From the NCBI GenBank assembly GCA_026988115.1, contig JALSLV010000016.1, forward strand, positions 1-64,000: 64,000 bases of DNA, read 5' to 3'. The DNA comes from Lysobacterales bacterium (lineage in GTDB: Bacteria > Pseudomonadota > Gammaproteobacteria > Xanthomonadales > Marinicellaceae). The number at the start of each line of letters is the position of its first letter. Positions within the stretch are counted from its first letter, which is position 1. A model generated the notes under the pieces. That model did no database searches, was not told the DNA's origin, and was given only the letters and a program-made list of their open reading frames with translations. Shown one piece after another: positions 1 through 64,000 of the stretch. The translations under genes were made by a program, and so were the position numbers.

Positions 1-46
1 GTTTAGTGATAATGGCTTGCCATTGTTCTTTGCTGCGTCTGATCAT
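1..46 (-). CDS. tnpA: IS66-type TnpA, N-terminal 15 codons (runs off the left edge)
   Basis: ATG at 46-44 opens MIRRSKEQWQAIITK and stays open to the window edge. IS66 TnpA proteins begin with a comparable R-x-x-E-Q-W-x-x-x-I segment, as part of a small helix-turn-helix accessory protein encoded upstream of tnpB and tnpC. The start sits about 80 bp inside the GTAAGCG terminus, the usual place for tnpA. Whether the rest of the gene is intact cannot be seen here. Confidence 0.55.
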   Translation of the reverse strand, partial: MIRRSKEQWQAIITK

Positions 47-94
47 TTGGTTATTCCTGATTTATAAATGCAGAAGTATGAACCAGATTGAGAT

Positions 95-184
95 TTAATT
101 ATAGGGGGTGGTTTGGTTGACGCTTACACTTTTTTGCTGTTTAGTGATAATGGCTTGCCATTGTTCTTTGCTACGTCTGATCAT
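95..184 (-). pseudogene. Truncated tnpA fragment of the second IS66-like left end
   Basis: The second copy of the left end repeats the tnpA start (ATG at 184-182) with one silent difference. After about 19 codons it runs directly into the next GTAAGCG terminus, which is read through as SVNQTTPYN and stops at 95-97. The reading frame is therefore a broken TnpA start of no expected function. It is useful as the exact break point of the second nested copy, at 127/128. Confidence 0.6.
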
Positions 185-332
185 TTGGTTATTCCTGATT
201 TATAAATGCAGAAGTATGAACCAGATTGAGATTTAATTATAGGGGGTGGTTTGGTTGACGCTTACTTTATAAATGCAGAAGTATGAACCAGATTGAGATT
301 TAATTATAGGGGGTGGTTTGGTTGACGCTTAC

Positions 333-578
333 ATTGCATTTCAAATAAGCCAAAATCAGTATTTTCCTAACAAGTCGTTCAAATAAACCAAGTTTCTTAT
401 TAATCTTTAAAAATACCCTGTGAAAAACCAGCAAAAAAAATGATTTTGACTAAGATTGGTTTTCTCTATAGATGGCTGTCCTTTGTATTATTCTCTATAG
501 ATGGCTGTCCTTTGTATTGTCGCACCTAAAAGAGTACCGACCCCTATAGCTCTTGTATTTTTGTCCTTTGTATTTTAA
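333..578. repeat. Gene-free stretch with a short repeat family (ATGGCTGTCCTTTG)
   Basis: I see no gene here. A 28-bp sequence containing ATGGCTGTCCTTTG is present twice in tandem at 462-489 and 491-518, with a third partial copy (TGTCCTTTGTATT) at 562-574. A diverged version lies at 4113-4140. Between the copies, 529-548 reads AAAGAGTACCGACCCCTATA, a degenerate copy of the GGGTACTGACCCC palindrome that is abundant at 3578-4108. The left part (333-460) is AT-rich with nothing I recognise. Confidence 0.6.
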
Positions 579-1376
579 TCATGGAGCTATTTCACTAGAC
601 TTAATACTCTTTAAGTATTTTATTGTTTCAATATTCTCAGCAAAGTCTTTAACAGCTTTTCTATAAAATTTAATTAATCCTTTTTTTAAATGTGACACAA
701 CTTCCTCAGGATCGATATCTTTAAGGACTGTGAAAATCGCTAATGTATACAAATGTTCATTTTGTGACAAATAACCTAGACTTTGAGATGACCATCCTTG
801 TGTTTCAGAGTCTTGAAATTGTTTAAATGAAAATGTACTATTTGAGAGAAAAATTCCAAACCCCATAAAAGTAGCAAGCAAATCTGTTGCGTGTTCCCAG
901 TAGTCGCTACCTCCAGGTGGTTCATTTTGGGCTGTAAACCCTAAAAAATGAGCTAACTCATGTGCGAAAGTCGCAATCAATTCTAATGGATTTTTCACTT
1001 GTGATGGATTGTAAGTGATTTTTGCCTTAGTATTATCATGATCAGAATACGAAAAAGTTCCTGCTGGACTTTGTTGAGTATTCGCTAATTTGACTGTTGG
1101 GGCTATATATGGATTCATGTCGTGATCTTGTACAACTAATTCACATGACCAATCTTGCATACCCGCATATTCTTGAACCCGCTTGAAAATTAACTTTGCG
1201 AGATATTTTTCATTAGTGATTTTATCAGGAAAGTATTTATCAGATGGGGTAACTAAAAATGTCTCTGAATAAAAAACATCCGAACCAAAATTTTCTAACG
1301 ACCAAGCAAAAGAATCAATTATCCACTGAATTGATTCTTCTCTTAACAGTGGTTTTTTCTTAAACAAATTAAACAT
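579..1376 (-). CDS. Putative cytoplasmic zincin-like metalloprotease (HELAH)
   Basis: 265 residues, no signal peptide and no membrane segment. HELAHFLG around residues 139-146 is a HExxH zinc-binding motif, followed about 20 residues later by YWEHATDLLATFMG, where the glutamate could be the third ligand. The family is not one I can name. The start ATG (1376) overlaps the end of the preceding gene by 8 nt, so it is translationally coupled as the last member of the module that follows the orphan rhs tip. By position it could be an immunity or accessory protein, or simply displaced cargo. The proteolytic function is inferred from the motif alone. Confidence 0.6.
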   Translation of the reverse strand: MFNLFKKKPLLREESIQWIIDSFAWSLENFGSDVFYSETFLVTPSDKYFPDKITNEKYLAKLIFKRVQEYAGMQDWSCELVVQDHDMNPYIAPTVKLANTQQSPAGTFSYSDHDNTKAKITYNPSQVKNPLELIATFAHELAHFLGFTAQNEPPGGSDYWEHATDLLATFMGFGIFLSNSTFSFKQFQDSETQGWSSQSLGYLSQNEHLYTLAIFTVLKDIDPEEVVSHLKKGLIKFYRKAVKDFAENIETIKYLKSIKSSEIAP

Positions 1377-1860
1377 TATCTTTTACAATTGATTTTGCTA
1401 TTACAATTCCTTTTAAACTCAAAACAATTCCCAGAATCAATTTAATTAAATATCCTACTAGGTATGCTTTATCTAAATTACTTATACTAAAAATTGATGT
1501 GTCAAATACTAATAGTGATATTCTTATTAGTTCACTAAATATGACCATAATCATATCGCAACTAATATAAACTCCTAATAAAATTAATGATATACCAAGA
1601 ATAGTATCAATCTTAAATTCGTATTTAGTTGTTAATACATTAATTCTTATATATTTTGTCAACACTTTTGGGCTTATAATAAAAACTCCACCAAAAATTA
1701 ACGGTAGTAAGAAAAATAATAGTAATGGAATTACTAACAATGGAAAATCCATAATCAATATCTGTTTTAAACTTAGAAAAATAAATGTTAAATCAGATAT
1801 TCCAAAAGCTATTATCAAAACCCCCAACAACCTTATTAGTGTTTCACTTATGTCTTTCAT
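1369..1860 (-). CDS. Four-helix integral membrane protein of unknown function
   Basis: 163 residues with four hydrophobic segments at about 8-30, 42-66, 83-110 and 133-155, and almost no soluble part. The arrangement (helix starting ETLIRLLGVL, long central hairpin, C-terminal helix) resembles the upstream neighbour at 1857-2297, so the two may be diverged paralogues. It overlaps that neighbour by 4 nt and the downstream HELAH gene by 8 nt, so all three are likely translated from one message. I recognise no family. Position behind an rhs tip makes a membrane immunity protein possible, but nothing in the sequence shows this. Confidence 0.6.
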   Translation of the reverse strand: MKDISETLIRLLGVLIIAFGISDLTFIFLSLKQILIMDFPLLVIPLLLFFLLPLIFGGVFIISPKVLTKYIRINVLTTKYEFKIDTILGISLILLGVYISCDMIMVIFSELIRISLLVFDTSIFSISNLDKAYLVGYLIKLILGIVLSLKGIVIAKSIVKDNV

Positions 1861-2297
1861 ATTGTTTTATCATATTGTTTAATAGTAGCAATTATAGATG
1901 AAAGTATAAACAAAAATAAAACAATTAAAACACTATGAAATATTATTGAATTATCTAGCTGTTCCATCTTTAGGGTTAAATCATAAGTCTCATCAACTAA
2001 CTTTCTAACAAATAAATCAATTAATCTATTTGAAACAAATATCAAGCTATTTACACTTAGCATTATATAAGTAAGTTTTGATATAATAATTTTTTCATGG
2101 CTTTTTTCATTAAAGTAAATCACCATGAAACCAATTATAGATACGATTATTGAGGTTAATATAGATACAGTAAATCTATAATTGAAAGTGTCAATACCAT
2201 TAAAAAATAAAAAATCCAACTCAATAATTGCATTTTCGAAAGATTTTATCATAAGAGTTAGTCCAACAATATATCTGATAATAGTAACCAACTTCAT
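1857..2297 (-). CDS. Four-helix integral membrane protein of unknown function
   Basis: 146 residues with hydrophobic segments at about 5-25, 43-63, 74-96 and 116-139. It starts 3 nt after the stop codon of the orphan rhs tip (2301), which is the canonical position of the cognate immunity gene in Rhs and contact-dependent toxin loci. Membrane immunity proteins are typical when the toxin acts at the inner membrane, but the tip's activity is unknown. No family recognised. The base composition is very AT-rich, like the rest of this module and unlike the housekeeping genes to the right. Confidence 0.6.
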   Translation of the reverse strand: MKLVTIIRYIVGLTLMIKSFENAIIELDFLFFNGIDTFNYRFTVSILTSIIVSIIGFMVIYFNEKSHEKIIISKLTYIMLSVNSLIFVSNRLIDLFVRKLVDETYDLTLKMEQLDNSIIFHSVLIVLFLFILSSIIATIKQYDKTI

Positions 2298-2300
2298 TGC

Positions 2301-3578
2301 TTAGAAGTAAGTTACAGATTTAACACAAACACAATTATTACTATTCATATCAACACCATTTGCAGAGATCATTGGTTTAGAGTCTGGATGGTCTCCTAAG
2401 TAAAAAGAACTATCTATTTTATCACAAACTTGAATACTTGGGTTTTTTAAAAGATCTAAAGCCGATTGTCTAGGTTTTGAGTCACATTTCCAAGCAACAC
2501 ATATCTTCGAATACTCATGACAGCTATTCTGCAGTAAACAAGAATTTTGGATAAATTCTTCTATTCCTTCAACATAATCTGATAACTTCTTACCTTCCTT
2601 AGACTCTCTTATTATAGCATTACGCCTATCTCTTTCAGCTTTTCGTTGCATAGCACGTTCATGATATCTACGCATAAATGCATCTCTATTATTATATGCT
2701 GGATCATATCTTTTTGTATTTTTGCGGTTTCTCCGTCTCAATCCATCACTGTCCTGATTATTTACAGGATCATTCGATACATAGCTATATAAATTTCCAT
2801 CTCCTCCAGCGAATCTAATTGGATCTTTACTTGTCCATCTACCTATTTCTGCATCATAATCCCTGTAACCAAAATGAGTCAGTTTTGTATCCGCATCATA
2901 AAGCCCTCCATGAAATCCAAAAGGTTGAAATCCTGGATTTGAATCACTTATAATGTTGCCCCATGAATCATAAGAAACTTCTTGGGCAATTACTCCTGAA
3001 TCAACGTCAACAATCAAAAAAGGTGTACCTAAATAGTCTGATATAATTCTATAAGTGATCCCTGATTTTATCATATAACTTGGTATATTTAACCGGTCTC
3101 CGTAAACAAATCTACTAATAATACTCCCAGAATCATCTAATTCTGCGATTGGGTTTAGATTGTCCTTATATAACCACTGTTTTACCATGACTCCATTAAT
3201 TTTTTTAGCAATTATTCTACTATTACCATCTGAAATATAATCAATAACTTCTCCATTAGGCTTTATTACTTGTTTTAACACACCCTCTATACTATAACTA
3301 TAATAGTAAGAATTTCCACCAGTTGTCTTGCTAACTAAAACACCATCATCTGTATAATTATATAAATTGCTACCGAAGGTTAGTATTCGGTCTTGTTCAT
3401 CATATGTGGCAACATGTATACCATCAACATGAGTTCTATTTCCATTATTATCATAACTCCATGAACTGATAACAGTACTGTCAAGTTTTTCTTGAATTAA
3501 CCGACCTGAAGTATCATATATGTATTCATGACTTTTCGTTATTGAATTTTTAGTAATAGTTTTTAAGATAATTCGAGC
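2301..3578 (-). pseudogene. Orphan rhs tip: 5'-truncated Rhs core with a C-terminal toxin-like domain
   Basis: The frame is open from a stop at 3579-3581 to 2301, but there is no good start codon before GTG 3281. Upstream of 3578 the reading frame is replaced by palindromic repeats. The protein matches the end of the big Rhs protein almost segment for segment: GNRTHV, LYKDNLNPIAELD, YGDR, NIPSYM, GFQPFGF, FGYRDYDAEIGRWTSKDP. It then diverges after the DxDGL boundary into a unique 146-residue tail with basic and Cys-rich stretches. This is the layout of displaced Rhs tips that serve as a recombination reservoir for the full-length gene. If translated from GTG 3281 it would make a 326-residue protein. 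Confidence 0.8.
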
Positions 3579-3708
3579 TTAAGGGGTCAGCTTAAGGGGT
3601 CAGTACCCTTTTTAATTTCCTCATACTTTTTTAGGTCTTCCACGGGTATTATAACCCACTTTTATTTTTAGTTTAGATTCAATTTGCGACTTAAATTTAT
3701 TGTTGTCA

Positions 3709-3783
3709 TCAATTAAAGGGGTCAGTACCCTTTATAACGTAGTTGGCAACTCCTACAACAAAAAATCTGGGTTTTCTTGGCAT
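3709..3783 (-). pseudogene. Truncated 5' end of a REP-associated tyrosine transposase (copy 1)
   Basis: ATG 3783 opens MPRKPRFFVVGVANYV, the typical N-terminus of RAYT/TnpA_REP transposases (Y1 HUH family: MPRKPRxxxxG followed by an HVI-RGN segment). After 16 codons it runs into a GGGGTCAGTACCC palindrome and stops at 3709. The catalytic HUH and Tyr motifs are absent. Upstream (to 3845) are the element's 5' leader and its terminal palindrome, so this is a left end cut soon after the start codon. Confidence 0.65.
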
Positions 3784-3898
3784 GTTTATATCTACAAAAG
3801 AAGTTATTGTAGCACAGAACCATTTAAAAGGGTACTGACCCCTTATTTTTCAAAAGGAGGTATTGTAGCACAGAATCATTTAAAAGGGTACTGACCCC

Positions 3899-3961
3899 TT
3901 AAGATTTATTTATAGCGTGGTTGGCAACACCTACAACAAAAAATCTTGGTTTTCTTGGCAT
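3899..3961 (-). pseudogene. Truncated 5' end of a REP-associated tyrosine transposase (copy 2)
   Basis: ATG 3961 opens MPRKPRFFVVGVANHAINK and stops after 20 codons, where it meets the next palindrome. The leader (3962-4000) and outer palindrome (4001-4023) match copy 1 closely. Between the two copies, 3846-3902 holds a third left end that is cut even earlier, inside the leader. No copy retains a catalytic domain. Confidence 0.65.
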
Positions 3962-4072
3962 GTTTATATCTACAAAAGAAGGTATTATAAGATAGAATCA
4001 TTTAAAAGGGTACTGACCCCTTACACCATTGGCTTTGTCAAATGTATAGTGCGTGTCCTAGGGTATTTTGTC

Positions 4073-4750
4073 CTAGGGTATTTGTTTAAAAGGGTACTGA
4101 CCCCTTAAAGTCTTCTTTATAGATGACTGTCCTTTGTATTTGATTTTTAAACTGCTTTTTATTAGATCAAGCAGTAGAGCTACTTTTTTTTCGTCTTTTC
4201 CTAAACTTGGTTTCACATTATTTTTGACATAGTTATCTATAAGCGCTTCCTCTATATCGTCAAGTTTAATATTATTAATTTTATAAATAATATTTTCCCA
4301 AAGATTTATTTCTTTTAAATCTTGAGGAAAATATTTTTTTAAGAAGTTCACATAAATTGTAATGCCATAACCATTTACTGCAGACTTATAGTAGTAATTC
4401 CTAGCTAGCTTTATATTTTTTTCAATATACTCTCCATCAATATATAAATCGCCTAAAATCAAACTAGCTGAATAATTACCTTTTATTGAAGCAAGGTTAT
4501 ACCAAAATAGTGCTTCTTCGATGTCATTTTCATGACGAAGATACCAACCACCAAAAAAAAAAGCACACTCTGAATCTTGATCGAAAGCAAATTTATGTAA
4601 ACCCTTACCATGTATCTCTTTTCTTCTAAAATCCTTAGCTTGTGAAGACGTCATTTCAATTTCTGGATTCACATTTTTTTTATTGCTTATGCACGAAGTA
4701 AAACTAGTCAGATATAAAATAGTTAAGCAAAGTTTAATAAAATTAATCAT
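4073..4750 (-). CDS. Sel1-like-repeat lipoprotein, candidate immunity protein of the Rhs tip
   Basis: 225 residues. Residues 1-20 are a lipoprotein signal with lipobox LTSFTSC. Residues 75-130 contain Sel1/TPR-like motifs (AFFFGGWYLRHENDIEEALFWYNLAS, then a GNYSASLILGDLY-type repeat). The start overlaps the rhs stop by 8 nt, the position of an immunity gene, and periplasmic Sel1 proteins are a known immunity type in secreted-toxin systems. The final 22 residues are encoded by the two repeat families (palindrome 4086-4108 and the CTGTCCTTTG repeat 4113-4140), so the native 3' end has probably been replaced by repeat DNA. Function in immunity is inference from position. Confidence 0.65.
   Translation of the reverse strand: MINFIKLCLTILYLTSFTSCISNKKNVNPEIEMTSSQAKDFRRKEIHGKGLHKFAFDQDSECAFFFGGWYLRHENDIEEALFWYNLASIKGNYSASLILGDLYIDGEYIEKNIKLARNYYYKSAVNGYGITIYVNFLKKYFPQDLKEINLWENIIYKINNIKLDDIEEALIDNYVKNNVKPSLGKDEKKVALLLDLIKSSLKIKYKGQSSIKKTLRGQYPFKQIP
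4113..4140. repeat. Third copy of the CTGTCCTTTG repeat
   Basis: Positions 4113-4140 match the tandem copies at 462-489 and 491-518, with ATGACTG in place of ATGGCTG and one further change. At both loci this repeat sits beside a GTACTGACCCC palindrome, so the two repeat families travel together and flank the rhs-tip module on both sides. Confidence 0.65.
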
Positions 4751-7700
4751 TTATTAGTCTCCAAACATTCTTTTTCCTTTTAGTGCCTGGAATTACTCTT
4801 TCCTTTGGTGCATAAACTGGATTCCCTAGAATATCATGTAAATCCTCTGCAGGCCCACCTTCTGAACCTGTTTCGCACGATTCTAATATAATAGTTTTGT
4901 CTTTTGTATATTCTTTATAGTCCTTAATAATTTTAGCTAACTCTTTGGGTGACAGTGTTATTTGTTCTCCATATTTATTAGTCACAACAAATTCTTCCTT
5001 AGTACCATGCACAACAACTGTAATTTCATTTGGGCCAGAGGTTACGTAATCAGTAGCTAACTCAACTAATCTTTTATCATCTTTATTTGCATATTTATCA
5101 AGTAAAATAATATCTGCTTTTAATCCAAGCATATCAATAATATTGACAGGATCACTAAAAACATACCCAAATAAATTCGTATCTCCTCCTCCAAACTTTA
5201 TTGGGTCTTTTGATCTCCACCTCGCAGAAGTAGCATCATAATCCCTAAACCCAAACCTCGTCAACCCAGTATCACCATCATAAATCCCACCAGCAAAACC
5301 AAAGGGTTGAAAGTCAGGATTTGAATCCGTCAAGACATTACCCCAAACATCATAACTCAATTCTTGAGCAATTGCACCTGTGATTGTGTCAATTATTTTG
5401 ATGGGAGAGCCTAATTGATTAGTAATAATTCTGTAAGTTGTGCCATTTTTAAGCATATAACTGGGAATATTGCCTCTATCGCCATAAATAAATCTGGTTG
5501 TGATAGCTCCATTTGCATCTAATTCGGCTATGGGGTTGAGTTTGTCTTTATACAGCCAGCCTTTGGTTATGACACCATTGACCTTTTTGCCCACTCGTCT
5601 GCCTCTTGGGTCAGTCAAATATTCAATCAATGTACCATCGGGTTTGGTGACTGATAGCAAATTACCCAATACATCATAATCATAAGTGGTAACATCTGTT
5701 CCATTGGTTTTGGTGAGTAATTCGCCATTATCGGTGTAAGTGTAGCTGTTTCCATCATAGGTGAGTAACCTGTCTTGGTCGTCATAGGTAGCGACTTGTA
5801 CGCCATTAACATGGGTGCGGTTGCCGTTGAGGTCATAAGTCCAAGTGCCTGTGATTGTGCCATCGGTTTTTTCTTCGATTAATCGCCCTGCTAAATCATA
5901 AGCATAGTCATAAACCGTGGTGGTGCCGTTGAGGGTTTCGGTTTTTGTGGTGATACGTCCGATTTTATCTCGTGTATAGGCTACATCATAAATATCTGCA
6001 CCGCTGTATTGGGCATTAAATGTAGCAAGTTCAGCAAAGTCGGAGAAAGTATTGCCGGTGGTGACATTGCCTAAAGTTGTGCCATTGATGATGCCACCTT
6101 TTTGAACTTCACGGCTTATAGTCATGGCTCCTGCTGTTGTCAATAGATTGTCATTATCATAGCCATAATTGATGGTATCTGTGCCATTGACTGTTCTGGA
6201 GGTGACTCTAAAGAGGTTATCATAGGTGCGTGCGACACTGCCTGTTTGATTGCCTGACCATGTGGTGGATAATGGCAAAAAGCCATCAAATGTGTAATCA
6301 AGTGTGATGCCCGCAGGGGATGTGATGTGATTGAGCTTGCCTGTGGTGGCATCATAGCCATAGTTGTAGGTTCCTGTTGGGGTGATTTTGCTCGCCAGTT
6401 TGCCTGTGGTGGCGTTGTAGTTGAGCGTTATTAACTGCCCATCGGGTCGGGTGATTTGGGTAATTTGTTTGTCTAAATTATAGGTATACTGTGTTTGTTC
6501 TACTGGTATGGCGAGCAAATCTGGTGGTGTATACTGCGTTTCTTGATCCATTCCATTGTAATCGAAATTATGTACAGGGCGACCTGGCGGGGTTAAGGAT
6601 TTTAGATTGCCATTGGCATCATAAGTATAAATGATTTCACGCAAATCGGGCATGATTTGTTTGGTGATGCGACCGTTGTTGTCGTATTCGAAACTGGCGG
6701 TTTGTCCGATGGCATTGGTTATTGTGTGTAATTCTCCATTCATACTACCTGAGTTATAATATGTGAGTATTGTTTCACGTTTATCAACACCTGTACCGAT
6801 CGAGATATTTTGCACTCGGCGGTTGGCATCGTAGTTTATTTCGGTGGGGAGGAAGCCTGTGGTTTGGACTTGTTGAACATCTAAATCAGTATTTAGGATG
6901 GTTGTATTGGTTCTTCCTTCAGGTGTGGTTGATTGGTAACCTCCATTTGTTCCTGGTATAGAACTTAGGGATTGATCAAACTCACTGACCCAATCTTGCC
7001 CATTGATGGTTGTGGTTCTTACGCTTGTATCAACTGGTGCGACTGTCCCTGCTGTGACGACTGTTTCTGCCAGGCTTGATTGAACTGTTTGAGTTAATCC
7101 TGTAGGGGTTGTGGTGGAGCTGTATGTAGTAAAACGTACATTTGCTCCCAGCCTATAAGTACTCCCTGTTTGTGAATTAATAATAGTGCCATCTGCGGTT
7201 GTTATTGATTTGGATCTTGGTGTTATTACCCTTGTCTGACTTGTTCCATCAGGGGCAGTTTCGATATAAATTTTATCGTAATAACGTTTATTTCGATAGA
7301 AAGAAGAAACTCTGCCTTCACCAGATGTCATGGTCTCTTGGGTTGTATCAGGCAATGGTCCGGGTGTCGTGCTTAGTTGCCATCCACCTCCTATTGGGTT
7401 TAAATCAGATAACAGTTGTCCAAATCCGTTATAGCTGTATTGGTAGCGGTTTTGGTTTCTATCGGTAAATGCAGTTAATAATCCTTGGGTGTATTCAAAA
7501 TCCCAGTGGTTATTGTTTGGGTCTGTGACCGTTTTTAGGCGATTGTCGGTAAAATAATCTAAGGTAGTGGTTTTCCCATACTCAGAGACAAATGCAATGG
7601 CTTTTTTACTCGCATCTCGTGTGATAGTTGTCACTTTTCCATTGGCATCGGTAATACTAACCAAAATACCATTGCTGTTATAAGCAAATTCCACATAGGG

Positions 7701-10700
7701 TTTAGCGGTAATTGAGTCTAGCGTTCGTAAATGCACGCCTCTGCTGCTGAATTCATAGAGCAGCGTTCCATCGCGTGATGGAATTAGTATATTATTGTTA
7801 TTGTTGCCTTTAACAACCTGATTAAAATGAGCTTGATTAGATTGTGTTGCTTGTTTTATAGCACTATTTGAGCCATTTCCTGCGTAGGTATAAACGGTAT
7901 CTGTAGGTGTCACTCTTCTGACTCTATAATTTAAAGCATCTGCAATAATAAATCCTCGTTCATTTGAGTAAATAAAATCAGATACACTACTAAACTGTGC
8001 GTTTGCAAAAACCCCTCCATCACCAGAAAATCCATCAAAGGTATCATTGAGTATTTTTGACATACCAAATTTATAAGATTTTTTGAATATAGCATGCTCA
8101 TCAAAAAATGAATTATATTGAGAAATTAGATTACCGTCATCGTCAAGTTGTAATTTTCTGGGGTAATCAAAAGCACCTCCTCCGCCCAAACCCTTTTTAA
8201 AACCACTTGAGCAATCTGCACTGTCAAAATATTTGTAAATATAACCATCTGTAGTAATTTGACGGATACAAAAGTGACCAAAATCAGCAAGGTAAATGGA
8301 TCCATCATCATTTAATGTAAATCCAGTGGCAAAATCTATACCAGCTTGGGTAGCCAATATGCCACTTTCTATATTGGCAATGCCTCCATTTCCTGCAATT
8401 GTGGTAATGATTCCATTTAAATCTACTTTTCTAATTCTGCGGTAATCAGAAATATAAAGATTACCATGCTTATCAAAATCAATATGATTAATTTCATACA
8501 AAGTTGCCTGTGTAGCAGGGATATTATCAGCAAAGTTACCAATTTGATCAGAACCTGCAACGGTGGTAACAAGTCCACTTCGGCTTATTTTTCGAATTCT
8601 ATAAGAGCCATCTACCACATGCTGATGATCAAAATAGACATTGCCTGCATTATCAACAGCTAACGCATTGACATAGTCTATACAACTCTCTAACGCATTT
8701 TGACCTTCCAGCACTTCACATGTTGGCCATTGTGTATTGCCCGCAATGGTGAAAACTGTACCATTTTTCGTCACTTTTCTAATGAGAGTACTACGACCCA
8801 CCAAGCCATCATTGTAGTCTGCCGCAAAATATACATCACCATTTGGTCCAACTGCAACAGCAGAGACAGTACCAGCTTCTGCAGCAATAGCAGGTCCTGC
8901 ATGTCCATAAGTCGGAACACCAGAAGGAATTTCACCTAATGATGCATTGGTTGGAAATACTTTTCTTTTAAATCCATCTCCCTGGAACAATACCCCACTT
9001 TCAGGATCATAAACATGATGGTTATCAAGCCCCCAACCACCTAGCTTGAGTTGTTCTTGTTTAACCCCTTCAAGAGTTATCATTGGTGTGCCATTTATTA
9101 CCTTATTTTTTGTCGAGCCAACCAAGCTTAAACTTAAAAAGTTTCTACGATACAAATTAAAATATCCTTTTGATTGAGTATCTATTGTCAAGCTAGCTCT
9201 ATTACCATATAGCATTACACCTCTATTTTGCACTTGTGCAAAAAGCCTTTGTTGTACCATAGGTGATGCTATATACTTAGCAGGATAAACATAGTGTAGT
9301 TTATACTTAACTCTTGTTTTTTGAGCCTCTCGACCAAAACGATCCAATCCAAACCAAGGTATTTCATATGAGATATTTGTATCAATAGGAAAAAATACTT
9401 TTTTAATCCCAGAATTACCAATGCTATATTCCAATCGAATCCCAGCAAGTGAGGAAGGTACTGTATCGCCAGTAACTTGAATTGTCAATGTATCAACTAT
9501 ACTGTTTTGTAAAGCTGTTATTTCAAACTCTTCTGAACGGTATTTTAAATTTAATCCCGTCCCAATAATCGGCACACTTTCTTCAAGTGTGCGATTTTGT
9601 GCATTGATTGTGCATCCTTTTTTATCGCACTCGTCATCATCCTCATCGGTATTTTCCTTTTTCTTAGGATCCTTTTTCTTTGGTGGTTTTGGTGGCTTTG
9701 GAGGTTTGGGTGGATTTTGTACATCGTCAGGTGGACCATATGGCCAATTATGATCCCATGGAGTAAAATGTGTGATAGATACACGCCATAAAACTTTATC
9801 AACTGAATACATTTGTCCTAGTTTAATAAGTTCGTTGTTGTCAATACCTAACTCATCTAACAACACTTGTGTTGCCGCATTATCTATATCATCAGCGGTT
9901 ACATCAATGACTGCTTGACCATTAACAATATCAATTATCTTTATTACTATGCCATTATCTGAGGGTATCCAATAGGCTTTTTGCTTATCGTACCAGCCTG
10001 TAGGCACTGCAACACCTTGTGGAAAGCCGATAAAATCATCGAGATAAAAGATAACTGGCTGACTAAAATCAACACGAGTAGCATTGCTATCAAGTGCTTG
10101 GTCTACTGAAAGTTCCACCGCATAGGTGTAAGCAGAACCTGTGGGCAAATCGGCTGGCATTTTTTGTGGGCCATTTTCTCCCACGGTGTATTCGGTTGCT
10201 CTGACATCTAGTTGGTCTATGCTTTGTGTCGTACCATCAGGCATGGTCATGGTTGCGGTAATTCCTGCAGGAAATAACACTGTTGCTTGGCGTGTGCCAT
10301 CCATATCGGCAACAACATTGCCCTGAGCCACTTGATAAGGTTGGGTTGTGTTAGTTAAATCAATTGCAGTGACTTTATCATCCAGTTTTACGATAATCAA
10401 ATCATCAACATAGGCAAACTCTTGCCATGGAGTTTTGACATCACGTTGCACTGGTAAATAGCCACCTTTGTCAAAATTAACTGTTACTGTACCTCCGCCA
10501 TTGACTACCATAAAAAATATTCCATTATCACGGGTGTAGGTGTATCCGTATTCATCGTGGTTATTGATGGTTACTTTTATGCCTCTTATGGGGTTATTGT
10601 CTTCGTCCAATACTTTGCCTGTAACCACTGCCACTCGATAATCTTCGATGGTATTAACAGGCATTCCAACTTGTACGGGTGGATTATTTTGATAGAGAAA

Positions 10701-12350
10701 GCTGATTGTCTCGGGAAAAGGTGTGTATTCGGTTTTACTTAACGGTGGGGCAATATCGCTTGGATTGGGTGGTAGGGCTATGATTTCTAGGTTATAAGAT
10801 TGAGTATCTGTTGCACTTGTGCCATCATCGACTTGTACTTGAATAGGATAACTGCCTATTGTATCTGGTAACCAGGAAATCAACCCTGATGCACTAATTG
10901 TCATGCCAGTTGGTGGATTGATTAAGGCATAATTAATCGCATCGCCTTCATAATCTGATACGCTTAGTTGATAACTGTAACTAAAGTCTTTTTCACCTGA
11001 ACTAATTGGATAAGACTCAATAACGGGTGCTTGGTTGATGCCAACAACAATATCAAAACTCTGTGTTACTTGAGCTCCATAAGCATCGGTTACATTGACT
11101 GTCACTGCATAGGTGTTTGCCGTTAAGGCTGTCCATGTGATTAAACCATCGGCATCAATTGTCATTCCTGCTGGAGCAATGGTAAGAGCATAGGTCAAAC
11201 TGTGGTTTTCGGGGTCGCTTGCCACGACCTGATAACTATAGCTTCGATTTTCAGTGGCTTGTGTTTGCGCTATTGATGTAATGATGGGTTGTTGATTAAC
11301 AGATATTGTCATTAAGGCGCTATCAGGATTAGAGCCACAAATATTATCATCAACAACTAATTGTACAACATAATCACCTACAATATCTGGAGTAAATGTT
11401 GCCATCATCTGTGTTGGATTGGTAATTGTTGCACTGCTATTTGTTGGTGCTGAGAGTAAAGACCATTGGTAAGTTAAAACATCGAAATCTAAATCGAATG
11501 ATAACGAGCCATCTAATTGCATTTGCTGCCCAAGCACGCCCAGTTGGTCTTCTCCTATATTTGCAACGGGTTGAGAGTTGTTCATGCTTGGACTTGTACC
11601 ATTAACCTCAAAGCCATTAAGAAAAATTCGATCTAAAATGCACTGGATACCATTGGTGTTTTTATGAGTTGCATTTTTATTGTTGGGTGGCAACAAATTA
11701 TCAACAGAAATTATATTAACGAGTTGATTTCGAGAGGTTTTGCCATCACTGACATTTAGACGAACTAAATAACGCCCAACTTTATCTGTAATGATAAAGG
11801 CATTACTTTGGTTACCATCCGTTATATGTGCTTTTGATTGTGATGGTTTATTTAAGAGTTGCCAACTAAAGTCTAAGTTATCTCCATCAGGGTCATAGGC
11901 ATTATCTGCTGACAAATCGGTTACCTCGTCTCTGAGTGCCTTTTTATCGTAAATTTTAGGAATAATTGGTGAGGTTTCTTCGGTATTAACTTCAACTACT
12001 GAACTCGATTGATACTGACCATCACTGACCAATAATTCAATTTGATAACTACCTGCCACATCAATTGGCAAGAGTGGAGTTATCTTAGTATTATTATCTA
12101 ATTTTGCTTGGCTACCGGCTGGTTTGGAAAGTATTTGCCATTGATAACTCAGTCTATTTCCGTCAATATCTGTTGAATTGGATGCATTAAGTTTGACCAC
12201 GGTATTGGTGTGAGCGAATTGATTTTCACCTGCATTGGCTGTTGGTTTGTTTTTATTTATTGTTTGCGCCTTTATTGTGACAACAAAGGAGAATAACACG
12301 AATAAAAAAAGAATTGCGGTGCTGATGTTAGACAGGCTTTTAGTCCTCAT
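4743..12350 (-). CDS. Giant secreted Rhs/YD-repeat polymorphic toxin, teneurin-like layout
   Basis: 2535 residues from ATG 12350, chosen because a clear signal peptide follows (1-29, MRTKSLSN to KAQ) and AAAGGGA precedes it; the longer frame to 12539 would overlap truD. Domains: PKD-like 33-118 and 120-225; an IFLNGFE motif near 240; PKD-like 258-350; two cadherin/Ig-like 353-525; a carboxypeptidase-regulatory-like domain near 575-650; a Pro/Lys then Asp/Glu linker near 877-905; NHL repeats near 1150-1480; YD repeats to about 2300; Rhs core (YDVWGN, FGFRDYDATSARWRSKDP) ending at DMLGL. The last 128 residues are the variable tip. A His-Gly (about 2448) and an ESCETG cysteine (about 2492) suggest a caspase-like (clan CD) peptidase. 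Secretion route past the periplasm is not evident. Confidence 0.85.
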   Translation of the reverse strand: MRTKSLSNISTAILFLFVLFSFVVTIKAQTINKNKPTANAGENQFAHTNTVVKLNASNSTDIDGNRLSYQWQILSKPAGSQAKLDNNTKITPLLPIDVAGSYQIELLVSDGQYQSSSVVEVNTEETSPIIPKIYDKKALRDEVTDLSADNAYDPDGDNLDFSWQLLNKPSQSKAHITDGNQSNAFIITDKVGRYLVRLNVSDGKTSRNQLVNIISVDNLLPPNNKNATHKNTNGIQCILDRIFLNGFEVNGTSPSMNNSQPVANIGEDQLGVLGQQMQLDGSLSFDLDFDVLTYQWSLLSAPTNSSATITNPTQMMATFTPDIVGDYVVQLVVDDNICGSNPDSALMTISVNQQPIITSIAQTQATENRSYSYQVVASDPENHSLTYALTIAPAGMTIDADGLITWTALTANTYAVTVNVTDAYGAQVTQSFDIVVGINQAPVIESYPISSGEKDFSYSYQLSVSDYEGDAINYALINPPTGMTISASGLISWLPDTIGSYPIQVQVDDGTSATDTQSYNLEIIALPPNPSDIAPPLSKTEYTPFPETISFLYQNNPPVQVGMPVNTIEDYRVAVVTGKVLDEDNNPIRGIKVTINNHDEYGYTYTRDNGIFFMVVNGGGTVTVNFDKGGYLPVQRDVKTPWQEFAYVDDLIIVKLDDKVTAIDLTNTTQPYQVAQGNVVADMDGTRQATVLFPAGITATMTMPDGTTQSIDQLDVRATEYTVGENGPQKMPADLPTGSAYTYAVELSVDQALDSNATRVDFSQPVIFYLDDFIGFPQGVAVPTGWYDKQKAYWIPSDNGIVIKIIDIVNGQAVIDVTADDIDNAATQVLLDELGIDNNELIKLGQMYSVDKVLWRVSITHFTPWDHNWPYGPPDDVQNPPKPPKPPKPPKKKDPKKKENTDEDDDECDKKGCTINAQNRTLEESVPIIGTGLNLKYRSEEFEITALQNSIVDTLTIQVTGDTVPSSLAGIRLEYSIGNSGIKKVFFPIDTNISYEIPWFGLDRFGREAQKTRVKYKLHYVYPAKYIASPMVQQRLFAQVQNRGVMLYGNRASLTIDTQSKGYFNLYRRNFLSLSLVGSTKNKVINGTPMITLEGVKQEQLKLGGWGLDNHHVYDPESGVLFQGDGFKRKVFPTNASLGEIPSGVPTYGHAGPAIAAEAGTVSAVAVGPNGDVYFAADYNDGLVGRSTLIRKVTKNGTVFTIAGNTQWPTCEVLEGQNALESCIDYVNALAVDNAGNVYFDHQHVVDGSYRIRKISRSGLVTTVAGSDQIGNFADNIPATQATLYEINHIDFDKHGNLYISDYRRIRKVDLNGIITTIAGNGGIANIESGILATQAGIDFATGFTLNDDGSIYLADFGHFCIRQITTDGYIYKYFDSADCSSGFKKGLGGGGAFDYPRKLQLDDDGNLISQYNSFFDEHAIFKKSYKFGMSKILNDTFDGFSGDGGVFANAQFSSVSDFIYSNERGFIIADALNYRVRRVTPTDTVYTYAGNGSNSAIKQATQSNQAHFNQVVKGNNNNNILIPSRDGTLLYEFSSRGVHLRTLDSITAKPYVEFAYNSNGILVSITDANGKVTTITRDASKKAIAFVSEYGKTTTLDYFTDNRLKTVTDPNNNHWDFEYTQGLLTAFTDRNQNRYQYSYNGFGQLLSDLNPIGGGWQLSTTPGPLPDTTQETMTSGEGRVSSFYRNKRYYDKIYIETAPDGTSQTRVITPRSKSITTADGTIINSQTGSTYRLGANVRFTTYSSTTTPTGLTQTVQSSLAETVVTAGTVAPVDTSVRTTTINGQDWVSEFDQSLSSIPGTNGGYQSTTPEGRTNTTILNTDLDVQQVQTTGFLPTEINYDANRRVQNISIGTGVDKRETILTYYNSGSMNGELHTITNAIGQTASFEYDNNGRITKQIMPDLREIIYTYDANGNLKSLTPPGRPVHNFDYNGMDQETQYTPPDLLAIPVEQTQYTYNLDKQITQITRPDGQLITLNYNATTGKLASKITPTGTYNYGYDATTGKLNHITSPAGITLDYTFDGFLPLSTTWSGNQTGSVARTYDNLFRVTSRTVNGTDTINYGYDNDNLLTTAGAMTISREVQKGGIINGTTLGNVTTGNTFSDFAELATFNAQYSGADIYDVAYTRDKIGRITTKTETLNGTTTVYDYAYDLAGRLIEEKTDGTITGTWTYDLNGNRTHVNGVQVATYDDQDRLLTYDGNSYTYTDNGELLTKTNGTDVTTYDYDVLGNLLSVTKPDGTLIEYLTDPRGRRVGKKVNGVITKGWLYKDKLNPIAELDANGAITTRFIYGDRGNIPSYMLKNGTTYRIITNQLGSPIKIIDTITGAIAQELSYDVWGNVLTDSNPDFQPFGFAGGIYDGDTGLTRFGFRDYDATSARWRSKDPIKFGGGDTNLFGYVFSDPVNIIDMLGLKADIILLDKYANKDDKRLVELATDYVTSGPNEITVVVHGTKEEFVVTNKYGEQITLSPKELAKIIKDYKEYTKDKTIILESCETGSEGGPAEDLHDILGNPVYAPKERVIPGTKRKKNVWRLIND

Positions 12351-12379
12351 AATTTTCCCTTTAAAGTAAGATTGTGAAA

Positions 12380-12420
12380 ATATTACCACAGAAAATACAA
12401 ACAAACAAACAAACAAACAA
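12380..12420 (-). promoter_or_regulatory. rhs promoter region with six-unit tetranucleotide repeat
   Basis: On the coding strand, six TTGT units (12397-12420) lie about 47-70 bp upstream of the rhs start codon. A -10-like TAATAT is at 12385-12380. A 17-bp spacer would put the -35 inside the repeat (TTGTTT). Tetranucleotide tracts of this kind slip during replication and are a known basis of phase variation when placed in promoters. The promoter elements are my reading of the sequence and are not strong. Confidence 0.5.
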
Positions 12421-12569
12421 ATTTGGATTTGAATGTCAAATTTTAGTTCAGCTTTAACACTATTTATTTTGTTTATCCATCTTATAAAACCAGAGATGTA
12501 CCAGATTATATAACCGCAGTATTTAACAATTTCTTGCAATTAACAGGGCATTATACCGATAATATCAGC

Positions 12570-13610
12570 ATGACTTTAGATTTCAATACTTTGTTTCCAA
12601 CACGAAACACCATAACTGCCAGTGGTACAATTCGCACTAAGCCTGAAGACTTTCGAGTAACTGAGCTCAATGACATTGAGCTATCTGGCGAAGGCGAACA
12701 CCTATGGTTGACTATTCAAAAAACTAGCAACAACAGCATTTGGGTTGCCAAACAATTGGCCAATGTTTGTCAAGTACCGCAAAAGAAAGTGGCATTTGCT
12801 GGGCAAAAAGACCGTCATGCCATTACTCAACAGTGGTTTAGCATTCAATTGCCCAAAATTACGGATACAGACAAAATTCAATCGGCATTAGGTCACGGCA
12901 TACAAATCATTAAATCTGGCAAACACAGCCGAAAAATTAAAATTGGTCAATTAGATGCCAATGCTTTTGAAATAGTTATTAGAGACATTTCTGGTGACAA
13001 GCAACAAATTGAAAAAAACATAACCAATATTAAAGCCAACGGTGTACCCAATTATTTTGGTGCGCAACGTTTTGGGCATGACATGGGCAATATTAGCAAA
13101 TGCCAAGACTGGTTTGCAGGCAATTACAAGGTTAAATCCAGAAACCTCAAAAGCTTGCTTATTTCAACCGCTCGCAGTCACATTTTTAATCTCATCGTTG
13201 CCAAACGGATTGAACAAAATATATGGGATAAATGCATTGACGGCGATGTTTTGCAACTGAACAAATCCCATTCGTGGTTTCCCTCATGCGATGCAAGCTC
13301 AGATGAAATAGTCAAACGCCTAACAGAATTTGACATTCATTTGACCGCTGCTATGTGGGGCGATGATGCCGTGCAAAGCCAAGGGCAATGCGCACAATTA
13401 GAAAATTCAATTGCAAAAATCTTTCCAGTCTATCAAAAAGGCTTTGAAAAATTCAGACTCAAACAAGACCGTCGAGCCATGCGCGTATGCCCAATGGATT
13501 TTGATTTTTGTTGGCAATCAGATAACACACTAAAACTTAATTTCAAACTATTACCTGGAGCTTATGCAACAGGAATTATGCGAGAGATTCTTGATATTAA
13601 GAACGTTTAA
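12570..13610 (+). CDS. truD: tRNA pseudouridine(13) synthase TruD
   Basis: 346 residues from ATG 12570, preferred over an upstream TTG at 12534 because length and N-terminus then match TruD (about 349 residues). TruD isomerises U13 in tRNA-Glu. Diagnostic segments are TKPEDFRVTE, GEHLWLTIQK, the catalytic FAGQKDRHA with its aspartate, GVPNYFGAQRFG and the C-terminal PGAYATGIMREIL. It is transcribed divergently from rhs and stands alone: in E. coli truD sits with ispDF and surE, none of which is here. No strong ribosome binding site is visible. Confidence 0.93.
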   Translation: MTLDFNTLFPTRNTITASGTIRTKPEDFRVTELNDIELSGEGEHLWLTIQKTSNNSIWVAKQLANVCQVPQKKVAFAGQKDRHAITQQWFSIQLPKITDTDKIQSALGHGIQIIKSGKHSRKIKIGQLDANAFEIVIRDISGDKQQIEKNITNIKANGVPNYFGAQRFGHDMGNISKCQDWFAGNYKVKSRNLKSLLISTARSHIFNLIVAKRIEQNIWDKCIDGDVLQLNKSHSWFPSCDASSDEIVKRLTEFDIHLTAAMWGDDAVQSQGQCAQLENSIAKIFPVYQKGFEKFRLKQDRRAMRVCPMDFDFCWQSDNTLKLNFKLLPGAYATGIMREILDIKNV

Positions 13611-13664
13611 AAATAATTCACAACCTCTCATAAATTTCAAGTTTTTCACTTGCCACTGCTTAGA

Positions 13665-14294
13665 TTAAAATTGATAAGACATTGCTAGCTCTAATAAACT
13701 TATATCTTTATTGCCTGTAGATGAATAACGGTAATTAAAAATTATATTCATATTGCGGTGTATATTGTAAGAAGCAGATAATTCAGCACCAATACTGTAA
13801 TCGGTTTCTGAAAAAATATTTATGCTCCTATTGTTCTGCGTGACATCAAAAAATTCAACGTTTGAACGTGTTACAGAAAGATTTGGCCCAAGTGCTATCA
13901 ACCACTGCTTTTTATCAAGAATCGTATAATTTATTGCGAGGGTATTTTCGTGCATTCTTTCCTTAAACTGATATTCTGTAACAACTGGAAGTGATATACC
14001 TCCTTGATTAAAGATGTCAGAATCAGGCGACACTCCCTTACTTTTAATTTCACCATAATAACTGTAACGATAACTTAGGCTAAATTTATCGGCTATAGTT
14101 TTAGAAACGAGAAAAAATGGAACACTTAAGCCATTGGTCACTTGAGTATTAGTATTTCGTGTAGAATTAGCCTTATAGGCATTAACTCCTGAAATATCAG
14201 CATAAGCAATACCAATACCAAATTTTAATTTTTTAGCTAAGAGTTCTGGTGCGACTACTAGTAAAAGTAAAAGAATTAGTGTGATTTTTTTCAT
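13665..14294 (-). CDS. Small outer-membrane beta-barrel protein
   Basis: 209 residues. Residues 1-20 are a signal peptide (MKKITLILLLLLVVAPELLA). The rest alternates polar and hydrophobic residues in the strand pattern of an eight-stranded barrel and ends in LAMSYQF, a C-terminal aromatic suited to BAM recognition. It resembles the OmpW/OmpA-barrel class without a match I can name. AGGAAG precedes the start. It lies just downstream of rstB but has its own promoter with an RstA-box-like site at 14371-14384, so it is a likely member of the RstA regulon rather than part of the rstAB message. Confidence 0.75.
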   Translation of the reverse strand: MKKITLILLLLLVVAPELLAKKLKFGIGIAYADISGVNAYKANSTRNTNTQVTNGLSVPFFLVSKTIADKFSLSYRYSYYGEIKSKGVSPDSDIFNQGGISLPVVTEYQFKERMHENTLAINYTILDKKQWLIALGPNLSVTRSNVEFFDVTQNNRSINIFSETDYSIGAELSASYNIHRNMNIIFNYRYSSTGNKDISLLELAMSYQF

Positions 14295-14350
14295 CTGACT
14301 TCCTAAATAGTTAATGTCATTTAATTATAATTAAGAACATCATTTGATGT

Positions 14351-14384
14351 GTTATAAACTTGTTTTAAAATGTTTCAAAATGTA
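14351..14384 (-). promoter_or_regulatory. Promoter of the barrel gene with overlapping RstA-box-like site
   Basis: On the minus strand 14384-14371 reads TACATTTTGAAACA. It matches the E. coli RstA box TACATNTNGTTACA at 10 of 12 defined positions. TTGAAA inside it (14378-14373) would be the -35, with a 16-bp spacer to TATAAC (14356-14351) as the -10. The overlap suggests RstA contacts RNA polymerase here directly. Confidence 0.5.
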
Positions 14385-14388
14385 ACGT

Positions 14389-15693
14389 TTAATTCAATGG
14401 AATCTCTATCGAAAAGCAAGCACCATGAGGATTTAAATTTTTCACACGAACATCACCATCATGTTTTTTTATTATGTTATGTGCAATTGCAAGGCCTAAT
14501 CCATAACCACTCTTACGGTTGATTGAATCTACCTTTACAAACGGTTCAAAAATTCTATTTATAATTTTGCTATCTATTCCTGGCCCATCATCGATTATTT
14601 TGATTACAAGATTTTCCTTAATAATAAGGACTTCAACCTTGCATTGATTTTTACAAAAACTAATGGAGTTTCTTAAAATATTTGATAACGCACGAAACAA
14701 CAGGCGCTCACCAACATAGACCATAGTTTGAAGGTTAATATCTGCATCAATTTTCTTTATTATTTCTATCTTATCTTCGTCAATACCTGCAATTAAATCA
14801 TCAATTAATTCTAAAATCATGATTTCTTTTTTTTCAACTTTCTTAATTTGATTGGCTTGTGCATATAAGAGCATTTCATCAATGAGTTTCTCAAGCTCTA
14901 TCACATCACCGCGCATTCCATTGATATTGTTAATTAACTCTTTATTCTTAGACTGTGTTTCCAACTCTTCAAATGCAAATTTCAATCGAGCCAATGGCGT
15001 ACGCAATTCGTGTGACACACCATTGGTTAAATCTCTCTGACGATGGATTAATGTTTCAATTTCTTCTGTCATGGTATCAAAAGCATCAGCAATGGGATAC
15101 AAAGTGGAACTTTTTGTCATTGACAGTCGTGTTGAAAAATCTCCCTCTCCTATTTTTTGTGCTGCATTTTTCAATTTCAATAATTGCTTTGCAAAAGGTC
15201 TGGAAAGTAAATAAATGACTAAAATTAATATTGAATAAAATAACAGCGGAATCCATCTTCTTATTTTAGTTATCGGATAGTCTAGAATTTCAACCTCTAA
15301 AACTAGGGAACTATTATCAATCATTTTATACAAAGACAGCCCATCGTTTTTTCCATATAAACTAACTAATTTTCCTTTTGATAAATCAACAAGAATATTT
15401 TTATCACCTGCAAGTTCTGTCATTTCAAACAAAGATATGGATAACTTTGATGCCGAATTAATGTAAGATATTTCTTTTTGCCATTGAATTTGTGGGACAC
15501 GTTGCAACCTTTCGTTAACTACGTTAATTAAAGGTTTATTGGATTCAATCATGTCATTATAGTATTCTTCTAATTCAGATTGGTTGACTAAATAATCTAG
15601 TGTTGACCCAACAATAATAATACTGACAACGAGAATAATTGAAACTTTATAAAATAAAGTGTTCGACAATTGATTTGATCGCTCCTGTTTCAT
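14389..15693 (-). CDS. rstB: Sensor histidine kinase, RstB type
   Basis: 434 residues. Membrane helix at about 15-34, a periplasmic sensor region of about 110 residues, a second helix near 147-164, HAMP to about 215, then the HisKA domain with GVSHELRTPLARLK (phospho-acceptor His about 229). The HATPase follows, with N box NILRNSISFC, G1 DDGPGID and G2 GYGLGLAIAH. It phosphorylates the RstA encoded immediately upstream; the start codon abuts the rstA stop. The short periplasmic part and the partner identify it as RstB. The signal is unknown; in enterobacteria RstB is linked to PhoPQ and acid or metal stress. Confidence 0.85.
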   Translation of the reverse strand: MKQERSNQLSNTLFYKVSIILVVSIIIVGSTLDYLVNQSELEEYYNDMIESNKPLINVVNERLQRVPQIQWQKEISYINSASKLSISLFEMTELAGDKNILVDLSKGKLVSLYGKNDGLSLYKMIDNSSLVLEVEILDYPITKIRRWIPLLFYSILILVIYLLSRPFAKQLLKLKNAAQKIGEGDFSTRLSMTKSSTLYPIADAFDTMTEEIETLIHRQRDLTNGVSHELRTPLARLKFAFEELETQSKNKELINNINGMRGDVIELEKLIDEMLLYAQANQIKKVEKKEIMILELIDDLIAGIDEDKIEIIKKIDADINLQTMVYVGERLLFRALSNILRNSISFCKNQCKVEVLIIKENLVIKIIDDGPGIDSKIINRIFEPFVKVDSINRKSGYGLGLAIAHNIIKKHDGDVRVKNLNPHGACFSIEIPLN

Positions 15694-16391
15694 TACTCAT
15701 CCCATGCGGTTGGAACAAACAGGTAACCTTTGCCCCATATTGTTTTAATTCCTTTAGGTTCAGTCGCATTGTCTTTAAGCTTTTTCCTTAGTCGTGAGAT
15801 TTTGATGTCAATTAATCGATCTACTCCATCATAATCAAAACCACGTAACATTTGGTATAAAACATCGCGAGACAGGGTTGTTCCTGCATTTTTGGCAAAT
15901 AAGTACAGTAAGTCAAACTCTTTGGAAGTAAGGTTTATAGGATGATTTTTTAAAACTACTGTTCGTGAAACTTTGTCAATCTCTAAAAGTCCGAATTTAT
16001 AACTATTTGACTTTCGATTATTTGTTAATTCTCTATCTCGATTAAGCAATGCTTTAATTCGTGCTAACAATACACGTGGTTCAACAGGTTTTTTAACAAA
16101 ATCATCTGCTCCCATTTCAAAACCATCAATTTGATCAAGGTCACTTGCTGACGCTGTTAAAATTAAAATTCTCCCCTGATAAAATTTCCTTAATCGACTG
16201 CAAACCGAAATTCCATCAACATCTGGTAAGTTTAAATCTAGAATAATGATGTCGGGTGTATTATTTTGGCAATATTTTATGGCATCATTGCCAAATTCAA
16301 ATAAATGAATAATAAAACCAGAGCGTTCAAAAAAAGCACCTATTAACTCAGCCAAACGTTTATCGTCTTCAACAATAACCAATTGATTCAT
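15693..16391 (-). CDS. rstA: Response regulator RstA (OmpR/PhoB family)
   Basis: 232 residues. The receiver domain has the acidic pair EDD (8-10), phospho-acceptor Asp near 52 (ILDLNLPDVDG) and the conserved lysine in VKKPVEP. The winged-helix DNA-binding domain covers about 130-232. The C-terminus, RGFDYDGVDRLIDIKISRLR then KGYLFVPTAWDE, is close to E. coli RstA (RGVSYDGLDRSVDVAISRLR, KGYLFAPHAWE), which supports the specific name. It overlaps the DUF3019 gene by 4 nt. Sites resembling the RstA box lie upstream of mipA and the barrel gene, suggesting autoregulation. Confidence 0.92.
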   Translation of the reverse strand: MNQLVIVEDDKRLAELIGAFFERSGFIIHLFEFGNDAIKYCQNNTPDIIILDLNLPDVDGISVCSRLRKFYQGRILILTASASDLDQIDGFEMGADDFVKKPVEPRVLLARIKALLNRDRELTNNRKSNSYKFGLLEIDKVSRTVVLKNHPINLTSKEFDLLYLFAKNAGTTLSRDVLYQMLRGFDYDGVDRLIDIKISRLRKKLKDNATEPKGIKTIWGKGYLFVPTAWDE

Positions 16392-16810
16392 GGTGGGTTA
16401 ATACTCCATGGAAATCGATTACGCCTTTTTCTGTATTTCCTATGTGGTTTTAGTGATTTATACTTCATTATTGCCGTTGCTAGAATATTTTTAGTATCAC
16501 CATCCGTAATAAGGTAAGTGATATTTTTGTTAAAAACAATTTTATGCTTAAAAAATCCTGAAGATTGATTTTGCCAACAACGCAATCTCTCATCGACAAA
16601 GTCGGTAATTAGACAGTAGTCACCTACTCCTTTACTTTCCCAACTCACATCAATTGTACTAATACAACTTAGCGTATCTCGCGGTGCTATGCAAATATGA
16701 GGCTTAATGGTTAATATTACATCTTTTGTTGAAAAGTGTTTTATTTCTTGAGCAACAATAAAATTGTTTACTGTCAATACATAAAGAAAGAGAAGTTTTT
16801 TAATCATCAC
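16388..16810 (-). CDS. DUF3019 family periplasmic protein
   Basis: 140 residues with a signal peptide of about 20 residues (MMIKKLLFLY to IVAQ). The mature part (residues 20-120) has paired cysteines in HICIAPRDTLSCIS and DYCLITDFVDERLRCW, and reads like one Ig-like sandwich. DUF3019 proteins commonly sit between a MipA-type barrel and an RstAB pair, as here. The start is 1 nt from the mipA stop, and the end overlaps rstA by 4 nt. The C-terminus is unusually basic (HRKYRKRRNR). Function unknown; the cysteines should form disulfides in the periplasm. Confidence 0.75.
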   Translation of the reverse strand: MMIKKLLFLYVLTVNNFIVAQEIKHFSTKDVILTIKPHICIAPRDTLSCISTIDVSWESKGVGDYCLITDFVDERLRCWQNQSSGFFKHKIVFNKNITYLITDGDTKNILATAIMKYKSLKPHRKYRKRRNRFPWSINPP

Positions 16811-16811
16811 C

Positions 16812-17747
16812 TTAAAACCTGTAATAAAGACCAGTGAAAATTATACTCTTAAAACTCTCATCAATGATAGGACTATTCTTGATGGCTGATGCAAATTTAT
16901 TGAACTTCACACTAGCTACTAAACTTAAATGATTTGTGAGTCTATAGTTTGCAGTCAAATTGACACCAACATCAATACTAGAACCTGGATGATAGTCAAT
17001 ATCGAATAAAGAATTATAAACTTCACCAACACCATAATAATAATTCACTAATTGAGCACTTTTCCAATGCGCTGTAACAGTTGAAGAAAAGCCCCACCTT
17101 TTCTTCTGCCAATTCTTTGTAAACCCTAATATCATATCCGAACCTGAGTGTGTTTTATTGACGTTTTGAGTGTATTGATAATTTATACTGCCAAAATGGC
17201 TGTCATAAATTAATTCAAACCCCATATTTAAAGACCATCTTTTATTTGCTATAGAAAAGGGTAAGATTTGATTTCCTAACGGAAAGGGATTCCCACTTGA
17301 AGGTAATATCGGAGGTAATGGTTCTGAAAACGTAACTACAGTATCTTCATCTAAGGCAACAAAAGGAGAGTTGCTGGATAACCCAAAACTGTTTTCAGAA
17401 CTGAAAATTGATAAACCAAGATTATTGAGGTATGAATAATAAATTCTTTCACTATTATAGGTTGTAATCAAATTCAGGCCAAAATTTTGTTTCTCTAAAA
17501 GGGTATAACCTAACTCCCCATTGTCAAAGAAAAAATTCTCTCCGTAAACAGCTATATCCAATGAAAGATAACTGGGGATATCATCAGCTCCAATAAAAGG
17601 ATTACTGCTGTTTCCATAACCAAAACCTATACCAAAATCCCATGCTCTTTCTAAGTTTTCTTCGGCATAACATTGAGAACTATTAAAAAGAAAAATTAGC
17701 AAACATGCAATCATTAAATTAATTTGTTTAATTGAAAATTGATTCAT
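16812..17747 (-). CDS. MipA/OmpV family outer-membrane protein
   Basis: 311 residues. The signal peptide (1-28) ends at CYAEE. The mature start WDFGIGFGYGNSSNPFIGADD is the conserved opening of MipA/OmpV proteins, and the chain ends YYRF, a barrel-type aromatic end. MipA was described as a scaffold for murein synthases, and the family is often induced by stress through neighbouring two-component systems. It is the first gene of the mipA-DUF3019-rstA-rstB operon. The promoter with an RstA-like box lies at 17798-17849. A long loop rich in Pro and Gly near 150-165 is not usual. Confidence 0.82.
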   Translation of the reverse strand: MNQFSIKQINLMIACLLIFLFNSSQCYAEENLERAWDFGIGFGYGNSSNPFIGADDIPSYLSLDIAVYGENFFFDNGELGYTLLEKQNFGLNLITTYNSERIYYSYLNNLGLSIFSSENSFGLSSNSPFVALDEDTVVTFSEPLPPILPSSGNPFPLGNQILPFSIANKRWSLNMGFELIYDSHFGSINYQYTQNVNKTHSGSDMILGFTKNWQKKRWGFSSTVTAHWKSAQLVNYYYGVGEVYNSLFDIDYHPGSSIDVGVNLTANYRLTNHLSLVASVKFNKFASAIKNSPIIDESFKSIIFTGLYYRF

Positions 17748-17797
17748 GGTTGTTTGCTTTATTTGGTAAGTTTATTAAGAATTATTGTTAGGTAGAC

Positions 17798-17849
17798 AGT
17801 ATAGTAATTAATTGAACATTACGCCAAAGAATTTTTGTATCAATTTGTA
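17798..17849 (-). promoter_or_regulatory. mipA-rstAB promoter with upstream RstA-box-like site
   Basis: Minus strand: TACAAATTGATACA at 17849-17836 matches the RstA box TACATNTNGTTACA at 10 of 12 defined positions, with two TACA half-sites one helical turn apart. Eight bases further is a -35-like TTGGCG (17827-17822), then an 18-bp spacer and -10-like TATACT (17803-17798). The order box, -35, -10 is what an OmpR-family activator needs. Box comparison uses the published E. coli consensus from memory. Confidence 0.55.
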
Positions 17850-17873
17850 ACCTGTTAAATATTTTACTATTAT

Positions 17874-18446
17874 TCAAAGCAACTCCATCTGCAATAATTT
17901 TTGAATTGGGGCATAGCTTTTTCTGTGGTGTTTGCACGGCCCATGGAACTTGAGTTGAGCCAAATGAAATTGAGTTCCATAACCTTTGTGCTTTTCAAAT
18001 CCGTACTGCGGAAACTCTTTTGCCATCTCTATCATGAGTCTATCGCGGGCATTTTTTGCTAAAATTGAAGCGGCTGATATTTCGGCAATTTTACCATCTC
18101 CGCCGATGATTGCTTGTGCAGGCTGTGAAAATTTAGGGCATTTGTTGCCATCAACTAAAACTTCATCGGGTGTAATATCCAATGCCGCAACCGCTTGTTG
18201 CATTCCAAGTAAACTAGCTTGCAAGATATTAATTTCTTCAATTTTTTCAACTGAAATATGTACTACTGCATAAGCCAGTGCATTTTCTATAATTAATGGC
18301 TCTAGGGAAAATCGTTTTTTCTCACTCAATTTTTTGGAATCATTCAAACCTGCTATTGGCTTTTTCAGTATAACAGCTGCTACTGTGACAGGTCCAGCCA
18401 AAGGCCCACGGCCTGCTTCATCAACTCCTGCGGTTAGTTTAATCAT
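17874..18446 (-). CDS. rnhB: Ribonuclease HII
   Basis: 190 residues, a normal length. It removes ribonucleotides misincorporated in DNA by cleaving RNA-DNA hybrids. The start AGVDEAGRGPLAGPV contains the catalytic Asp-Glu pair, and VLVDGNK supplies the next aspartate. SILAKNARDR and the HKGYGTQFHL segment are also typical. It closes the long operon, 26 nt after lpxB, the same lpxB-rnhB order as in E. coli. No terminator hairpin is evident between it and the mipA promoter. Confidence 0.95.
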   Translation of the reverse strand: MIKLTAGVDEAGRGPLAGPVTVAAVILKKPIAGLNDSKKLSEKKRFSLEPLIIENALAYAVVHISVEKIEEINILQASLLGMQQAVAALDITPDEVLVDGNKCPKFSQPAQAIIGGDGKIAEISAASILAKNARDRLMIEMAKEFPQYGFEKHKGYGTQFHLAQLKFHGPCKHHRKSYAPIQKLLQMELL

Positions 18447-18472
18447 AATAAAGAATGGTGGGTAAGTTCATC

Positions 18473-19633
18473 TTACGACACAACATTAGCATCTAAAAAA
18501 TCCACTACTACTTGAGAAGCATTTTTGTTTGGGTTGAGTAAGCTTTGGTGAAGTTCGGTAAATTCTTTTGTCAGTTGATTTTGCTTTTCTTTACCAAGCA
18601 AGGGTATTAATTCCTTGCATAGGTTTTCGACTGTCATGTCTTTTTGTAAGACTTCAGCTACCATAAAATCACCTTTGATTACATTGGGTAAACAATAGTA
18701 CGGCAATAACATCATATTGAATGTTTTGACGATTCCATACGTAATTGGAGAAATTTTATAACCCACGACCATAGGCGTTTTGCATAACATGGCTTCTAGT
18801 GCCACTGTTCCAGATGCCAACAGGGCAAGGTTTGCGGCTTTTAAGACTTGTGTGGCATCATCAAACATGTCGATTTTTAAATCATTATCTTTGGCGACTT
18901 TTAGAATAAAGTTTCTTTTTTCTTGAGTGGTATTGGCTGAAATTATTTGTAATTCAGGGTTGGTCTGTTTGAGTTGCTTAGCTGTTTTAATAAAAATTTG
19001 CGTGTGTGCTTTGAGTTCGTTGTTTCTTGAGCCTGGCAAAACAGCCAGTACTGGTTTTTTATTCTCCAGTGCCAATACCTTTTTAGCTTTTTCTTTGTCT
19101 ATATCAAGTGAGATATTTTCTGCCAAAGGATGTCCAACAAAGATGGCTTTGCCGCCATATTTTTCATAGTATTGTGGCTCAAAAGGAAACAAGGTCATGA
19201 CTAAATCTGTTAGCCTACTTATTTTGACAGCTCTCTTGGGGCGCCATGCCCAGATGGATGGGCTGACATAATGGATAATTTTAACACCCTGTTTTTTAAG
19301 TTTCTTTTCTATTGGAAAATTCAAATCTGGAGCATCTATGCCAATAAAAACATCAGGTTTTGCGGCGCTAATTTCTTTGACAATATATTTTCGAAGTTTT
19401 AATAATTTAGGTAACTTTTTAAAGATTTCGGCAATGCCCATTATGGAAAATTCTTTATTCGAGCTAATCAAGTTCAAACCAGCCTCTACCATTTTATCTC
19501 CACCTACGCCGATAAATTGGATAGAAGAGTTAATTTTAAGTGTGTTTTTAATTAATTCAGCACCGAGTAAATCCCCAGAGTCTTCTCCAGCTATGATGGC
19601 AATTATTTTTGTATTGACGCTCATAATATTCAT
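18473..19633 (-). CDS. lpxB: Lipid-A-disaccharide synthase
   Basis: 386 residues, as usual for LpxB. It joins UDP-2,3-diacylglucosamine and lipid X to form the lipid A disaccharide, at the inner face of the inner membrane. The N-terminal GEDSGDLLGAELIK, the GVGG segment, FVGHPLAENI, LPGSRNNELKAH and SGTVALEAML are family hallmarks. The ATG at 19633 overlaps the stop of the preceding thioredoxin-like gene by 4 nt; an in-frame ATG at 19624 is an alternative. In most gammaproteobacteria lpxB follows lpxA directly, so the gene in between is a departure. Confidence 0.95.
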   Translation of the reverse strand: MNIMSVNTKIIAIIAGEDSGDLLGAELIKNTLKINSSIQFIGVGGDKMVEAGLNLISSNKEFSIMGIAEIFKKLPKLLKLRKYIVKEISAAKPDVFIGIDAPDLNFPIEKKLKKQGVKIIHYVSPSIWAWRPKRAVKISRLTDLVMTLFPFEPQYYEKYGGKAIFVGHPLAENISLDIDKEKAKKVLALENKKPVLAVLPGSRNNELKAHTQIFIKTAKQLKQTNPELQIISANTTQEKRNFILKVAKDNDLKIDMFDDATQVLKAANLALLASGTVALEAMLCKTPMVVGYKISPITYGIVKTFNMMLLPYYCLPNVIKGDFMVAEVLQKDMTVENLCKELIPLLGKEKQNQLTKEFTELHQSLLNPNKNASQVVVDFLDANVVS

Positions 19634-20691
19634 TCAAACATCAAGGATATACCACTGACATCAGTGCCTTGTGTTTTTTTGTATCCTTTAAACATGCTAG
19701 GGTATTTTTCTAGTGCTAATGTTTCTATAACTGTATTTTTATTGTCTAGTTTATCGACTTCTATATAACTGAATTTTAAATTAGCGACTTTTAGCTTTTT
19801 ATTGAGCTGTTGACAGATACCATTATTACTTTGACAATAAATGGCTATTTTTGGAGTTCCATTTTCGTGAAAATGTTTACTATAGAGTTCTTTTTCAATT
19901 GAAGTTAAATATTGATTTCCGAAAGTCGATCCCAACAATTCAATTAAACCAGTATTACTACTATCAGTTAGAATGTTTTTACCTGCCATCACCAATGGAA
20001 ATTTATCTTTAGAGTACTTCTTCCATAGCTTATATTTATCATCATCTTTTAATCTAGTGTTGATAATGTAGTGTTCATGAGGAACTTTACGGGCTCTTAA
20101 ATTACCCAAGACTTGCGAACATTCTTGCTGGCAACTTTTATTGGTAAACACCATAACAATAGGGTCACCATATTCATCAAAACCATCGCCTGATATATCT
20201 GTTGTTATGGCTTTTAGCCAAAAAAACCAAAGAGCAAAAAGAACTAGTCCAGCTTTAAACATCAACCCTATTGGGAGCTTCCTTTTGTTACTGTAGATTA
20301 TTGTACTACGATTAAAACGGGGCTTATCTTCCCAGTTTATATCAACTTGCTGTTCAACTTTTGGCTTTTTCTTGAAATAATTGAATAACCTCGCCAATAA
20401 ACGAGGCTTTCTTTCACCTTCATTTTGTTCATCACTTGACTGGGTAAAATACGTTTGGGCAGGTTCTAACTTAATCTCTACACCACTGTCTTGTAATAGT
20501 CGTTTGATTTCATAGGCTCTTGCATGTTCCAAGGACTCATGCAAGATTTGTGATTCTCTTGAATTAATCAATTTAAGAGCTTGGGTTGGTGTAATGTCTG
20601 AATGTTGACCTATTCGCTCAGCAGCGATAGCTTTATCAATTTGCTTTTTATATCGTCCCGTAACTATAACTCTAAATTTATTGTGTTCCAT
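19630..20691 (-). CDS. Membrane-anchored protein with two thioredoxin/glutaredoxin-like segments, between lpxA and lpxB
   Basis: 353 residues from ATG 20691 (GTG 20694 is the alternative); AAGGT lies upstream. Residues 1-70 are a small alpha/beta domain (RVIVTGRY, then HARAYEIKRLLQDSGVEIKLEP) that resembles ribosomal L7/L12-C/ClpS-like folds. A basic linker leads to one membrane helix (about 145-163, PIGLMFKAGLVLFALWFFWLKAI). The C-terminal 190 residues contain two thioredoxin-like units: IVMVFTNKSCQQECSQVL with CxxxC, and KIAIYCQSNNGICQQL. No canonical CxxC is present. Topology suggests the redox-like part is periplasmic. Coupled to both neighbours, so expressed with lipid A synthesis. Role unknown. 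Confidence 0.75.
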   Translation of the reverse strand: MEHNKFRVIVTGRYKKQIDKAIAAERIGQHSDITPTQALKLINSRESQILHESLEHARAYEIKRLLQDSGVEIKLEPAQTYFTQSSDEQNEGERKPRLLARLFNYFKKKPKVEQQVDINWEDKPRFNRSTIIYSNKRKLPIGLMFKAGLVLFALWFFWLKAITTDISGDGFDEYGDPIVMVFTNKSCQQECSQVLGNLRARKVPHEHYIINTRLKDDDKYKLWKKYSKDKFPLVMAGKNILTDSSNTGLIELLGSTFGNQYLTSIEKELYSKHFHENGTPKIAIYCQSNNGICQQLNKKLKVANLKFSYIEVDKLDNKNTVIETLALEKYPSMFKGYKKTQGTDVSGISLMFE

Positions 20692-20702
20692 CACATGTTA
20701 CC

Positions 20703-21482
20703 TTACCGAATAATGCTGCGGCTACTGGAGTTGATAAAATCAACCATTAATTGTACGCATGGGTGCTTATCTGCTAGTTTCTGCATTTGAATTAATGCAT
20801 CCGTTAAACGCAAGTCGGATTTGTATAAATAACGAAAGGCTTTTTTCAGTGCGCTGATGTCTTCTTGACTATAGCCACGGCGTTTGAGCCCTTCAGCATT
20901 GATTATGCGTGGTTTTGCTGGACTGCCTTGTGCCATGACATACGGAGGTAAATCTTTTTGGAAGTTCGTATCCATTGCCGTAAAGGCATGTGCACCTATT
21001 CGGCAAAATTGGTGTAACTTTGTAAAACCACCAAGAATAACATAATCATCCAAATGCACATGACCTGCTAAAGTGGCGCAATTGGCAATGATAATATTAT
21101 TTGCCAAGACACAATCGTGGGCGATATGAACATACGCCATTATCCAATTATCATCGCCAATTTGTGTTAAACCTTTATCATCCACTGTACCACGGTGGAT
21201 GGAAACGTATTCGCGGATTGTGTTGTTATTTCCTATCAGGGTTCGCGTTGGTTCTCCCTGATATTTTTTATCTTGAGATTCTTCGCCAATAGAGCAATAT
21301 TGAAAGATGCGATTATTTTCACCAATATCCGTGTGCTTTGCGATGGTTGCGTGGTGCTTTATTTCAGTCCCCTTACCGATGGTGACATCTGCTTCAATTA
21401 TAGTAAAAGCACCTATCTGGACATCATCGGCAATTTGAGCAGATTCGTCAATTATGGCTGTTGGGTGTATTAATTGACTCAT
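20703..21482 (-). CDS. lpxA: UDP-N-acetylglucosamine acyltransferase
   Basis: 259 residues. First enzyme of lipid A synthesis, adding 3-hydroxyacyl from ACP to UDP-GlcNAc. The chain is a left-handed beta-helix of hexapeptide repeats (IADDVQIGAFTIIEADVTIG), with the catalytic histidine in the HIAHDCVLANN segment and the substrate-binding HRGTVD motif. The C-terminal helical part (NAEGLKRRGYSQEDISALKKA) is typical. It begins 2 nt after the fabZ stop. The order lpxD-fabZ-lpxA is the standard gammaproteobacterial one. Confidence 0.96.
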   Translation of the reverse strand: MSQLIHPTAIIDESAQIADDVQIGAFTIIEADVTIGKGTEIKHHATIAKHTDIGENNRIFQYCSIGEESQDKKYQGEPTRTLIGNNNTIREYVSIHRGTVDDKGLTQIGDDNWIMAYVHIAHDCVLANNIIIANCATLAGHVHLDDYVILGGFTKLHQFCRIGAHAFTAMDTNFQKDLPPYVMAQGSPAKPRIINAEGLKRRGYSQEDISALKKAFRYLYKSDLRLTDALIQMQKLADKHPCVQLMVDFINSSSRSIIR

Positions 21483-21484
21483 AA

Positions 21485-21946
21485 TTAGCTTTTACTGGCA
21501 CACAACAACTCAGCTTTAGCAACCACTTTTCCATCAACAGTTGCTTGACAAACGTATTGCACCATATTGCGCATCCTGCGCTTTATAGTCGTATGCAAAT
21601 GCAGTTGATCACCTGGTATGACCGTTTTGGTGAATTTTGCCTTATCCACCTTAACTAAGTAAAAGATGTCTTCTTCATTAGTTAACTCGCCTATTGCTAA
21701 ACGCGATAATATTCCTGAGGCTTGTGCCATTGCTTCTATTATCAACACGCCTGGCATAACTGGATATTTTGGAAAATGCCCATTGAAGTGGGGTTCATTA
21801 AACGTGACATTTTTTATGGCGGTCAAATGTTCTCCAAGTTTATAATCAATCACTCTATCCACTAATAAAAAAGGGTACCTGTGTGGTAACAATTTCATTA
21901 TTTTTGTAACTTCAACACTGTTTAGTGTATTGTTTTCTTCTGTCAT
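21485..21946 (-). CDS. fabZ: 3-hydroxyacyl-[acyl-carrier-protein] dehydratase FabZ
   Basis: 153 residues, hot-dog fold. It dehydrates 3-hydroxyacyl-ACP in fatty acid elongation, competing with LpxA and LpxD for the same substrate, which explains the shared operon. The active site is seen in HFNGHFPKYPVMPGVLIIEAMAQ (histidine and glutamate). The N-terminal LLPHRYPFLLVDRV is conserved. Start overlaps the lpxD stop by 4 nt (ATGA). Confidence 0.96.
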   Translation of the reverse strand: MTEENNTLNSVEVTKIMKLLPHRYPFLLVDRVIDYKLGEHLTAIKNVTFNEPHFNGHFPKYPVMPGVLIIEAMAQASGILSRLAIGELTNEEDIFYLVKVDKAKFTKTVIPGDQLHLHTTIKRRMRNMVQYVCQATVDGKVVAKAELLCASKS

Positions 21947-22962
21947 TTTTTGCTCTCTTGCTTTTCCAAACGCGTTAGTCGTTTAGCTATTTTGTCTAAT
22001 TGTTTAATTCTTACAGCACTTTTTCGCCAATCTGATGTTTCTTGCAGAGGTGAAACCGAACTATAACTTCCTGGTTTTTTTATACTACGCGTCACTAACG
22101 CCATGGATTGCAGTGTCACATTATCACAAACCTCTATGTGTCCAATTATACCCACACCGCCTCCTATTAGGCAATTTTTACCAATTTTAGCAGACCCTGC
22201 CACTGCAGAACAACCCGCCATAACCGTATGAGCACCTATCTTAACATTGTGGGCTATTTGTATCTGATTATCTAGATGGACATCATTTTCTAAAACGGTA
22301 TCATCCATTGTCCCTCTATCAATAGTTGTGTTGGCGCCAACTTCGCAATCATCTCCAATAACAACAGCCCCCAGTTGTGGCACTTTTACCCACTTATCTT
22401 TATCTCGCGCTAAACCAAAGCCATCCGCTCCAATAATACAGCCTGGGTGCAGTATAACATTTTCACCCAGCGTGCAATTATCTGAGATAACAACATTGGG
22501 TTTGATTAAGCAATTTTTACCTATACGGCAATTATTTCCAATCGACACACGGGCTTCTAAAACTGTACCATCTGCTATAACTGTATTCTCTCCAATAATT
22601 GAATATGCTCCAATATGGACATTACTACCAATAATAGCAGAATCTGCAATAACTGTATTTGGGTGAATTTCATGAATCACTTCTTTAGAATTTTGAAAAA
22701 GTGCGGCAATCTTAGCAAAGACGACGTAAGGGTCATTGGCAATGATTTGATTGCCTTGAAAAGAGTCACTATTTTCCTTAGTAAGAATTACAATACCAGC
22801 TTTTGTTGTCTCAAGCAGTGACGTGTATTTTGAATTGGATAAAAAACTAAGGTGATGAGATTTTGCCGAGTCCAGCGTGGCAACAGCACTTATTTGGTGG
22901 TTGGAATTGCCTTGAAATTCTGCATCGAATTTTTGAGCCAACTCCCCTAGACTAATTTTCAT
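21943..22962 (-). CDS. lpxD: UDP-3-O-(3-hydroxyacyl)glucosamine N-acyltransferase
   Basis: 339 residues, normal for LpxD. Third step of lipid A synthesis (N-acylation). The N-terminal uridine-binding domain (1-100) is followed by hexapeptide repeats forming the beta-helix; QIAHNVKIGAHTVMAGCSAVAG holds the catalytic histidine. The C-terminal helix (KQLDKIAKRLTRLEKQ) closes the trimer. It overlaps the end of the skp-like gene by 11 nt. Confidence 0.95.
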   Translation of the reverse strand: MKISLGELAQKFDAEFQGNSNHQISAVATLDSAKSHHLSFLSNSKYTSLLETTKAGIVILTKENSDSFQGNQIIANDPYVVFAKIAALFQNSKEVIHEIHPNTVIADSAIIGSNVHIGAYSIIGENTVIADGTVLEARVSIGNNCRIGKNCLIKPNVVISDNCTLGENVILHPGCIIGADGFGLARDKDKWVKVPQLGAVVIGDDCEVGANTTIDRGTMDDTVLENDVHLDNQIQIAHNVKIGAHTVMAGCSAVAGSAKIGKNCLIGGGVGIIGHIEVCDNVTLQSMALVTRSIKKPGSYSSVSPLQETSDWRKSAVRIKQLDKIAKRLTRLEKQESKK

Positions 22963-23482
22963 TCTTGTCTTTTTCTTTTAGTATCTTAAGTATTTCATCG
23001 GTGATGTTCATTTCATCACTAACATACAAGATTGCATTTATGAGTATTGCATCATAGCCATTATCTTTGGCGTATTGTTCTACTGTTTTGTTTAAATCAT
23101 CTTGTATTTTACTTAATATTTGATTTTTTCGGATACTGATTGCATCTTTTAAGTCTTCTTTTGCCCGTCTAATTTGCCTATCTAATATTCGAGCCCTTTC
23201 TTGTAACGGCTTTAAATCAGCCAACGACATCATCGCTCCATCTTTTGTAATTCTATTTTCCAAACGTTCTAAATCGGTTTCTTTTTGTTCAATGTCGGTG
23301 TATTGCGACTCAAATTCACTGGTAATTAATGCCCGCGCATTACTGATTTGAGGGGAGCTGTCAAGAAGCTTATCCATATCAACAAAGCCAATTTTATTGG
23401 CAGAATAAGAGTATGCACTAAAAAAAAACAATATTAAAAATATTGTTTTCCTTTTCGCTTTTTGATTATACCCTATTCTCAT
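22952..23482 (-). CDS. skp: OmpH/Skp family periplasmic chaperone
   Basis: 176 residues. Signal peptide to about residue 28 (RKTIFLILFFFSAYSYSA), then KIGFVDMDKLLDSSPQ, the conserved opening of the Skp body, and a long charged coiled-coil (about 60-130). Skp trimers hold unfolded outer-membrane proteins in the periplasm and deliver them to the BamA encoded just upstream, 13 nt away. The operon position between bamA and lpxD is the usual one. Confidence 0.92.
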   Translation of the reverse strand: MRIGYNQKAKRKTIFLILFFFSAYSYSANKIGFVDMDKLLDSSPQISNARALITSEFESQYTDIEQKETDLERLENRITKDGAMMSLADLKPLQERARILDRQIRRAKEDLKDAISIRKNQILSKIQDDLNKTVEQYAKDNGYDAILINAILYVSDEMNITDEILKILKEKDKNEN

Positions 23483-23495
23483 GGCTATTATTTAA

Positions 23496-25970
23496 TCAGA
23501 ATGTATTACCAAATGCAAACTGTATTGTTTCTGTATCATCTAATTTGTCATTATTAAAAGGACGAGCAAAGTTAATTATTATGGGGCCAACAGGTGCTTG
23601 CCACTTTAATGCCAACCCAACAGAATGTCTAAACTCGCGTGCTTCGAAGTCATTATAGCCATTAAATACATTACCAAAATCCCAAAAAAGAGCCAAACGA
23701 GCGGAATTTCCGACCTTCGCAAAAGGGGTAGGGAAAACCAATTCGACGGAGCCAACTGTTTTTAAACTTCCTCCCACAGGATCCCCTGGGCGAGAAGTCA
23801 AAGGTAAATTTCCAGATAAATCATCTTCTAAGATGGTTGATTTAGGCCCAAGAGTATTATCTCGATAACCGCGTATTGAAGACTGCGTTCCTCCCGCAAA
23901 GAAATTTTCAAAGAATGGGAGTTTTTTCGTTTTGGAATAACCGTCTCCGTAACCTAATTCTCCAGTTAAAGAAAGGGTTATATTTTTAGATAGAGGAAAC
24001 AGTCTATTTACTCTTGCATTAAATTTATAAAATAATGCAGTCGAGCCAGGCAAAGTAAATTCAGCACCCAAACGGTAAAATGAACCTCTTGTTGGGTTAA
24101 AGAAGCGGTTTCGGCTATCGCGTGACCACCTGGCTTCTGCAGTATAAAATGTAAAGGCCTTTCTCACTTGAAATGGTACAAGTACTCCATCTCTTATGCC
24201 ACCTGGATCATCAGGAGGTGTTGTCTCTATCGCTTCTGGAGCACAGGCAATACCATCCCAAGAAACACCTGATGGCAATGTTGGTTGAGTGGTATAAGCA
24301 TAGCCACCTAAATCACACAAATCATTAAATATGAGCGAGGCTGTAGATCCTAAGAATGCTTTTACATTTCTGCGTTGATACGCCAGACTAGTAAAAATAC
24401 GATCGTATTCCGAGATAGGAAAACTCATGTGCATACCAAACCCTCCATTACTTGAACTAAATCGAGCAATATTTGCCTCACCGAAATTAGATGTGGAGTA
24501 ATCCATGCTAAAACCCCGTGTCACTCCTTCATCCGTATAAAAAGGATTTTCATAAAAGACATTAAGGCGTTTAAAAAAGCTACTGTTATTTACAGCAAAC
24601 GATAGGGTGTTACCTGTTCCGAGTAAATTCTGTAAAGAAACTGAAATTGAAGTATTGATTCCACTGACTTGTGAAAATCCTACTGAAAACTGAAATTGAC
24701 CTGAATTTCTTTCTTTTACTGTCACTTCAACATCAACTTGGTCATCTGTACCTGGTACTTTTGGTGTTTCAATCGTCACTTCTTCAAAGTATGGCTTTTG
24801 TTGTAATCTGATTTTTGAACGCTCAACTAATGACTTAGAGTACCAGCCTCCTTCAAATTGACGCATTTCACGTCTTAAAACTTCATCTTTTGTTTTGATG
24901 TTTCCGTGAAAGTTGACATTTCTCACATAAACACGTTTCCCTGGATCTACATAATAAACTACATCGACAATATGCGTATCTTTATGAGTCTCAGGTACGG
25001 GTGTTATTTCTGCAAAAGCATAACCTAAATTACCAAGGATTATTTTCATCCTCTCAGCACTGGCTTCAGTCAAGTTACGTGCAAATGTTTTGCCTTTTTC
25101 TGACACAATCAACCCTTCAAAAGTCTCTTTGGGCAACACCATTTCTCCAGTGACTTTCATGTCACCAAAGGTATAAACATCTCCTTCATTAATATTGGCT
25201 GTAATGTAAATGTCATTCTTATCTGGACTGATGGAGACTTGTACGGATTCTACGTTAAAATCAACATAACCTCTGTCCATATAGTAGGATTTTAATTTTT
25301 CCAAATCCCCATTAAGCTTTTCTTTTGAATATTTATCATGCGAGGAGTACCATGAAAGAAAATTTGTCGTATCAGATTCAAATGTATCAATGAGTTCTTC
25401 ATCGGTAAAAACAGTATTACCAACGATTTTAATGTGTTTGATTTTTGCTGCCTTGCCTTCAACTATATCAATGTTCACTTTAACTCGATTTCTATCGAGT
25501 TTCTTGATTTTCGCATCAACCACAACATTGTATTTTCCTCTTGAAAAATACTGCTTAGTTAACTCATTTTTCACTCGTTCTAATTGTAACTTATCAAAAA
25601 CCTCACCTTCAATTAGACCAATATTTCTTAAGCCTTTTAAAAGCTCTTCTGTTTTAATGGCTTTATTTCCATCAATATCAATAGAGGCAATTGCAGGTCT
25701 TTCGACCAATTTAACAACAAGCACATCACCGTCATCTCTATACATTTTAACATCACTAAAATAACCTGTTCTAAACAGCGACTTAATGGAGCGTTTTATA
25801 CTTCTTTTCGTTACCCTATCTCTTTTTTCGATTGGCAAATAGGTAAAAATTGTTCCATGGGAAATTCTATTAGCTCCAACCAAACGAATATCAGATACAA
25901 CAAAAGGCTCAAACGCCCAAGATAAAGAGGTCAAACTTAACAATGTTAATAATAATAAAGATCTAATCAT
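23496..25970 (-). CDS. bamA: Outer-membrane protein assembly factor BamA
   Basis: 824 residues from ATG 25970, preferred over ATG 26000 because it places the signal peptide (MIRSLLLLTLLSLTSLSWA) at the N-terminus. Five POTRA domains span roughly 20-420 (first FVVSDIRLVGANRISHGTIFTYLP), followed by the 16-stranded barrel with the conserved RGY loop motif (SSIRGYRDNTLGPKS) and ending FAFGNTF. BamA folds and inserts outer-membrane barrels. An insertion around residues 560-600 rich in Pro and Asp-Gly (PSGVSWDGIACAPEAIE) is a longer extracellular loop than in E. coli. Confidence 0.96.
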   Translation of the reverse strand: MIRSLLLLTLLSLTSLSWAFEPFVVSDIRLVGANRISHGTIFTYLPIEKRDRVTKRSIKRSIKSLFRTGYFSDVKMYRDDGDVLVVKLVERPAIASIDIDGNKAIKTEELLKGLRNIGLIEGEVFDKLQLERVKNELTKQYFSRGKYNVVVDAKIKKLDRNRVKVNIDIVEGKAAKIKHIKIVGNTVFTDEELIDTFESDTTNFLSWYSSHDKYSKEKLNGDLEKLKSYYMDRGYVDFNVESVQVSISPDKNDIYITANINEGDVYTFGDMKVTGEMVLPKETFEGLIVSEKGKTFARNLTEASAERMKIILGNLGYAFAEITPVPETHKDTHIVDVVYYVDPGKRVYVRNVNFHGNIKTKDEVLRREMRQFEGGWYSKSLVERSKIRLQQKPYFEEVTIETPKVPGTDDQVDVEVTVKERNSGQFQFSVGFSQVSGINTSISVSLQNLLGTGNTLSFAVNNSSFFKRLNVFYENPFYTDEGVTRGFSMDYSTSNFGEANIARFSSSNGGFGMHMSFPISEYDRIFTSLAYQRRNVKAFLGSTASLIFNDLCDLGGYAYTTQPTLPSGVSWDGIACAPEAIETTPPDDPGGIRDGVLVPFQVRKAFTFYTAEARWSRDSRNRFFNPTRGSFYRLGAEFTLPGSTALFYKFNARVNRLFPLSKNITLSLTGELGYGDGYSKTKKLPFFENFFAGGTQSSIRGYRDNTLGPKSTILEDDLSGNLPLTSRPGDPVGGSLKTVGSVELVFPTPFAKVGNSARLALFWDFGNVFNGYNDFEAREFRHSVGLALKWQAPVGPIIINFARPFNNDKLDDTETIQFAFGNTF

Positions 25971-26037
25971 AAATATTTTTCTTTTTTCGTGAATGAGCAC
26001 ACATAAATGCCACTCAATAAATTTTCAGCTTGTTATT

Positions 26038-27405
26038 TTAAGACACAAGTCTCAAAATGTCGTTATAAAATGCAATTGACATGAAACAAAGTAGGAAAAT
26101 AATCCCTACCGTTTGCCCTTTCAATTGAAACTCTTCGCTCAAAGGTGCTCCTTTTAGCTTCTCAAAGAGTAAAAAAAGCAATTGTCCGCCATCTAACATA
26201 GGTATTGGCATTAAATTTATTATTCCCAAACTTAAACTGACCAAACCTAAAAAACCCAAAAACCATGCCACTCCGCGTGAGGCCGAGTCACTCGCAACTT
26301 GAGCAATTGTAATCGGACCCGATAAATTTTTTAACGAAGCCTTTCCCGTGATGATTTTACCCATCATATTCAAAGACACACTCGTCATGCGCCACGTTTC
26401 TTTGAAAGCCTGTCTTAATGCACCAAAAATTCCATGCGAATTATTAAAGAACAAAGAACGATAATATTCTTTATCCGACTCACTTGGAGGCTGTTGCCCT
26501 ATTCCAATAATTCGCCTTGTGCCCGATTCATCATCAACTGCGTGGGCGATAATAACATTTAAAGTATTATTATTTCGTAAAATAGTGAGATTAATTTCAC
26601 CATCAATGTGTTTATTTAATTTTTCTACAACGGCATACCAATCCGAGGTACTCTCACCGTTGACTGCGATAATTTTATCTCCTTTTTGAACGCCTGCTTT
26701 TTCAGCAGGTTTTCCCGCTGCCAAGGTATAAACTCGATTTTCCAATGGAACTCGCCACGGCTTAAGCCCGACATTGTTAAACACTTGGGTTTCATCAGAG
26801 CCATCAGGAAGTTGAGATAACGCTAAAGTTAGGTGCTTAATTTCGTTGTTTCGCCTTACCGTTAATTCAATATCTTTTCTATCCAAACCTTTAGTGACCA
26901 GCTCAAGACTCACATCTTGCCATGTTTTCACAGGGAATCCATTGATGCTTATAATTTCATCTTGTTTTTTCGCACCCGCCTGTTGAAGTAGCTTTGTTGG
27001 TTCACCTAAAATAGGTTTTATTTCATCTTTACCATAGATAAACATTGCCCAAAAAAGTAGGACTGCCAAAATAAAATTAAAAGCTGGTCCTGCAAACATA
27101 ATAAGTGCGCGTTGCCAGATTGGCTTAGCATTATATGTTTGTGAATAGTCATACTTAGCAAGGTTAATATCTGGGTCTCTTGTATCCAGCATTTTGACAT
27201 AACCCCCTAAAGGAATCGGCGCAAAACCAAACTCTGTTCCAGTTTTATCTTTTTTAGACCAAAACAATTTTCCATAACCCACACTAAACTTGAGAACATG
27301 CACACCAAATTTTCTTGCCACCCAAAAATGACCGTATTCATGAAACGTCACTAACACACCAAGTGTTACCAACATCCACCAAATTGAACTTATAAACTCA
27401 AGCAT
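26038..27405 (-). CDS. rseP: Site-2 protease RseP
   Basis: 455 residues. Intramembrane zinc protease that cuts RseA after DegS and releases sigma-E when outer-membrane assembly fails. HEYGH near residue 22 is the zinc site, with the third ligand in the NLMPIPMLDGGQL segment near 405. Two PDZ domains lie in between (GLKPWRVPLENRVYTLAAGKPAEKAGVQKGD is inside the second). Four membrane helices are apparent. Overlaps dxr by 8 nt. Confidence 0.95.
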   Translation of the reverse strand: MLEFISSIWWMLVTLGVLVTFHEYGHFWVARKFGVHVLKFSVGYGKLFWSKKDKTGTEFGFAPIPLGGYVKMLDTRDPDINLAKYDYSQTYNAKPIWQRALIMFAGPAFNFILAVLLFWAMFIYGKDEIKPILGEPTKLLQQAGAKKQDEIISINGFPVKTWQDVSLELVTKGLDRKDIELTVRRNNEIKHLTLALSQLPDGSDETQVFNNVGLKPWRVPLENRVYTLAAGKPAEKAGVQKGDKIIAVNGESTSDWYAVVEKLNKHIDGEINLTILRNNNTLNVIIAHAVDDESGTRRIIGIGQQPPSESDKEYYRSLFFNNSHGIFGALRQAFKETWRMTSVSLNMMGKIITGKASLKNLSGPITIAQVASDSASRGVAWFLGFLGLVSLSLGIINLMPIPMLDGGQLLFLLFEKLKGAPLSEEFQLKGQTVGIIFLLCFMSIAFYNDILRLVS

Positions 27406-28579
27406 AGTGTTTCACCATTTGTCGTGCATTAGCACGCACTTCTTCATCTAATTGCAGTAATTGTTCGACATTCTCGATACCAGATAACGCAGTATTATTC
27501 ATGATTTCAGCATTTATTTTAGCAATTGTGGTAAAAGAAATTAATTTATTCAAAAAGGCATCAACGCTTATCTCATTTGTCGCATTTAACACTGCCATGG
27601 ATGTTCCTCCTGCTTGTATCGCTTCTTTTGCCAAAGTCAAGCAGGGAAATTTTTCATAATCAGGTGGAAAAAACTGCAAATCTTGACTTTGTAATAAATT
27701 CAACATATTCGCACCAGAGGCTATGCGCTCAGGCATACCAAGCCCATTGGCTATCGGAATTCGCATATCAGGTTCACCCAATTGAGCTAATACCGAACCA
27801 TCTTGATAACAGACCATGGAATGCACTATACTTTGTGGATGCACGTGCACATCAATGTCTTTTTCACCCAGATTAAACAACCAATGAGCTTCTATTATTT
27901 CTAAGCCTTTATTCATTAAAGTTGCCGAATCCACTGATATTTTCCGACCCATATCCCAATTTGGGTGCGCACAAGCTTCCTCTGGAGATATTTTATCAAA
28001 AGTTGATGCGTCCCTATTCCAAAAAGGACCCCCTGATGCAGTTAAAATTATTTTATCAATGTTTTTTGGCGTGCTCCCACACTGGTAAGAATCTGGCAAA
28101 CATTGGTATATGGCATTATGTTCACTGTCTAAAGGAATAATTGTGGCGTCATTATCTTTAGCAGCCTTCATGACCAATTCACCTGCTAAGACAAGGGCTT
28201 CCTTATTGGCAAGCAACAGCGTTTTCCCCGCTTTAACACTGGCCAAAACTGGCTGCATTCCTGCAGCTCCGACAATTCCTGCTACAATCAAATCAGCGGA
28301 ATCTAACTGACAGATTGCAGCCAACTCATGCGCTCCTGCTAGTACCGTACATTCATCACTGATTAATCTGGACAGCTGAGTGTATTGACTGCTATCTGAA
28401 ATAACGACAAATTTTGGCTTAAATTGACGGACTAATTCAGCCAGTTTATTAACATTACTGTGCCCACTGATAGCCAACACATTAAATTTGTCAGGGTGTT
28501 GCTCTATGATAGCTAAGGTACTGGCTCCAATGGAACCCGTTGCACCTAAAACAACAACATTTTTGGGATTCTGCGTCAT
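27398..28579 (-). CDS. dxr: 1-deoxy-D-xylulose 5-phosphate reductoisomerase
   Basis: 393 residues. Makes 2-C-methyl-D-erythritol 4-phosphate with NADPH in the MEP isoprenoid pathway, feeding the undecaprenyl phosphate made by UppS in the same operon. GATGSIGASTLAII is the NADPH fold; LDSEHNAIYQCL and the ILTASGGPFW and NWDMGRKISVDSATLMNKGLE region hold the metal and substrate sites. The order uppS-cdsA-dxr-rseP is the Pseudomonas arrangement rather than that of E. coli. Confidence 0.96.
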   Translation of the reverse strand: MTQNPKNVVVLGATGSIGASTLAIIEQHPDKFNVLAISGHSNVNKLAELVRQFKPKFVVISDSSQYTQLSRLISDECTVLAGAHELAAICQLDSADLIVAGIVGAAGMQPVLASVKAGKTLLLANKEALVLAGELVMKAAKDNDATIIPLDSEHNAIYQCLPDSYQCGSTPKNIDKIILTASGGPFWNRDASTFDKISPEEACAHPNWDMGRKISVDSATLMNKGLEIIEAHWLFNLGEKDIDVHVHPQSIVHSMVCYQDGSVLAQLGEPDMRIPIANGLGMPERIASGANMLNLLQSQDLQFFPPDYEKFPCLTLAKEAIQAGGTSMAVLNATNEISVDAFLNKLISFTTIAKINAEIMNNTALSGIENVEQLLQLDEEVRANARQMVKHYA

Positions 28580-29373
28580 TATGAAACAAAATGAATAAAG
28601 GCAAAATAAAAGGGTGTAGCAGCAATCAGCGAATCAAAGCGATCCAAAAAACCACCATGACCTGGCAGCAGGAAACCACTGTCTTTAATATTATTTTGGC
28701 GTTTTAATAAACTGGCAAATAAATCACCAATGACTGAGATGATTGCTATTAATGGAAAAAAGGCAATAAAATATAGTGGATTATAGCCTAACCACACCGC
28801 TACAAAATAACCGTAGATAGCGGTAAATGCTAACCCTCCAACTAAGCCTTCAACCGTTTTTCCTGGGCTTATTTGAGGGGCAAGTTTGTGCTTACCAAAA
28901 GTTTTGCCCGAGACATAAGCTCCAATATCTGCTATCCAAATAAGTAAAAACAACGCTAGGGTAAGCTGCGCACCTTTTTCTGGCAATTGATGAATAGAGG
29001 TTAGTGATGCACCGAACAACAATAATACACCAACACCTAAGGCATATTTTTTAGCGTATTTCACAGCGCCTTCTCGGGGCTTCAACAACCACACTAAACA
29101 AATCAACCAAATAATACTGGCAGCAATGAGAATACGCACAACATCAATCTCAATAAAACTGGCTTTATTGATAAAAATAATACTTATTCCAACCAAAGCA
29201 GACATGACAATAGAGTTTATTGGGCTCTTTTTAACGCATTGAAACCATTCATACCCAATCATACTGGCTAAAAACGCGGTAAATAAAGTGAACAGCAATT
29301 CATCACCTTTTAAAATAATCACGATTACAACTGGAGCTAATAAGAGCGCAGTGAGTATTCTTTGTTTAAGCAT
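28579..29373 (-). CDS. cdsA: Phosphatidate cytidylyltransferase
   Basis: 264 residues, about eight membrane helices. It forms CDP-diacylglycerol, the precursor of all phospholipids. The family signature is clear at the C-terminal end: SLLKRQNNIKDSG followed by LPGHGGFLDRFD. KTFGKHKLAPQISPGKTVEG is the other conserved block. Stop and dxr start overlap; start is adjacent to the uppS stop. Confidence 0.95.
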   Translation of the reverse strand: MLKQRILTALLLAPVVIVIILKGDELLFTLFTAFLASMIGYEWFQCVKKSPINSIVMSALVGISIIFINKASFIEIDVVRILIAASIIWLICLVWLLKPREGAVKYAKKYALGVGVLLLFGASLTSIHQLPEKGAQLTLALFLLIWIADIGAYVSGKTFGKHKLAPQISPGKTVEGLVGGLAFTAIYGYFVAVWLGYNPLYFIAFFPLIAIISVIGDLFASLLKRQNNIKDSGFLLPGHGGFLDRFDSLIAATPFYFAFIHFVS

Positions 29374-30132
29374 TTAAATTTCTTCCTTTACGTGGTTTGG
29401 AATTTTACCAAACCTTCTTTCGCGATTATAGTATTCCTCAACCGCTTGGTTCAAGCTTGACTCATCAAAATCAGGCCATAATGTTTGAGTAAAATAGAGC
29501 TCTGTATAGGCTGCTTGCCATAACAAAAAATTTGATAAGCGTTGATCTCCACCTGTTCTGATTAATAAATCGGGGTAAGGTGCATCGTTTAAAGAAAGAA
29601 ATTGCTCAAATGTTCGCTCATTTATATCGGATTCCTTAATAAGGTTGTTCTTTAGTGCAAGAGCCAATCGATGTGCTGCTTGCATAATATCCCAACGCCC
29701 ACCATAGTTGACTGCTATGGTTAACACCATTTTCTTATTCTCTTTTGTTAAATCCTCAACTGTTTTCATGCGCTTGCGCAATCCATCGGAAAAACGCGAC
29801 AAATCACCGATAAAACTTAAGCGCACTCCATTTTCATGCAATTCTGGCACTTCTTTTTTTAAAGCACGTGTGAACAACTCCATTAGCATAGAAACTTCTT
29901 TTTCCGGTCTTTGCCAATTTTCGCTACTAAAGGCAAAAAGAGTCAACCATTGAACACCAATTTCTGATGCTTGTTTTATGGCTTTTCTAACCGAATTTAC
30001 ACCAGCTTTATGCCCTGATGTGCGGTATTTATTTCGTAAGGTTGCCCAACGACCATTGCCATCCATAATGATAGCAATGTGTTTGGGAGCTTTTGAGGTT
30101 TCTGTAGACAAAACAAATGGTATAATTCTCAA
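29374..30132 (-). CDS. uppS: Undecaprenyl diphosphate synthase
   Basis: 252 residues with a TTG start at 30132, six bases after the frr stop; an internal TTG (30111) is also possible. It condenses eight isopentenyl units on farnesyl diphosphate to make the lipid carrier for peptidoglycan and O-antigen. HIAIIMDGNGRWAT carries the catalytic aspartate; FAFSSENW and the C-terminal LLIRTGGDQRLSNFLLWQAAYTE are conserved. Shorter starts would still keep the catalytic core, so the exact N-terminus is uncertain. Confidence 0.94.
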   Translation of the reverse strand: MRIIPFVLSTETSKAPKHIAIIMDGNGRWATLRNKYRTSGHKAGVNSVRKAIKQASEIGVQWLTLFAFSSENWQRPEKEVSMLMELFTRALKKEVPELHENGVRLSFIGDLSRFSDGLRKRMKTVEDLTKENKKMVLTIAVNYGGRWDIMQAAHRLALALKNNLIKESDINERTFEQFLSLNDAPYPDLLIRTGGDQRLSNFLLWQAAYTELYFTQTLWPDFDESSLNQAVEEYYNRERRFGKIPNHVKEEI

Positions 30133-30137
30133 AAGAA

Positions 30138-30695
30138 TTATATTTCCATTAATTCTTCTTCTTTAACTTTAACCACGTCATCAACTTTACTGACATAGGT
30201 ATTAGTAATTTGTTGGATGCTTTCTTCAGCATTGTGTTGTTCATCTTCGGTGATGTCTTTGTCATTTTGCATTACTTTAAATGAATGGTTGGCATCGCGA
30301 CGGATATTTCTTATCGCTATTTTGCAATTTTCACCCAAAGAGTGAACTAATTTAACCATTTCCTTGCGTCGTTCTTCTGTTAATGGCGGTAAAGGCAAAC
30401 GAATAACCATCCCTGCGCTGACTGGATTTAGCCCTAATGAGGACTGCATAATTGCTTTTTCAATGGGTGCCACCATGTCTTTTTCCCAAGGTGTGATTGT
30501 CAATGTTCGCGCATCAGAAACAGCAACATTTGCCACCTGACTCAATTGCGTAGCACTGCCATAATAGTCTACAGAAATTCCATCAAGCAATGCTGTGTTT
30601 GCTCGACCTGTGCGAACACTGGTTAATTCACTTTTTAATGATTCAACACTTTTGCCCATTCTTAGCTTTGCATCATCTATAATTTCGTTTATCAT
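30138..30695 (-). CDS. frr: Ribosome recycling factor
   Basis: 185 residues, the standard length. Splits terminated ribosomes with EF-G. Diagnostic segments are [26 protein letters not shown], the [14 protein letters not shown] hinge region and RNIRRDAN. It follows pyrH with a 41-nt gap, keeping the conserved tsf-pyrH-frr order. Confidence 0.96.
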
Positions 30696-30736
30696 CTTTT
30701 ACACCTATTGTTTACGGTTAAACTGCTCTTGTGACA

Positions 30737-31459
30737 TTAATTTCTAACTATTGTTCCAATATTCTGACCTTGGATAATCTTCATCAAGGCACCTGATGTA
30801 CCCATATTGAAAATTCTTAATGGCATGCCTTGATCTCGACATAATACCACTGCTGCTGTATCCATTACTGCTAATTTCTTTTCGATGACTTCATCGTAAG
30901 ACAACTCATCGTATTTAACAGCATCAAGATTTGTCACTGGATCAGCTGAGTATACGCCATCGACTTTTGTTGCTTTGAGTACAATTTCCGCATCAATTTC
31001 TATGGCTCTTAAGGAAGCAGCAGAGTCTGTGGTGAAAAAAGGATTGCCTATTCCTGCTGCAAAAACAGCAATATTGCCTTTTTCTAAATGCCTAATGGCT
31101 TTACGACGGATGTAATCTTCACAGACTTCATGAATTTGTATGGCTGACATCACACGTACTTTAGATCCTGCTTTTTCGATGGCATTTTGTAATGCCAGAG
31201 AATTCATCACCGTCGCCAACATTCCCATGTGGTCACCGGTAACGCGATCAATACCTGATTTTGCAAGACCTGCACCACGGAATATATTTCCTCCGCCAAT
31301 AACAATACCAATTTCCACTCCCATTTCATGAATCTCATGAATCTCAGCAGCAATGCGATTGATTACTTTTGGATCAATACCGTAATCCTCCTCGCCCATC
31401 AGTGCTTCACCACTGAGTTTGAGAAGGATACGTTTAAATTTTGAAGAATTATTCGCCAC
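30737..31459 (-). CDS. pyrH: Uridylate kinase
   Basis: 240 residues from GTG 31459. A longer frame from TTG 31486 would overlap tsf by 38 nt; the GTG start overlaps by 11 nt and gives the family's usual length (241 in E. coli). It phosphorylates UMP to UDP and is feedback-controlled by [18 protein letters not shown] is the conserved start, [10 protein letters not shown] binds phosphate, and VDGVYSADP and the C-terminal [18 protein letters not shown] complete the amino-acid-kinase fold. Confidence 0.94.
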
Positions 31460-32327
31460 GGGCTTGTGCCATAACCTCTTCTGCAAAATTATCTTCTTTC
31501 TTTTCTATGCCTTCGCCAACTTCCATGCGTGCATAGGATACCACGTCTGCACCTTCTGATTTCAACAATTTTTCAACGCTCATATCTGGGTTTTTAACAA
31601 AGGGTTGTCCATATAATGTAATTCCTGCTAGGAATTTACGTAAACGACCACCAATCATTTTTTCAACAATCTCAGGTGGTTTACCACTGTCAGCAACTTG
31701 TGCAATTAAAATTTCTTTTTCTTTAGCAATAACATCTGCTGGAACATCTTTTTCAGCGATGTATTCAGGACTAACTGCTGCAATATGCATAGCCAAGTCT
31801 TTTGCTAAGTCTGTATTGTCCGTAGAAACATTAACCACAACACCAATTTTTACACCATGTATATAATGTCCAAATACACCTTGATCCGCCGTTAATTGTG
31901 AGATTCTACGGATTTGAATGTTTTCTCCAATCTTGGCAATCAATGCAGTTCTAATTGTTTCAACACTCTCACCATCAATTTCTGATGCAAGCAATTGTTC
32001 AACATTTTCTGTACCCAAAGCAGCAGCGTGTGCCGCAATTTTATCCGCAAATGCTAAAAACTGTGCATCTTTCGCGGCAAAATCTGTCTCAGAATTGATT
32101 TCAATTATAGTGGCTTTTTTACCATCATCTGCAATAACGATTTTAACCACGCCTTCAGCTGCAACGCGACCTGATTTCTTAGCCGCTTTTGCCGCACCAG
32201 ATTTACGCATTTCTTCAATTGCCACTTCAACATCTCCATTTGAAGCAACTAATGCTTTTTTGCATTCCATCATACCAGCACCGGTACGTTCTCTTAATTC
32301 TTTAACCATTGAAGCTGTAACGCTCAT
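31449..32327 (-). CDS. tsf: Elongation factor Ts
   Basis: 292 residues. Exchanges GDP for GTP on EF-Tu. N-terminal UBA-like domain with [18 protein letters not shown], then the core with [14 protein letters not shown], the contact site to EF-Tu. The 101-nt gap to rpsB contains a GCAAGTTAACTTGC hairpin. Confidence 0.96.
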
Positions 32328-32390
32328 GTTTAAATCCTCTTCGTTTACGAACTCATTGGCTCGTGTATTTATTTAAAATTTAGTTAAGAG

Positions 32391-32404
32391 CAAGTTAACT
32401 TGCC
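32391..32404 (-). promoter_or_regulatory. Hairpin between rpsB and tsf
   Basis: The perfect palindrome GCAAGTTAACTTGC sits in the rpsB-tsf intercistronic gap, flanked by extra pairing (AAGGGCAAG with CTTGCTCTT). It lacks a following T-run, so it is more likely a partial attenuator or RNase/stability element than a full terminator. In E. coli the same gap also holds an attenuator-like structure. Confidence 0.4.
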
Positions 32405-32428
32405 CTTAATATCGTATCAAAAAAGAAA

Positions 32429-33352
32429 TTAATCTTCAGTTTTCTTAGTTACTTTTTTCTTAGTTACTTTTTTCTTAGTCACTTTTTTCTTGGTTACTTT
32501 TTTAACTTCTGCTTTGACTTCTTCTTTTACTTCTGGTTTTGCTTCTTCTGTTTTAACTTCTTTTGTTTTAACTTCTTCAACAGGAGTCGCTTCTTTTTTC
32601 TCAGTCTTTTTTGCAGCAACGGCTTTTTTTGCTTCTTTTTTTACTTTTTCTGCATCACTTGGTGCAGGCATTGAAGCGCGGCCTTCTAATACAGCATCTG
32701 CAAAAGTTGATGCGTACAATTTAATTGCTTTCATCGCATCATCATTTCCAGGAATGATATAATCAACACCTTCAAATGAATTATTTGTATCCACAACAGC
32801 TATCACTGGAATTCCTAATGTATTTGCTTCTTTAATCGCGATTGACTCATGCTTAGTATCAACAATAAACATTGCATCTGGAACACCAGCCATGTCCTTG
32901 ATTCCACCTAAAGATTTTTCCAATTTAGTTAATTCTCTTTCGTGCTTTAACTGCTCTTTTTTAATCAATTTATCCATGCGACCATCCGCTTTCATTGCTT
33001 CAATGTCACGAATTCTATTAATTGATTGTTTGACTGTCTTGTAGTTAGTCATCATGCCACCTAACCAACGGTTAGTCACATAAGGCATACCGCAACGAAT
33101 CGCTTCTTGCTTCATCACTTTACCGGCAGAACGCTTTGTACCAACAAACATAACTTTCCCACGGCGTGATGCCAAAGAACTTACGTAGTTTAACGCATCT
33201 TTCATTAGTTTTTCAGTCTTGGATAAGTCAATGATATGAATTTTATTTTTAGAACTAAAAATGTATTGATCCATTTTTGGATTCCAGTATCTGGTATTGT
33301 GTCCGAAATGTACACCAGCTTCCAGCAGCTGCTTTATGCTAACATTAGCCAT
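32429..33352 (-). CDS. rpsB: Ribosomal protein S2 with a long Lys/Ala/Glu tail
   Basis: 307 residues; the conserved S2 body occupies about 1-228 ([50 protein letters not shown]). The remaining 80 residues are a low-complexity tail ([17 protein letters not shown], then several KKKVT repeats encoded by a 15-bp tandem repeat). E. coli S2 ends soon after the body (241 residues). Tails like this occur in some low-GC proteobacteria, probably disordered and facing solvent. First gene of the 15-kb operon. Confidence 0.95.
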
Positions 33353-33488
33353 TATTAATTTTCCTAATTTAAGGGTTATAAACTATGCATTCATGCTTGA
33401 TTAACAACCAATAAAAATTGGCACCCAGTTAAATCATTTAGCATGATGCAGGATTTACTTTCTCGCAAAACAAGCGAAAAGCCGCGGG

Positions 33489-33517
33489 ATTATACTGTAA
33501 AGCAGTTTATCCAACAA
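33489..33517 (-). promoter_or_regulatory. rpsB operon promoter with GC-rich discriminator
   Basis: Minus strand: TTGTTG (33517-33512), a 17-bp spacer and a perfect TATAAT (33494-33489). The bases between the -10 and the likely start, CCCGCGG, are strikingly GC-rich in an AT-rich region, the discriminator type that makes ribosomal promoters sensitive to ppGpp and DksA. The resulting leader of about 130 nt could hold the S2 autoregulatory structure known from enterobacteria; I did not fold it. Confidence 0.6.
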
Positions 33518-33544
33518 GGAAGTTTGTGGATTTTGGTGGTTAAA

Positions 33545-34435
33545 TTAGCTATTTTCTTGCAACATTTGCAAAATACTCGAAAAATCTTTTGTTCCTTGAC
33601 CATTGTATTTGTGTAATTCATACAATTGACCAGCAGCGGCACCTAAAGGAATGGGGCTGTGTGATTTGCTGGCAAGCTCTTGAGCTAGTCCCAAGTCTTT
33701 ACTCATAAGATTGGTCATAAAGCCACCTTTATAATCATTGCTTGATGGCACATTGGGCATCACTCCTGGAAATGGATTATAGACTTGCAATGACCAGTTG
33801 TTACCTGATGAAGCTTTCATAATCTCAGATAAAACACCCGCATCAAGCCCTTGTCTTGTTCCCATATTTAAAGCTTCAGCAGTACCGATCATATGTACAG
33901 CTAATAACATGTTGTTGCAAATTTTTGCCACCTGCCCAGCACCTGATGCACCGGCATGAAAGATATTTTTACCCATGGCATCTAGTATGGGCTTGGCTTT
34001 TTCAAAAGCTTCAGGTTCTCCTCCACAGATAAAGGTTAATGTCCCTGCAATCGCTGCGGCTGTTCCTCCTGAAACTGGCGCATCAACCATATTAATGCCT
34101 TTAACCTTACAAGCCGTTGCCACATGGCGCGCATCATCGGCTGCGATTGTGGAACTATCAATAACTAAAACATCTTTGGAAATGTGGTTGATTAAACCAT
34201 TTTTGCCGGTATAAAGTGACTTGACAATTGAACCATTTGGTAACATGGAAATTATCACATTAGCATTAGTTAATGCCGAAACAGCTGAATCTGCTTGTTT
34301 AGCACCTGCCTTTACAGCTTTTGCGACCACTTCTTTATTTAAATCATAAACGGTTAAGTTATGCCCTGCTTTGATGAGATTCTCTGCCATGGGGCCGCCC
34401 ATGTTACCCAAACCAATAAATGCGATATTTGTCAT
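33545..34435 (-). CDS. mmsB: 3-hydroxyisobutyrate dehydrogenase family protein
   Basis: 296 residues. The N-terminal Rossmann motif is IAFIGLGNMGGPMAENLIKAGH; the catalytic block DAPVSGGTAAAIAGTLTF and the lysine in GAGQVAKICNNMLLA are typical of the beta-hydroxyacid dehydrogenases. Closest pattern is MmsB, which oxidises 3-hydroxyisobutyrate to methylmalonate semialdehyde in valine degradation. No mmsA or acyl-CoA genes accompany it, so the substrate is uncertain. It follows the TetR gene by 73 nt and is probably the last gene of the TonB-receptor operon. Confidence 0.85.
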   Translation of the reverse strand: MTNIAFIGLGNMGGPMAENLIKAGHNLTVYDLNKEVVAKAVKAGAKQADSAVSALTNANVIISMLPNGSIVKSLYTGKNGLINHISKDVLVIDSSTIAADDARHVATACKVKGINMVDAPVSGGTAAAIAGTLTFICGGEPEAFEKAKPILDAMGKNIFHAGASGAGQVAKICNNMLLAVHMIGTAEALNMGTRQGLDAGVLSEIMKASSGNNWSLQVYNPFPGVMPNVPSSNDYKGGFMTNLMSKDLGLAQELASKSHSPIPLGAAAGQLYELHKYNGQGTKDFSSILQMLQENS

Positions 34436-34508
34436 TTTCTATCCGTCTTATTATATAATTCTCCCATTATATCAAGACTATGGGCAACATATCAAAGAAC
34501 TGAATAAT

Positions 34509-35159
34509 TTATTTTAACTTAGCATAAGCTTGCTTGCCCTTTTGCGAAAGCAAAGAAGAAATATGCAATTCCAAAACTTTGTCTAAAAAATCTTGAATAC
34601 TTATTTTATCTGTTGAAAGCAATGAGGTTTGACCTGTAATATAAAGGTGTGCCAATCCGATAACCGCCGCATTTAACGCTGTTAATGCCACTTGTAAATC
34701 TACCGTGATAAACAAACCTTCACTCATGCATTTTTGTGTGGTTGTGGTGATGGCTTTTATGGTTTTCTGACGTTCTGCCAAATACCTTTTGGATGAGAGT
34801 ATTTCTTTTGTTTCAAGGTTTTTAATCAACAAAAAGTAACCTGGAAATTTTTGCGCAAATTGCAGGTAAGATTGACCAATAGATTTCATTTGCGCAAGCG
34901 GGTTATTTGGGGTGCGGGCAAGTGATTCTTCTCGGTATTTTGTTTGCAACTGATACCCTGCGACTGCCACTTCCGTTAATAACTCTTTTTTTCCATTAAA
35001 ATGTTTATAGATGGCTGGTTGCGAGGTTCCAACAAGCTCAGCGACTTCTTTGAGTTGAAAATTTAAGCCATTTTTGGCTTTAATTAAATGCGCAACAGCA
35101 TTGATTATAGATTGCCTTAAATTGCCGTGATGGTAATTGCTTTTTTTAACTGGTTTCAT
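34509..35159 (-). CDS. TetR family transcriptional regulator
   Basis: 216 residues from ATG 35159; the longer frame to 35270 would overlap DUF2817. The helix-turn-helix is at about 20-55 (LKEVAELVGTSQPAIYKHFNGKKELLTEVA). The C-terminal ligand-binding half resembles the TetR_C/WHG type (YLQFAQKFPGYFLLI). It lies inside the TonB-receptor operon (38 nt after DUF2817) and likely represses it when the substrate is absent. A candidate operator is the perfect 15-bp palindrome at 39414-39428 in the divergent promoter region. Confidence 0.85.
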   Translation of the reverse strand: MKPVKKSNYHHGNLRQSIINAVAHLIKAKNGLNFQLKEVAELVGTSQPAIYKHFNGKKELLTEVAVAGYQLQTKYREESLARTPNNPLAQMKSIGQSYLQFAQKFPGYFLLIKNLETKEILSSKRYLAERQKTIKAITTTTQKCMSEGLFITVDLQVALTALNAAVIGLAHLYITGQTSLLSTDKISIQDFLDKVLELHISSLLSQKGKQAYAKLK

Positions 35160-35197
35160 AGAGTCATCATACCGCGATAGGCGATAACAAACAACTG

Positions 35198-36289
35198 TTA
35201 CCAGTTTGACAAACCATTTAATGTTTGTTGATAAATAAGCTGAGCATGGGATAAAACAGACGCTCGCCATTCGGGCATTGAAGGGTAAAAACGTTCCACC
35301 AACCTTAATGTTTGACGAACCCTTTGACTCGATTGATTATTGAGATTTTGCCTTAGCCAGTTATCCATAATTAATGCTTGCAACATGCTATCTAAATCAT
35401 AGGTGCCAATTTCGATGACCACCGTTAATACATCTGGCTTGCTTAACTTATGCAGTTCATCCCGAAGACCTTGAATAAGTAAGCCATTGTAGTCAGGGCT
35501 GATGCCTTCATCGAAAATATCATCTGAATGAATCGCTGTTTGCCACCACTGACTTGCCATTTTATATTTTTTTGAGCCGACCTGATCTTGAGAAATAAAG
35601 AATGGCAAGCCATATTTTCCTATGCCTGTGTGCCAATCAATACTAACAACCTTACGCGCGTGCTTTAGCTTTGATTTGACCACTTCAATCAATACCTTTT
35701 TTGACCAACTGTCTTGATTACCACCATAGCCTATACCGCTTGCATCCTCATATTGCCCTGCAGTAATTGCCTGAATGGCATTAAAGATACCTTTTTCTGA
35801 TGCAAATTGATGAAAATTGTCAATTGACTTTTTCAATGTTTCACTGTTTATTTCCTCTATTTTTATGAGGTTTTTAAGTTTTGCATAATTTTTATTTTTT
35901 GGGTGAACAGCCTTGTGGTTTAAAAAATTACGGTTTAAGTCAATATTATCTTCATTGGTTCGACTGTTATAAGCCCAACCGTATGCATTAACGGCATGAA
36001 TCAATAAAACAGCACAATCTTCAGCGAGGGTTAAATGTTGCTTTTGATGCAACCATTGCACAATGGTTGCAGAGCCTGTTGCCGCCTCTAAACCATGGGT
36101 GCCACAGGTGACTAAAAACACTTTGGTGGCATCTTTTGCACCACACCACACCACATCCATTGCCAAGTCTTCACCACTTGGGGATTTAGCTCGGGGATTT
36201 ATATGCGATTCAACGACTAAGTTGTTTTTTTTACACACAGCAAGAAATTTTGTTCTCCCTTGCTCGTAACTGTCTGAAAAGTAGTACAT
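35198..36289 (-). CDS. DUF2817 family, M14-like zinc carboxypeptidase
   Basis: 363 residues from ATG 36289 (TTG 36295 two codons earlier). DUF2817 proteins are relatives of M14 carboxypeptidases and aspartoacylase. CGTHGLEAATGS gives the HxxE zinc pair, NIDLNRNF the substrate-binding arginine block, and SIDWHTGIG the third zinc histidine; a glutamate in VVIEIGTYD may be the base. No signal peptide, so probably cytoplasmic. Six nt after the alpha/beta hydrolase gene. Likely hydrolyses an amide or peptide taken up through the TonB receptor. Confidence 0.8.
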   Translation of the reverse strand: MYYFSDSYEQGRTKFLAVCKKNNLVVESHINPRAKSPSGEDLAMDVVWCGAKDATKVFLVTCGTHGLEAATGSATIVQWLHQKQHLTLAEDCAVLLIHAVNAYGWAYNSRTNEDNIDLNRNFLNHKAVHPKNKNYAKLKNLIKIEEINSETLKKSIDNFHQFASEKGIFNAIQAITAGQYEDASGIGYGGNQDSWSKKVLIEVVKSKLKHARKVVSIDWHTGIGKYGLPFFISQDQVGSKKYKMASQWWQTAIHSDDIFDEGISPDYNGLLIQGLRDELHKLSKPDVLTVVIEIGTYDLDSMLQALIMDNWLRQNLNNQSSQRVRQTLRLVERFYPSMPEWRASVLSHAQLIYQQTLNGLSNW

Positions 36290-36295
36290 TAACAA

Positions 36296-37180
36296 CTATA
36301 AGGTTGCATTAATGAAATCCATCAGCAGTTTATTAAACATCGATGGATTTTCAACAAATGGAGCATGACCAACAGAATTAATAACATGTACTTTATCGCC
36401 CCAAAGATTTTTCCAATGTGCTTGATTGAGATAATCTAAGGCAACAAAAGGGTCATTTTCTCCATGAATAACGGCAATTGGGTGACGCCATTGTGCTATT
36501 GTCTCTGTTTGTATATGCCCTGATTCTCCACTCATCCAATGCCCTATCATTATTTCTCTTGCCATGCCATGAGTGCGTTTTGCCGTTAAAGCTAAAGCCG
36601 CTGGTATTGGGGCTAATGTTCCATAAATCGCACGAATAAAATCATTTAATTCATTATCTGTTAAGTCTGCCTTACCTGTTGCCTCAAGTGAAGAAGGCAA
36701 AAAGGCTTTCTCAACATTCTCAATGCCAGGACCAACAGGTGGTGCTCCCATAATCATCATGCTTGTCACTGGCAGTCCTTGACCAGCCATTTCCATCGCA
36801 ATATTACCACCCAATGACCACCCAAGGACACCATAACTTTCAAAACCTAGAGCTCGCATCACCTTCCCAACAATCTTAGCATAGCCTGGAATGGTATAAT
36901 GTTGTTTTGGAGACACGGCATTATCTGAACAACCATGTCCAGGTAGATCTATGGCAATTAAGCTTATATTTTCTGACTTCAATAAATTTAATTGTTGAAA
37001 AAACACCTCTTTACAGCTTGAATTTCCATGAATAAACACCCAAGCGTTAGTCCCTTCTCCTACTCGCCAGTATTCTATTTTCATGCCACTGACATTCACT
37101 GAATCAACCATTCCGTTGCTTCTTAATCTGGCAGCTTCTTCGCGTAAAATTTTATTATCTTGATTGTTTAAATTAGACAT
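36296..37180 (-). CDS. Alpha/beta-fold hydrolase
   Basis: 294 residues. FIHGNSSCKE is the oxyanion region, GWSLGGN carries the nucleophile serine, GENDPFVALD the aspartate and SVGHAPFVENP the histidine, so the triad is complete. Cytoplasmic by lack of a signal. Substrate unknown; the context (TonB receptor, DUF2817 peptidase, MmsB-like dehydrogenase) suggests an ester or lactone taken up from outside. Confidence 0.85.
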   Translation of the reverse strand: MSNLNNQDNKILREEAARLRSNGMVDSVNVSGMKIEYWRVGEGTNAWVFIHGNSSCKEVFFQQLNLLKSENISLIAIDLPGHGCSDNAVSPKQHYTIPGYAKIVGKVMRALGFESYGVLGWSLGGNIAMEMAGQGLPVTSMMIMGAPPVGPGIENVEKAFLPSSLEATGKADLTDNELNDFIRAIYGTLAPIPAALALTAKRTHGMAREIMIGHWMSGESGHIQTETIAQWRHPIAVIHGENDPFVALDYLNQAHWKNLWGDKVHVINSVGHAPFVENPSMFNKLLMDFINATL

Positions 37181-37186
37181 AATGAG

Positions 37187-39343
37187 TTAAAACCTCCACG
37201 TCACATCAACACCATAAGTTCTTGGATCCCCACGACTCAAGAAATCATTGCCTAAAAAGTCTCTGCCACGCAAATCTAAATACTCTTTATCAAATAAATT
37301 TTTTGCCCACAGAGAAGCAGACCATTTATCACTGTTTGGGTTATAGGTAAGGCGCGTATTGAATAAGGTTCGGGTGGGTAGAAAAGACGCAACAGGGTTA
37401 TTGTTTGCTTCTGAGAAACTGTGCTGACGGTAAGAATATTCCGAATACCAATCTAAATTCCCATGCGCTAAGGCAAAGGTATAATTTGCCGTCGCTGCAC
37501 CCGATGCTTTGGGTGCATTTGGCAACTTATTGCCCGTAAAATCAACACCGACTCCAGCCGCATCTGGAAAAGAGTCAAACTCAGCATTTAACAATCCAAA
37601 ACTTAAACCCAATCTTAAATTATCATTGGCATTATACGTAATTGAACCTTCTAAACCATTGGTCTTAACACGCGCTGCGTTTCTTAGTTGTATATCGGTT
37701 AGATTATTGCCTATTTCGACAAATTGCAAGATTTGAAAATCTTTATAAGTTGCAGTAAAAACAGCCAAATCAAAACTCACTTTGCCATCAGAAGAGCTGC
37801 CTTTTAGACCAAACTCATAGCTATCAACCGTTTCTTCTTTAAAATCAATGCCATTATCAATTGAATTTTGCGAAATAAAACCAACATTAAACCCACCTGA
37901 TTTAAAGCCCGTGGCGTATTTCACGTACATATTCATATCCTCATTGATGGCATAGGTCAAACCTAATGTCGGCGTGGCTTTTGAAGATGAAATTTTATCT
38001 CTAAAGTTATCGGCAGCACCCAATCCAAATGCTGGGCCATTAGTCAATGAATACCTGACATTTTTGCTTTCATCCGTGTATCTTAGTCCAAAGTTCAAAA
38101 TTAAATTGTCCGTAATATCGGCATCAATGGAAGTAAATGCAGCGTAAGCATTTGTGATTAAATTTGCATCAATTGCAATATCAAAAGGAACAGGAGAAAA
38201 TCCTGTGCCCACATGCGCAGGTCTAAAGTTAGTGGCATCTTCTCGCAAGTAATACAAACCAACCATGTAGCGAATTCTTTGGTCTCCAGGTGATGCCAAT
38301 CTTAACTCATGGGAGATTTGATTGCCTTTATCAAAAAATTCCGCATTAACTAAATCCAAAGGACTGTAATCCGTATCATTTAATTTGTGTTGCTTAGAGT
38401 TTCTATAAGCACTAATCAAAGTAACAGAATAATCGTTATCTAATTCATAATTAAAATTAAAACTCACACCACCATTATCTTTATTATCCAATGGAGAAAC
38501 ATTGGTATTGACCTTTCTTGGTGGTGTTGGAAATTGTGTTGAACCAGTTGCCGCGCCTCCAGTTTGTGCCTCTCCCACGGGTTTTGTCGTATCAGTGGTG
38601 GAATAATCTGCAAATACATCGAGTGTCAACTTTTCACTCAAATCAAAACTCAACTGCCCTCTTATGGTTTTTCTTTCCAAAGCATCTATTTCACTGTTGT
38701 CAAATAAATTCACCCCAAACCCATCTCGCGTTTCATAAGCAGCAGATAAACGCCCAGCCACCGCATCGTTCATTGAGCCCTCTACGGTCATATAGGCTTC
38801 ATATGTTCCATAATTTCCAATAACGGTTCTAAATAGGCCTTGAAATTCGTCCGAAGGTGTTGCAGAAGTTAAACTAACCGCACCAGAAACGGTATTTCGC
38901 CCAAATAAATGACCTTGCGGACCTCGTAACACTTCGACTTGCTTAATGCCAAATAAAGGTTGCGATAAAGCCGATGCTTGCCCAATATAAACCCCATCAA
39001 TATACAAACCTGAACGCGAATCAAATCCAATATTACGACCGCCACCACCAACGCCTCTAATATTAATATTGCTAAACCCATTAACTTTTTCAAAACTAAA
39101 ATTAGGCACTAAAGCCTGAACATCCTCAATCGTTTTGGCACGAGTTTTTTCTAATTGCTCTTCATTGAAAGCTGACATTGATATAGGAACATCGACAAGC
39201 GCTTGTTCTCTTTTTTGTGCAGTAACAATGACCTCTTCATACTCTCTATTTTCTTGCTTACCTTCGTCTTCTTGTTGCGAATATGCACTATTACTATACA
39301 AACTTGCTGCAATAAAAAGTGATAATATGCTTTTATTTACCAT
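37187..39343 (-). CDS. TonB-dependent outer-membrane receptor
   Basis: 718 residues from ATG 39343, chosen because the signal peptide (MVNKSILSLFIAASLYSNSAYSQ) then starts the protein. TonB box-like EEVIVTAQKREQ near residue 35, plug domain with VPISMSAFNEEQLEKT and INIRGVGGGGRNIGFDSRSGLYIDGVYIG, and a 22-stranded barrel ending TYGVDVTWRF. The plug type (VIVTAQKREQALVDVPIS) belongs to the large sphingomonad/gammaproteobacterial group of receptors for small organic compounds rather than siderophores. First gene of the receptor-hydrolase-DUF2817-TetR-mmsB operon. Confidence 0.93.
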   Translation of the reverse strand: MVNKSILSLFIAASLYSNSAYSQQEDEGKQENREYEEVIVTAQKREQALVDVPISMSAFNEEQLEKTRAKTIEDVQALVPNFSFEKVNGFSNINIRGVGGGGRNIGFDSRSGLYIDGVYIGQASALSQPLFGIKQVEVLRGPQGHLFGRNTVSGAVSLTSATPSDEFQGLFRTVIGNYGTYEAYMTVEGSMNDAVAGRLSAAYETRDGFGVNLFDNSEIDALERKTIRGQLSFDLSEKLTLDVFADYSTTDTTKPVGEAQTGGAATGSTQFPTPPRKVNTNVSPLDNKDNGGVSFNFNYELDNDYSVTLISAYRNSKQHKLNDTDYSPLDLVNAEFFDKGNQISHELRLASPGDQRIRYMVGLYYLREDATNFRPAHVGTGFSPVPFDIAIDANLITNAYAAFTSIDADITDNLILNFGLRYTDESKNVRYSLTNGPAFGLGAADNFRDKISSSKATPTLGLTYAINEDMNMYVKYATGFKSGGFNVGFISQNSIDNGIDFKEETVDSYEFGLKGSSSDGKVSFDLAVFTATYKDFQILQFVEIGNNLTDIQLRNAARVKTNGLEGSITYNANDNLRLGLSFGLLNAEFDSFPDAAGVGVDFTGNKLPNAPKASGAATANYTFALAHGNLDWYSEYSYRQHSFSEANNNPVASFLPTRTLFNTRLTYNPNSDKWSASLWAKNLFDKEYLDLRGRDFLGNDFLSRGDPRTYGVDVTWRF

Positions 39344-39413
39344 TTGACCTCTACTCCCAAAAACTATGTTTTTACTTGATAATACCAATAAAATTTACTA
39401 TGATGACTTTAAT

Positions 39414-39428
39414 GTTAATTCAATTAAC
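39414..39428. promoter_or_regulatory. Palindromic operator candidate between receptor and dipeptidase genes
   Basis: GTTAATTCAATTAAC is a perfect 15-bp inverted repeat in the 141-bp divergent promoter region, followed by another AGTTAA half-site at 39440-39446. TetR regulators bind such 15-20 bp palindromes. The sequence is very AT-rich, so chance is a real alternative. Confidence 0.4.
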
Positions 39429-39484
39429 TTTAATTTGTCAAGTTAATTTTATAAGGCGCACCTACAAAATAGTGACATAAACAC

Positions 39485-40624
39485 ATGAAAAAAATAAACC
39501 GAAGAAAGTTTTTATACACCGCATCCACTCTACTGTTAGCTGCTGGCGGACTGTCTTGGTATAACATGTCAAAAAAGCCACCCCTAGGAATGCCCATTGA
39601 TGACGCGCTTATCAAAAATGGTCAAGCGCTGTTAAATAAAATTATTGCTATCGATATTCACGCTCACCCAGGTCGTTCATTTATCGAAGGCGCAAAAGAC
39701 ATTGATTTTAAATTTAACTATTATGCTTTGATTGGTCGTTTCGAAGAGGAAACAATTGCAGACATGAAAAAGGCAGGATTTGTGGCATCATCCTTTTCAA
39801 CGGTTTCTGACTACCAAATTTTACGTCTTGGAAAAAATGGCATATCGGCAAGACGGGAGTTTAATGCCAATGAAGCGTGGCAAAGTTACCAAACACAAAT
39901 TGCTACACTTAAATCACTGATAACCAATGATGTTATACAAATCCGAACCCCTAAAGACATCTTTACCGCTAAGACAACAGGAAAAATAGGCATGTTATTC
40001 AGTGCCGAAGGGGCTGATTTTTTACAAGGCAATTTGGATAATTTAGACAGCTGTTATAACGATGGCATCCGATGCATAACGCTGATGCATTACCACATTA
40101 ATAAAATAGGCGACATACAAACCCAAGCAGCACGACACAATACCCTTACACCCTTTGGTACTTCACTCATTAAAAAAATGAATAAAAAAGGCATCATTAT
40201 TGACTTAGCACATGCCCATAAAAAAACCTTAAACAAGGCACTAGAAGTAACGCAAAAACCCGTCATGATTTCGCACGCATTAATTCGGCATAAAAACTTT
40301 GACCACCCTCGCTATATTGATGCAGAAGATGCCAAGCGAGTTGCACAGACTGGAGGGCTTGTGGGTGTTTGGCCTGCAGGTTTAGGTTTGCACACATTAT
40401 CCGATTACATAGACCAAATCTTTCGGCAAATTGATGACATTGGCATAAATCATGTGGCTATTGGCACCGATATGGATGCCAATTATAAACCAGTTTTCTA
40501 CAATTACACACAAGCACCAATTCTGGCTGGCGCACTCTTAAAAAGAGGGTTAACTCAAGATGAAGCGGGTAAAATACTGGGCGGGAACTTTATTCGCTTT
40601 TTCAAAGAAGTCGTAAAACAATAA
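39485..40624 (+). CDS. Membrane dipeptidase (peptidase family M19), Tat-type signal
   Basis: 379 residues. N-terminus NRRKFLYTASTLLLAAGG is a twin-arginine-like signal. Family M19 features: IAIDIHAHPGR (metal-binding HxH), SAEGADFL (bridging glutamate), IIIDLAHAH and MISHALIRHKNFDHPRYID (further ligands and substrate arginine region), and AIGTDMDANYKP. M19 enzymes cleave dipeptides, including D-containing ones, with zinc. Divergent from the TonB receptor and followed after 11 nt by a RidA lipoprotein, so it probably processes the imported substrate outside the inner membrane. Confidence 0.88.
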   Translation: MKKINRRKFLYTASTLLLAAGGLSWYNMSKKPPLGMPIDDALIKNGQALLNKIIAIDIHAHPGRSFIEGAKDIDFKFNYYALIGRFEEETIADMKKAGFVASSFSTVSDYQILRLGKNGISARREFNANEAWQSYQTQIATLKSLITNDVIQIRTPKDIFTAKTTGKIGMLFSAEGADFLQGNLDNLDSCYNDGIRCITLMHYHINKIGDIQTQAARHNTLTPFGTSLIKKMNKKGIIIDLAHAHKKTLNKALEVTQKPVMISHALIRHKNFDHPRYIDAEDAKRVAQTGGLVGVWPAGLGLHTLSDYIDQIFRQIDDIGINHVAIGTDMDANYKPVFYNYTQAPILAGALLKRGLTQDEAGKILGGNFIRFFKEVVKQ

Positions 40625-40635
40625 AAGGAAAAATA

Positions 40636-41100
40636 ATGAAAACACTACAAACCTCTACCCTCATACTATTTGTTATAATCACAATCAGTTCTTGCGCCCA
40701 AAGAAATAAACATAATCCCGTAGAATATTATAATTCCCCTTCACAAAGCACCTTAGATCTGCCTTTTTCCGAAGCCGTTCGAGTGGGAAATTTAGTTTTT
40801 CTTGCGGGACAATTAGGCATGGATACCACAAAAGGCAAACTGGTAGAAGGTGGCATCAAAGCCGAAACCAAGCAAGCCATGAACAACATAAAAAATACAC
40901 TCAAAGGCATGCACCTATCCATGCAAGACATTGTTAAATGCACGGTTATGTTAGCTGACATTAAAGAATGGCAAGCCTTTAATGAAGTTTATGTCACTTA
41001 TTTTTCAAAACCATTTCCTGCAAGAAGCGCCTTTGCAGCAAGCGGGTTAGGCTTTAATGCCAGATTAGAAATAGAATGTATTGCTGCCGTTAAAAAATAG
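40636..41100 (+). CDS. RidA family protein with lipoprotein signal
   Basis: 154 residues. Residues 1-20 form a lipoprotein signal with lipobox ITISSC. The rest is a complete RidA/YjgF domain: GNLVFLAGQLGMD, QAMNNIKNTLKGMHLSMQDIVKCTVMLADI, FPARSAFAASGL and the arginine in ARLEIECIAAV that binds the substrate carboxylate in RidA. RidA deaminates reactive enamine/imine intermediates, normally in the cytoplasm, so a lipid-anchored form points to imine chemistry in the periplasm, perhaps on products of the neighbouring dipeptidase. AGGAAAAAT precedes the start. Confidence 0.85.
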   Translation: MKTLQTSTLILFVIITISSCAQRNKHNPVEYYNSPSQSTLDLPFSEAVRVGNLVFLAGQLGMDTTKGKLVEGGIKAETKQAMNNIKNTLKGMHLSMQDIVKCTVMLADIKEWQAFNEVYVTYFSKPFPARSAFAASGLGFNARLEIECIAAVKK

Positions 41101-41112
41101 TAATGTACAGCT

Positions 41113-41202
41113 GATGGGCGTAGCCCATCCTACACAAAAAACTGAGTAAATTTACAAATCAAACATTACTTGAATCTTTGCGTAGGATGGGCTATGCCCA
41201 TC
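41113..41202. repeat. Inverted pair of GATGGGC hairpins in a convergent gap
   Basis: GATGGGCGTAGCCCATCCTAC at 41113-41133 (each copy is itself a GATGGGC/GCCCATC hairpin) recurs inverted at 41182-41202. This is the layout of paired REP elements. It lies between ridA and uvrC, which converge, and may stop transcription from both sides. A related hairpin GGTGGGC-TCC-GCCCACC is at 57712-57728. Confidence 0.7.
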
Positions 41203-41256
41203 AAAATAATAGCGAAAATTCATGATAAAATACGTAGATATACCAAACCAATGCTG

Positions 41257-43068
41257 TTAATGCAAATACGCATAAAGTTTAGTGGCAACTTCTGAGCTGA
41301 TGCCTTTAAGTTTGACTAAATCTTCAATACTGGCTTTTTTCAAGCCTTGTAAACCACCAAAGTGGTTGAGCAAATCGGCTCGGCGTTTTTCACCAATGCC
41401 ATCAATGCCTTCGAGTAAGGATTTTTTGCGTGATTTAGCTAAAGCTTTGCGGTGTCCTGTGATGGCAAAACGGTGGGCTTCGTTGCGGATAAATTGGGTC
41501 ATGTGTGAAAGCAATGAATTGGATTCTGGCTTTATCATGATATTTTGCGATAACACAAACAAACGCTCCTCGCCTGCTGTGCGGTTTTCGTCTTTGGCTA
41601 TGCCGATTATTTCTATGCCATTTACCTTGTTCTCTTGCAAGATTTTCAACGCTTGGTTGGCTTGTCCTTTACCGCCATCAATTAAAAAAACATCTGGCTG
41701 TTCGTATTTATGCTTTTTAATGGATTCAAGTCGTTTTTGGATGACTTGGCGCATGGCTGCGTAATCATCTCCGCCTGTTATGCCTGATATTTTATAATTG
41801 CGGTACATGTTTTTTTTGACGCCATTGCCATCAAAAACCACACAAGAGGCCCGTGTTTTTTCGCCAAAAACGTGTGATATGTCAAAACATTCGACTCGAT
41901 TAGGCGGTTTTTTCAAACCAACTTGACTCACCCACGTTTGCCACTTGTGTTGCCAATTGGCTTTTTTTGCCACATAGAGTTCAAGTGCGTTAGTCATGTT
42001 AAGGTTATTCAACTCCAACATCTTTTTTCTCTCACCACGCGGTTTATTTTGAACTTTTACGCTGGCTTGTGCAATTTGCGACAAGGCATTTTCTATCCAC
42101 TGTTTATCGGACAACTCTTGATTAACGATTATCAATTCAGGTACAGGTTTGTCTTGGTAATATTGGGAGATGAAAGCTGATAATACTTCATCGTCTTTAT
42201 TGTCTTTGGGCACTTTTGGGTAAAAATTTCGGTGTCCGAGCATTTGTCCGCCTCTTACCGCGCATAAAGTCACAATAAACAAACCCAATTCATGCGACAC
42301 ACTAAAGAGGTCAATATTAAGATTTGATTTGGATTCAACCACTTGTTGGGATTGAATGATTTTCAGCTCTTTTATTTGATCACGAATTTCTGCTGCTTTT
42401 TCAAAATCCAATCTTTGTGAGCAGTCATTCATGGATTGAACCAATTCCTGCACCACTTGAGTGGACTTGCCAGCTAAAAATTCTTTTGTGTAATGCAGTT
42501 GTTTTTTATATTCCTCTTGTGACACCAATCCAACACAAGGAGCCGAACAACGATTAATTTGGTATTGCAAACACGGACGAGAACGATTGGCGTAAGTGCT
42601 GTTGTTGCATTGCCTAACCTTAAAGAGTTTTTGCAAATGATTAAGTGTGTGTCTAACCGCTTGTGCACTGGGAAAAGGTCCAAAATAACGTCCTTTGCCT
42701 TTTTTGGCTCCACGTCGGAACTCCAATAATGGAAATTCATCATCATTTTCGGACAAATAAATATAAGGGTAACTCTTACCGTCTTTGAGTAAGATATTGT
42801 ATTTAGGCTTGTTTTGTTTGATGAGCTGGTTTTCTAAAATCAATGCCTCACCTTCATTACGGGTAATGCTAAAACGCATATTCGCAACCAGACTCACCAA
42901 CACCATGGTCTTACGGTCTTTGGCTTTACCCGAAAAATAACTGCCCACACGGTTTTTTAGATTTAACGCTTTGCCCACATAAATGACCTTATCGTGTTTA
43001 TCCAACATCTGATAAACCCCCGGTTTTGGTGGTAATTGTTTTGCAAAGGTTTTACCGTTGAAGGCCAT
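41257..43068 (-). CDS. uvrC: UvrABC excinuclease subunit C
   Basis: 603 residues, normal. UvrC makes both incisions around DNA lesions. GIY-YIG domain at the N-terminus (PGVYQML, VIYVGKALNLKNRV), four cysteines (QCNNS, PCLQYQINRCSAPCVG), UVR domain near 205-240 (DFEKAAEIRDQIKEL), RNase H-like second nuclease domain (ECFDISHVFGE, DGGKGQ) and helix-hairpin-helix repeats at the end (LLEGIDGIGEKRRADLLNHFGG). It stands alone here; E. coli uvrC lies behind uvrY. Confidence 0.96.
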   Translation of the reverse strand: MAFNGKTFAKQLPPKPGVYQMLDKHDKVIYVGKALNLKNRVGSYFSGKAKDRKTMVLVSLVANMRFSITRNEGEALILENQLIKQNKPKYNILLKDGKSYPYIYLSENDDEFPLLEFRRGAKKGKGRYFGPFPSAQAVRHTLNHLQKLFKVRQCNNSTYANRSRPCLQYQINRCSAPCVGLVSQEEYKKQLHYTKEFLAGKSTQVVQELVQSMNDCSQRLDFEKAAEIRDQIKELKIIQSQQVVESKSNLNIDLFSVSHELGLFIVTLCAVRGGQMLGHRNFYPKVPKDNKDDEVLSAFISQYYQDKPVPELIIVNQELSDKQWIENALSQIAQASVKVQNKPRGERKKMLELNNLNMTNALELYVAKKANWQHKWQTWVSQVGLKKPPNRVECFDISHVFGEKTRASCVVFDGNGVKKNMYRNYKISGITGGDDYAAMRQVIQKRLESIKKHKYEQPDVFLIDGGKGQANQALKILQENKVNGIEIIGIAKDENRTAGEERLFVLSQNIMIKPESNSLLSHMTQFIRNEAHRFAITGHRKALAKSRKKSLLEGIDGIGEKRRADLLNHFGGLQGLKKASIEDLVKLKGISSEVATKLYAYLH

Positions 43069-43130
43069 TCATTACTTTTTTAATTGAGTTTCGCCATTAT
43101 AGCGAAACTCATATAAAATATTGTGGGTAT

Positions 43131-43715
43131 TTACCAACTATATCGATAACCAATGGTTGGTGAGACATTTGATGTTTCTTCTTTGACTCCAAAGTGCAGC
43201 GATGAGTTTTTATTAAACTTGTAAAGAGCAGTAACGCCTAGACTAAAGCCTTCATCAGCTGCATTTAAACGATTACTGAAGTCACCTCTGCCACTGACAT
43301 TAAAATCCTGATAATCAAGGACAGTAATTAGTTCGAATTTATCCGACAAAATAGTTCTCGTTCCAATAGTTGCTAAAACACCGCCATTATTGTGTAAATC
43401 ATACCACTTATAGCCAAGCTCGGCATAAAAGTCAGTTTTATCTGCTATAGATTTGTTAAAACCTAAACTGAATCTGTGAGAATTTTCAGTAAAAGAATTT
43501 ATCCCTTTATTTTTCTGTGAAAGATCAGCCTCTAAATAAAAATCATCATTTATCGCATAGGAACCCTCCAATGAGACGGAGTCAAAATTTCCATATGTAT
43601 CTGATTCTATATTGGTATAATTAATCTCCAGCCAAGTATAGTCAATCTCATCATTTGCCAAAGCCGTCAAACTGGTGACTAAACATGAAGCCAGAATTAG
43701 TGTTTTTAATTTCAT
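43131..43715 (-). CDS. Small outer-membrane beta-barrel protein
   Basis: 194 residues. Signal peptide 1-20 (MKLKTLILASCLVTSLTALA), then alternating strands with YGNFDSVSLEGSYAI, YAELGYKWYDLH, GFSLGVTALYKF and a final TIGYRYSW ending in an aromatic residue. It resembles OmpX/outer-membrane-porin-like small barrels but I cannot name the family. Stands alone between uvrC and DUF1801 with about 140 bp of upstream DNA. Confidence 0.75.
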   Translation of the reverse strand: MKLKTLILASCLVTSLTALANDEIDYTWLEINYTNIESDTYGNFDSVSLEGSYAINDDFYLEADLSQKNKGINSFTENSHRFSLGFNKSIADKTDFYAELGYKWYDLHNNGGVLATIGTRTILSDKFELITVLDYQDFNVSGRGDFSNRLNAADEGFSLGVTALYKFNKNSSLHFGVKEETSNVSPTIGYRYSW

Positions 43716-43794
43716 AATTAATATCTCATATTAAATGCCAAACAGAATTGTTTGACTGCTGAGATTGTAGTGCTAGATGCATTAAATTAGTGTT

Positions 43795-43819
43795 AAAAAA
43801 AAATTAAGGTATACTTAAG
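43795..43819 (-). terminator. Weak intrinsic terminator after the DUF1801 gene
   Basis: Minus strand: ACTTAAGTATACCTTAA forms a short AT-rich stem (TTAAG with CTTAA) followed by nine or more T residues. It would end the FAH-DUF1801 message before the barrel gene. The stem is short and AT-rich, so efficiency is doubtful. Confidence 0.4.
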
Positions 43820-43858
43820 TTTTCGTAAAGAAGGCATTAAAGAAGTGTAAAGAACGCG

Positions 43859-44260
43859 TTAAACATCAAGTAATGGGAGGTGTTTAAGTGCATGGTAGTT
43901 TAAGGATAATTGAATACAATGTTTTAACTCTTTTTCAGGAAGTTCTTCATCTAATGCAAAAATCAAAATGCGATTGCCTTCGAAAGTAAACTCTTGTGGG
44001 TAAATTTCTTTAAATGTTTCAATCAGGTTGGTTTTGCAATTGAAAAATATCCCGTATTGATTGGGAAATGATTTTCTCCACGCAATGCGAACAGCACTGC
44101 CATCTTTGCTTAAATAACTCGGTTCATTCCATTTAAGTGTTTCCCTTAGAGTTAAGTCGGATTCTTTTGCCACTGAAAATATAAGTTGTCTTAATTGCAT
44201 TATTTTAGGTTGGATTTCCATTGGGTAGGTGTCGATAACGTTTTTAACTTCTGGATTCAT
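43859..44260 (-). CDS. DUF1801 (YdhG-like) domain protein
   Basis: 133 residues. DUF1801 fold features: LRQLIFSVAKESDLTLRETLKWNEPSYLSKDGSAVRIAW and a GIFFNCKTNL core strand. Function of the family is unknown; it has a cystatin-like/SRPBCC-size single domain. Start overlaps the FAH gene stop by 4 nt, so the two are co-translated. No signal peptide. Confidence 0.75.
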   Translation of the reverse strand: MNPEVKNVIDTYPMEIQPKIMQLRQLIFSVAKESDLTLRETLKWNEPSYLSKDGSAVRIAWRKSFPNQYGIFFNCKTNLIETFKEIYPQEFTFEGNRILIFALDEELPEKELKHCIQLSLNYHALKHLPLLDV

Positions 44261-44853
44261 TTAACTATCCATGCTTTTTCAACAAGTAATTCTTGTTGTG
44301 AGAATATTTTGCCAACAAACTTATCGCCTTGGTGAATCTCACCTACCCCTTTTGGTGTGCCTGTCATGATGATATCACCATCAACCAAAGTACAAAAACT
44401 TTGTATGTCGGCTAAGATTTCTTCGGGTTGGTACAACATCAATTCACAACCACCTTGCTGAGCAAGTTGACCATTGATAAACAACTCTAAGCGAAGGTCT
44501 TTAACTTCACCAGAAAAGGCAACAAACTCACTAAAAACAGCCGAACCATCAAAAGCCTTGGCACGTTCCCAAGGCAACCCTTTGGCTTTTAATTGCGATT
44601 GAATCTCGCGTTTGGTCAAATCCAAGCCAAAACCCACTTTGCTGAATTTACCGTCTTTGATTATAAAACACAGTTCACCCTCATAATGAATTGGGTCTTG
44701 TTTATTAAAATAAATTTCATTAGCAATAGCCGAAGGCGGTTTCATAAATAAAGCCGGTTGAGACGGAACTTCGTTATCTAACTCTTTAATATGTGCCACA
44801 TAATTGCGAGCAACACAGAGAATTTTGGTTGGTTTGAGAGCATAGCTTAACAT
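44257..44853 (-). CDS. Fumarylacetoacetate hydrolase family protein
   Basis: 198 residues, a short single-domain FAH protein. ILCVARNYVAHIKEL is the conserved start, HYEGELCFII carries the ExE metal ligands, and DGDIIMTGTPKGVGEIHQGD is the C-terminal signature. Members hydrolyse or decarboxylate beta-keto acids such as oxaloacetate, acylpyruvates or fumarylpyruvate. Length and the RNY motif fit the acylpyruvase/oxaloacetate decarboxylase (FAHD1/YcgM) branch. Coupled to DUF1801. Confidence 0.85.
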   Translation of the reverse strand: MLSYALKPTKILCVARNYVAHIKELDNEVPSQPALFMKPPSAIANEIYFNKQDPIHYEGELCFIIKDGKFSKVGFGLDLTKREIQSQLKAKGLPWERAKAFDGSAVFSEFVAFSGEVKDLRLELFINGQLAQQGGCELMLYQPEEILADIQSFCTLVDGDIIMTGTPKGVGEIHQGDKFVGKIFSQQELLVEKAWIVK

Positions 44854-44925
44854 TTGTATGAATAATTTATCAATAATCCTTTATTGTATCTTACTTCACA
44901 CTTTTGTAAATTAAAATTTCTAAAC

Positions 44926-46104
44926 CTAGCGGCTAAACACTCCCAAATATTCTGGCACTTCAAAGTCAGGAAATAATTCTTGCTGATTGGTAAAATTCAT
45001 GCGTTTATCCATTAACTCAGCGATAACCGTGCGGTAATCGGTTGTTGGCAATAAGTCGCCAGGACCGACCAAATCTTGGGTTCTTAAACCAGGCCAATCG
45101 GTAAATACTTGACCTCCATTGACTCCTCCACCCATGACAAAGGCAACATTTCCAGTGCCATGGTCGGTGCCATTTGAGCCATTCTCTGCCACTCGTCGCC
45201 CAAATTCCGTGAGAGAAATTACCGTAATATTTTGCATTCTGTCGCCCATATCGGCATAAAAAGCCGCTAAGGTATCGGCAAACTCTTTGGCTAACACCGC
45301 CAGAGTTGCATTTTCATCATTATGCGTATCCCAACCACCAATGTCTATGCTGGCAGTTTCAACTCCAATACCCGATTTAATTAACAAAGCCAAATCTTTA
45401 AAACGGTTGCCAAATCCACTGTTGGGATAATTGGCTTCATTTTCCACTGGATAATCTTCTGGATTTATTGAAGCCACCTCTGCAAGACCATTAAAAGTGG
45501 CTTGAGCGACCTTGTCCAATGCGCTTTTGCCTGCAAAAAGTGACAACAGTTTAGCTTGCAGGGCAACACTTTCTGACTCTGGGGCTTTAATGGCAAAACT
45601 GTCAATATTGTCCAGTGCAACCACTTGTTCTGCCCCTGACAAACTTTTGGGTATAGATTTATTTAACGCAACTGATTTAAAAGCAGTTGCGTTTACATTA
45701 TTAGACGAGTTTGCATACCGAGCTAACCAACCCGATTGCACACCCTCGTCCATTGTTCCTCTGTCCACATCTGCTTGCGTTTTAAAATGAGAGTGACTTG
45801 AACCCAACTCACCACACGCATGAATCATGGCTAAGTCTTTGTTTTCATAAATAGGCAACAAGGCAGACATTACAGGATTTAAACCAAAAAAACCATCCAA
45901 ATCCAAAGCGGCATCATTTAAGCCATTTGGTTTGGCTACCGCGATATTTGGCCTATTAGCGTAATAGTCTTCATCGCCATGCGGCACAATCAAATTTAAA
46001 CCATCGGCAGCACCCCGTTGAAACACATAAATTAATATGTCGGTATTTTTATTTTCAACTTTATTGCTCGAACCTAACTGTAAAAAACTTCTTCTTGTTT
46101 GCAT
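44926..46104 (-). CDS. DUF1501 family protein, Tat-type signal
   Basis: 392 residues. Twin-arginine-type N-terminus TRRSFLQLGS. DUF1501 proteins are sulfatase-like in fold; here FQRGAADGLNLIVPHGD, GWDTHNDENATLAVL, VISLTEFGRRVAENGSNGTDHGTGN are the conserved blocks. The DUF1800 partner lies 10 nt upstream and also has a Tat signal. The pair is conserved together in many marine and environmental bacteria; the function is unknown. Confidence 0.88.
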   Translation of the reverse strand: MQTRRSFLQLGSSNKVENKNTDILIYVFQRGAADGLNLIVPHGDEDYYANRPNIAVAKPNGLNDAALDLDGFFGLNPVMSALLPIYENKDLAMIHACGELGSSHSHFKTQADVDRGTMDEGVQSGWLARYANSSNNVNATAFKSVALNKSIPKSLSGAEQVVALDNIDSFAIKAPESESVALQAKLLSLFAGKSALDKVAQATFNGLAEVASINPEDYPVENEANYPNSGFGNRFKDLALLIKSGIGVETASIDIGGWDTHNDENATLAVLAKEFADTLAAFYADMGDRMQNITVISLTEFGRRVAENGSNGTDHGTGNVAFVMGGGVNGGQVFTDWPGLRTQDLVGPGDLLPTTDYRTVIAELMDKRMNFTNQQELFPDFEVPEYLGVFSR

Positions 46105-46114
46105 ATTATTTCTC

Positions 46115-47620
46115 CTAATTGAGTTGAAAATAAGGCGAGCCCATAGCCAATGCTAAAGCCCCTTGTATTTTAAGCGGTGAAACTCTGCCATTTTTCGTTC
46201 CATCGTATAAATAATCAAGCATCAACCTTTGATCGGACTCGTTCATTTGCCGATATATTATTTTTTCTGTAATTTGTTGGTAGATATTTTCAGGTGTATA
46301 AGGTTTGCTTACCAAATTTGAAAGGTCGTATTGATAACCTGCAAAATCCCTAAAGCAAACGTCGTTGGCATAATTCCACCGAAACAACATACCCGTAGTG
46401 GACTCCCAAAAACTTGCCACATCAGGATAACCATCAGGAGACTGCCAAAAGAAAGGTCGTTGACCTAAAGAATCAAACATTTGTCGCGTGGAACGAACAG
46501 CCCCTCTGCCAGTAAATGTTACGGCAAGAGAACGAGCAACAGCCGTCATGTAGTGGAATGGGCGTTTTAATTTTTTATCTTGTGAATTAATAAACTCATT
46601 GGATAACAAAATATGACGCAAACAAGCTTTTATGTCGCCCTGGGAATCAAGAAACCTCTCTGCCGTGGATTCAATAATGGCTGGACTTGGCTCATCCGCA
46701 ATAAAATGCCTGCATAATTTTGTAGCCATAAATGTTGCAGTTGACTCATGAGCAGCCAATATTTCCACAACGTGCTCTCCATCAGTAACCCCACCTCCAC
46801 TACTAATTGTATGACCTAATACTAGTTTTTCATCACCATCATGGTCTTTTCGACTGAACCTGAACTTACCGTTGCGTTGATTTATCTTCCAACCCGTAAA
46901 ACAACGCGCCACTTCATCAATATCGTGGTGTGTATAAGGACCGTCAACACCCAACGTATGCAATTCCATTAATTCTCGGGCATAATTTTCATTGGGTGCT
47001 TCTTTGCTGCTGGCATAACCATCCAAATAATAAATCATCGCAGGACTTTTAGCACTGGCATGAAGCAATTGCGAAAAACTGGACAATGCCAAAGGGCGCA
47101 TAACCTCTTTATCTTCTTGGGTTTTTAAAAACACCACAGGGCCATCCAAGTGATAAACGCTGAAATGATTATTCCAAAACTCAACCATGATCTGTAACAG
47201 TTGCTTTTTACTGTAAATGGCTCGTAAATAGGTTGCCATGGCTAGCTCATCTGCTGCCCGTAGACGGGATATTTCTCTTGTTCTTACCTGCAATCGTGTT
47301 TGGGCTATCGACTGATTGACTGTTGGTAAATGTTCATCGATATAAGCTTCAAGTTCCACATCATCAAGAGCATCAGGATTAAGCTGTTCTTCAATGTATC
47401 GCCGATAGCCAATTCGATTGATGCGCCGCATGGATTGTTGATTAATGCCAAAACTGATGCGATTTAACAGGTGTGCATTTTTAGATGTCAGCGGCAATTG
47501 TTGCGCTAAAGGCTCATCACCTGCCATCAACTGCGTGGGCGTTAAACTCAAGGATAAAGCACTGACACCAAGAGTCAAAGCGGATGCTTGTTTAATAAAT
47601 TCACGACGATTAGCTTGCAT
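46115..47620 (-). CDS. DUF1800 family protein, Tat-type signal
   Basis: 501 residues. N-terminus NRREFIKQASALTLGVSALS is Tat-like. DUF1800 blocks: LLNRISFG near the start, VEFWNNHFSVY, NENYARELMELHTLGVDGPYTHHDIDEVARCFTGW, and FHYMTAVARSL. Exported with DUF1501 as a pair; role unknown, possibly envelope or polysaccharide related. Divergent from the M12-like metallopeptidase; the 184-bp gap contains a perfect palindrome GAATATTAATATTC at 47742-47755. Confidence 0.88.
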   Translation of the reverse strand: MQANRREFIKQASALTLGVSALSLSLTPTQLMAGDEPLAQQLPLTSKNAHLLNRISFGINQQSMRRINRIGYRRYIEEQLNPDALDDVELEAYIDEHLPTVNQSIAQTRLQVRTREISRLRAADELAMATYLRAIYSKKQLLQIMVEFWNNHFSVYHLDGPVVFLKTQEDKEVMRPLALSSFSQLLHASAKSPAMIYYLDGYASSKEAPNENYARELMELHTLGVDGPYTHHDIDEVARCFTGWKINQRNGKFRFSRKDHDGDEKLVLGHTISSGGGVTDGEHVVEILAAHESTATFMATKLCRHFIADEPSPAIIESTAERFLDSQGDIKACLRHILLSNEFINSQDKKLKRPFHYMTAVARSLAVTFTGRGAVRSTRQMFDSLGQRPFFWQSPDGYPDVASFWESTTGMLFRWNYANDVCFRDFAGYQYDLSNLVSKPYTPENIYQQITEKIIYRQMNESDQRLMLDYLYDGTKNGRVSPLKIQGALALAMGSPYFQLN

Positions 47621-47741
47621 AAGATACCTTTTACTTGGAAATTCACTCTCCTTAACGTCATCAACACAAAAGGGTTGACAATTTTATGTTTTCGAGGCAA
47701 ATTTCGTGACGACAATCACATAAATGAACAACTCAACATAA

Positions 47742-47755
47742 GAATATTAATATTC
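47742..47755. promoter_or_regulatory. Perfect palindrome in a divergent promoter region
   Basis: GAATATTAATATTC is a perfect 14-bp inverted repeat between the DUF1800 and metallopeptidase genes. It could be an operator for either gene, but its AT richness makes chance plausible. Confidence 0.3.
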
Positions 47756-47804
47756 CTCGATGGTTACTCTATACTGGTAGATATTTATACTTAGAATTTT
47801 CACC

Positions 47805-49208
47805 ATGAGAATAATAAAACCAACTATTTTAAAACGACTTTCCTTTCTTATTATTTTGTCGTGTACGGTTACTGCACAAGATTTTAATTTGAAAAATATA
47901 AGCCAACAAAAACAACTGCCATTAACTCCTCAAAAATCATCAGCACAGGTAAATATCCATGAAAGTAATTGGAAATTAACAAGTAATGACATTAATCATT
48001 TTATAAATGCCAATCAAACCATTACTATCAAGAATTTCCCTTCTGCAGCTATTGAGCTTGATAATAAAACCTCTCCAAGGACAATTATTTTTAAAAAATA
48101 CGATGTCTTTGCAAAGAATGCAAAAATTTACCTCGTCACTTCTAAAGGAAGAAAAGAACTTCAACGCCCAAAGCTCATTACCTATTCATCAATTGCCAAT
48201 GGCCTTAGCTTAGTGGTTAATCCAACAAATGGTGAGGCTCATGGTTACTACAATAAAGCTGGAGTTAGTTTAGATATTATTGGCAATATCCATACAAGCC
48301 TTTCAATTAAACAACATCAAGAACACACGCAAAATACTGACGTGACTAAACAATGCTTCACCAAAATGGATAATCAACCCGAAATATCCAGCATTAATCT
48401 CGGTAATAATGCGATTCAAGCACCCCACGCTCCAACAGGCACAATAAATTACCAAGCGGTTATTGCGGTAGATACTGATAATGAGTGGATGCTTGGGAAA
48501 AGCAATAATACCACAACAGCCATGACTTTCATAACAACCTTATTTACCAACATGAATGTTTATTACGAAAGAGATTTTGCTACGCGTTTATTAATTGGCG
48601 ACACTTTTTTAAGAACGACTACCGATCCTTTTCCAACTGAGCCCAATATTTCAACTTATTTATCAGATTTTGGAGAATACTGGCGGGTCAATCAAGGAGC
48701 AATTAATCGAGATTTTTCCTTACTTTTAAGCGGGCAAAACATCAATAGCAATAGTTTCTCGGGTATTGCATGGGTTAATATTTTGTGTAATGATGGTTTT
48801 CAACAAGGCTCTCAAACCCCAGGCAGTTATAGTGTTAACCGCATGGGTTCTAGCTTAAGCGTTGGTTTTGTCTCACAGTTTGTTGGGCACGAATTAGGGC
48901 ATAATTTTGGCTCTCCTCACACCCATTGTTATAGCACACCAATTGATCATTGTTACAACGGTGAAGCAGGATGCTATAGTGGACCTACCTCCTGCCCTGG
49001 CGGTCCTGGGACAAAAGGAACCATTATGAGTTACTGTCATGTAGGTGGCGCAAGTGGAGCTAACTGTGGCATAAGCAATGAAAACTTTCATCCAACAGTG
49101 ATTACCCAAATCACAGGAAGAATTGCCGCTAGTTCTTCACCGACTTGCATCGTTCCTTTTGCTCCTCCAGGTGCAGATACAATATTTGACAATGGCTTTG
49201 AAAATTAA
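47805..49208 (+). CDS. Secreted reprolysin-like (M12) zinc metallopeptidase with IFxNGFE tail
   Basis: 467 residues. Signal peptide 1-24 (ending TVTAQ). A propeptide-like region precedes the catalytic domain (about 215-440): YQAVIAVDTDNEWMLGK, then GHELGHNFGSPHTHC, the extended HExxHxxGxxH zinc site, and a Met-turn segment IMSYCH. Many cysteines indicate disulfides. The chain ends GADTIFDNGFEN; the same IFxNGFE motif occurs inside the Rhs protein. Likely an extracellular or surface protease. The stop overlaps the MtfA start by 1 nt. Confidence 0.88.
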   Translation: MRIIKPTILKRLSFLIILSCTVTAQDFNLKNISQQKQLPLTPQKSSAQVNIHESNWKLTSNDINHFINANQTITIKNFPSAAIELDNKTSPRTIIFKKYDVFAKNAKIYLVTSKGRKELQRPKLITYSSIANGLSLVVNPTNGEAHGYYNKAGVSLDIIGNIHTSLSIKQHQEHTQNTDVTKQCFTKMDNQPEISSINLGNNAIQAPHAPTGTINYQAVIAVDTDNEWMLGKSNNTTTAMTFITTLFTNMNVYYERDFATRLLIGDTFLRTTTDPFPTEPNISTYLSDFGEYWRVNQGAINRDFSLLLSGQNINSNSFSGIAWVNILCNDGFQQGSQTPGSYSVNRMGSSLSVGFVSQFVGHELGHNFGSPHTHCYSTPIDHCYNGEAGCYSGPTSCPGGPGTKGTIMSYCHVGGASGANCGISNENFHPTVITQITGRIAASSSPTCIVPFAPPGADTIFDNGFEN

Positions 49209-50017
49209 TGGATTCAAAATTATTGCTTTATTTTGTCCTTTTTTTAATCGCCATTGCAATGGTTTTATACCTGGCACGGATTCCTAAAGAACGTAGAAGA
49301 GCCAAACTGTATAAAAAAGAGTTTCCGCAAGAGTGGATTGATATTCTTAACAAACATTTTGCCCTTTACAAAAAATTACCCGATGATTTAAAGAGGCAAT
49401 TACACGGGCATATTCAAATATTTTTGGATGAAAAAAACTTTGTCGGTTACCAAGGTCTCACAATCAATGACACCATTCGGGTGGTTATTGCCGCACAAGC
49501 CTGTGTGCTTTTACTCAATCGCAAAACTAATTATTATCCGCACTTAGACAATATCTTGGTTTACCCCAATGCTTTCACCAACAAAGAGCCAAAAAGTGAG
49601 TTTGAAGAACATATTCGACTGGGAGAATCGTGGCATCGCGGCCCAATCGTCTTGTCGTGGCAACATTCTGACCAAGGTGCACTCAATGACGAAGACGGTG
49701 AAAATGTCGTCATGCACGAATTTGCACACCAACTTGACCAAGAAAACCCTCAAGGAACAGGATTTCCAGAACTGCAACACAATAATGTTAAACAATGGAG
49801 CGCTGTTTTAGCTAAAGAATTCAAATCCCTAAGCACCAAGAAAAAGCTCCATAAAAAAAGCTTACTCAATAAATACGGTGCCACCAACCCTGCTGAGTTT
49901 TTTGCCGTAATTACTGAACATTTTATTGAGCAACCCAAAGAATTACTCAAAAAACACCCTGAACTTTACCACGAACTTAAAAAATATTATCAGATTAATC
50001 CAATTGAGTGGGTTTAA
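49208..50017 (+). CDS. mtfA: MtfA-family zinc peptidase (M90)
   Basis: 269 residues. N-terminal hydrophobic helix (7-25), unlike the cytosolic E. coli MtfA. VVMHEFAHQLDQENPQGTG gives the HExxH site and the NPAEFFAVITEHFIEQP block the third ligand, both hallmarks of the MtfA/Mlc-titration family. E. coli MtfA binds the repressor Mlc and derepresses ptsG. No PTS or mlc gene is in this window, so the target here is unknown. Starts at the last base of the M12 stop codon. Confidence 0.85.
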   Translation: MDSKLLLYFVLFLIAIAMVLYLARIPKERRRAKLYKKEFPQEWIDILNKHFALYKKLPDDLKRQLHGHIQIFLDEKNFVGYQGLTINDTIRVVIAAQACVLLLNRKTNYYPHLDNILVYPNAFTNKEPKSEFEEHIRLGESWHRGPIVLSWQHSDQGALNDEDGENVVMHEFAHQLDQENPQGTGFPELQHNNVKQWSAVLAKEFKSLSTKKKLHKKSLLNKYGATNPAEFFAVITEHFIEQPKELLKKHPELYHELKKYYQINPIEWV

Positions 50018-50064
50018 AAAATTATTTTTGCTAAGATATTTTTTTTACTTTTTAATTCAGCAAA

Positions 50065-51867
50065 ATGCCAACCTCTTTCAGTTTTAAATCTCTGCTTTTC
50101 TTTTCTGTATTCACCTCATTTATCAGCACTGCCACGAATTATACATTAACCATAACCGATGCTAAACACCATTTGGCAAAAGTTGAAATTGCTTTTACAG
50201 GAGTTAACACCAAAGCCTTTACTGTTAAACTCCCTGTGTGGCGCACTGGACGCTATGAAATTTTAGATTTAAGCGCGAATATTCGAGATTTTAAAGCCTT
50301 TGATGCCAGTGGAAAATCCCTCACATGGCATCAAGATGACAAAAATAGTTGGCGCATCTTTGTCAATACACCAGGCACGGTCAAAATCACTTACCAAATT
50401 TATGCCAACCAGCTGCGTAACCGCGTCAGTCATATTGATGAATCCCATGCTTTTTTGGACGCCAGTGGTGTTTTTATGTACAGCCCTTCGCAACGTGACA
50501 AAGCACTTAAAGTCAAACTTAATGTGCCAAAACCCTGGCAGTCTGTTTCTGGCATGGACTCCATCGGTGAACACCAGTTTAAAGCCGATAATTACGACCA
50601 ATTAGTGGATTCACCCATTGAGTCAGGCATTCATCAATTTACCTCATTCAAAGTTGAATCCCAAACCTACGAAATAGTTATTTGGGGTAAAGGCAATTAT
50701 GACATGGAACGATTAAAAAAAGACATTGAAAAACTGCATTACCAAGCCAAAGCGTTGTGGAAAACTTTTCCCTACAGTCGCTATGTTTATATGTATCATG
50801 TCGGTGATAAATTGCGTGGAGCGACCGAACACGTTAACTCAACCATTATTCAAACCGATAGATTGGGCTTTTATCCCGATAAAAAATACCGCAAAGTCAT
50901 TGGCACGACCGCGCACGAATTTATTCATACATGGAATGTCAAAGCTTATCGCCCTGCAGGTATTTCTCCCTATGATTACGACAAAGAAAACTATTCTGAC
51001 CTGTTTTGGATGGCAGAGGGAACAACGAGTTATTACGATAATTTATTTAATGCCCGAGCTGGCATTTACAACACTGAACAATACCTCGAATACATGGCAA
51101 AAGACATCCATACTTTTCAAAACAAACCCGGGCGACATGTCATGAGTTTAGCGCAATCCAGCTTCAATACTTGGTTACCCAACAATGCCAACCGACGCCA
51201 CAACACAACCGTAAGTATTTATTTGAAAGGTTCATTAGTTTCGTGGTTATTGGACAAAGAAATTAGAGCGGCGACAAATAATAAAAAGAGCCTTGATGAT
51301 TTAAGCTTAAAATTATTTGAACAATACGGCAAAAGCAAACAAGGTTACACCAGTAATAATGTCAAACAATTATTAAAAGAAATCACCAATACAGATTTCT
51401 CAAGCTTTTGGAAAGACTATGTCGAAGGCACAAAAGCCATTGACTTTGATGATTTACTTGGTTTTTATGGGCTAAACTTTAAAGCAGTTAAAAATGATGA
51501 AGACGCCAAAGTCTCAATGGGGTGGAAAACCAAAATTAACAACGGAATAACGCAATTAACTCAGGTAGACACAGACGGTGCGGCATTTAGAGCAGGCCTT
51601 GCCGCTGATGATGAGATTATCGCCATTGACACATTACAAATAAAAGGCAATTTAGATGAAATCATTGAAAACTTAAAAGTCAATCAAAGCTATGTGGTGC
51701 ATTATTTTAATCAGGGCATAATCAAACAAACCAACATAATGCCTCAACAAGCAACGACCAAAAAATTGGATATTGTTGCAGTAAAAAAACCCACAAAAGC
51801 ACAAAAACAACATTTCAAAAGTTGGTTAAAAAAAGACATAAAATCAGCTTTTAAAAATGACAAATAA
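50065..51867 (+). CDS. M61 family peptidase with PDZ domain
   Basis: 600 residues. Signal peptide about 1-23. N-terminal beta domain, then the gluzincin catalytic part: GTTAHEFIHTWNVKAYRP around residue 284 (HExxH), and the downstream glutamate in FWMAEGTTSYYDNL. A PDZ domain occupies about 480-565 (GAAFRAGLAADDEIIAID). M61 glycyl aminopeptidases trim Gly/Ala from peptide N-termini in the periplasm. Overlaps the next gene by 11 nt. Confidence 0.9.
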   Translation: MPTSFSFKSLLFFSVFTSFISTATNYTLTITDAKHHLAKVEIAFTGVNTKAFTVKLPVWRTGRYEILDLSANIRDFKAFDASGKSLTWHQDDKNSWRIFVNTPGTVKITYQIYANQLRNRVSHIDESHAFLDASGVFMYSPSQRDKALKVKLNVPKPWQSVSGMDSIGEHQFKADNYDQLVDSPIESGIHQFTSFKVESQTYEIVIWGKGNYDMERLKKDIEKLHYQAKALWKTFPYSRYVYMYHVGDKLRGATEHVNSTIIQTDRLGFYPDKKYRKVIGTTAHEFIHTWNVKAYRPAGISPYDYDKENYSDLFWMAEGTTSYYDNLFNARAGIYNTEQYLEYMAKDIHTFQNKPGRHVMSLAQSSFNTWLPNNANRRHNTTVSIYLKGSLVSWLLDKEIRAATNNKKSLDDLSLKLFEQYGKSKQGYTSNNVKQLLKEITNTDFSSFWKDYVEGTKAIDFDDLLGFYGLNFKAVKNDEDAKVSMGWKTKINNGITQLTQVDTDGAAFRAGLAADDEIIAIDTLQIKGNLDEIIENLKVNQSYVVHYFNQGIIKQTNIMPQQATTKKLDIVAVKKPTKAQKQHFKSWLKKDIKSAFKNDK

Positions 51868-52492
51868 ACGGGTTATTGCCATTGCAGGCAATATTGGTGC
51901 TGGAAAGACATCCTTGGTGGATTTTTTAACCAGCACCTACAATATCACCCCATTTTATGAACCCAATGATGAAAATCCATACTTAGCTGATTTTTATAAA
52001 GACATGAAACGCTGGTCATTTCATTCGCAACTGTATTTTTTGAGTAATAAATTTCGCATTCATCAACAAGTGGATAACACCAAAGGGGTTGTTGTGCAAG
52101 ATAGAACCATTTTTGAAGACGTGGAAATATTTGCCACAGCCCTTCACCAAATGAAACAAATCAGCGAACGCGACTGGAAAACTTACCACGATTTCTACCA
52201 AAGTATTACTGCCTCCATTCGCCCACCCGATTTAATGATATACCTCAAATGCTCCATACGCACTATTCGTAAACGCATCAAAATCCGTGGTCGTCAAATG
52301 GAACAATACATTCCTCTGTCTTACCTGAAACGCCTAGACAAACTCTACGAAAACTGGATAAGCAACTACACCATGAGCAAGGTTTTGGTTATTGATTCGG
52401 GTAAACTCGACTATATGTGTGACTTTGTTGACCGTCTTGATGTTATGCAACAAATTGAATCTTTATTGCCTCAAACCTTAAAAAGGACTTAA
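51857..52492 (+). CDS. Deoxynucleoside kinase
   Basis: 211 residues. P-loop GNIGAGKTS, the catalytic QDRTIFEDVEIFA block and the LID arginines in IRKRIKIRGRQME are the dNK/dGK-dAK family signature. It phosphorylates deoxynucleosides for salvage; substrate preference (dA, dG or broad) cannot be read with confidence. The ATG lies inside the M61 gene end. The following 60 nt lead into the suf regulator. Confidence 0.88.
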   Translation: MTNKRVIAIAGNIGAGKTSLVDFLTSTYNITPFYEPNDENPYLADFYKDMKRWSFHSQLYFLSNKFRIHQQVDNTKGVVVQDRTIFEDVEIFATALHQMKQISERDWKTYHDFYQSITASIRPPDLMIYLKCSIRTIRKRIKIRGRQMEQYIPLSYLKRLDKLYENWISNYTMSKVLVIDSGKLDYMCDFVDRLDVMQQIESLLPQTLKRT

Positions 52493-52552
52493 AAGGTACT
52501 ATTAATAAATTAAACAGTACAAATTTAGTACACTTTAATTTATAATGCCACC

Positions 52553-52999
52553 ATGTTAAAGATTTCACGCCTAACCGATTACGCAACTGCCGTTATTTTG
52601 TTTATGCAAAATGACGATAAATTGTACTCGAGTGAAATGATTGCAACAGGTGTTCGCCTTGAAATACCAACGGTGAGTAAAGTGTTAAAACTACTAACAA
52701 AAGCTAAAATCTTAGCCTCTACACGCGGCGCCAATGGCGGGTATCAATTAGCACAAAAGGCTGAGGAAATAACCCTTTATAATGTTATCCAAGCCATTGA
52801 AGGTGATACAGCCATTACAGAATGCACAAAAACTGATAGTCTGTGTGCCCAAGAACAAGGTTGTGATAGTCGCACGGGTTGGCAAAAAGTCAATCAACAA
52901 ATCGAGGAAATTCTAGTACAGATGACCATAGCCAAAATGGCAGAGCTTAATGGCGCATCAAAACCTAGTATAAAAATAATGGTTAAAGATTATGTCTGA
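52553..52999 (+). CDS. Rrf2-family SUF operon regulator (SufR type)
   Basis: 148 residues. Winged helix 1-60 ([44 protein letters not shown]) and three cysteines ([15 protein letters not shown]) in the position of the IscR cluster ligands. It matches the gammaproteobacterial 'SUF system Fe-S cluster assembly regulator' group. As a [2Fe-2S] sensor it would repress suf when clusters are abundant. A TATAAT at 52541-52546 is only 7 nt before the ATG, so the message could be leaderless. The end overlaps sufB by 8 nt. Confidence 0.88.
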
Positions 53000-54482
53000 A
53001 CAAATAGAAACAAGTGAACAAGAAAATGCCGAAGTGCATAAACGAATTGAACAAACCTATAAAGATGGTTTTGTCACGGATATTGAGTCCGATACATTTC
53101 CTCCAGGCTTAAACGAAGAAGTAATTCGTGCAATTTCTGCCAAAAAACAAGAACCACAATGGCTACTTGAGTGGCGTTTAAAAGCCTATGCAAAATGGCT
53201 GACGATGGAGCAACCTAATTGGGCAAAATTAAAAATTCCACCGATTGATTTTAATGCTATTTCCTATTATTCATCGCCTAAAAGCAACGAAAATGCACCC
53301 GAAACAATTGACGATGTCGATCCAAAATTACTAGAAACTTATGCAAAGCTAGGCGTACCATTACACGAGCAAGAAATATTGGCAGGTGTTAAAACCAGAA
53401 AAACACCCGTGGCGGTTGATGTGGTATTTGATTCGGTATCCGTAACCACCACATTTAAAAAAGAACTAAGAAAAGCAGGAGTAATATTCTGTTCATTTTC
53501 AGAAGCAGTTATAGACTATCCTGATTTAGTCAAACAATATCTGGGTAAAGTCGTGCCGATTGGTGATAACTATTTTTCAGCCCTAAATGCCGCTGTTTTT
53601 AGTGATGGATCATTTGTTTATATCCCAAAAAACACACGCTGTCCTATGGAATTATCCACTTATTTCCGCATCAATGAAATGAACACAGGACAATTTGAAC
53701 GCACCCTCATTATTGCTGATGATGGAGCAGAAGTCAGTTATCTGGAAGGTTGTACTGCACCGATGCGTGATGAAAACCAATTGCATGCTGCCGTGGTTGA
53801 ATTATTTATCCTTAATGATGCAAAAATAAAATACTCCACCGTGCAAAACTGGTACCCAGGTGATGAAGAAGGCAAAGGCGGTATTTTTAATTTCGTCACC
53901 AAACGTGCCGCTTGTAACGGCAACAATGCCAAAGTCTCATGGACACAAGTGGAAACAGGTTCAGCCATAACGTGGAAATACCCCAGTTGCATCTTACGTG
54001 GAGACAATTCACGTGGCGAATTTTATTCGGTTGCATTAACCAATAATTACCAGCAAGCCGATACTGGCACGAAGATGATTCATTTGGGTAAAAACACCAA
54101 AAGCACCATTATCTCCAAAGGCATTTCCGCAGGCAAAAGCCACAACACTTACCGAGGATTGGTGCGGATTTCTAAGAGAGCCGAAGGTGCACGAAACCAC
54201 ACACAATGCGACTCGCTTTTAATCGGTAAAAACTGCGGAGCTCACACATTCCCTTATATCGAATGTGGTAACAGCACCGCCCAACTCGAACACGAAGCCA
54301 CCACTTCCAAAATATCAGAAGACCAATTATTCTACTGCAAACAAAGAGGCATCTCAGAAGAAGACGCCACCTCGATGATAGTCGATGGTTTTTGCAAAGA
54401 AGTGTTTAAAGAATTACCAATGGAATTTGCCGTTGAAGCCAAGGCATTACTTGATATCAGCTTGGAAGGAGCTGTGGGATAG
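52992..54482 (+). CDS. sufB: Fe-S cluster scaffold SufB
   Basis: 496 residues. Core subunit of the SufBC2D scaffold on which clusters form. [20 protein letters not shown], the C-terminal parallel beta-helix and the [25 protein letters not shown] and [13 protein letters not shown] segments are conserved; the latter region holds the cysteine used in cluster assembly. Its stop is followed by a REP-like inverted pair before sufC. Confidence 0.95.
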
Positions 54483-54499
54483 TTTTTTAGGGTGCTTTT

Positions 54500-54578
54500 T
54501 AAAGGGGTCAGTACCCTTTATTAATACTCTATTCCAACTAAATTAAACAACCAACCATAAAGGGTACTGACCCCTTTA
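54500..54578. repeat. Inverted pair of GGGGTCAGTACCC palindromes between sufB and sufC
   Basis: 54500-54520 and 54558-54578 are perfect 21-bp inverted copies of the palindrome that clusters at 3578-4108, separated by 37 bp of AT-rich DNA. Each copy is a hairpin and together they could form one long stem in the suf mRNA. They fill the 116-nt sufB-sufC gap, which is otherwise only about 38 nt, so the pair looks inserted into the operon. Confidence 0.75.
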
Positions 54579-54598
54579 AAAAAACATTTTAAAAAACT

Positions 54599-55339
54599 AT
54601 GCTAAATATTAAAAACATACACGCCCAAGTAGGCGATAATAAAATACTAAAAGGACTAAACTTAGAGATCAAACCAGGTGAAGTCCACGCCATAATGGGC
54701 CCCAATGGTGCGGGTAAATCCACGCTTGGAAATGTGCTGGCGGGCATGGAAAAAGTTGAAGTAACTCAAGGTTCGGTTGATTTTTTAGGTAAAGATTTAT
54801 TAGACCTAGAAATCGAACAGCGAGCTGCCGAGGGAATTTTCCTTGCTTTTCAATACCCTGTGGAAATTCCTGGGGTGAACAATATGTATTTCTTACGCGC
54901 CGCATTAAACGCACAACGCAAATACCGCGGTGAGAAAGAAATGAATTCATCCGAGTTCCTTAAACTGGTTCGCACTAAAATCAAACAAATGAATATGCGT
55001 GATGATTTGTTGCGTCGCCCTGTGAACGAAGGCTTTTCAGGCGGTGAGAAAAAACGTAACGAAATTTTCCAGATGAGTATTTTAGAACCAAAACTGGCTA
55101 TCTTAGACGAAACGGATTCAGGTTTAGATATAGATGCACTAAAAATCGTTGCCGATGGCGTTAATCAATTGCGTGATGACAACCGCTCCTTTATTGTTAT
55201 CACCCATTACCAACGCTTGCTCGATTATATTGTGCCAGATTATGTGCATGTACTTGCTGATGGCAAAATTGTACGCTCAGGTGACAAATCTCTGGCCATA
55301 GAGTTAGAAAAAACAGGTTACGGTTGGTTAGAGGACTAA
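54599..55339 (+). CDS. sufC: SUF ATPase SufC
   Basis: 246 residues. ABC ATPase of the SufBCD complex: Walker A GPNGAGKST, the LSGGQ-equivalent SGGEKKR, Walker B LAILDETDSG, and the D-loop typical of SufC. The start ATG has no ribosome binding site (TTTTAAAAAACT precedes it), because the REP pair ends 20 bp upstream. Translation may rely on coupling from sufB or on a weak site. Confidence 0.95.
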   Translation: MLNIKNIHAQVGDNKILKGLNLEIKPGEVHAIMGPNGAGKSTLGNVLAGMEKVEVTQGSVDFLGKDLLDLEIEQRAAEGIFLAFQYPVEIPGVNNMYFLRAALNAQRKYRGEKEMNSSEFLKLVRTKIKQMNMRDDLLRRPVNEGFSGGEKKRNEIFQMSILEPKLAILDETDSGLDIDALKIVADGVNQLRDDNRSFIVITHYQRLLDYIVPDYVHVLADGKIVRSGDKSLAIELEKTGYGWLED

Positions 55340-55343
55340 GGCC

Positions 55344-56489
55344 ATGTTTAAAAACCCAATAAATTTAGCCTTTGAAAAGCTCTCTGGCCAATTAGATGAA
55401 CCAAAATGGTTACAGCAAAAGCGTAGCGATGCTCTAAAAAAATTTCAAGAATACGGTTTACCAACACGCAAATCCGAATTGTGGAAATACACCAATGCCA
55501 AAAAGTTAGAAAAACTTGAAGAAGTCACCGATATTGCTGATGGCAACGACTATTTCGTCTTCACTATCAAAGGAGAACTTCCGCAAGATACTCTCATGCA
55601 AAACATCTTAGAAATAGATGAAAAAAGCTGGAAAAATATTAAAACCGACAAAGAAAGAACATTTGTCGAACTCAATACCACCATGCTTAATGGAGGGTTT
55701 GCCTTAACCATCCCTAAAAATTCACAATTAAAACTGCACATACAATACCAGCAAGTGTCAAAAGATTGGGAAAATATTCGTACCGTCATCAATGTCGGAG
55801 AAAATGCCGAACTAGACTTAACCGAAAGCTACGATTACGATTGTCGAATTAACCATGTATCAGTCATCAATATGTCTACTGATTCACGCTTAAAATTGCA
55901 TTCGAACAAACACTTGCGAAAAACAGCTGCATTGATTCATTTTGCACAAATTAACTGTGCACAAAATGTTTCAATTGAACAAGGTACAATCAACAATAAC
56001 GCTGCTTTGTCACACAGCATAACTGAGGTTAACTTTAATGGACAACACAGCGAGTTTGAAGCTGCTTCTGTCAATGTTGTACACGATTCATGCCATATCA
56101 GCGAAAATATTTTGGTTAATCACAAGGTTCAAAATTGTAAGAGTAACGTTATCAAACGATCATTGGCAACTGATAAAGCTTCCGTTGCACTTAATGCCAA
56201 AGCCGTTGTTTACAAAGCTGCCGATGGCAGTGATGTTGCACAAAGCTTAAAGAATATTTTACTAACAGATGAAGCCTCAATTTATTCAAAACCAGAGCTA
56301 GAAATCAACACTGATGATGTCATTGCAGCTCATGGCTCAACCATTGGTGAGTTGGATGAAACCTCCTTAACTTATTTGCGTTCGCGCGGTATACCCAAAG
56401 AACAAGCCAAATTTATGTTGATTGAATCATTTCTACAAGATGCCAATATATTTAAAACCGAAGATTTCCTTGATAGGATAGAATTATGA
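55344..56489 (+). CDS. sufD: SUF scaffold subunit SufD
   Basis: 381 residues. Paralog of SufB; NALAFEKL-type start, central beta-helix (VINVGENAELDLTES) and the SufBD C-terminal block (AHGSTIGELDETSLTYLRSRGIPKEQAKFMLIESF). Needed for iron delivery and for clearance of the SufBC2D complex. AAGG lies just before the ATG; overlaps sufS by 4 nt. Confidence 0.94.
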   Translation: MFKNPINLAFEKLSGQLDEPKWLQQKRSDALKKFQEYGLPTRKSELWKYTNAKKLEKLEEVTDIADGNDYFVFTIKGELPQDTLMQNILEIDEKSWKNIKTDKERTFVELNTTMLNGGFALTIPKNSQLKLHIQYQQVSKDWENIRTVINVGENAELDLTESYDYDCRINHVSVINMSTDSRLKLHSNKHLRKTAALIHFAQINCAQNVSIEQGTINNNAALSHSITEVNFNGQHSEFEAASVNVVHDSCHISENILVNHKVQNCKSNVIKRSLATDKASVALNAKAVVYKAADGSDVAQSLKNILLTDEASIYSKPELEINTDDVIAAHGSTIGELDETSLTYLRSRGIPKEQAKFMLIESFLQDANIFKTEDFLDRIEL

Positions 56490-57688
56490 AACGTGAAGAT
56501 TTTCCTTGCCTTAATGTAAAAGTCCACAATAAACCATTGGTTTATTTTGACAATGCAGCAACGGCACAACGCCCGCAATCGGTGATTGACGCTGTGACCA
56601 ATTATTACAGCAAAACCAATGCCAATGTGCACCGCGGTGTGCATTCCTTGAGTGGCGATGCCACCGATTTGTTTGAAGAAGCCCGAATTTCTATGGCAAA
56701 ACTGATGAATTCACCCAGCGATAAAAATTTAATCTTCACCCGTGGCTCAACCGAAGGCATCAACTTAGTGGCACAAACATTCGTGCGTTCACGCATACAA
56801 AAAGGCGATGAAATCATCGTTTCAGAAATGGAGCACCACTCCAATATCGTGCCGTGGCAATTATTATGCGAACAAACAGGAGCAATTCTCAAAGTTTTGC
56901 CCTTTAATGACAACGGCGAATTACAAATCGAGTTGCTCAATGATTTAATTAGCGACAAAACCAAATTTCTATCCGTGGTACATGCCTCCAACTCACTAGG
57001 CACAATCAACCCAATCAAACAAATTGTTAAAATAGCCCATGCCCGAAATGTACCCGTTTTGGTCGATGGAGCCCAAGCCATGCCACACATCAAAGTGGAT
57101 GTGCAGAATTTAGATTGTGATTTTTATACCGTATCAGGACACAAAATGTACGGCCCAACGGGTATAGGTGTCGTTTATGGCAAGATGCACCACTTAGAAG
57201 CCATGCCACCCTATCACGGCGGTGGCGAAATGATTAGCCATGTGACTTTTGAAAAGACTATTTACAATGCCGTTCCTGCCAAATTTGAAGCTGGAACGCC
57301 GAATATTGCCGGAGCCATTGGACTTGGAGCCGCTGCGGATTATATACTTAAAAGTGGCATTGAAAATATCCACCAAGCCGATACCGAATTACTCAACTAC
57401 GCCACCGAAAGCTTATTAGCAGTCGATGGCTTAAAAATAATCGGCACAGCCAGCCACAAAGTTTCGGTAATTTCATTCACCCTCAAGGGCGTTCATCCAC
57501 ATGATTTAGGGACAATTTTAGACCATTACGGCATCGCCATCCGCACGGGGCATCACTGCACCATGCCCGCGATAAAACACTTTGGCGTACCAGCAACCGC
57601 CCGCGCATCTTTCGCCTTTTACAACACCAAAGAAGAAATAGATTACTTCATCGAAAGCCTAGAAAAAGCCCGAGAAATGTTTCTCTAA
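56486..57688 (+). CDS. sufS: Cysteine desulfurase SufS
   Basis: 400 residues. PLP enzyme that donates sulfur from cysteine. The PLP lysine is in SGHKMYGPTG; HRGVHSLS, TEGINLVA and the C-terminal active cysteine RTGHHCTMP are group II (SufS) features. No sufE, sufU, sufA or sufT follows, so the sulfur acceptor must be encoded elsewhere. Confidence 0.95.
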   Translation: MKREDFPCLNVKVHNKPLVYFDNAATAQRPQSVIDAVTNYYSKTNANVHRGVHSLSGDATDLFEEARISMAKLMNSPSDKNLIFTRGSTEGINLVAQTFVRSRIQKGDEIIVSEMEHHSNIVPWQLLCEQTGAILKVLPFNDNGELQIELLNDLISDKTKFLSVVHASNSLGTINPIKQIVKIAHARNVPVLVDGAQAMPHIKVDVQNLDCDFYTVSGHKMYGPTGIGVVYGKMHHLEAMPPYHGGGEMISHVTFEKTIYNAVPAKFEAGTPNIAGAIGLGAAADYILKSGIENIHQADTELLNYATESLLAVDGLKIIGTASHKVSVISFTLKGVHPHDLGTILDHYGIAIRTGHHCTMPAIKHFGVPATARASFAFYNTKEEIDYFIESLEKAREMFL

Positions 57689-57978
57689 AATTAACCCTAA
57701 TTCTCTAGTAGGGTGGGCTCCGCCCACCGACAGTGTATACGTCACCTCGATAATTATTGAATTCTAAAGTCTTTGGCTAACGCCACAGATTCGCTGTTTT
57801 AGTAACGAAAAAGTTCACAAAGAGCCGTAAAGTTCACAGAGAAAATGTCGCACAGCGGAACGCCGAGAGCAGCAAAGCATCTACTCTTGTTCTTATTCTA
57901 CACTTGGAAATACTTATTTATTTTGATTTTGAAATTTTAACATGATAACATAATCTTAGCCACTCCCATAAAAACACT
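57689..57978. repeat. Gene-free stretch with dispersed-repeat fragments after sufS
   Basis: 57712-57728 is a GGTGGGC-TCC-GCCCACC hairpin that could terminate the suf message, related in sequence to the pair at 41113-41202. 57805-57880 contains AAGTTCACAAAGAGCC and AAAGTTCACAGAGAAAATG, wording I recognise from a widespread bacterial dispersed repeat. 57881-57978 is AT-rich with no clear gene. No ORF is convincing. Confidence 0.5.
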
Positions 57979-58935
57979 ATGAACAACAAATCTGACTCAA
58001 TAGAAAAAATGAGGTTAACGCCTTTTCAAACAATAATTAAAAGCTTAGCTTCAATTAATAAGTTGCTATTGCAATTATTCTTAGCTATTGGCTTTATTCT
58101 TACTTTGACATATTGTAGCACAATAAATTTTTACCCCAGCGGGCTTACTATTGCAGATGGGTTGTTTTTCATTTTGATAAGTTTTACTTTTACCTTTTAT
58201 TATTCAATAATTTGGTTTTTACTTTTTTGTGGAGGGATAGCTATTTCTCCAATATTTAGAAAAATACAATCTTTTGAAACAAAATTTGATAAAAAGAAGT
58301 CAGACAAAACACACGATATGTCTTTATCTTTTCCTTCATTATTTAAAAATGAACTTCTCTCATTCGGAATAATTGGATATGTCACTCTTATATTTATAGT
58401 TTGTGATTATTTCATAAACCATCCTGAAAGAACGTTCAAACTCATAATCATAGTTATATTTATGGGGATATATTGGGGCATTCTAAACAAAAAAATCAAT
58501 AACAAATCAAACTCATTTAGCACTTTATATCCCTTAACATTAATAGTTTACATCATACCTGGTGTTTTTTTAGGAGGAGGACTATCGCTATTAAACAACT
58601 CTATGGAGACAATAGGAGTCAGGACTCAGTCATCAATTATCCAATTAGCAGAAAATCATACTTTTTTTTTAATAGCGAATGATATAGAACCTTTTTTAAT
58701 CACAAAAGATAATGAAGGAATTTTTAAAAATGCCACGGTACTGTTTCAAGGTATTGGTACAAACATCCACGTTAAAATTGAAAACTTTAGTCTAACCGTT
58801 CCTTCAAAAGATATTATTATTGGAAAACTAGATTCAAAAAAACCAACAGAGAACAATGAACAAAACAAAAATCCACATCCAATGGCTCCCCTATCTAAAA
58901 GCCATAAAACCAAAAAACTGTTCTATGGTAATTAA
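57979..58935 (+). CDS. Integral membrane protein of unknown function
   Basis: 318 residues with five hydrophobic segments at about 32-52, 62-93, 126-145, 153-170 and 179-206, then a soluble C-terminal domain (207-318) that reads as a small beta domain (TIGVRTQSSIIQLAENHTFFLIAN). I recognise no family. It is the first gene of the 57979-60656 cluster; the next small ORF begins within its last 80 bases. AT-rich like the accessory zone at the left end. Confidence 0.65.
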   Translation: MNNKSDSIEKMRLTPFQTIIKSLASINKLLLQLFLAIGFILTLTYCSTINFYPSGLTIADGLFFILISFTFTFYYSIIWFLLFCGGIAISPIFRKIQSFETKFDKKKSDKTHDMSLSFPSLFKNELLSFGIIGYVTLIFIVCDYFINHPERTFKLIIIVIFMGIYWGILNKKINNKSNSFSTLYPLTLIVYIIPGVFLGGGLSLLNNSMETIGVRTQSSIIQLAENHTFFLIANDIEPFLITKDNEGIFKNATVLFQGIGTNIHVKIENFSLTVPSKDIIIGKLDSKKPTENNEQNKNPHPMAPLSKSHKTKKLFYGN

Positions 58936-59017
58936 AAACAACATAATAGAGCTGCCTAAAAACTTCTTTGATGAACAAATTAACAGCTGGAAAGACATTA
59001 AAATAGAAAAGTCATAA
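58856..59017 (+). CDS. Possible small protein, 53 residues
   Basis: ATG 58856 opens MNKTKIHIQWLPYLKAIKPK and ends in WKDIKIEKS, TAA at 59015-59017. It overlaps the end of the membrane protein gene by 80 nt in another frame and stops 1 nt before the next start at 59019. It is too short for many gene finders. The tight coupling to both neighbours and normal codon use argue that it is real; it has no signal peptide or motif I recognise. Confidence 0.4.
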   Translation: MNKTKIHIQWLPYLKAIKPKNCSMVIKNNIIELPKNFFDEQINSWKDIKIEKS

Positions 59018-59018
59018 C

Positions 59019-59291
59019 ATGGTTAAACTATTTGGAAAAATCGAATTAATAATTGGTCTATTGCTTATTACCTATGCGAGTTATTTAATGATGGGATTTA
59101 CCATAAATCCTGATAATGATCCACATGGATTTGTATTGATGATTGCAGTATTTGGGGCAGGCATAGGTGGACTTATGTCTTTTGCAGGTTCTGTTTGCCT
59201 CTTTGCAAAAAAATATCAATTGATTGCTCAATTTCCGTTAATAATTTATACAGCCATTGCGCAGTACACATTTTTTTCTGCATATGCTTAA
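59019..59291 (+). CDS. Small membrane protein
   Basis: 90 residues, three hydrophobic segments at about 10-27, 38-62 and 70-86. No recognised family. Starts 1 nt after the 53-codon ORF stop and overlaps the next gene by 8 nt. No motif beyond the helices. Confidence 0.6.
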   Translation: MVKLFGKIELIIGLLLITYASYLMMGFTINPDNDPHGFVLMIAVFGAGIGGLMSFAGSVCLFAKKYQLIAQFPLIIYTAIAQYTFFSAYA

Positions 59292-59703
59292 AAAAATCTT
59301 AGCCTTTTTTAAACCAAAACCATCAAAGTGGTCAACTCCTGAGGTGATAAATTCGTTAAGTCGCGAAAAGGTTGGCATTGAATTAGCTACAAAGGTTGCA
59401 AATAAACTCAAACAAGGCAATCATTTATATTATTCTCATCGAGACTATTGTGGTCACGGTTTGAGCTTTAGGGACAATGCATTTCACCTGGTGAGAGTCG
59501 TAGATGGGTATGATAATTTCACTATAGAAAAATTTAACTCCGCAAGTGATTTTATTCGGTTTTTTGCCAAACAATCTGACTATTCAATGGCAGGAGCCGA
59601 CAACAGTGTGTCCGTATTTTATACCGATAGTTTCTTTGAATTAAATAATCAACGCTTGAGTTGTAAAAGACTGATTGATTTTTGTGCTAAAATTCCCTCA
59701 TGA
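59284..59703 (+). CDS. Conserved-type small cytoplasmic protein of unknown function
   Basis: 139 residues from ATG 59284; the frame's earlier codon at 59257 would put the start deep inside the upstream gene, so the shorter form is chosen. MLKKILAFFKPKPSKWSTPEVI leads into a compact alpha/beta domain (ELATKVANKLKQGNHLYYSHRDYCGHGLSF). Overlaps the upstream gene by 8 nt and the WYL regulator by 4 nt (ATGA). No family recognised; context suggests it is controlled with the regulator. Confidence 0.6.
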   Translation: MLKKILAFFKPKPSKWSTPEVINSLSREKVGIELATKVANKLKQGNHLYYSHRDYCGHGLSFRDNAFHLVRVVDGYDNFTIEKFNSASDFIRFFAKQSDYSMAGADNSVSVFYTDSFFELNNQRLSCKRLIDFCAKIPS

Positions 59704-60656
59704 AAAAACAAGACCGAATTTACACCCTTGATCAAATGCTAAAGGCCGCCAAATACCCAATTAGCATAGAGACTATCAAAGAACGACTCGAATGTTCAAC
59801 AGCTACGGCTTACCGAATCATTGCGGATTTGCGTGATGGTTATGGTGCACCGATTGAAACCGATGACGAGGCTAGCGGCATTTTTTATACGCAAAAAGGC
59901 GTTTTTGAATTACCTGGCCTGCGCTTGCAATCAGATGAAATCGAAGCCTTATTGATGGCCTCACATTTACTAGAAGATATACAAAAAGGATTACTAAAAG
60001 AGCCTTTATCACGCTTATTGGATAATATCAGTTCTTTACTTAAAGAACATGGCATTAAGGACAAACGCAATATTCAGATAATTTATGCTCTCTTTCGTAA
60101 AGCTGATAAAAAAATATTTTCAACCGTCTTTACTGCCTTGCAAGAAGGCAAAAGGCTTGAACTAGAGTACGAAGCGCGTTCAACCAACCAAACCAATACT
60201 AGAACCGTATCGCCATTAAAGCTAACCAATTACAAAAATGCGTGGTACTTAGACTCTTGGTGTCATTTACGTCAGGGGATTCGGAGTTTTGCCTTGGAAC
60301 AGATTAAATCCTGCCAACAACTTGGTGAAAACTGCAAAACCATCAGTAAAGAACAGCTCAAAGAACACTTTAGTGGTTCTTACGGCATATTTTCGGGCGA
60401 AGCAAGTCAAACAGCTCGCTTAAAAATTTCACCAAAGGTTAGTAAATGGGTGGCTAAAGAACAATGGCATTCCGATCAAAAGATGAGTTTTTTATCCGAT
60501 GGTTCTATTTTTTTAGAAATTCCCTTTGGCAACGATACGGAATTAATTATGGATATTTTACGCTACGGTGAAAACATAACCGTCTTAAGCCCTGAAAATT
60601 TAAAAAATAAAATCAAAGCGGTTATTGGCAATATGCAAAATAATTATGAGTTGTGA
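59700..60656 (+). CDS. WYL-domain transcriptional regulator (DeoR/YafY type)
   Basis: 318 residues. N-terminal HTH_11 winged helix (5-60, LDQMLKAAKYPISIETIKERLECSTATAYRIIADLRDGYG), WYL domain about 140-230 with the diagnostic WYLDSWCHLRQGIRSFALEQI, and a WCX C-terminal domain. WYL regulators bind nucleic-acid or other ligands and often control stress or defence genes. Here it is the last gene of a cluster of unassigned membrane proteins, which it may repress. Whether the cluster is a defence system is open. Confidence 0.85.
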   Translation: MKKQDRIYTLDQMLKAAKYPISIETIKERLECSTATAYRIIADLRDGYGAPIETDDEASGIFYTQKGVFELPGLRLQSDEIEALLMASHLLEDIQKGLLKEPLSRLLDNISSLLKEHGIKDKRNIQIIYALFRKADKKIFSTVFTALQEGKRLELEYEARSTNQTNTRTVSPLKLTNYKNAWYLDSWCHLRQGIRSFALEQIKSCQQLGENCKTISKEQLKEHFSGSYGIFSGEASQTARLKISPKVSKWVAKEQWHSDQKMSFLSDGSIFLEIPFGNDTELIMDILRYGENITVLSPENLKNKIKAVIGNMQNNYEL

Positions 60657-60766
60657 TTATTGAGCTGGCTTTTATTTGCATAATTTCCTAAAAAGTTGAG
60701 AATTATCAAGATTTGACATTATAATACACAGCTTATAATTTTATACACAAAAAAAAGGGCGGGTAA

Positions 60767-61249
60767 ATGAAAGATCAAGATTCAATATTTTTTAGAAATT
60801 TTTCCATGTTATTAGGATTTTTAGTTTTTTTAACAATTGTATTGGCTTTTACAGGTTATTTTATGCAAAAAGACATACTTGGCGACAATGAAATGGCGAA
60901 AGACAGAAGTGAAATAGCCAAAACCTTAGAACCCGTTGCAAAAGTCAACACAGGTGATGTGATTGTTGCTCAAGTTGAAGAAGAAAAAGCACCCACTGCC
61001 GCCTTTGATGGAACTCTTGATGGCAAAAAAATTTACGACAATGTTTGTACCGCTTGTCACTCATCAGGAGCCGCAGGCGCACCCAAGCTTGAAGCCGCAG
61101 CGTGGGCAGATCGTATGGCTGGAGGAATCGACGCTTTAGTAACCAGTGCCATTAATGGCAAAGGTGCCATGCCACCCCGTGGCGGACGTGCCGATTTATC
61201 CGACGAACAAGTCAAAGCCACTGTTGAGTTTATGACCTCTGGATTTTAA
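60767..61249 (+). CDS. Membrane-anchored cytochrome c5 family protein
   Basis: 160 residues. Membrane helix at about 14-37 keeps the heme domain in the periplasm. VCTACHSSGAAGAPKL is the CxxCH heme site, and GAMPPRGGRADLSDEQVKA supplies the axial Met. The C-terminal part matches cytochrome c5-type electron carriers. A GGGCGGG-rich leader (AAAAAAAAGGGCGGG) precedes the start. Followed by a strong bidirectional terminator. Confidence 0.9.
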   Translation: MKDQDSIFFRNFSMLLGFLVFLTIVLAFTGYFMQKDILGDNEMAKDRSEIAKTLEPVAKVNTGDVIVAQVEEEKAPTAAFDGTLDGKKIYDNVCTACHSSGAAGAPKLEAAAWADRMAGGIDALVTSAINGKGAMPPRGGRADLSDEQVKATVEFMTSGF

Positions 61250-61275
61250 ATAACAGTTCATCAAATTATAGATAT

Positions 61276-61306
61276 AAAAAAAGCCCATCAGATGATGGGC
61301 TTTTTT
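61276..61306. terminator. Bidirectional intrinsic terminator between cytochrome and rhlE
   Basis: GCCCATC-AGAT-GATGGGC forms a 7-bp GC-rich stem with a 4-base loop, flanked by A6 on the left and T6 on the right. It stops the + strand cytochrome message and equally the - strand rhlE message, which converge here. Confidence 0.85.
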
Positions 61307-61324
61307 ATGCTTTAGTTATTATTT

Positions 61325-62764
61325 TTACTTGCGGTATTTAGCATAAGGGTCTTTGCTCGATTTATTGGTAGGCTTTTTATTTTGTGACTTATTGGGTTTA
61401 TTATTGCCTTTTGCTGCAACGGGTTGTCGGATATTTGCGGTTTTTTGCTCTGTCTTTGGGCTACCAGCTTTGTTGCGGTTTTTGTGGTTGCGTGGGTTTT
61501 TACGTTTTGCTTTACCACCAGCGTTACCCGATCGATTACCACCTCTGCCGCCGCCAGCATTTCTTTCTGGCTTTATTTTAGTTTTTCTTGCTTTAAATGG
61601 CTTAGTATTTAATGGCGCATCAGGCACGTCGTGATCGGGTTCAAAACCATCAATCAAAGTGCGTGGTATTTTCTTTTGGATTAAACGTTCAATATCTTGC
61701 AACAACTTTGCCTCATCGGCACTGACCAATGAAACGGCTTCACCATTTGAGCCTGCTCGTCCCGTTCGCCCAATGCGATGCACATAGTCCTCACTCACAT
61801 TTGGTAAGTCAAAGTTCACTACGTGTGGCAATAAATGAATGTCTATTCCACGGGCAGCAATATCAGTTGCCACCATCACTTGCACTTCGTTAGCTTTAAA
61901 TGCAGCCAATGCCTTGGTTCGTGCGCTTTGTGATTTGTTGCCATGAATCGGTAAAGCAGAGATATTTTGTGTATTCAAATGCTTAGCGATTTTATTAGCA
62001 CCATGCTTTGTTCTGGAAAATACCAACACCTGATTCCATTGATTTTCTTTAATTAAATGCGTTAACAACTTAATTTTTTTACTTTTATCCACTGGAAAAA
62101 CGCGCTGAATAATTGCTTCTACCGTTGTATTTCGTGGCGTAACCGAAATTTCGGAGGCATTATTCACTAAGGTACTTGCCAGTTGACGAATATCTGGTGA
62201 AAACGTCGCTGAAAACATCAAGGTTTGGCGTATTTTCGGTAATTTAGCAATAATCTTGCGAATATCATGAATAAAACCCATGTCCAACATTCTGTCAGCT
62301 TCATCCAAAACTAAAACTTCGAGTTGATCAAATTTGACCGCATTTTGATTATGCAAATCCAATAAACGACCAGGAGTTGCAACCAATACATCGACTCCAC
62401 GGCGCAATTTCATCATTTGTGGGTTTATCTTAACTCCACCAAAAACAACCGTCGAACGAATCGATGCGTATTTTCCGTATTCCACAACACTATCATGAAC
62501 TTGTGCTGCCAGCTCGCGTGTTGGCGTCAGTATCAAAACTCGTGCTTGATTGGGTTTAACCCGCGGGCCTTTGAGTAAATTACTCAATATTGGCAAAGTA
62601 AACCCTGCTGTTTTTCCTGTTCCAGTTTGCGCTGCTGCCATAACGTCTTTGCCTTTTAGCACAACTGGAATGGCTTGTGCCTGTATCGGCGATGGTTTGT
62701 CATATCCTTTAGCAATGACGGCTTTTAGTACTTCAGGGGCAAGCCCTAATGATGCGAAATCCAT
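61325..62764 (-). CDS. rhlE: DEAD-box RNA helicase RhlE type
   Basis: 479 residues. Q motif ([26 protein letters not shown]), Walker [22 protein letters not shown] as [15 protein letters not shown] as MFSATF, and the [10 protein letters not shown] motif VI. The last 95 residues are basic, Gly/Asn/Lys-rich and low complexity ([10 protein letters not shown]), the RNA-binding tail typical of RhlE. It remodels RNA in ribosome assembly or decay. Confidence 0.94.
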
Positions 62765-62954
62765 TGATTTTTCTCTTGTTTATTATGCTTAAATTAGCTT
62801 AGTTTGTGTAGCTTAATGAAATTCATGAAAAAGTATAGGTTTTTAATTTTTTTTCGGCATCTTTGTGGTTTTATTTTGTTCATTCCTATAGAATGCGCTT
62901 CTCTTAAATAAACAGCCAAATCAAAAGGCAATATATTTTAAGAAGCAACTATCA

Positions 62955-63031
62955 GGAGTGGTAGTTCAGTTGGTTAGAATACCGGCCTGTCACGCCGGTG
63001 GTCGCGAGTTCGAGTCTCGTCCACTCCGCCA
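62955..63031 (+). tRNA. tRNA-Asp (GTC)
   Basis: 77 nt from GGAGTGGTAG to CCA. The 7-bp acceptor stem GGAGTGG pairs with CCACTCC, the D arm is AGTTCAGTTGGTTAGAAT, the anticodon arm CCGGCCTGTCACGCCGG with GTC at 62989-62991, the variable loop TGGTC and the T arm GCGAG-TTCGAGT-CTCGT. CCA is encoded. Sequence is very close to E. coli tRNA-Asp. Confidence 0.95.
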
Positions 63032-63040
63032 TTTTTTTAG

Positions 63041-63338
63041 TTGATATTGCACATAAGTTCTCAGTCTCAACTCCAAAAAAAAACCAAGTCATTGCGAGGA
63101 GCCTAAGCGACGCGGCAATCTCATAATGCAATCGCAATTCAAAAAAACCACTCACTTATCATTTATAAACTTGTATTTTATTTGTATTGATATTTCACAT
63201 AAGTTCTCAATCTCAACTCCAAAAAAAACAAGTCATTGCGAGGAGCCTAAGCGACGCGGCAATCTCCTGAAGTTAAAACCACTTTCAAATATTACGATAG
63301 CTTGATGAGATTGCCACGTCGTTCCTCCTCGCAATGAC
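63041..63338. repeat. Dispersed-repeat cluster behind tRNA-Asp (GTCATTGCGAGGAGC)
   Basis: An 80-bp unit (TTGATATT, then ACATAAGTTCTCA, ending GACGCGGCAATCTC) is present as direct copies at 63041-63122 and 63187-63266. An inverted partial copy (GAGATTGCCACGTCG to GCAATGAC) lies at 63307-63338. GTCATTGCGAGGAGC is a widely occurring bacterial repeat core. I see no gene between the tRNA and umuD. Confidence 0.7.
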
Positions 63339-63413
63339 AACATTTTTTTGGTTTTATTATGTTGCTTTTGTGTGACGAGGAGTCCACAAGAGACTCCACT
63401 ACGAGATTATGAT

Positions 63414-63442
63414 TTGAAAGAATAATCATATGAGTTTATAAT
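63414..63442 (+). promoter_or_regulatory. umuDC promoter candidate
   Basis: TTGAAA at 63414-63419, a 17-bp spacer and TATAAT at 63437-63442 form a near-consensus sigma-70 promoter, about 75 bp before the likely umuD transcript start region and 84 bp before its ATG. I found no CTGT-N8-ACAG LexA box nearby. Confidence 0.5.
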
Positions 63443-63525
63443 CAAACCGTGTTTGGATTTTATGTGGTAATTAACAATCCTTTTATCCACAGAAAACACA
63501 ACAACAAAAATTGAGATAACAGCCG

Positions 63526-63945
63526 ATGTCTAAAGTCACCCTAATAACACCGATTAATTCGACACTCGAATTACCACTTTATGAAACCAGTGTACCTGCT
63601 GGGTTTCCTTCTCCTGCCCAAGAATACTTGGGCGATACCATGGATTTGAACGCTTATTTAATCAAGAACCCCACGGCTTGTTTTTTTGCACGAGTTGAAG
63701 GGGACTCGATGATTGATGCAGGGATTTTTGAATCAGATTTGGTTGTGGTTGATCGTTCGATTACCGCTTGTGATGGACATATTGTCATAGCTGCGGTAAA
63801 TAACGAATTTACCATTAAACGTCTTTCTACAAAAAACGGCATTAAACTCCTACCCGAAAATAAAAATTATCAACCCATTGTTATGTCAGGTGAGAATGAG
63901 TTAATCATTTGGGGCGTGGTCACTTCTTTGATTCGCAAGTTTTGA
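63526..63945 (+). CDS. umuD: Translesion polymerase subunit UmuD
   Basis: 139 residues. LexA-like self-cleaving S24 protein: cleavage site VPAGFPSP (A25-G26), nucleophile Ser61 in EGDSMIDAG and Lys98 in NEFTIKRL, spaced as in E. coli UmuD (Ser60, Lys97). Cleaved UmuD' forms polymerase V with UmuC for mutagenic repair. umuC follows after 25 nt. Confidence 0.94.
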   Translation: MSKVTLITPINSTLELPLYETSVPAGFPSPAQEYLGDTMDLNAYLIKNPTACFFARVEGDSMIDAGIFESDLVVVDRSITACDGHIVIAAVNNEFTIKRLSTKNGIKLLPENKNYQPIVMSGENELIIWGVVTSLIRKF

Positions 63946-63970
63946 GAATGACTTTATTTATGATACCAAA

Positions 63971-64000
63971 ATGATAGCTCTTTGTGATGTTAACAATTTT
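63971..64000 (+). CDS. umuC: DNA polymerase V catalytic subunit UmuC, first 10 codons
   Basis: ATG 63971 opens MIALCDVNNF, matching the UmuC start MFALCDVNAF, and runs off the right edge. CDVNxF holds the first catalytic aspartate of Y-family polymerases. It lies directly behind umuD, as expected. The rest of the gene is outside the window. Confidence 0.85.
   Translation, partial: MIALCDVNNF

Follow-up and report, generated by a model that had tools for sequence, protein, structure and literature searches.

A pure six-unit TTTG tract upstream of an rhs gene in a Marinicellaceae bacterium, a possible promoter-embedded modulator of expression

In Neisseria meningitidis, the nadA gene carries a TAAA tract upstream of its core promoter that sets how far the NadR operators lie from the polymerase contacts; its length changes (quoted at ~4.4e-4) and their effect on expression have been measured, and its regulators include NadR and IHF (PMC2791445). 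A different arrangement is found in four complete genomes of Haemophilus influenzae, where the tetranucleotide tracts lie in reading frames (14/14, 12/12, 13/13 and 12/12; Table 3 of PMC2651432) and switch by frameshift inside those frames. The same paper describes over-represented repeats as reported predominantly from host-adapted prokaryotes. The tract that we describe here, upstream of an rhs gene, resembles the Haemophilus influenzae contingency loci in being a long pure tetranucleotide run that is rare in its genome and tied to an exported or surface function, but it precedes the start codon. With nadA (PMC2791445) it shares a tetranucleotide repeat rich in A+T that borders a core promoter on its upstream side, a horizontally acquired surface-protein gene bringing its own regulatory region, and a unit number that sets the distance to upstream elements and not the core promoter itself, the rhs side of this last point being putative. 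Unlike nadA, the rhs gene encodes an Rhs/YD protein of a marine bacterium, and whereas length change, expression effect and regulators are established for nadA, they are putative for the rhs tract. The searchable, mostly open literature on phase variation with Rhs, repeats and polymorphic toxins yielded no report of a repeat tract in an rhs promoter, and a search of the same kind yielded none of phase variation in Marinicella.

The window analysed comprises 64,000 nucleotides (positions 1 to 64,000 of contig JALSLV010000016.1, assembly GCA_026988115.1), and its features are collected in Table 1. Repeat detection bore out the six-unit tetranucleotide repeat that a preliminary description had placed at 12380-12420: the run is perfect, with 25 bases or 6.25 units and 100% matches, and its end falls within one base of the one given there. 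The end of the six units is separated from the rhs ATG by 47 bp, the tract spanning 46-71 bp before the start. Runs of at least four TTTG units occur at one place in the whole 3.51-Mb genome, and dinucleotide shuffling of the window (100 replicates) gave no four-unit match. A second-order Markov model trained on 354,641 bases, the window among them, predicts a run of 25 bases ~1e-6 times per genome; within these sampled bases no tetranucleotide run other than the rhs tract reaches 14 bases, and 3.55 Mb of sequence simulated with a second-order Markov model contained no tetranucleotide run longer than 15 bases. The tract is thus far beyond chance and is a pure short repeat of the kind that characterizes simple-sequence-repeat contingency loci. 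Among 299 genomes of the order, at least five TTTG units were found in three, namely the rhs-tract genome (G000), G006, which belongs to the same genus, and G072, from another family, where the repeat sits in unrelated, GC-richer sequence. We rejected membership of the tract in a repeated genomic element, since the block that surrounds it has no second copy in the genome.

Table 1. Features of the rhs locus and location of the pentanucleotide tracts in the genus.
Feature	Position	Strand	Basis or remark
rhs gene, 2535 aa	4743..12350	-	signal peptide, PKD/Ig-like, teneurin-type TTR, NHL, YD-shell, RHS repeats and core
Block with a counterpart on G006 contig C120 (covers promoter region, tract, start codon, first rhs codons)	12328..12465	-	79% identity
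Likely Shine-Dalgarno AAAGGG	12358..12363	-	by eye
Putative -10 TAATAT, preceded by TGG	12380..12385	-	corresponding G006 site has TATTAT
Tetranucleotide tract, (TTTG)6 + T on the rhs strand	12397..12421	-	repeat detection, shuffles, genome counts
Putative -35 TTGTTT inside the tract	12403..12408	-	promoter scoring, not above shuffles
Conserved upstream element TGAACTAAA-n-TTTGACA	12434..12450	-	12 nt upstream of the tract, in this genome and in G006
truD, divergent neighbour, outside the unit	12570..13610	+	
(AGCAC)n loci, G000	C12 (L112), C64 (L102), C77 (L103), C87 (L104)		
(AGCAC)n loci, G004	C54, C143, C197 (L105-L107)		
(AGCAC)n locus, G010	C53 (L108)		
(AGCAC)n locus, G006	C123 (L109)		
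(AGCAC)n loci, G003	C82 (L110), C160 (L111)		
Further copy with AGAAC units, G006	C74 (L116)		

The product of the gene that follows the tract is an Rhs/YD-repeat protein, with matches to the RHS repeats (PF05593, 106 bits, cut-off 22) and to the Rhs-associated core domain (TIGR03696, 63 bits, cut-off 32.5). RHS repeats, Rhs core, teneurin-type TTR, NHL and YD-shell are common to this protein and to the Rhs/YD-repeat and teneurin-like large exported proteins. Its start is the ATG at 12350-12348, after which a signal-peptide-like sequence begins. The gene is accessory: relatives of its first 300 amino acids were found in 4 of the 61 genomes searched, its own included and one of them weak. A scan with the single protein found no named relatives, while an alignment-based scan retrieved Marinicella meishanensis and an assembly of Lysobacterales, together with a weakly matching Chromatiales assembly; by its first residues, the homologue in G023 (sister genus, same family) is the Marinicella meishanensis gene. 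In that species, positions 1-4870 of the locus (L052), upstream of the homologous 2427-codon rhs frame, hold frames that by eye resemble parts of a Tn7-like transposon; NCBIfam gave weak ATPase matches for one of three of these frames and nothing for the others. The region 3' of the rhs core in the window contains a short C-terminal region, a small Sel1-like gene and a separate Rhs-core fragment, an organization that would fit a candidate polymorphic toxin of the Rhs type. This fragment, located at 2736-3578 beyond the rhs 3' end, is 58% identical to rhs residues 2131-2411 and resembles the displaced Rhs-core tips that are known from rhs loci.

Comparison with the second tract-bearing species of the genus indicates which of the two divergent genes owns the tract. 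In G006, 134 bases of contig C120 match the block listed in Table 1, which begins ~115 bp upstream of the ATG and extends into the gene, where the first codons read MSTKSLS in one copy and MRTKSLS in the other. The block is common to two different genomic places, the one in G006 lying ~126 nt after another gene. Because the same block, start codon included, is found there beside another gene, the tract belongs to rhs and not to truD. Seven truD loci of relatives (G002, G006, G007, G009, two in G010, and G050), covered over 3.2 to 12 kb each, have no rhs beside truD, and on both counts we rejected the tract as an element of truD. One of the G010 contigs, C92, carries a second truD-like stretch (L030, 1800-2268) that is split in two pieces in different frames, ends after about residue 159 and is apparently a broken copy. 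About 30 nt of the reading frame are present before the G006 contig ends, and the remainder of G006 yielded no rhs body, so we infer the rhs identity of that gene from the shared start. Upstream of two rhs homologues, in G005 (same genus) and G023, the tract is absent in the sequence covered, and rhs genes of such kind can therefore manage without it. An interrupted TTTG/CTTG stretch in G003 (contig C128, L016, about 1500-1540) follows TGAACTAAA and precedes TATACT, a layout that resembles the rhs upstream region; we did not accept it as a homologue. A ribosomal RNA promoter was suspected there, but Rfam matched no RNA family in the locus.

Read on the rhs strand, the upstream region consists of TGAACTAAA-A-TTTGACA, 12 nt, (TTTG)6, 12 nt ending in TGG, TAATAT, AAAGGG and the ATG. 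The conserved TGAACTAAA-n-TTTGACA is a possible regulator site. The pattern of TGAACTAAA plus TTTG was mildly commoner than its backward control in 33 genomes (8 vs 4 places), 3 of the 8 places being one sequence found in three genomes. Promoter scoring, with textbook sigma-70 frequencies, gave as the best site with a fair -10 TTGTTT-17-TGG-TAATAT, 29 nt before the ATG, in the rhs genome and TTGTTT-17-TTG-TATTAT, 30 nt before the ATG, in G006. A higher total score was obtained with the perfect TTGACA that lies upstream (12439-12434), but its -10 would fall inside the tract and is poor. Since the best scores are unexceptional against Markov shuffles (reached by 88/500 for the rhs region and 78/500 for G006), the promoter position is taken as a working assumption. 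The earlier proposal that the tract covers the expected -35 is plausible in that the same form is seen in two species, and weak in that the hexamer matches TTGACA at 3/6 positions and the shuffles reach its score so often. When the tract was varied in silico from 3 to 9 units, the score of the core promoter was unchanged and the upstream TTTGACA moved 4 bp per unit; given the putative promoter, this arithmetic agrees with the claim that an altered length would shift upstream elements relative to the core promoter. The upstream spacing is 48 bp in the rhs genome vs 44 bp in G006, which differ by the length of one unit, and this difference falls beside the pure tract and outside the repeat itself.

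We propose, with a probability of about 0.42, that the tract is a promoter-embedded, slippage-prone simple sequence repeat that grades the expression of a horizontally moving rhs unit. Whichever register of four bases is used, the tract would present a degenerate -35, so that the core promoter would be the same at any unit number, and each unit gained or lost would move TGAACTAAA-n-TTTGACA by 4 bp relative to RNA polymerase, slightly more than one third of a helix turn. Occasional strand slippage could then generate a population in which rhs expression is graded between cells and not strictly on/off, as with the TAAA tract of nadA; it is from this likeness, in which tract length sets the distance to upstream elements, that graded modulation is expected. 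The on/off switching of rhs put forward in the preliminary description is thus probably too strong, and its broader suggestion of phase variation at an rhs-promoter repeat stands in part, as the tract is beyond chance, moves with the rhs start and is conserved, but shows no length variation (n=2). If tract variation is of any benefit, a promoter tract moving with rhs would mean a costly exported protein arriving with its own bet-hedging control, and stochastic expression would enter the ecology of marine bacteria.

The two copies of the tract are identical at 24/24 positions, whereas the flanks from TGAACTAAA to the ATG are identical at 55/72, ungapped; if the tract had evolved like the flanks, the chance of 24/24 would be ~0.0016, a value drawn from a single sequence pair. 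Selection, or a continual slippage that keeps the repeat pure, would both give such a pattern. Both tract-bearing species, represented by one assembly each, have 6 units, and this lack of observed length variation speaks mildly against rapid change; a six-unit tract may readily change length, and six units are short for a fast-slipping tract. Taken by itself, the agreement at six units favours a fixed-length functional element near the core promoter, T-rich and UP-like or protein-binding, that is selected for sequence and length and hardly varies. The same 12-nt distance to the upstream element, kept together with the six units though the flanks differ at 17/72, is consistent with such an element; a binding site, however, would not require 24 bases of pure repeat, and comparable pure runs are otherwise absent from the sampled genome, and we consider this explanation somewhat doubtful.

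The tract might also be a passive microsatellite, produced by slippage and varying slightly with no effect on rhs, the real promoter being elsewhere or insensitive to spacing. That no promoter prediction here beats shuffles, and that the homologues in G005 and G023 have no tract, agrees with this, but two diverged copies retain a pure tract in the same position, and its location 46-71 bp before the start also speaks against a passive repeat; we consider this reading unlikely. A transcribed tract acting in the 5' leader, either through RNA folding or through translation from an upstream start in which slippage changes the frame, appears very improbable: no stop codon interrupts the rhs frame between a TTG at 12539 and the ATG, tract included, and the perfect TTGACA lies upstream, but the -10 required by that TTGACA scores poorly, no upstream start with a ribosome site was seen, and the signal peptide begins at ATG 12350. 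On the last point, and as no Shine-Dalgarno-like site was visible by eye, we rejected translation from upstream of the tract.

Our repeat survey also uncovered a perfect (TGTGC)12 tract on contig C12 of the rhs-tract genome. A search for four units of AGCAC revealed 11 loci in 5 of the 33 family genomes; these 5 all belong to the genus, which contributes 11 genomes to the set, and the backward control found no match in the same 33 genomes. The tracts at these loci contain 4.6 to 20.2 units (one is cut by a contig end at 5) and lie 29 to 40 nt downstream of an ATG that has a purine-rich, ribosome-site-like stretch. Where sequence continues past the tract (10 loci), one frame stays open for 96 to 330 codons and, by eye, has a signal-peptide-like stretch at its beginning; one of these frames has a subtilase domain. 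Read from the leader ATG, this frame is in phase at one locus (C64 of the rhs-tract genome) and out of phase at 9/10, of which G006 C123 is readable also from a TTG. Additionally, AGAAC replaces AGCAC in G006 C74, which is in frame (214 aa), and AGCAC units run into AGTAC units in G004 C143. The number of units differs widely between copies, each copy coming from single assemblies. From their structure, these loci look like strong candidates for translational phase variation, stronger than the rhs tract; they raise the prior for variation of the rhs tract and are not evidence on that tract itself. The searchable, mostly open literature on pentanucleotide repeats with signal peptides contained no report of (AGCAC)n loci. 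We tentatively suggest two layers of switching in this Marinicellaceae genus, in which the rhs-borne tetranucleotide would tune transcription and a pentanucleotide tract in a shared leader (AGCAC, in places AGTAC or AGAAC) would switch translation by frame in a family of exported proteins; the unit sequence differs from copy to copy and a 5-base repeat is kept in the same position, as would be expected were slippage itself selected.

Other repeats were observed in the same genome. Close to the (TGTGC)12 locus, a small exported-looking protein with tandem SVVGDGSNV copies is encoded at L074:17019-17312, and positions 32440-32578 of the window, which lie within a reading frame of 307 aa, are densely occupied by tandem repeats of 12 and 15 bases.

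Follow-up and report, generated by a model that had tools for sequence, protein, structure and literature searches.

Protein disulfide oxidoreductases (PDOs, e.g. 1a8l and 2hls) are soluble proteins with two thioredoxin-type units per chain and CxxC sites, and Sco proteins use a CxxxC motif plus a distant histidine. LpxI, the known insert between lpxA and lpxB of Alphaproteobacteria (PMC3087551), indicates that a gene inserted here can belong to the pathway. Here we describe another gene located between lpxA and lpxB, gene X, in a contig from a Lysobacterales bacterium (JALSLV010000016.1, positions 1–64,000; this whole stretch of 64,000 nucleotides is referred to as the window). Like LpxI, gene X sits between lpxA and lpxB, but its predicted folds, which are of the glutaredoxin type, are unrelated to that of LpxI, and its host genome already encodes LpxH, which scores over its cut-off. 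X matched no LpxI family in Pfam or NCBIfam, and the presence of LpxH leaves no gap of the kind that LpxI fills; the possibility that X replaces a missing lipid A enzyme was rejected on this ground.

Gene X (19630–20691, minus strand) encodes a protein of 353 residues. It begins with an ATG at 20691 (an in-frame GTG lies one codon earlier), 11 bases downstream of the end of lpxA at 20703 (lpxA, 20703–21482, minus strand), and its stop codon, which ends at 19630, overlaps the ATG of lpxB at 19633–19631 by 4 bases in the form ATGA (lpxB, 18473–19633, minus strand); both neighbors were assigned from their open reading frames and relatives. The gene is single-copy in its own genome (G000), and homologues occur at the same locus in five other genomes of the genus, with 98, 87, 79, 48, and 36% identity. 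For the whole gene, dN/dS is 0.08–0.12 (G000 or G003 compared with G006 or G008, and G006 compared with G008), and for the individual domains it is at most 0.13 wherever computable; pairs that include G004 give 0.2–0.37, but these are divergent alleles for which dS is near saturation. Because homologues are present at the same place in five genomes and dN/dS is 0.08–0.12, X is a real gene under purifying selection and not a chance open reading frame. Thus, an earlier note on this DNA, made from the sequence alone, was right that a gene of this length lies between lpxA and lpxB and overlaps the latter.

Modeling of full-length X with AlphaFold2 from six sequences gave a model of moderate quality (mean pLDDT 71.7, pTM 0.51) that comprises an N-terminal domain, a helix, and two C-terminal domains. 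The N-terminal domain (residues 5–77; 20461–20679, minus strand) has a pLDDT of about 66–78 within this model and a mean pLDDT of 86.6 when modeled alone with ten rows. Residues 2–78 superimposed by VIA on 8yeq with a Z of 10.6 (rmsd 1.8 over 71), on 1ctf with a Z of 10.0 (rmsd 1.9 over 68), and on ClpS with a Z of 9.0–9.5 (7d34, Z 9.5), and the top 27 rows of a Foldseek search with the domain alone were all ClpS or ribosomal L7/L12-type entries. The domain is therefore predicted to share the β-α-α-β-α-β fold of the C-terminal domain of ribosomal protein L7/L12 (1ctf, PF00542; Z about 10), from which it differs in being fused to a membrane protein, and that of the adaptor ClpS, to which identity in the superpositions is ~10–15%. 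X itself gave no match to PF00542 up to an E of 10. Among ten relatives of the domain, two reach E 0.06 at best against PF00542, none matched the Pfam ClpS family, and none gave a significant match to any Pfam family.

The N-terminal domain is not confined to X. We found matches to it in 50 of 274 genomes of the class, in proteins whose remaining parts, as labeled by eye, are zinc ribbons, membrane regions of several helices, repeats, or parts resembling a peptidase or an ion channel. The domain is thus a widespread gammaproteobacterial module with no significant Pfam match among the members scanned, and it probably serves as a common module for protein docking that has been fused onto a tandem-glutaredoxin membrane protein. 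We note that many copies of the domain, in loci L089–L117, are followed by repeats resembling DTSxLSLAEVGVxLVE, and that a second protein containing the domain (an open frame of 236 residues, G000:C16:82524-82742) is encoded on the same contig outside the window.

Between the N-terminal domain and the C-terminal domains lies a single predicted transmembrane helix (residues 141–163; 20203–20271, minus strand). These residues are helical in the model, the Kyte-Doolittle mean over residues 141–159 is 1.99, and lysine and arginine are distributed unevenly around the helix: the 33 residues that precede it contain 8, and the 30 that follow it contain 1. Under the positive-inside rule this charge bias would place the N terminus of X inside and its C terminus outside, and hence both glutaredoxin domains would be periplasmic, a placement that draws only on charge and hydrophobicity.

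The two C-terminal domains, mostly at a pLDDT of 80–90 in the full model, match glutaredoxin and NrdH structures when compared by VIA. Specifically, domain 1 (residues 176–261; 19909–20166, minus strand), superimposed as residues about 167–262, had its best Z of 11.0 with 3ic4, 3zij, and 3zit (rmsd 2.0 over 75 for 3zij), and domain 2 (residues 264–353; 19633–19902, minus strand), superimposed as residues about 262–353, gave a Z of 9.1–9.6 with glutaredoxin domains, including 9.6 with the Grx part of Schistosoma TGR (3h4k, rmsd 2.8 over 86). The two units of X do not superimpose as a pair on those of PDOs (rmsd 13–14), which likewise have two thioredoxin-type units per chain, and a sequence search of X against solved structures returned nothing meaningful. 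Structure prediction thus supports every domain proposed in the earlier note, including the L7/L12-C/ClpS-like domain and the single membrane helix, with the refinement that the two thioredoxin-like units are of the glutaredoxin type rather than generic thioredoxins.

X contains no CxxC motif. In domain 1 a CxxxC motif (C187-x3-C191; 20119–20133, minus strand) is followed by P232 at the cis-proline position, and in domain 2, P331 is kept at the cis-proline position and the site that corresponds to a CxxC (residues 286–293, C-Q-S-N-N-G-I-C; 19813–19836, minus strand) reads NGIC. Alignment of eight relatives, including the standalone anchored forms described below, showed that C187, C191, P232, H273, C293, and P331 are among the invariant positions, so that the CxxxC of domain 1 is present in all eight. 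A WCxxC is present in domain 2 of G004, G009, and all three standalone relatives, and in G000, G003, G006, and G008 the first cysteine is replaced by Asn290, C293 is kept, and there is a new cysteine at position 286. The lack of CxxC in domain 2, which the earlier note had observed, therefore appears from the alignment to be a loss within the sub-clade of G000. Despite this loss, domain 2 has a dN/dS of 0.06–0.11, and this purifying selection suggests changed use of the domain rather than decay.

Against PF00462, X itself scores 15.8 bits, below the cut-off of 22.9; the homologues in G004 and G009 pass this cut-off with 43.6 and 50.1 bits, and that in G009 matches PF00462 with E 3e-13 and the YruB-family model TIGR02196 with E 1e-18. 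X has the fold and cis-proline position of glutaredoxins, NrdH, and the YruB family in both C-terminal domains but differs from them in being tandem and membrane-anchored, in having CxxxC in domain 1, in lacking, in its own clade, the first cysteine of domain 2, and in scoring below the TIGR02196 cut-off. With neither the CxxC nor the CxxS active site of glutaredoxins, X is a relative of these proteins and not a standard member.

A CxxxC in a thioredoxin-type fold is also what characterizes Sco-type copper chaperones, and domain 1 (C187-x3-C191 within a glutaredoxin fold) shares this feature. Domain 1 could accordingly be a metal site, for example for copper, perhaps completed by His273, which lies between the two domains and is as invariant as the CxxxC, making X a metal chaperone or sensor. 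We regard this reading as quite unlikely, as the best fold matches are to glutaredoxin and NrdH rather than Sco and we noticed no copper genes next to the standalone relatives. The fold and sequence matches listed for X do not include the Sco/PrrC family, to which X may nonetheless belong.

We somewhat favor the explanation that X is a thiol protein with two glutaredoxin folds in tandem, anchored in the membrane and probably periplasmic, to which a generic docking domain has been fused and whose gene was captured in the lpx operon of a single lineage. X would be a single-pass inner-membrane protein with its glutaredoxin domains in the periplasm and its L7/L12-C/ClpS-like domain in the cytoplasm. 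Its working site would most likely be domain 1, where the CxxxC and the cis-proline may form a thiol-disulfide or thiol-binding site, and domain 2 may have changed in one sub-clade from an ancestral WCxxC redox unit into a non-redox partner, presumably for substrate binding or structure. The genome encodes a DsbD-type protein, which is a possible periplasmic source of electrons for X. Weighing against this explanation are the scores of X below the Pfam cut-offs, the moderate quality of the model and the simple basis of the topology, and the nonstandard CxxxC, which may mean that X binds metal or has no activity.

To what extent X belongs to the lipid A operon can be gauged from gene order. The order lpxA-X-lpxB is found in 6 of the 11 genomes of the genus (the contig of one, G008, ends just after X): all six full-length homologues of X follow lpxA, and lpxB comes next, adjacent or overlapping, wherever the contig continues. 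Two members, G001 and G005, have no X; there lpxA ends its cluster, and lpxB-rnhB lies beside mraZ. In G007 and G010 an unrelated gene follows lpxA and lpxB was not found in the assemblies (rnhB of G010 is cut at a contig start), and in G002 an assembly gap breaks both lpxA and lpxB. We do not read the apparent absence of X from G002, G007, and G010 as loss, since in these assemblies contig ends cut the lpxB region or the region is absent, and X may precede lpxB in them. The gene is thus fixed between lpxA and lpxB, as the earlier note had it, with respect to every full-length homologue found and not with respect to the genus as a whole. In two sister genera lpxB directly follows lpxA in all 20 loci fetched. 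In a tree of LpxD-FabZ-LpxA, G001 and G005 fall outside the other members of the genus, and the placements of G007, G009, and G010 are not separated; the tree thus fixes neither how often nor when X was gained or lost.

Outside the genus, X is rare. A search of 369 genomes of the class with an X profile gave one further strong match, which lies in G343 (E 6e-48) and covers the two-glutaredoxin part, and 41 genomes of the family of G343, another gammaproteobacterial family, contain three such genes (G343, G479, and G480). These standalone relatives consist of a short hydrophobic N-terminal anchor followed directly by two glutaredoxin domains, with no N-terminal domain of the kind found in X, and they lie among unrelated neighbors with no lpx genes nearby. 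For the two-glutaredoxin part, such unlinked relatives among unrelated neighbors are the finding that the earlier note had named as refuting its reading. A 398-genome sample of the phylum gave a match to X only in the window's own genome. A mobile origin was considered and rejected, with no match found in plasmids or phages. The gene in G343 is frameshifted (L072, about 1480–1510), apparently by a short tandem duplication.

That X occupies the lpx locus in one genus only and is sparse elsewhere could mean that it is a passenger, a gene that came to lie in the operon and has been retained for a role that is minor or unrelated. We consider this very improbable given that every domain is under purifying selection and that the 4-base overlap with lpxB is common to G000 and G009 even though identity between their X proteins is only 36%.

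Alternatively, X could serve lipid A synthesis specifically, as a regulator or scaffold: its L7/L12-like domain would dock LpxA, LpxB, or another pathway enzyme in the cytoplasm, and its periplasmic domains would report the redox state of the envelope. The strict placement of X in the operon in all six genomes that have it, which is also an argument against the capture that we favor, would fit such a role, as would the lack of any listed terminator-like site on the coding strand from lpxA to X. However, G001 and G005 manage without X, the presence of LpxH leaves no pathway step that needs it, and the relatives of its two-glutaredoxin part lie away from lpx genes. We therefore judge a dedicated role in lipid A synthesis to be unlikely, and its more specific form, in which periplasmic thiol (or metal) state is coupled across the membrane to lipid A synthesis through action of the L7/L12-like domain on LpxA or LpxB, to be highly improbable. 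The earlier note had argued from co-expression to a function in lipid A or outer-membrane biogenesis; the operon layout stands, and the function is only a guess from operon position in one lineage, because the two-glutaredoxin relatives are unlinked to lpx genes and the N-terminal domain occurs in many unrelated proteins. We infer instead that X carries out thiol chemistry in the periplasm and that its operon position reflects capture: the gene would have entered the lpxA-lpxB junction in one genus and would now be translated together with lpxB.

In the libraries searched, no described family matched that combines an L7/L12-like domain, a membrane helix, and tandem glutaredoxin domains with degenerate motifs. 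We found no literature on a tandem periplasmic glutaredoxin, and among the titles and abstract openings retrieved for lpxA, lpxB, and glutaredoxin none was about such a gene. X is a new architecture built from known folds. Because X overlaps lpxB translationally in one genus, it becomes possible to test whether the redox state of the envelope is linked to lipid A, and analysis of X also brought to light an N-terminal domain that is widespread among proteins of Gammaproteobacteria.

Two further observations concern the lpx region itself. In several related MAGs, contigs (L061, L144, L063, and L031, from G002, G010, G004, and G008, respectively) stop within or shortly after lpxA, X, lpxB, or rnhB, a pattern that would be expected if the region varied among the populations sampled. 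In addition, the lipid A genes at 18473–22962 are mosaic. Relative to G004, lpxA is 98% identical, while divergence begins in X at about residue 76 and extends in lpxB to about residue 150; relative to G003, X is 98% and lpxB 79% identical; and the identity of lpxD dips around residues 50–125 relative to both. From these alignments, the mosaic pattern looks like the product of allelic exchange.
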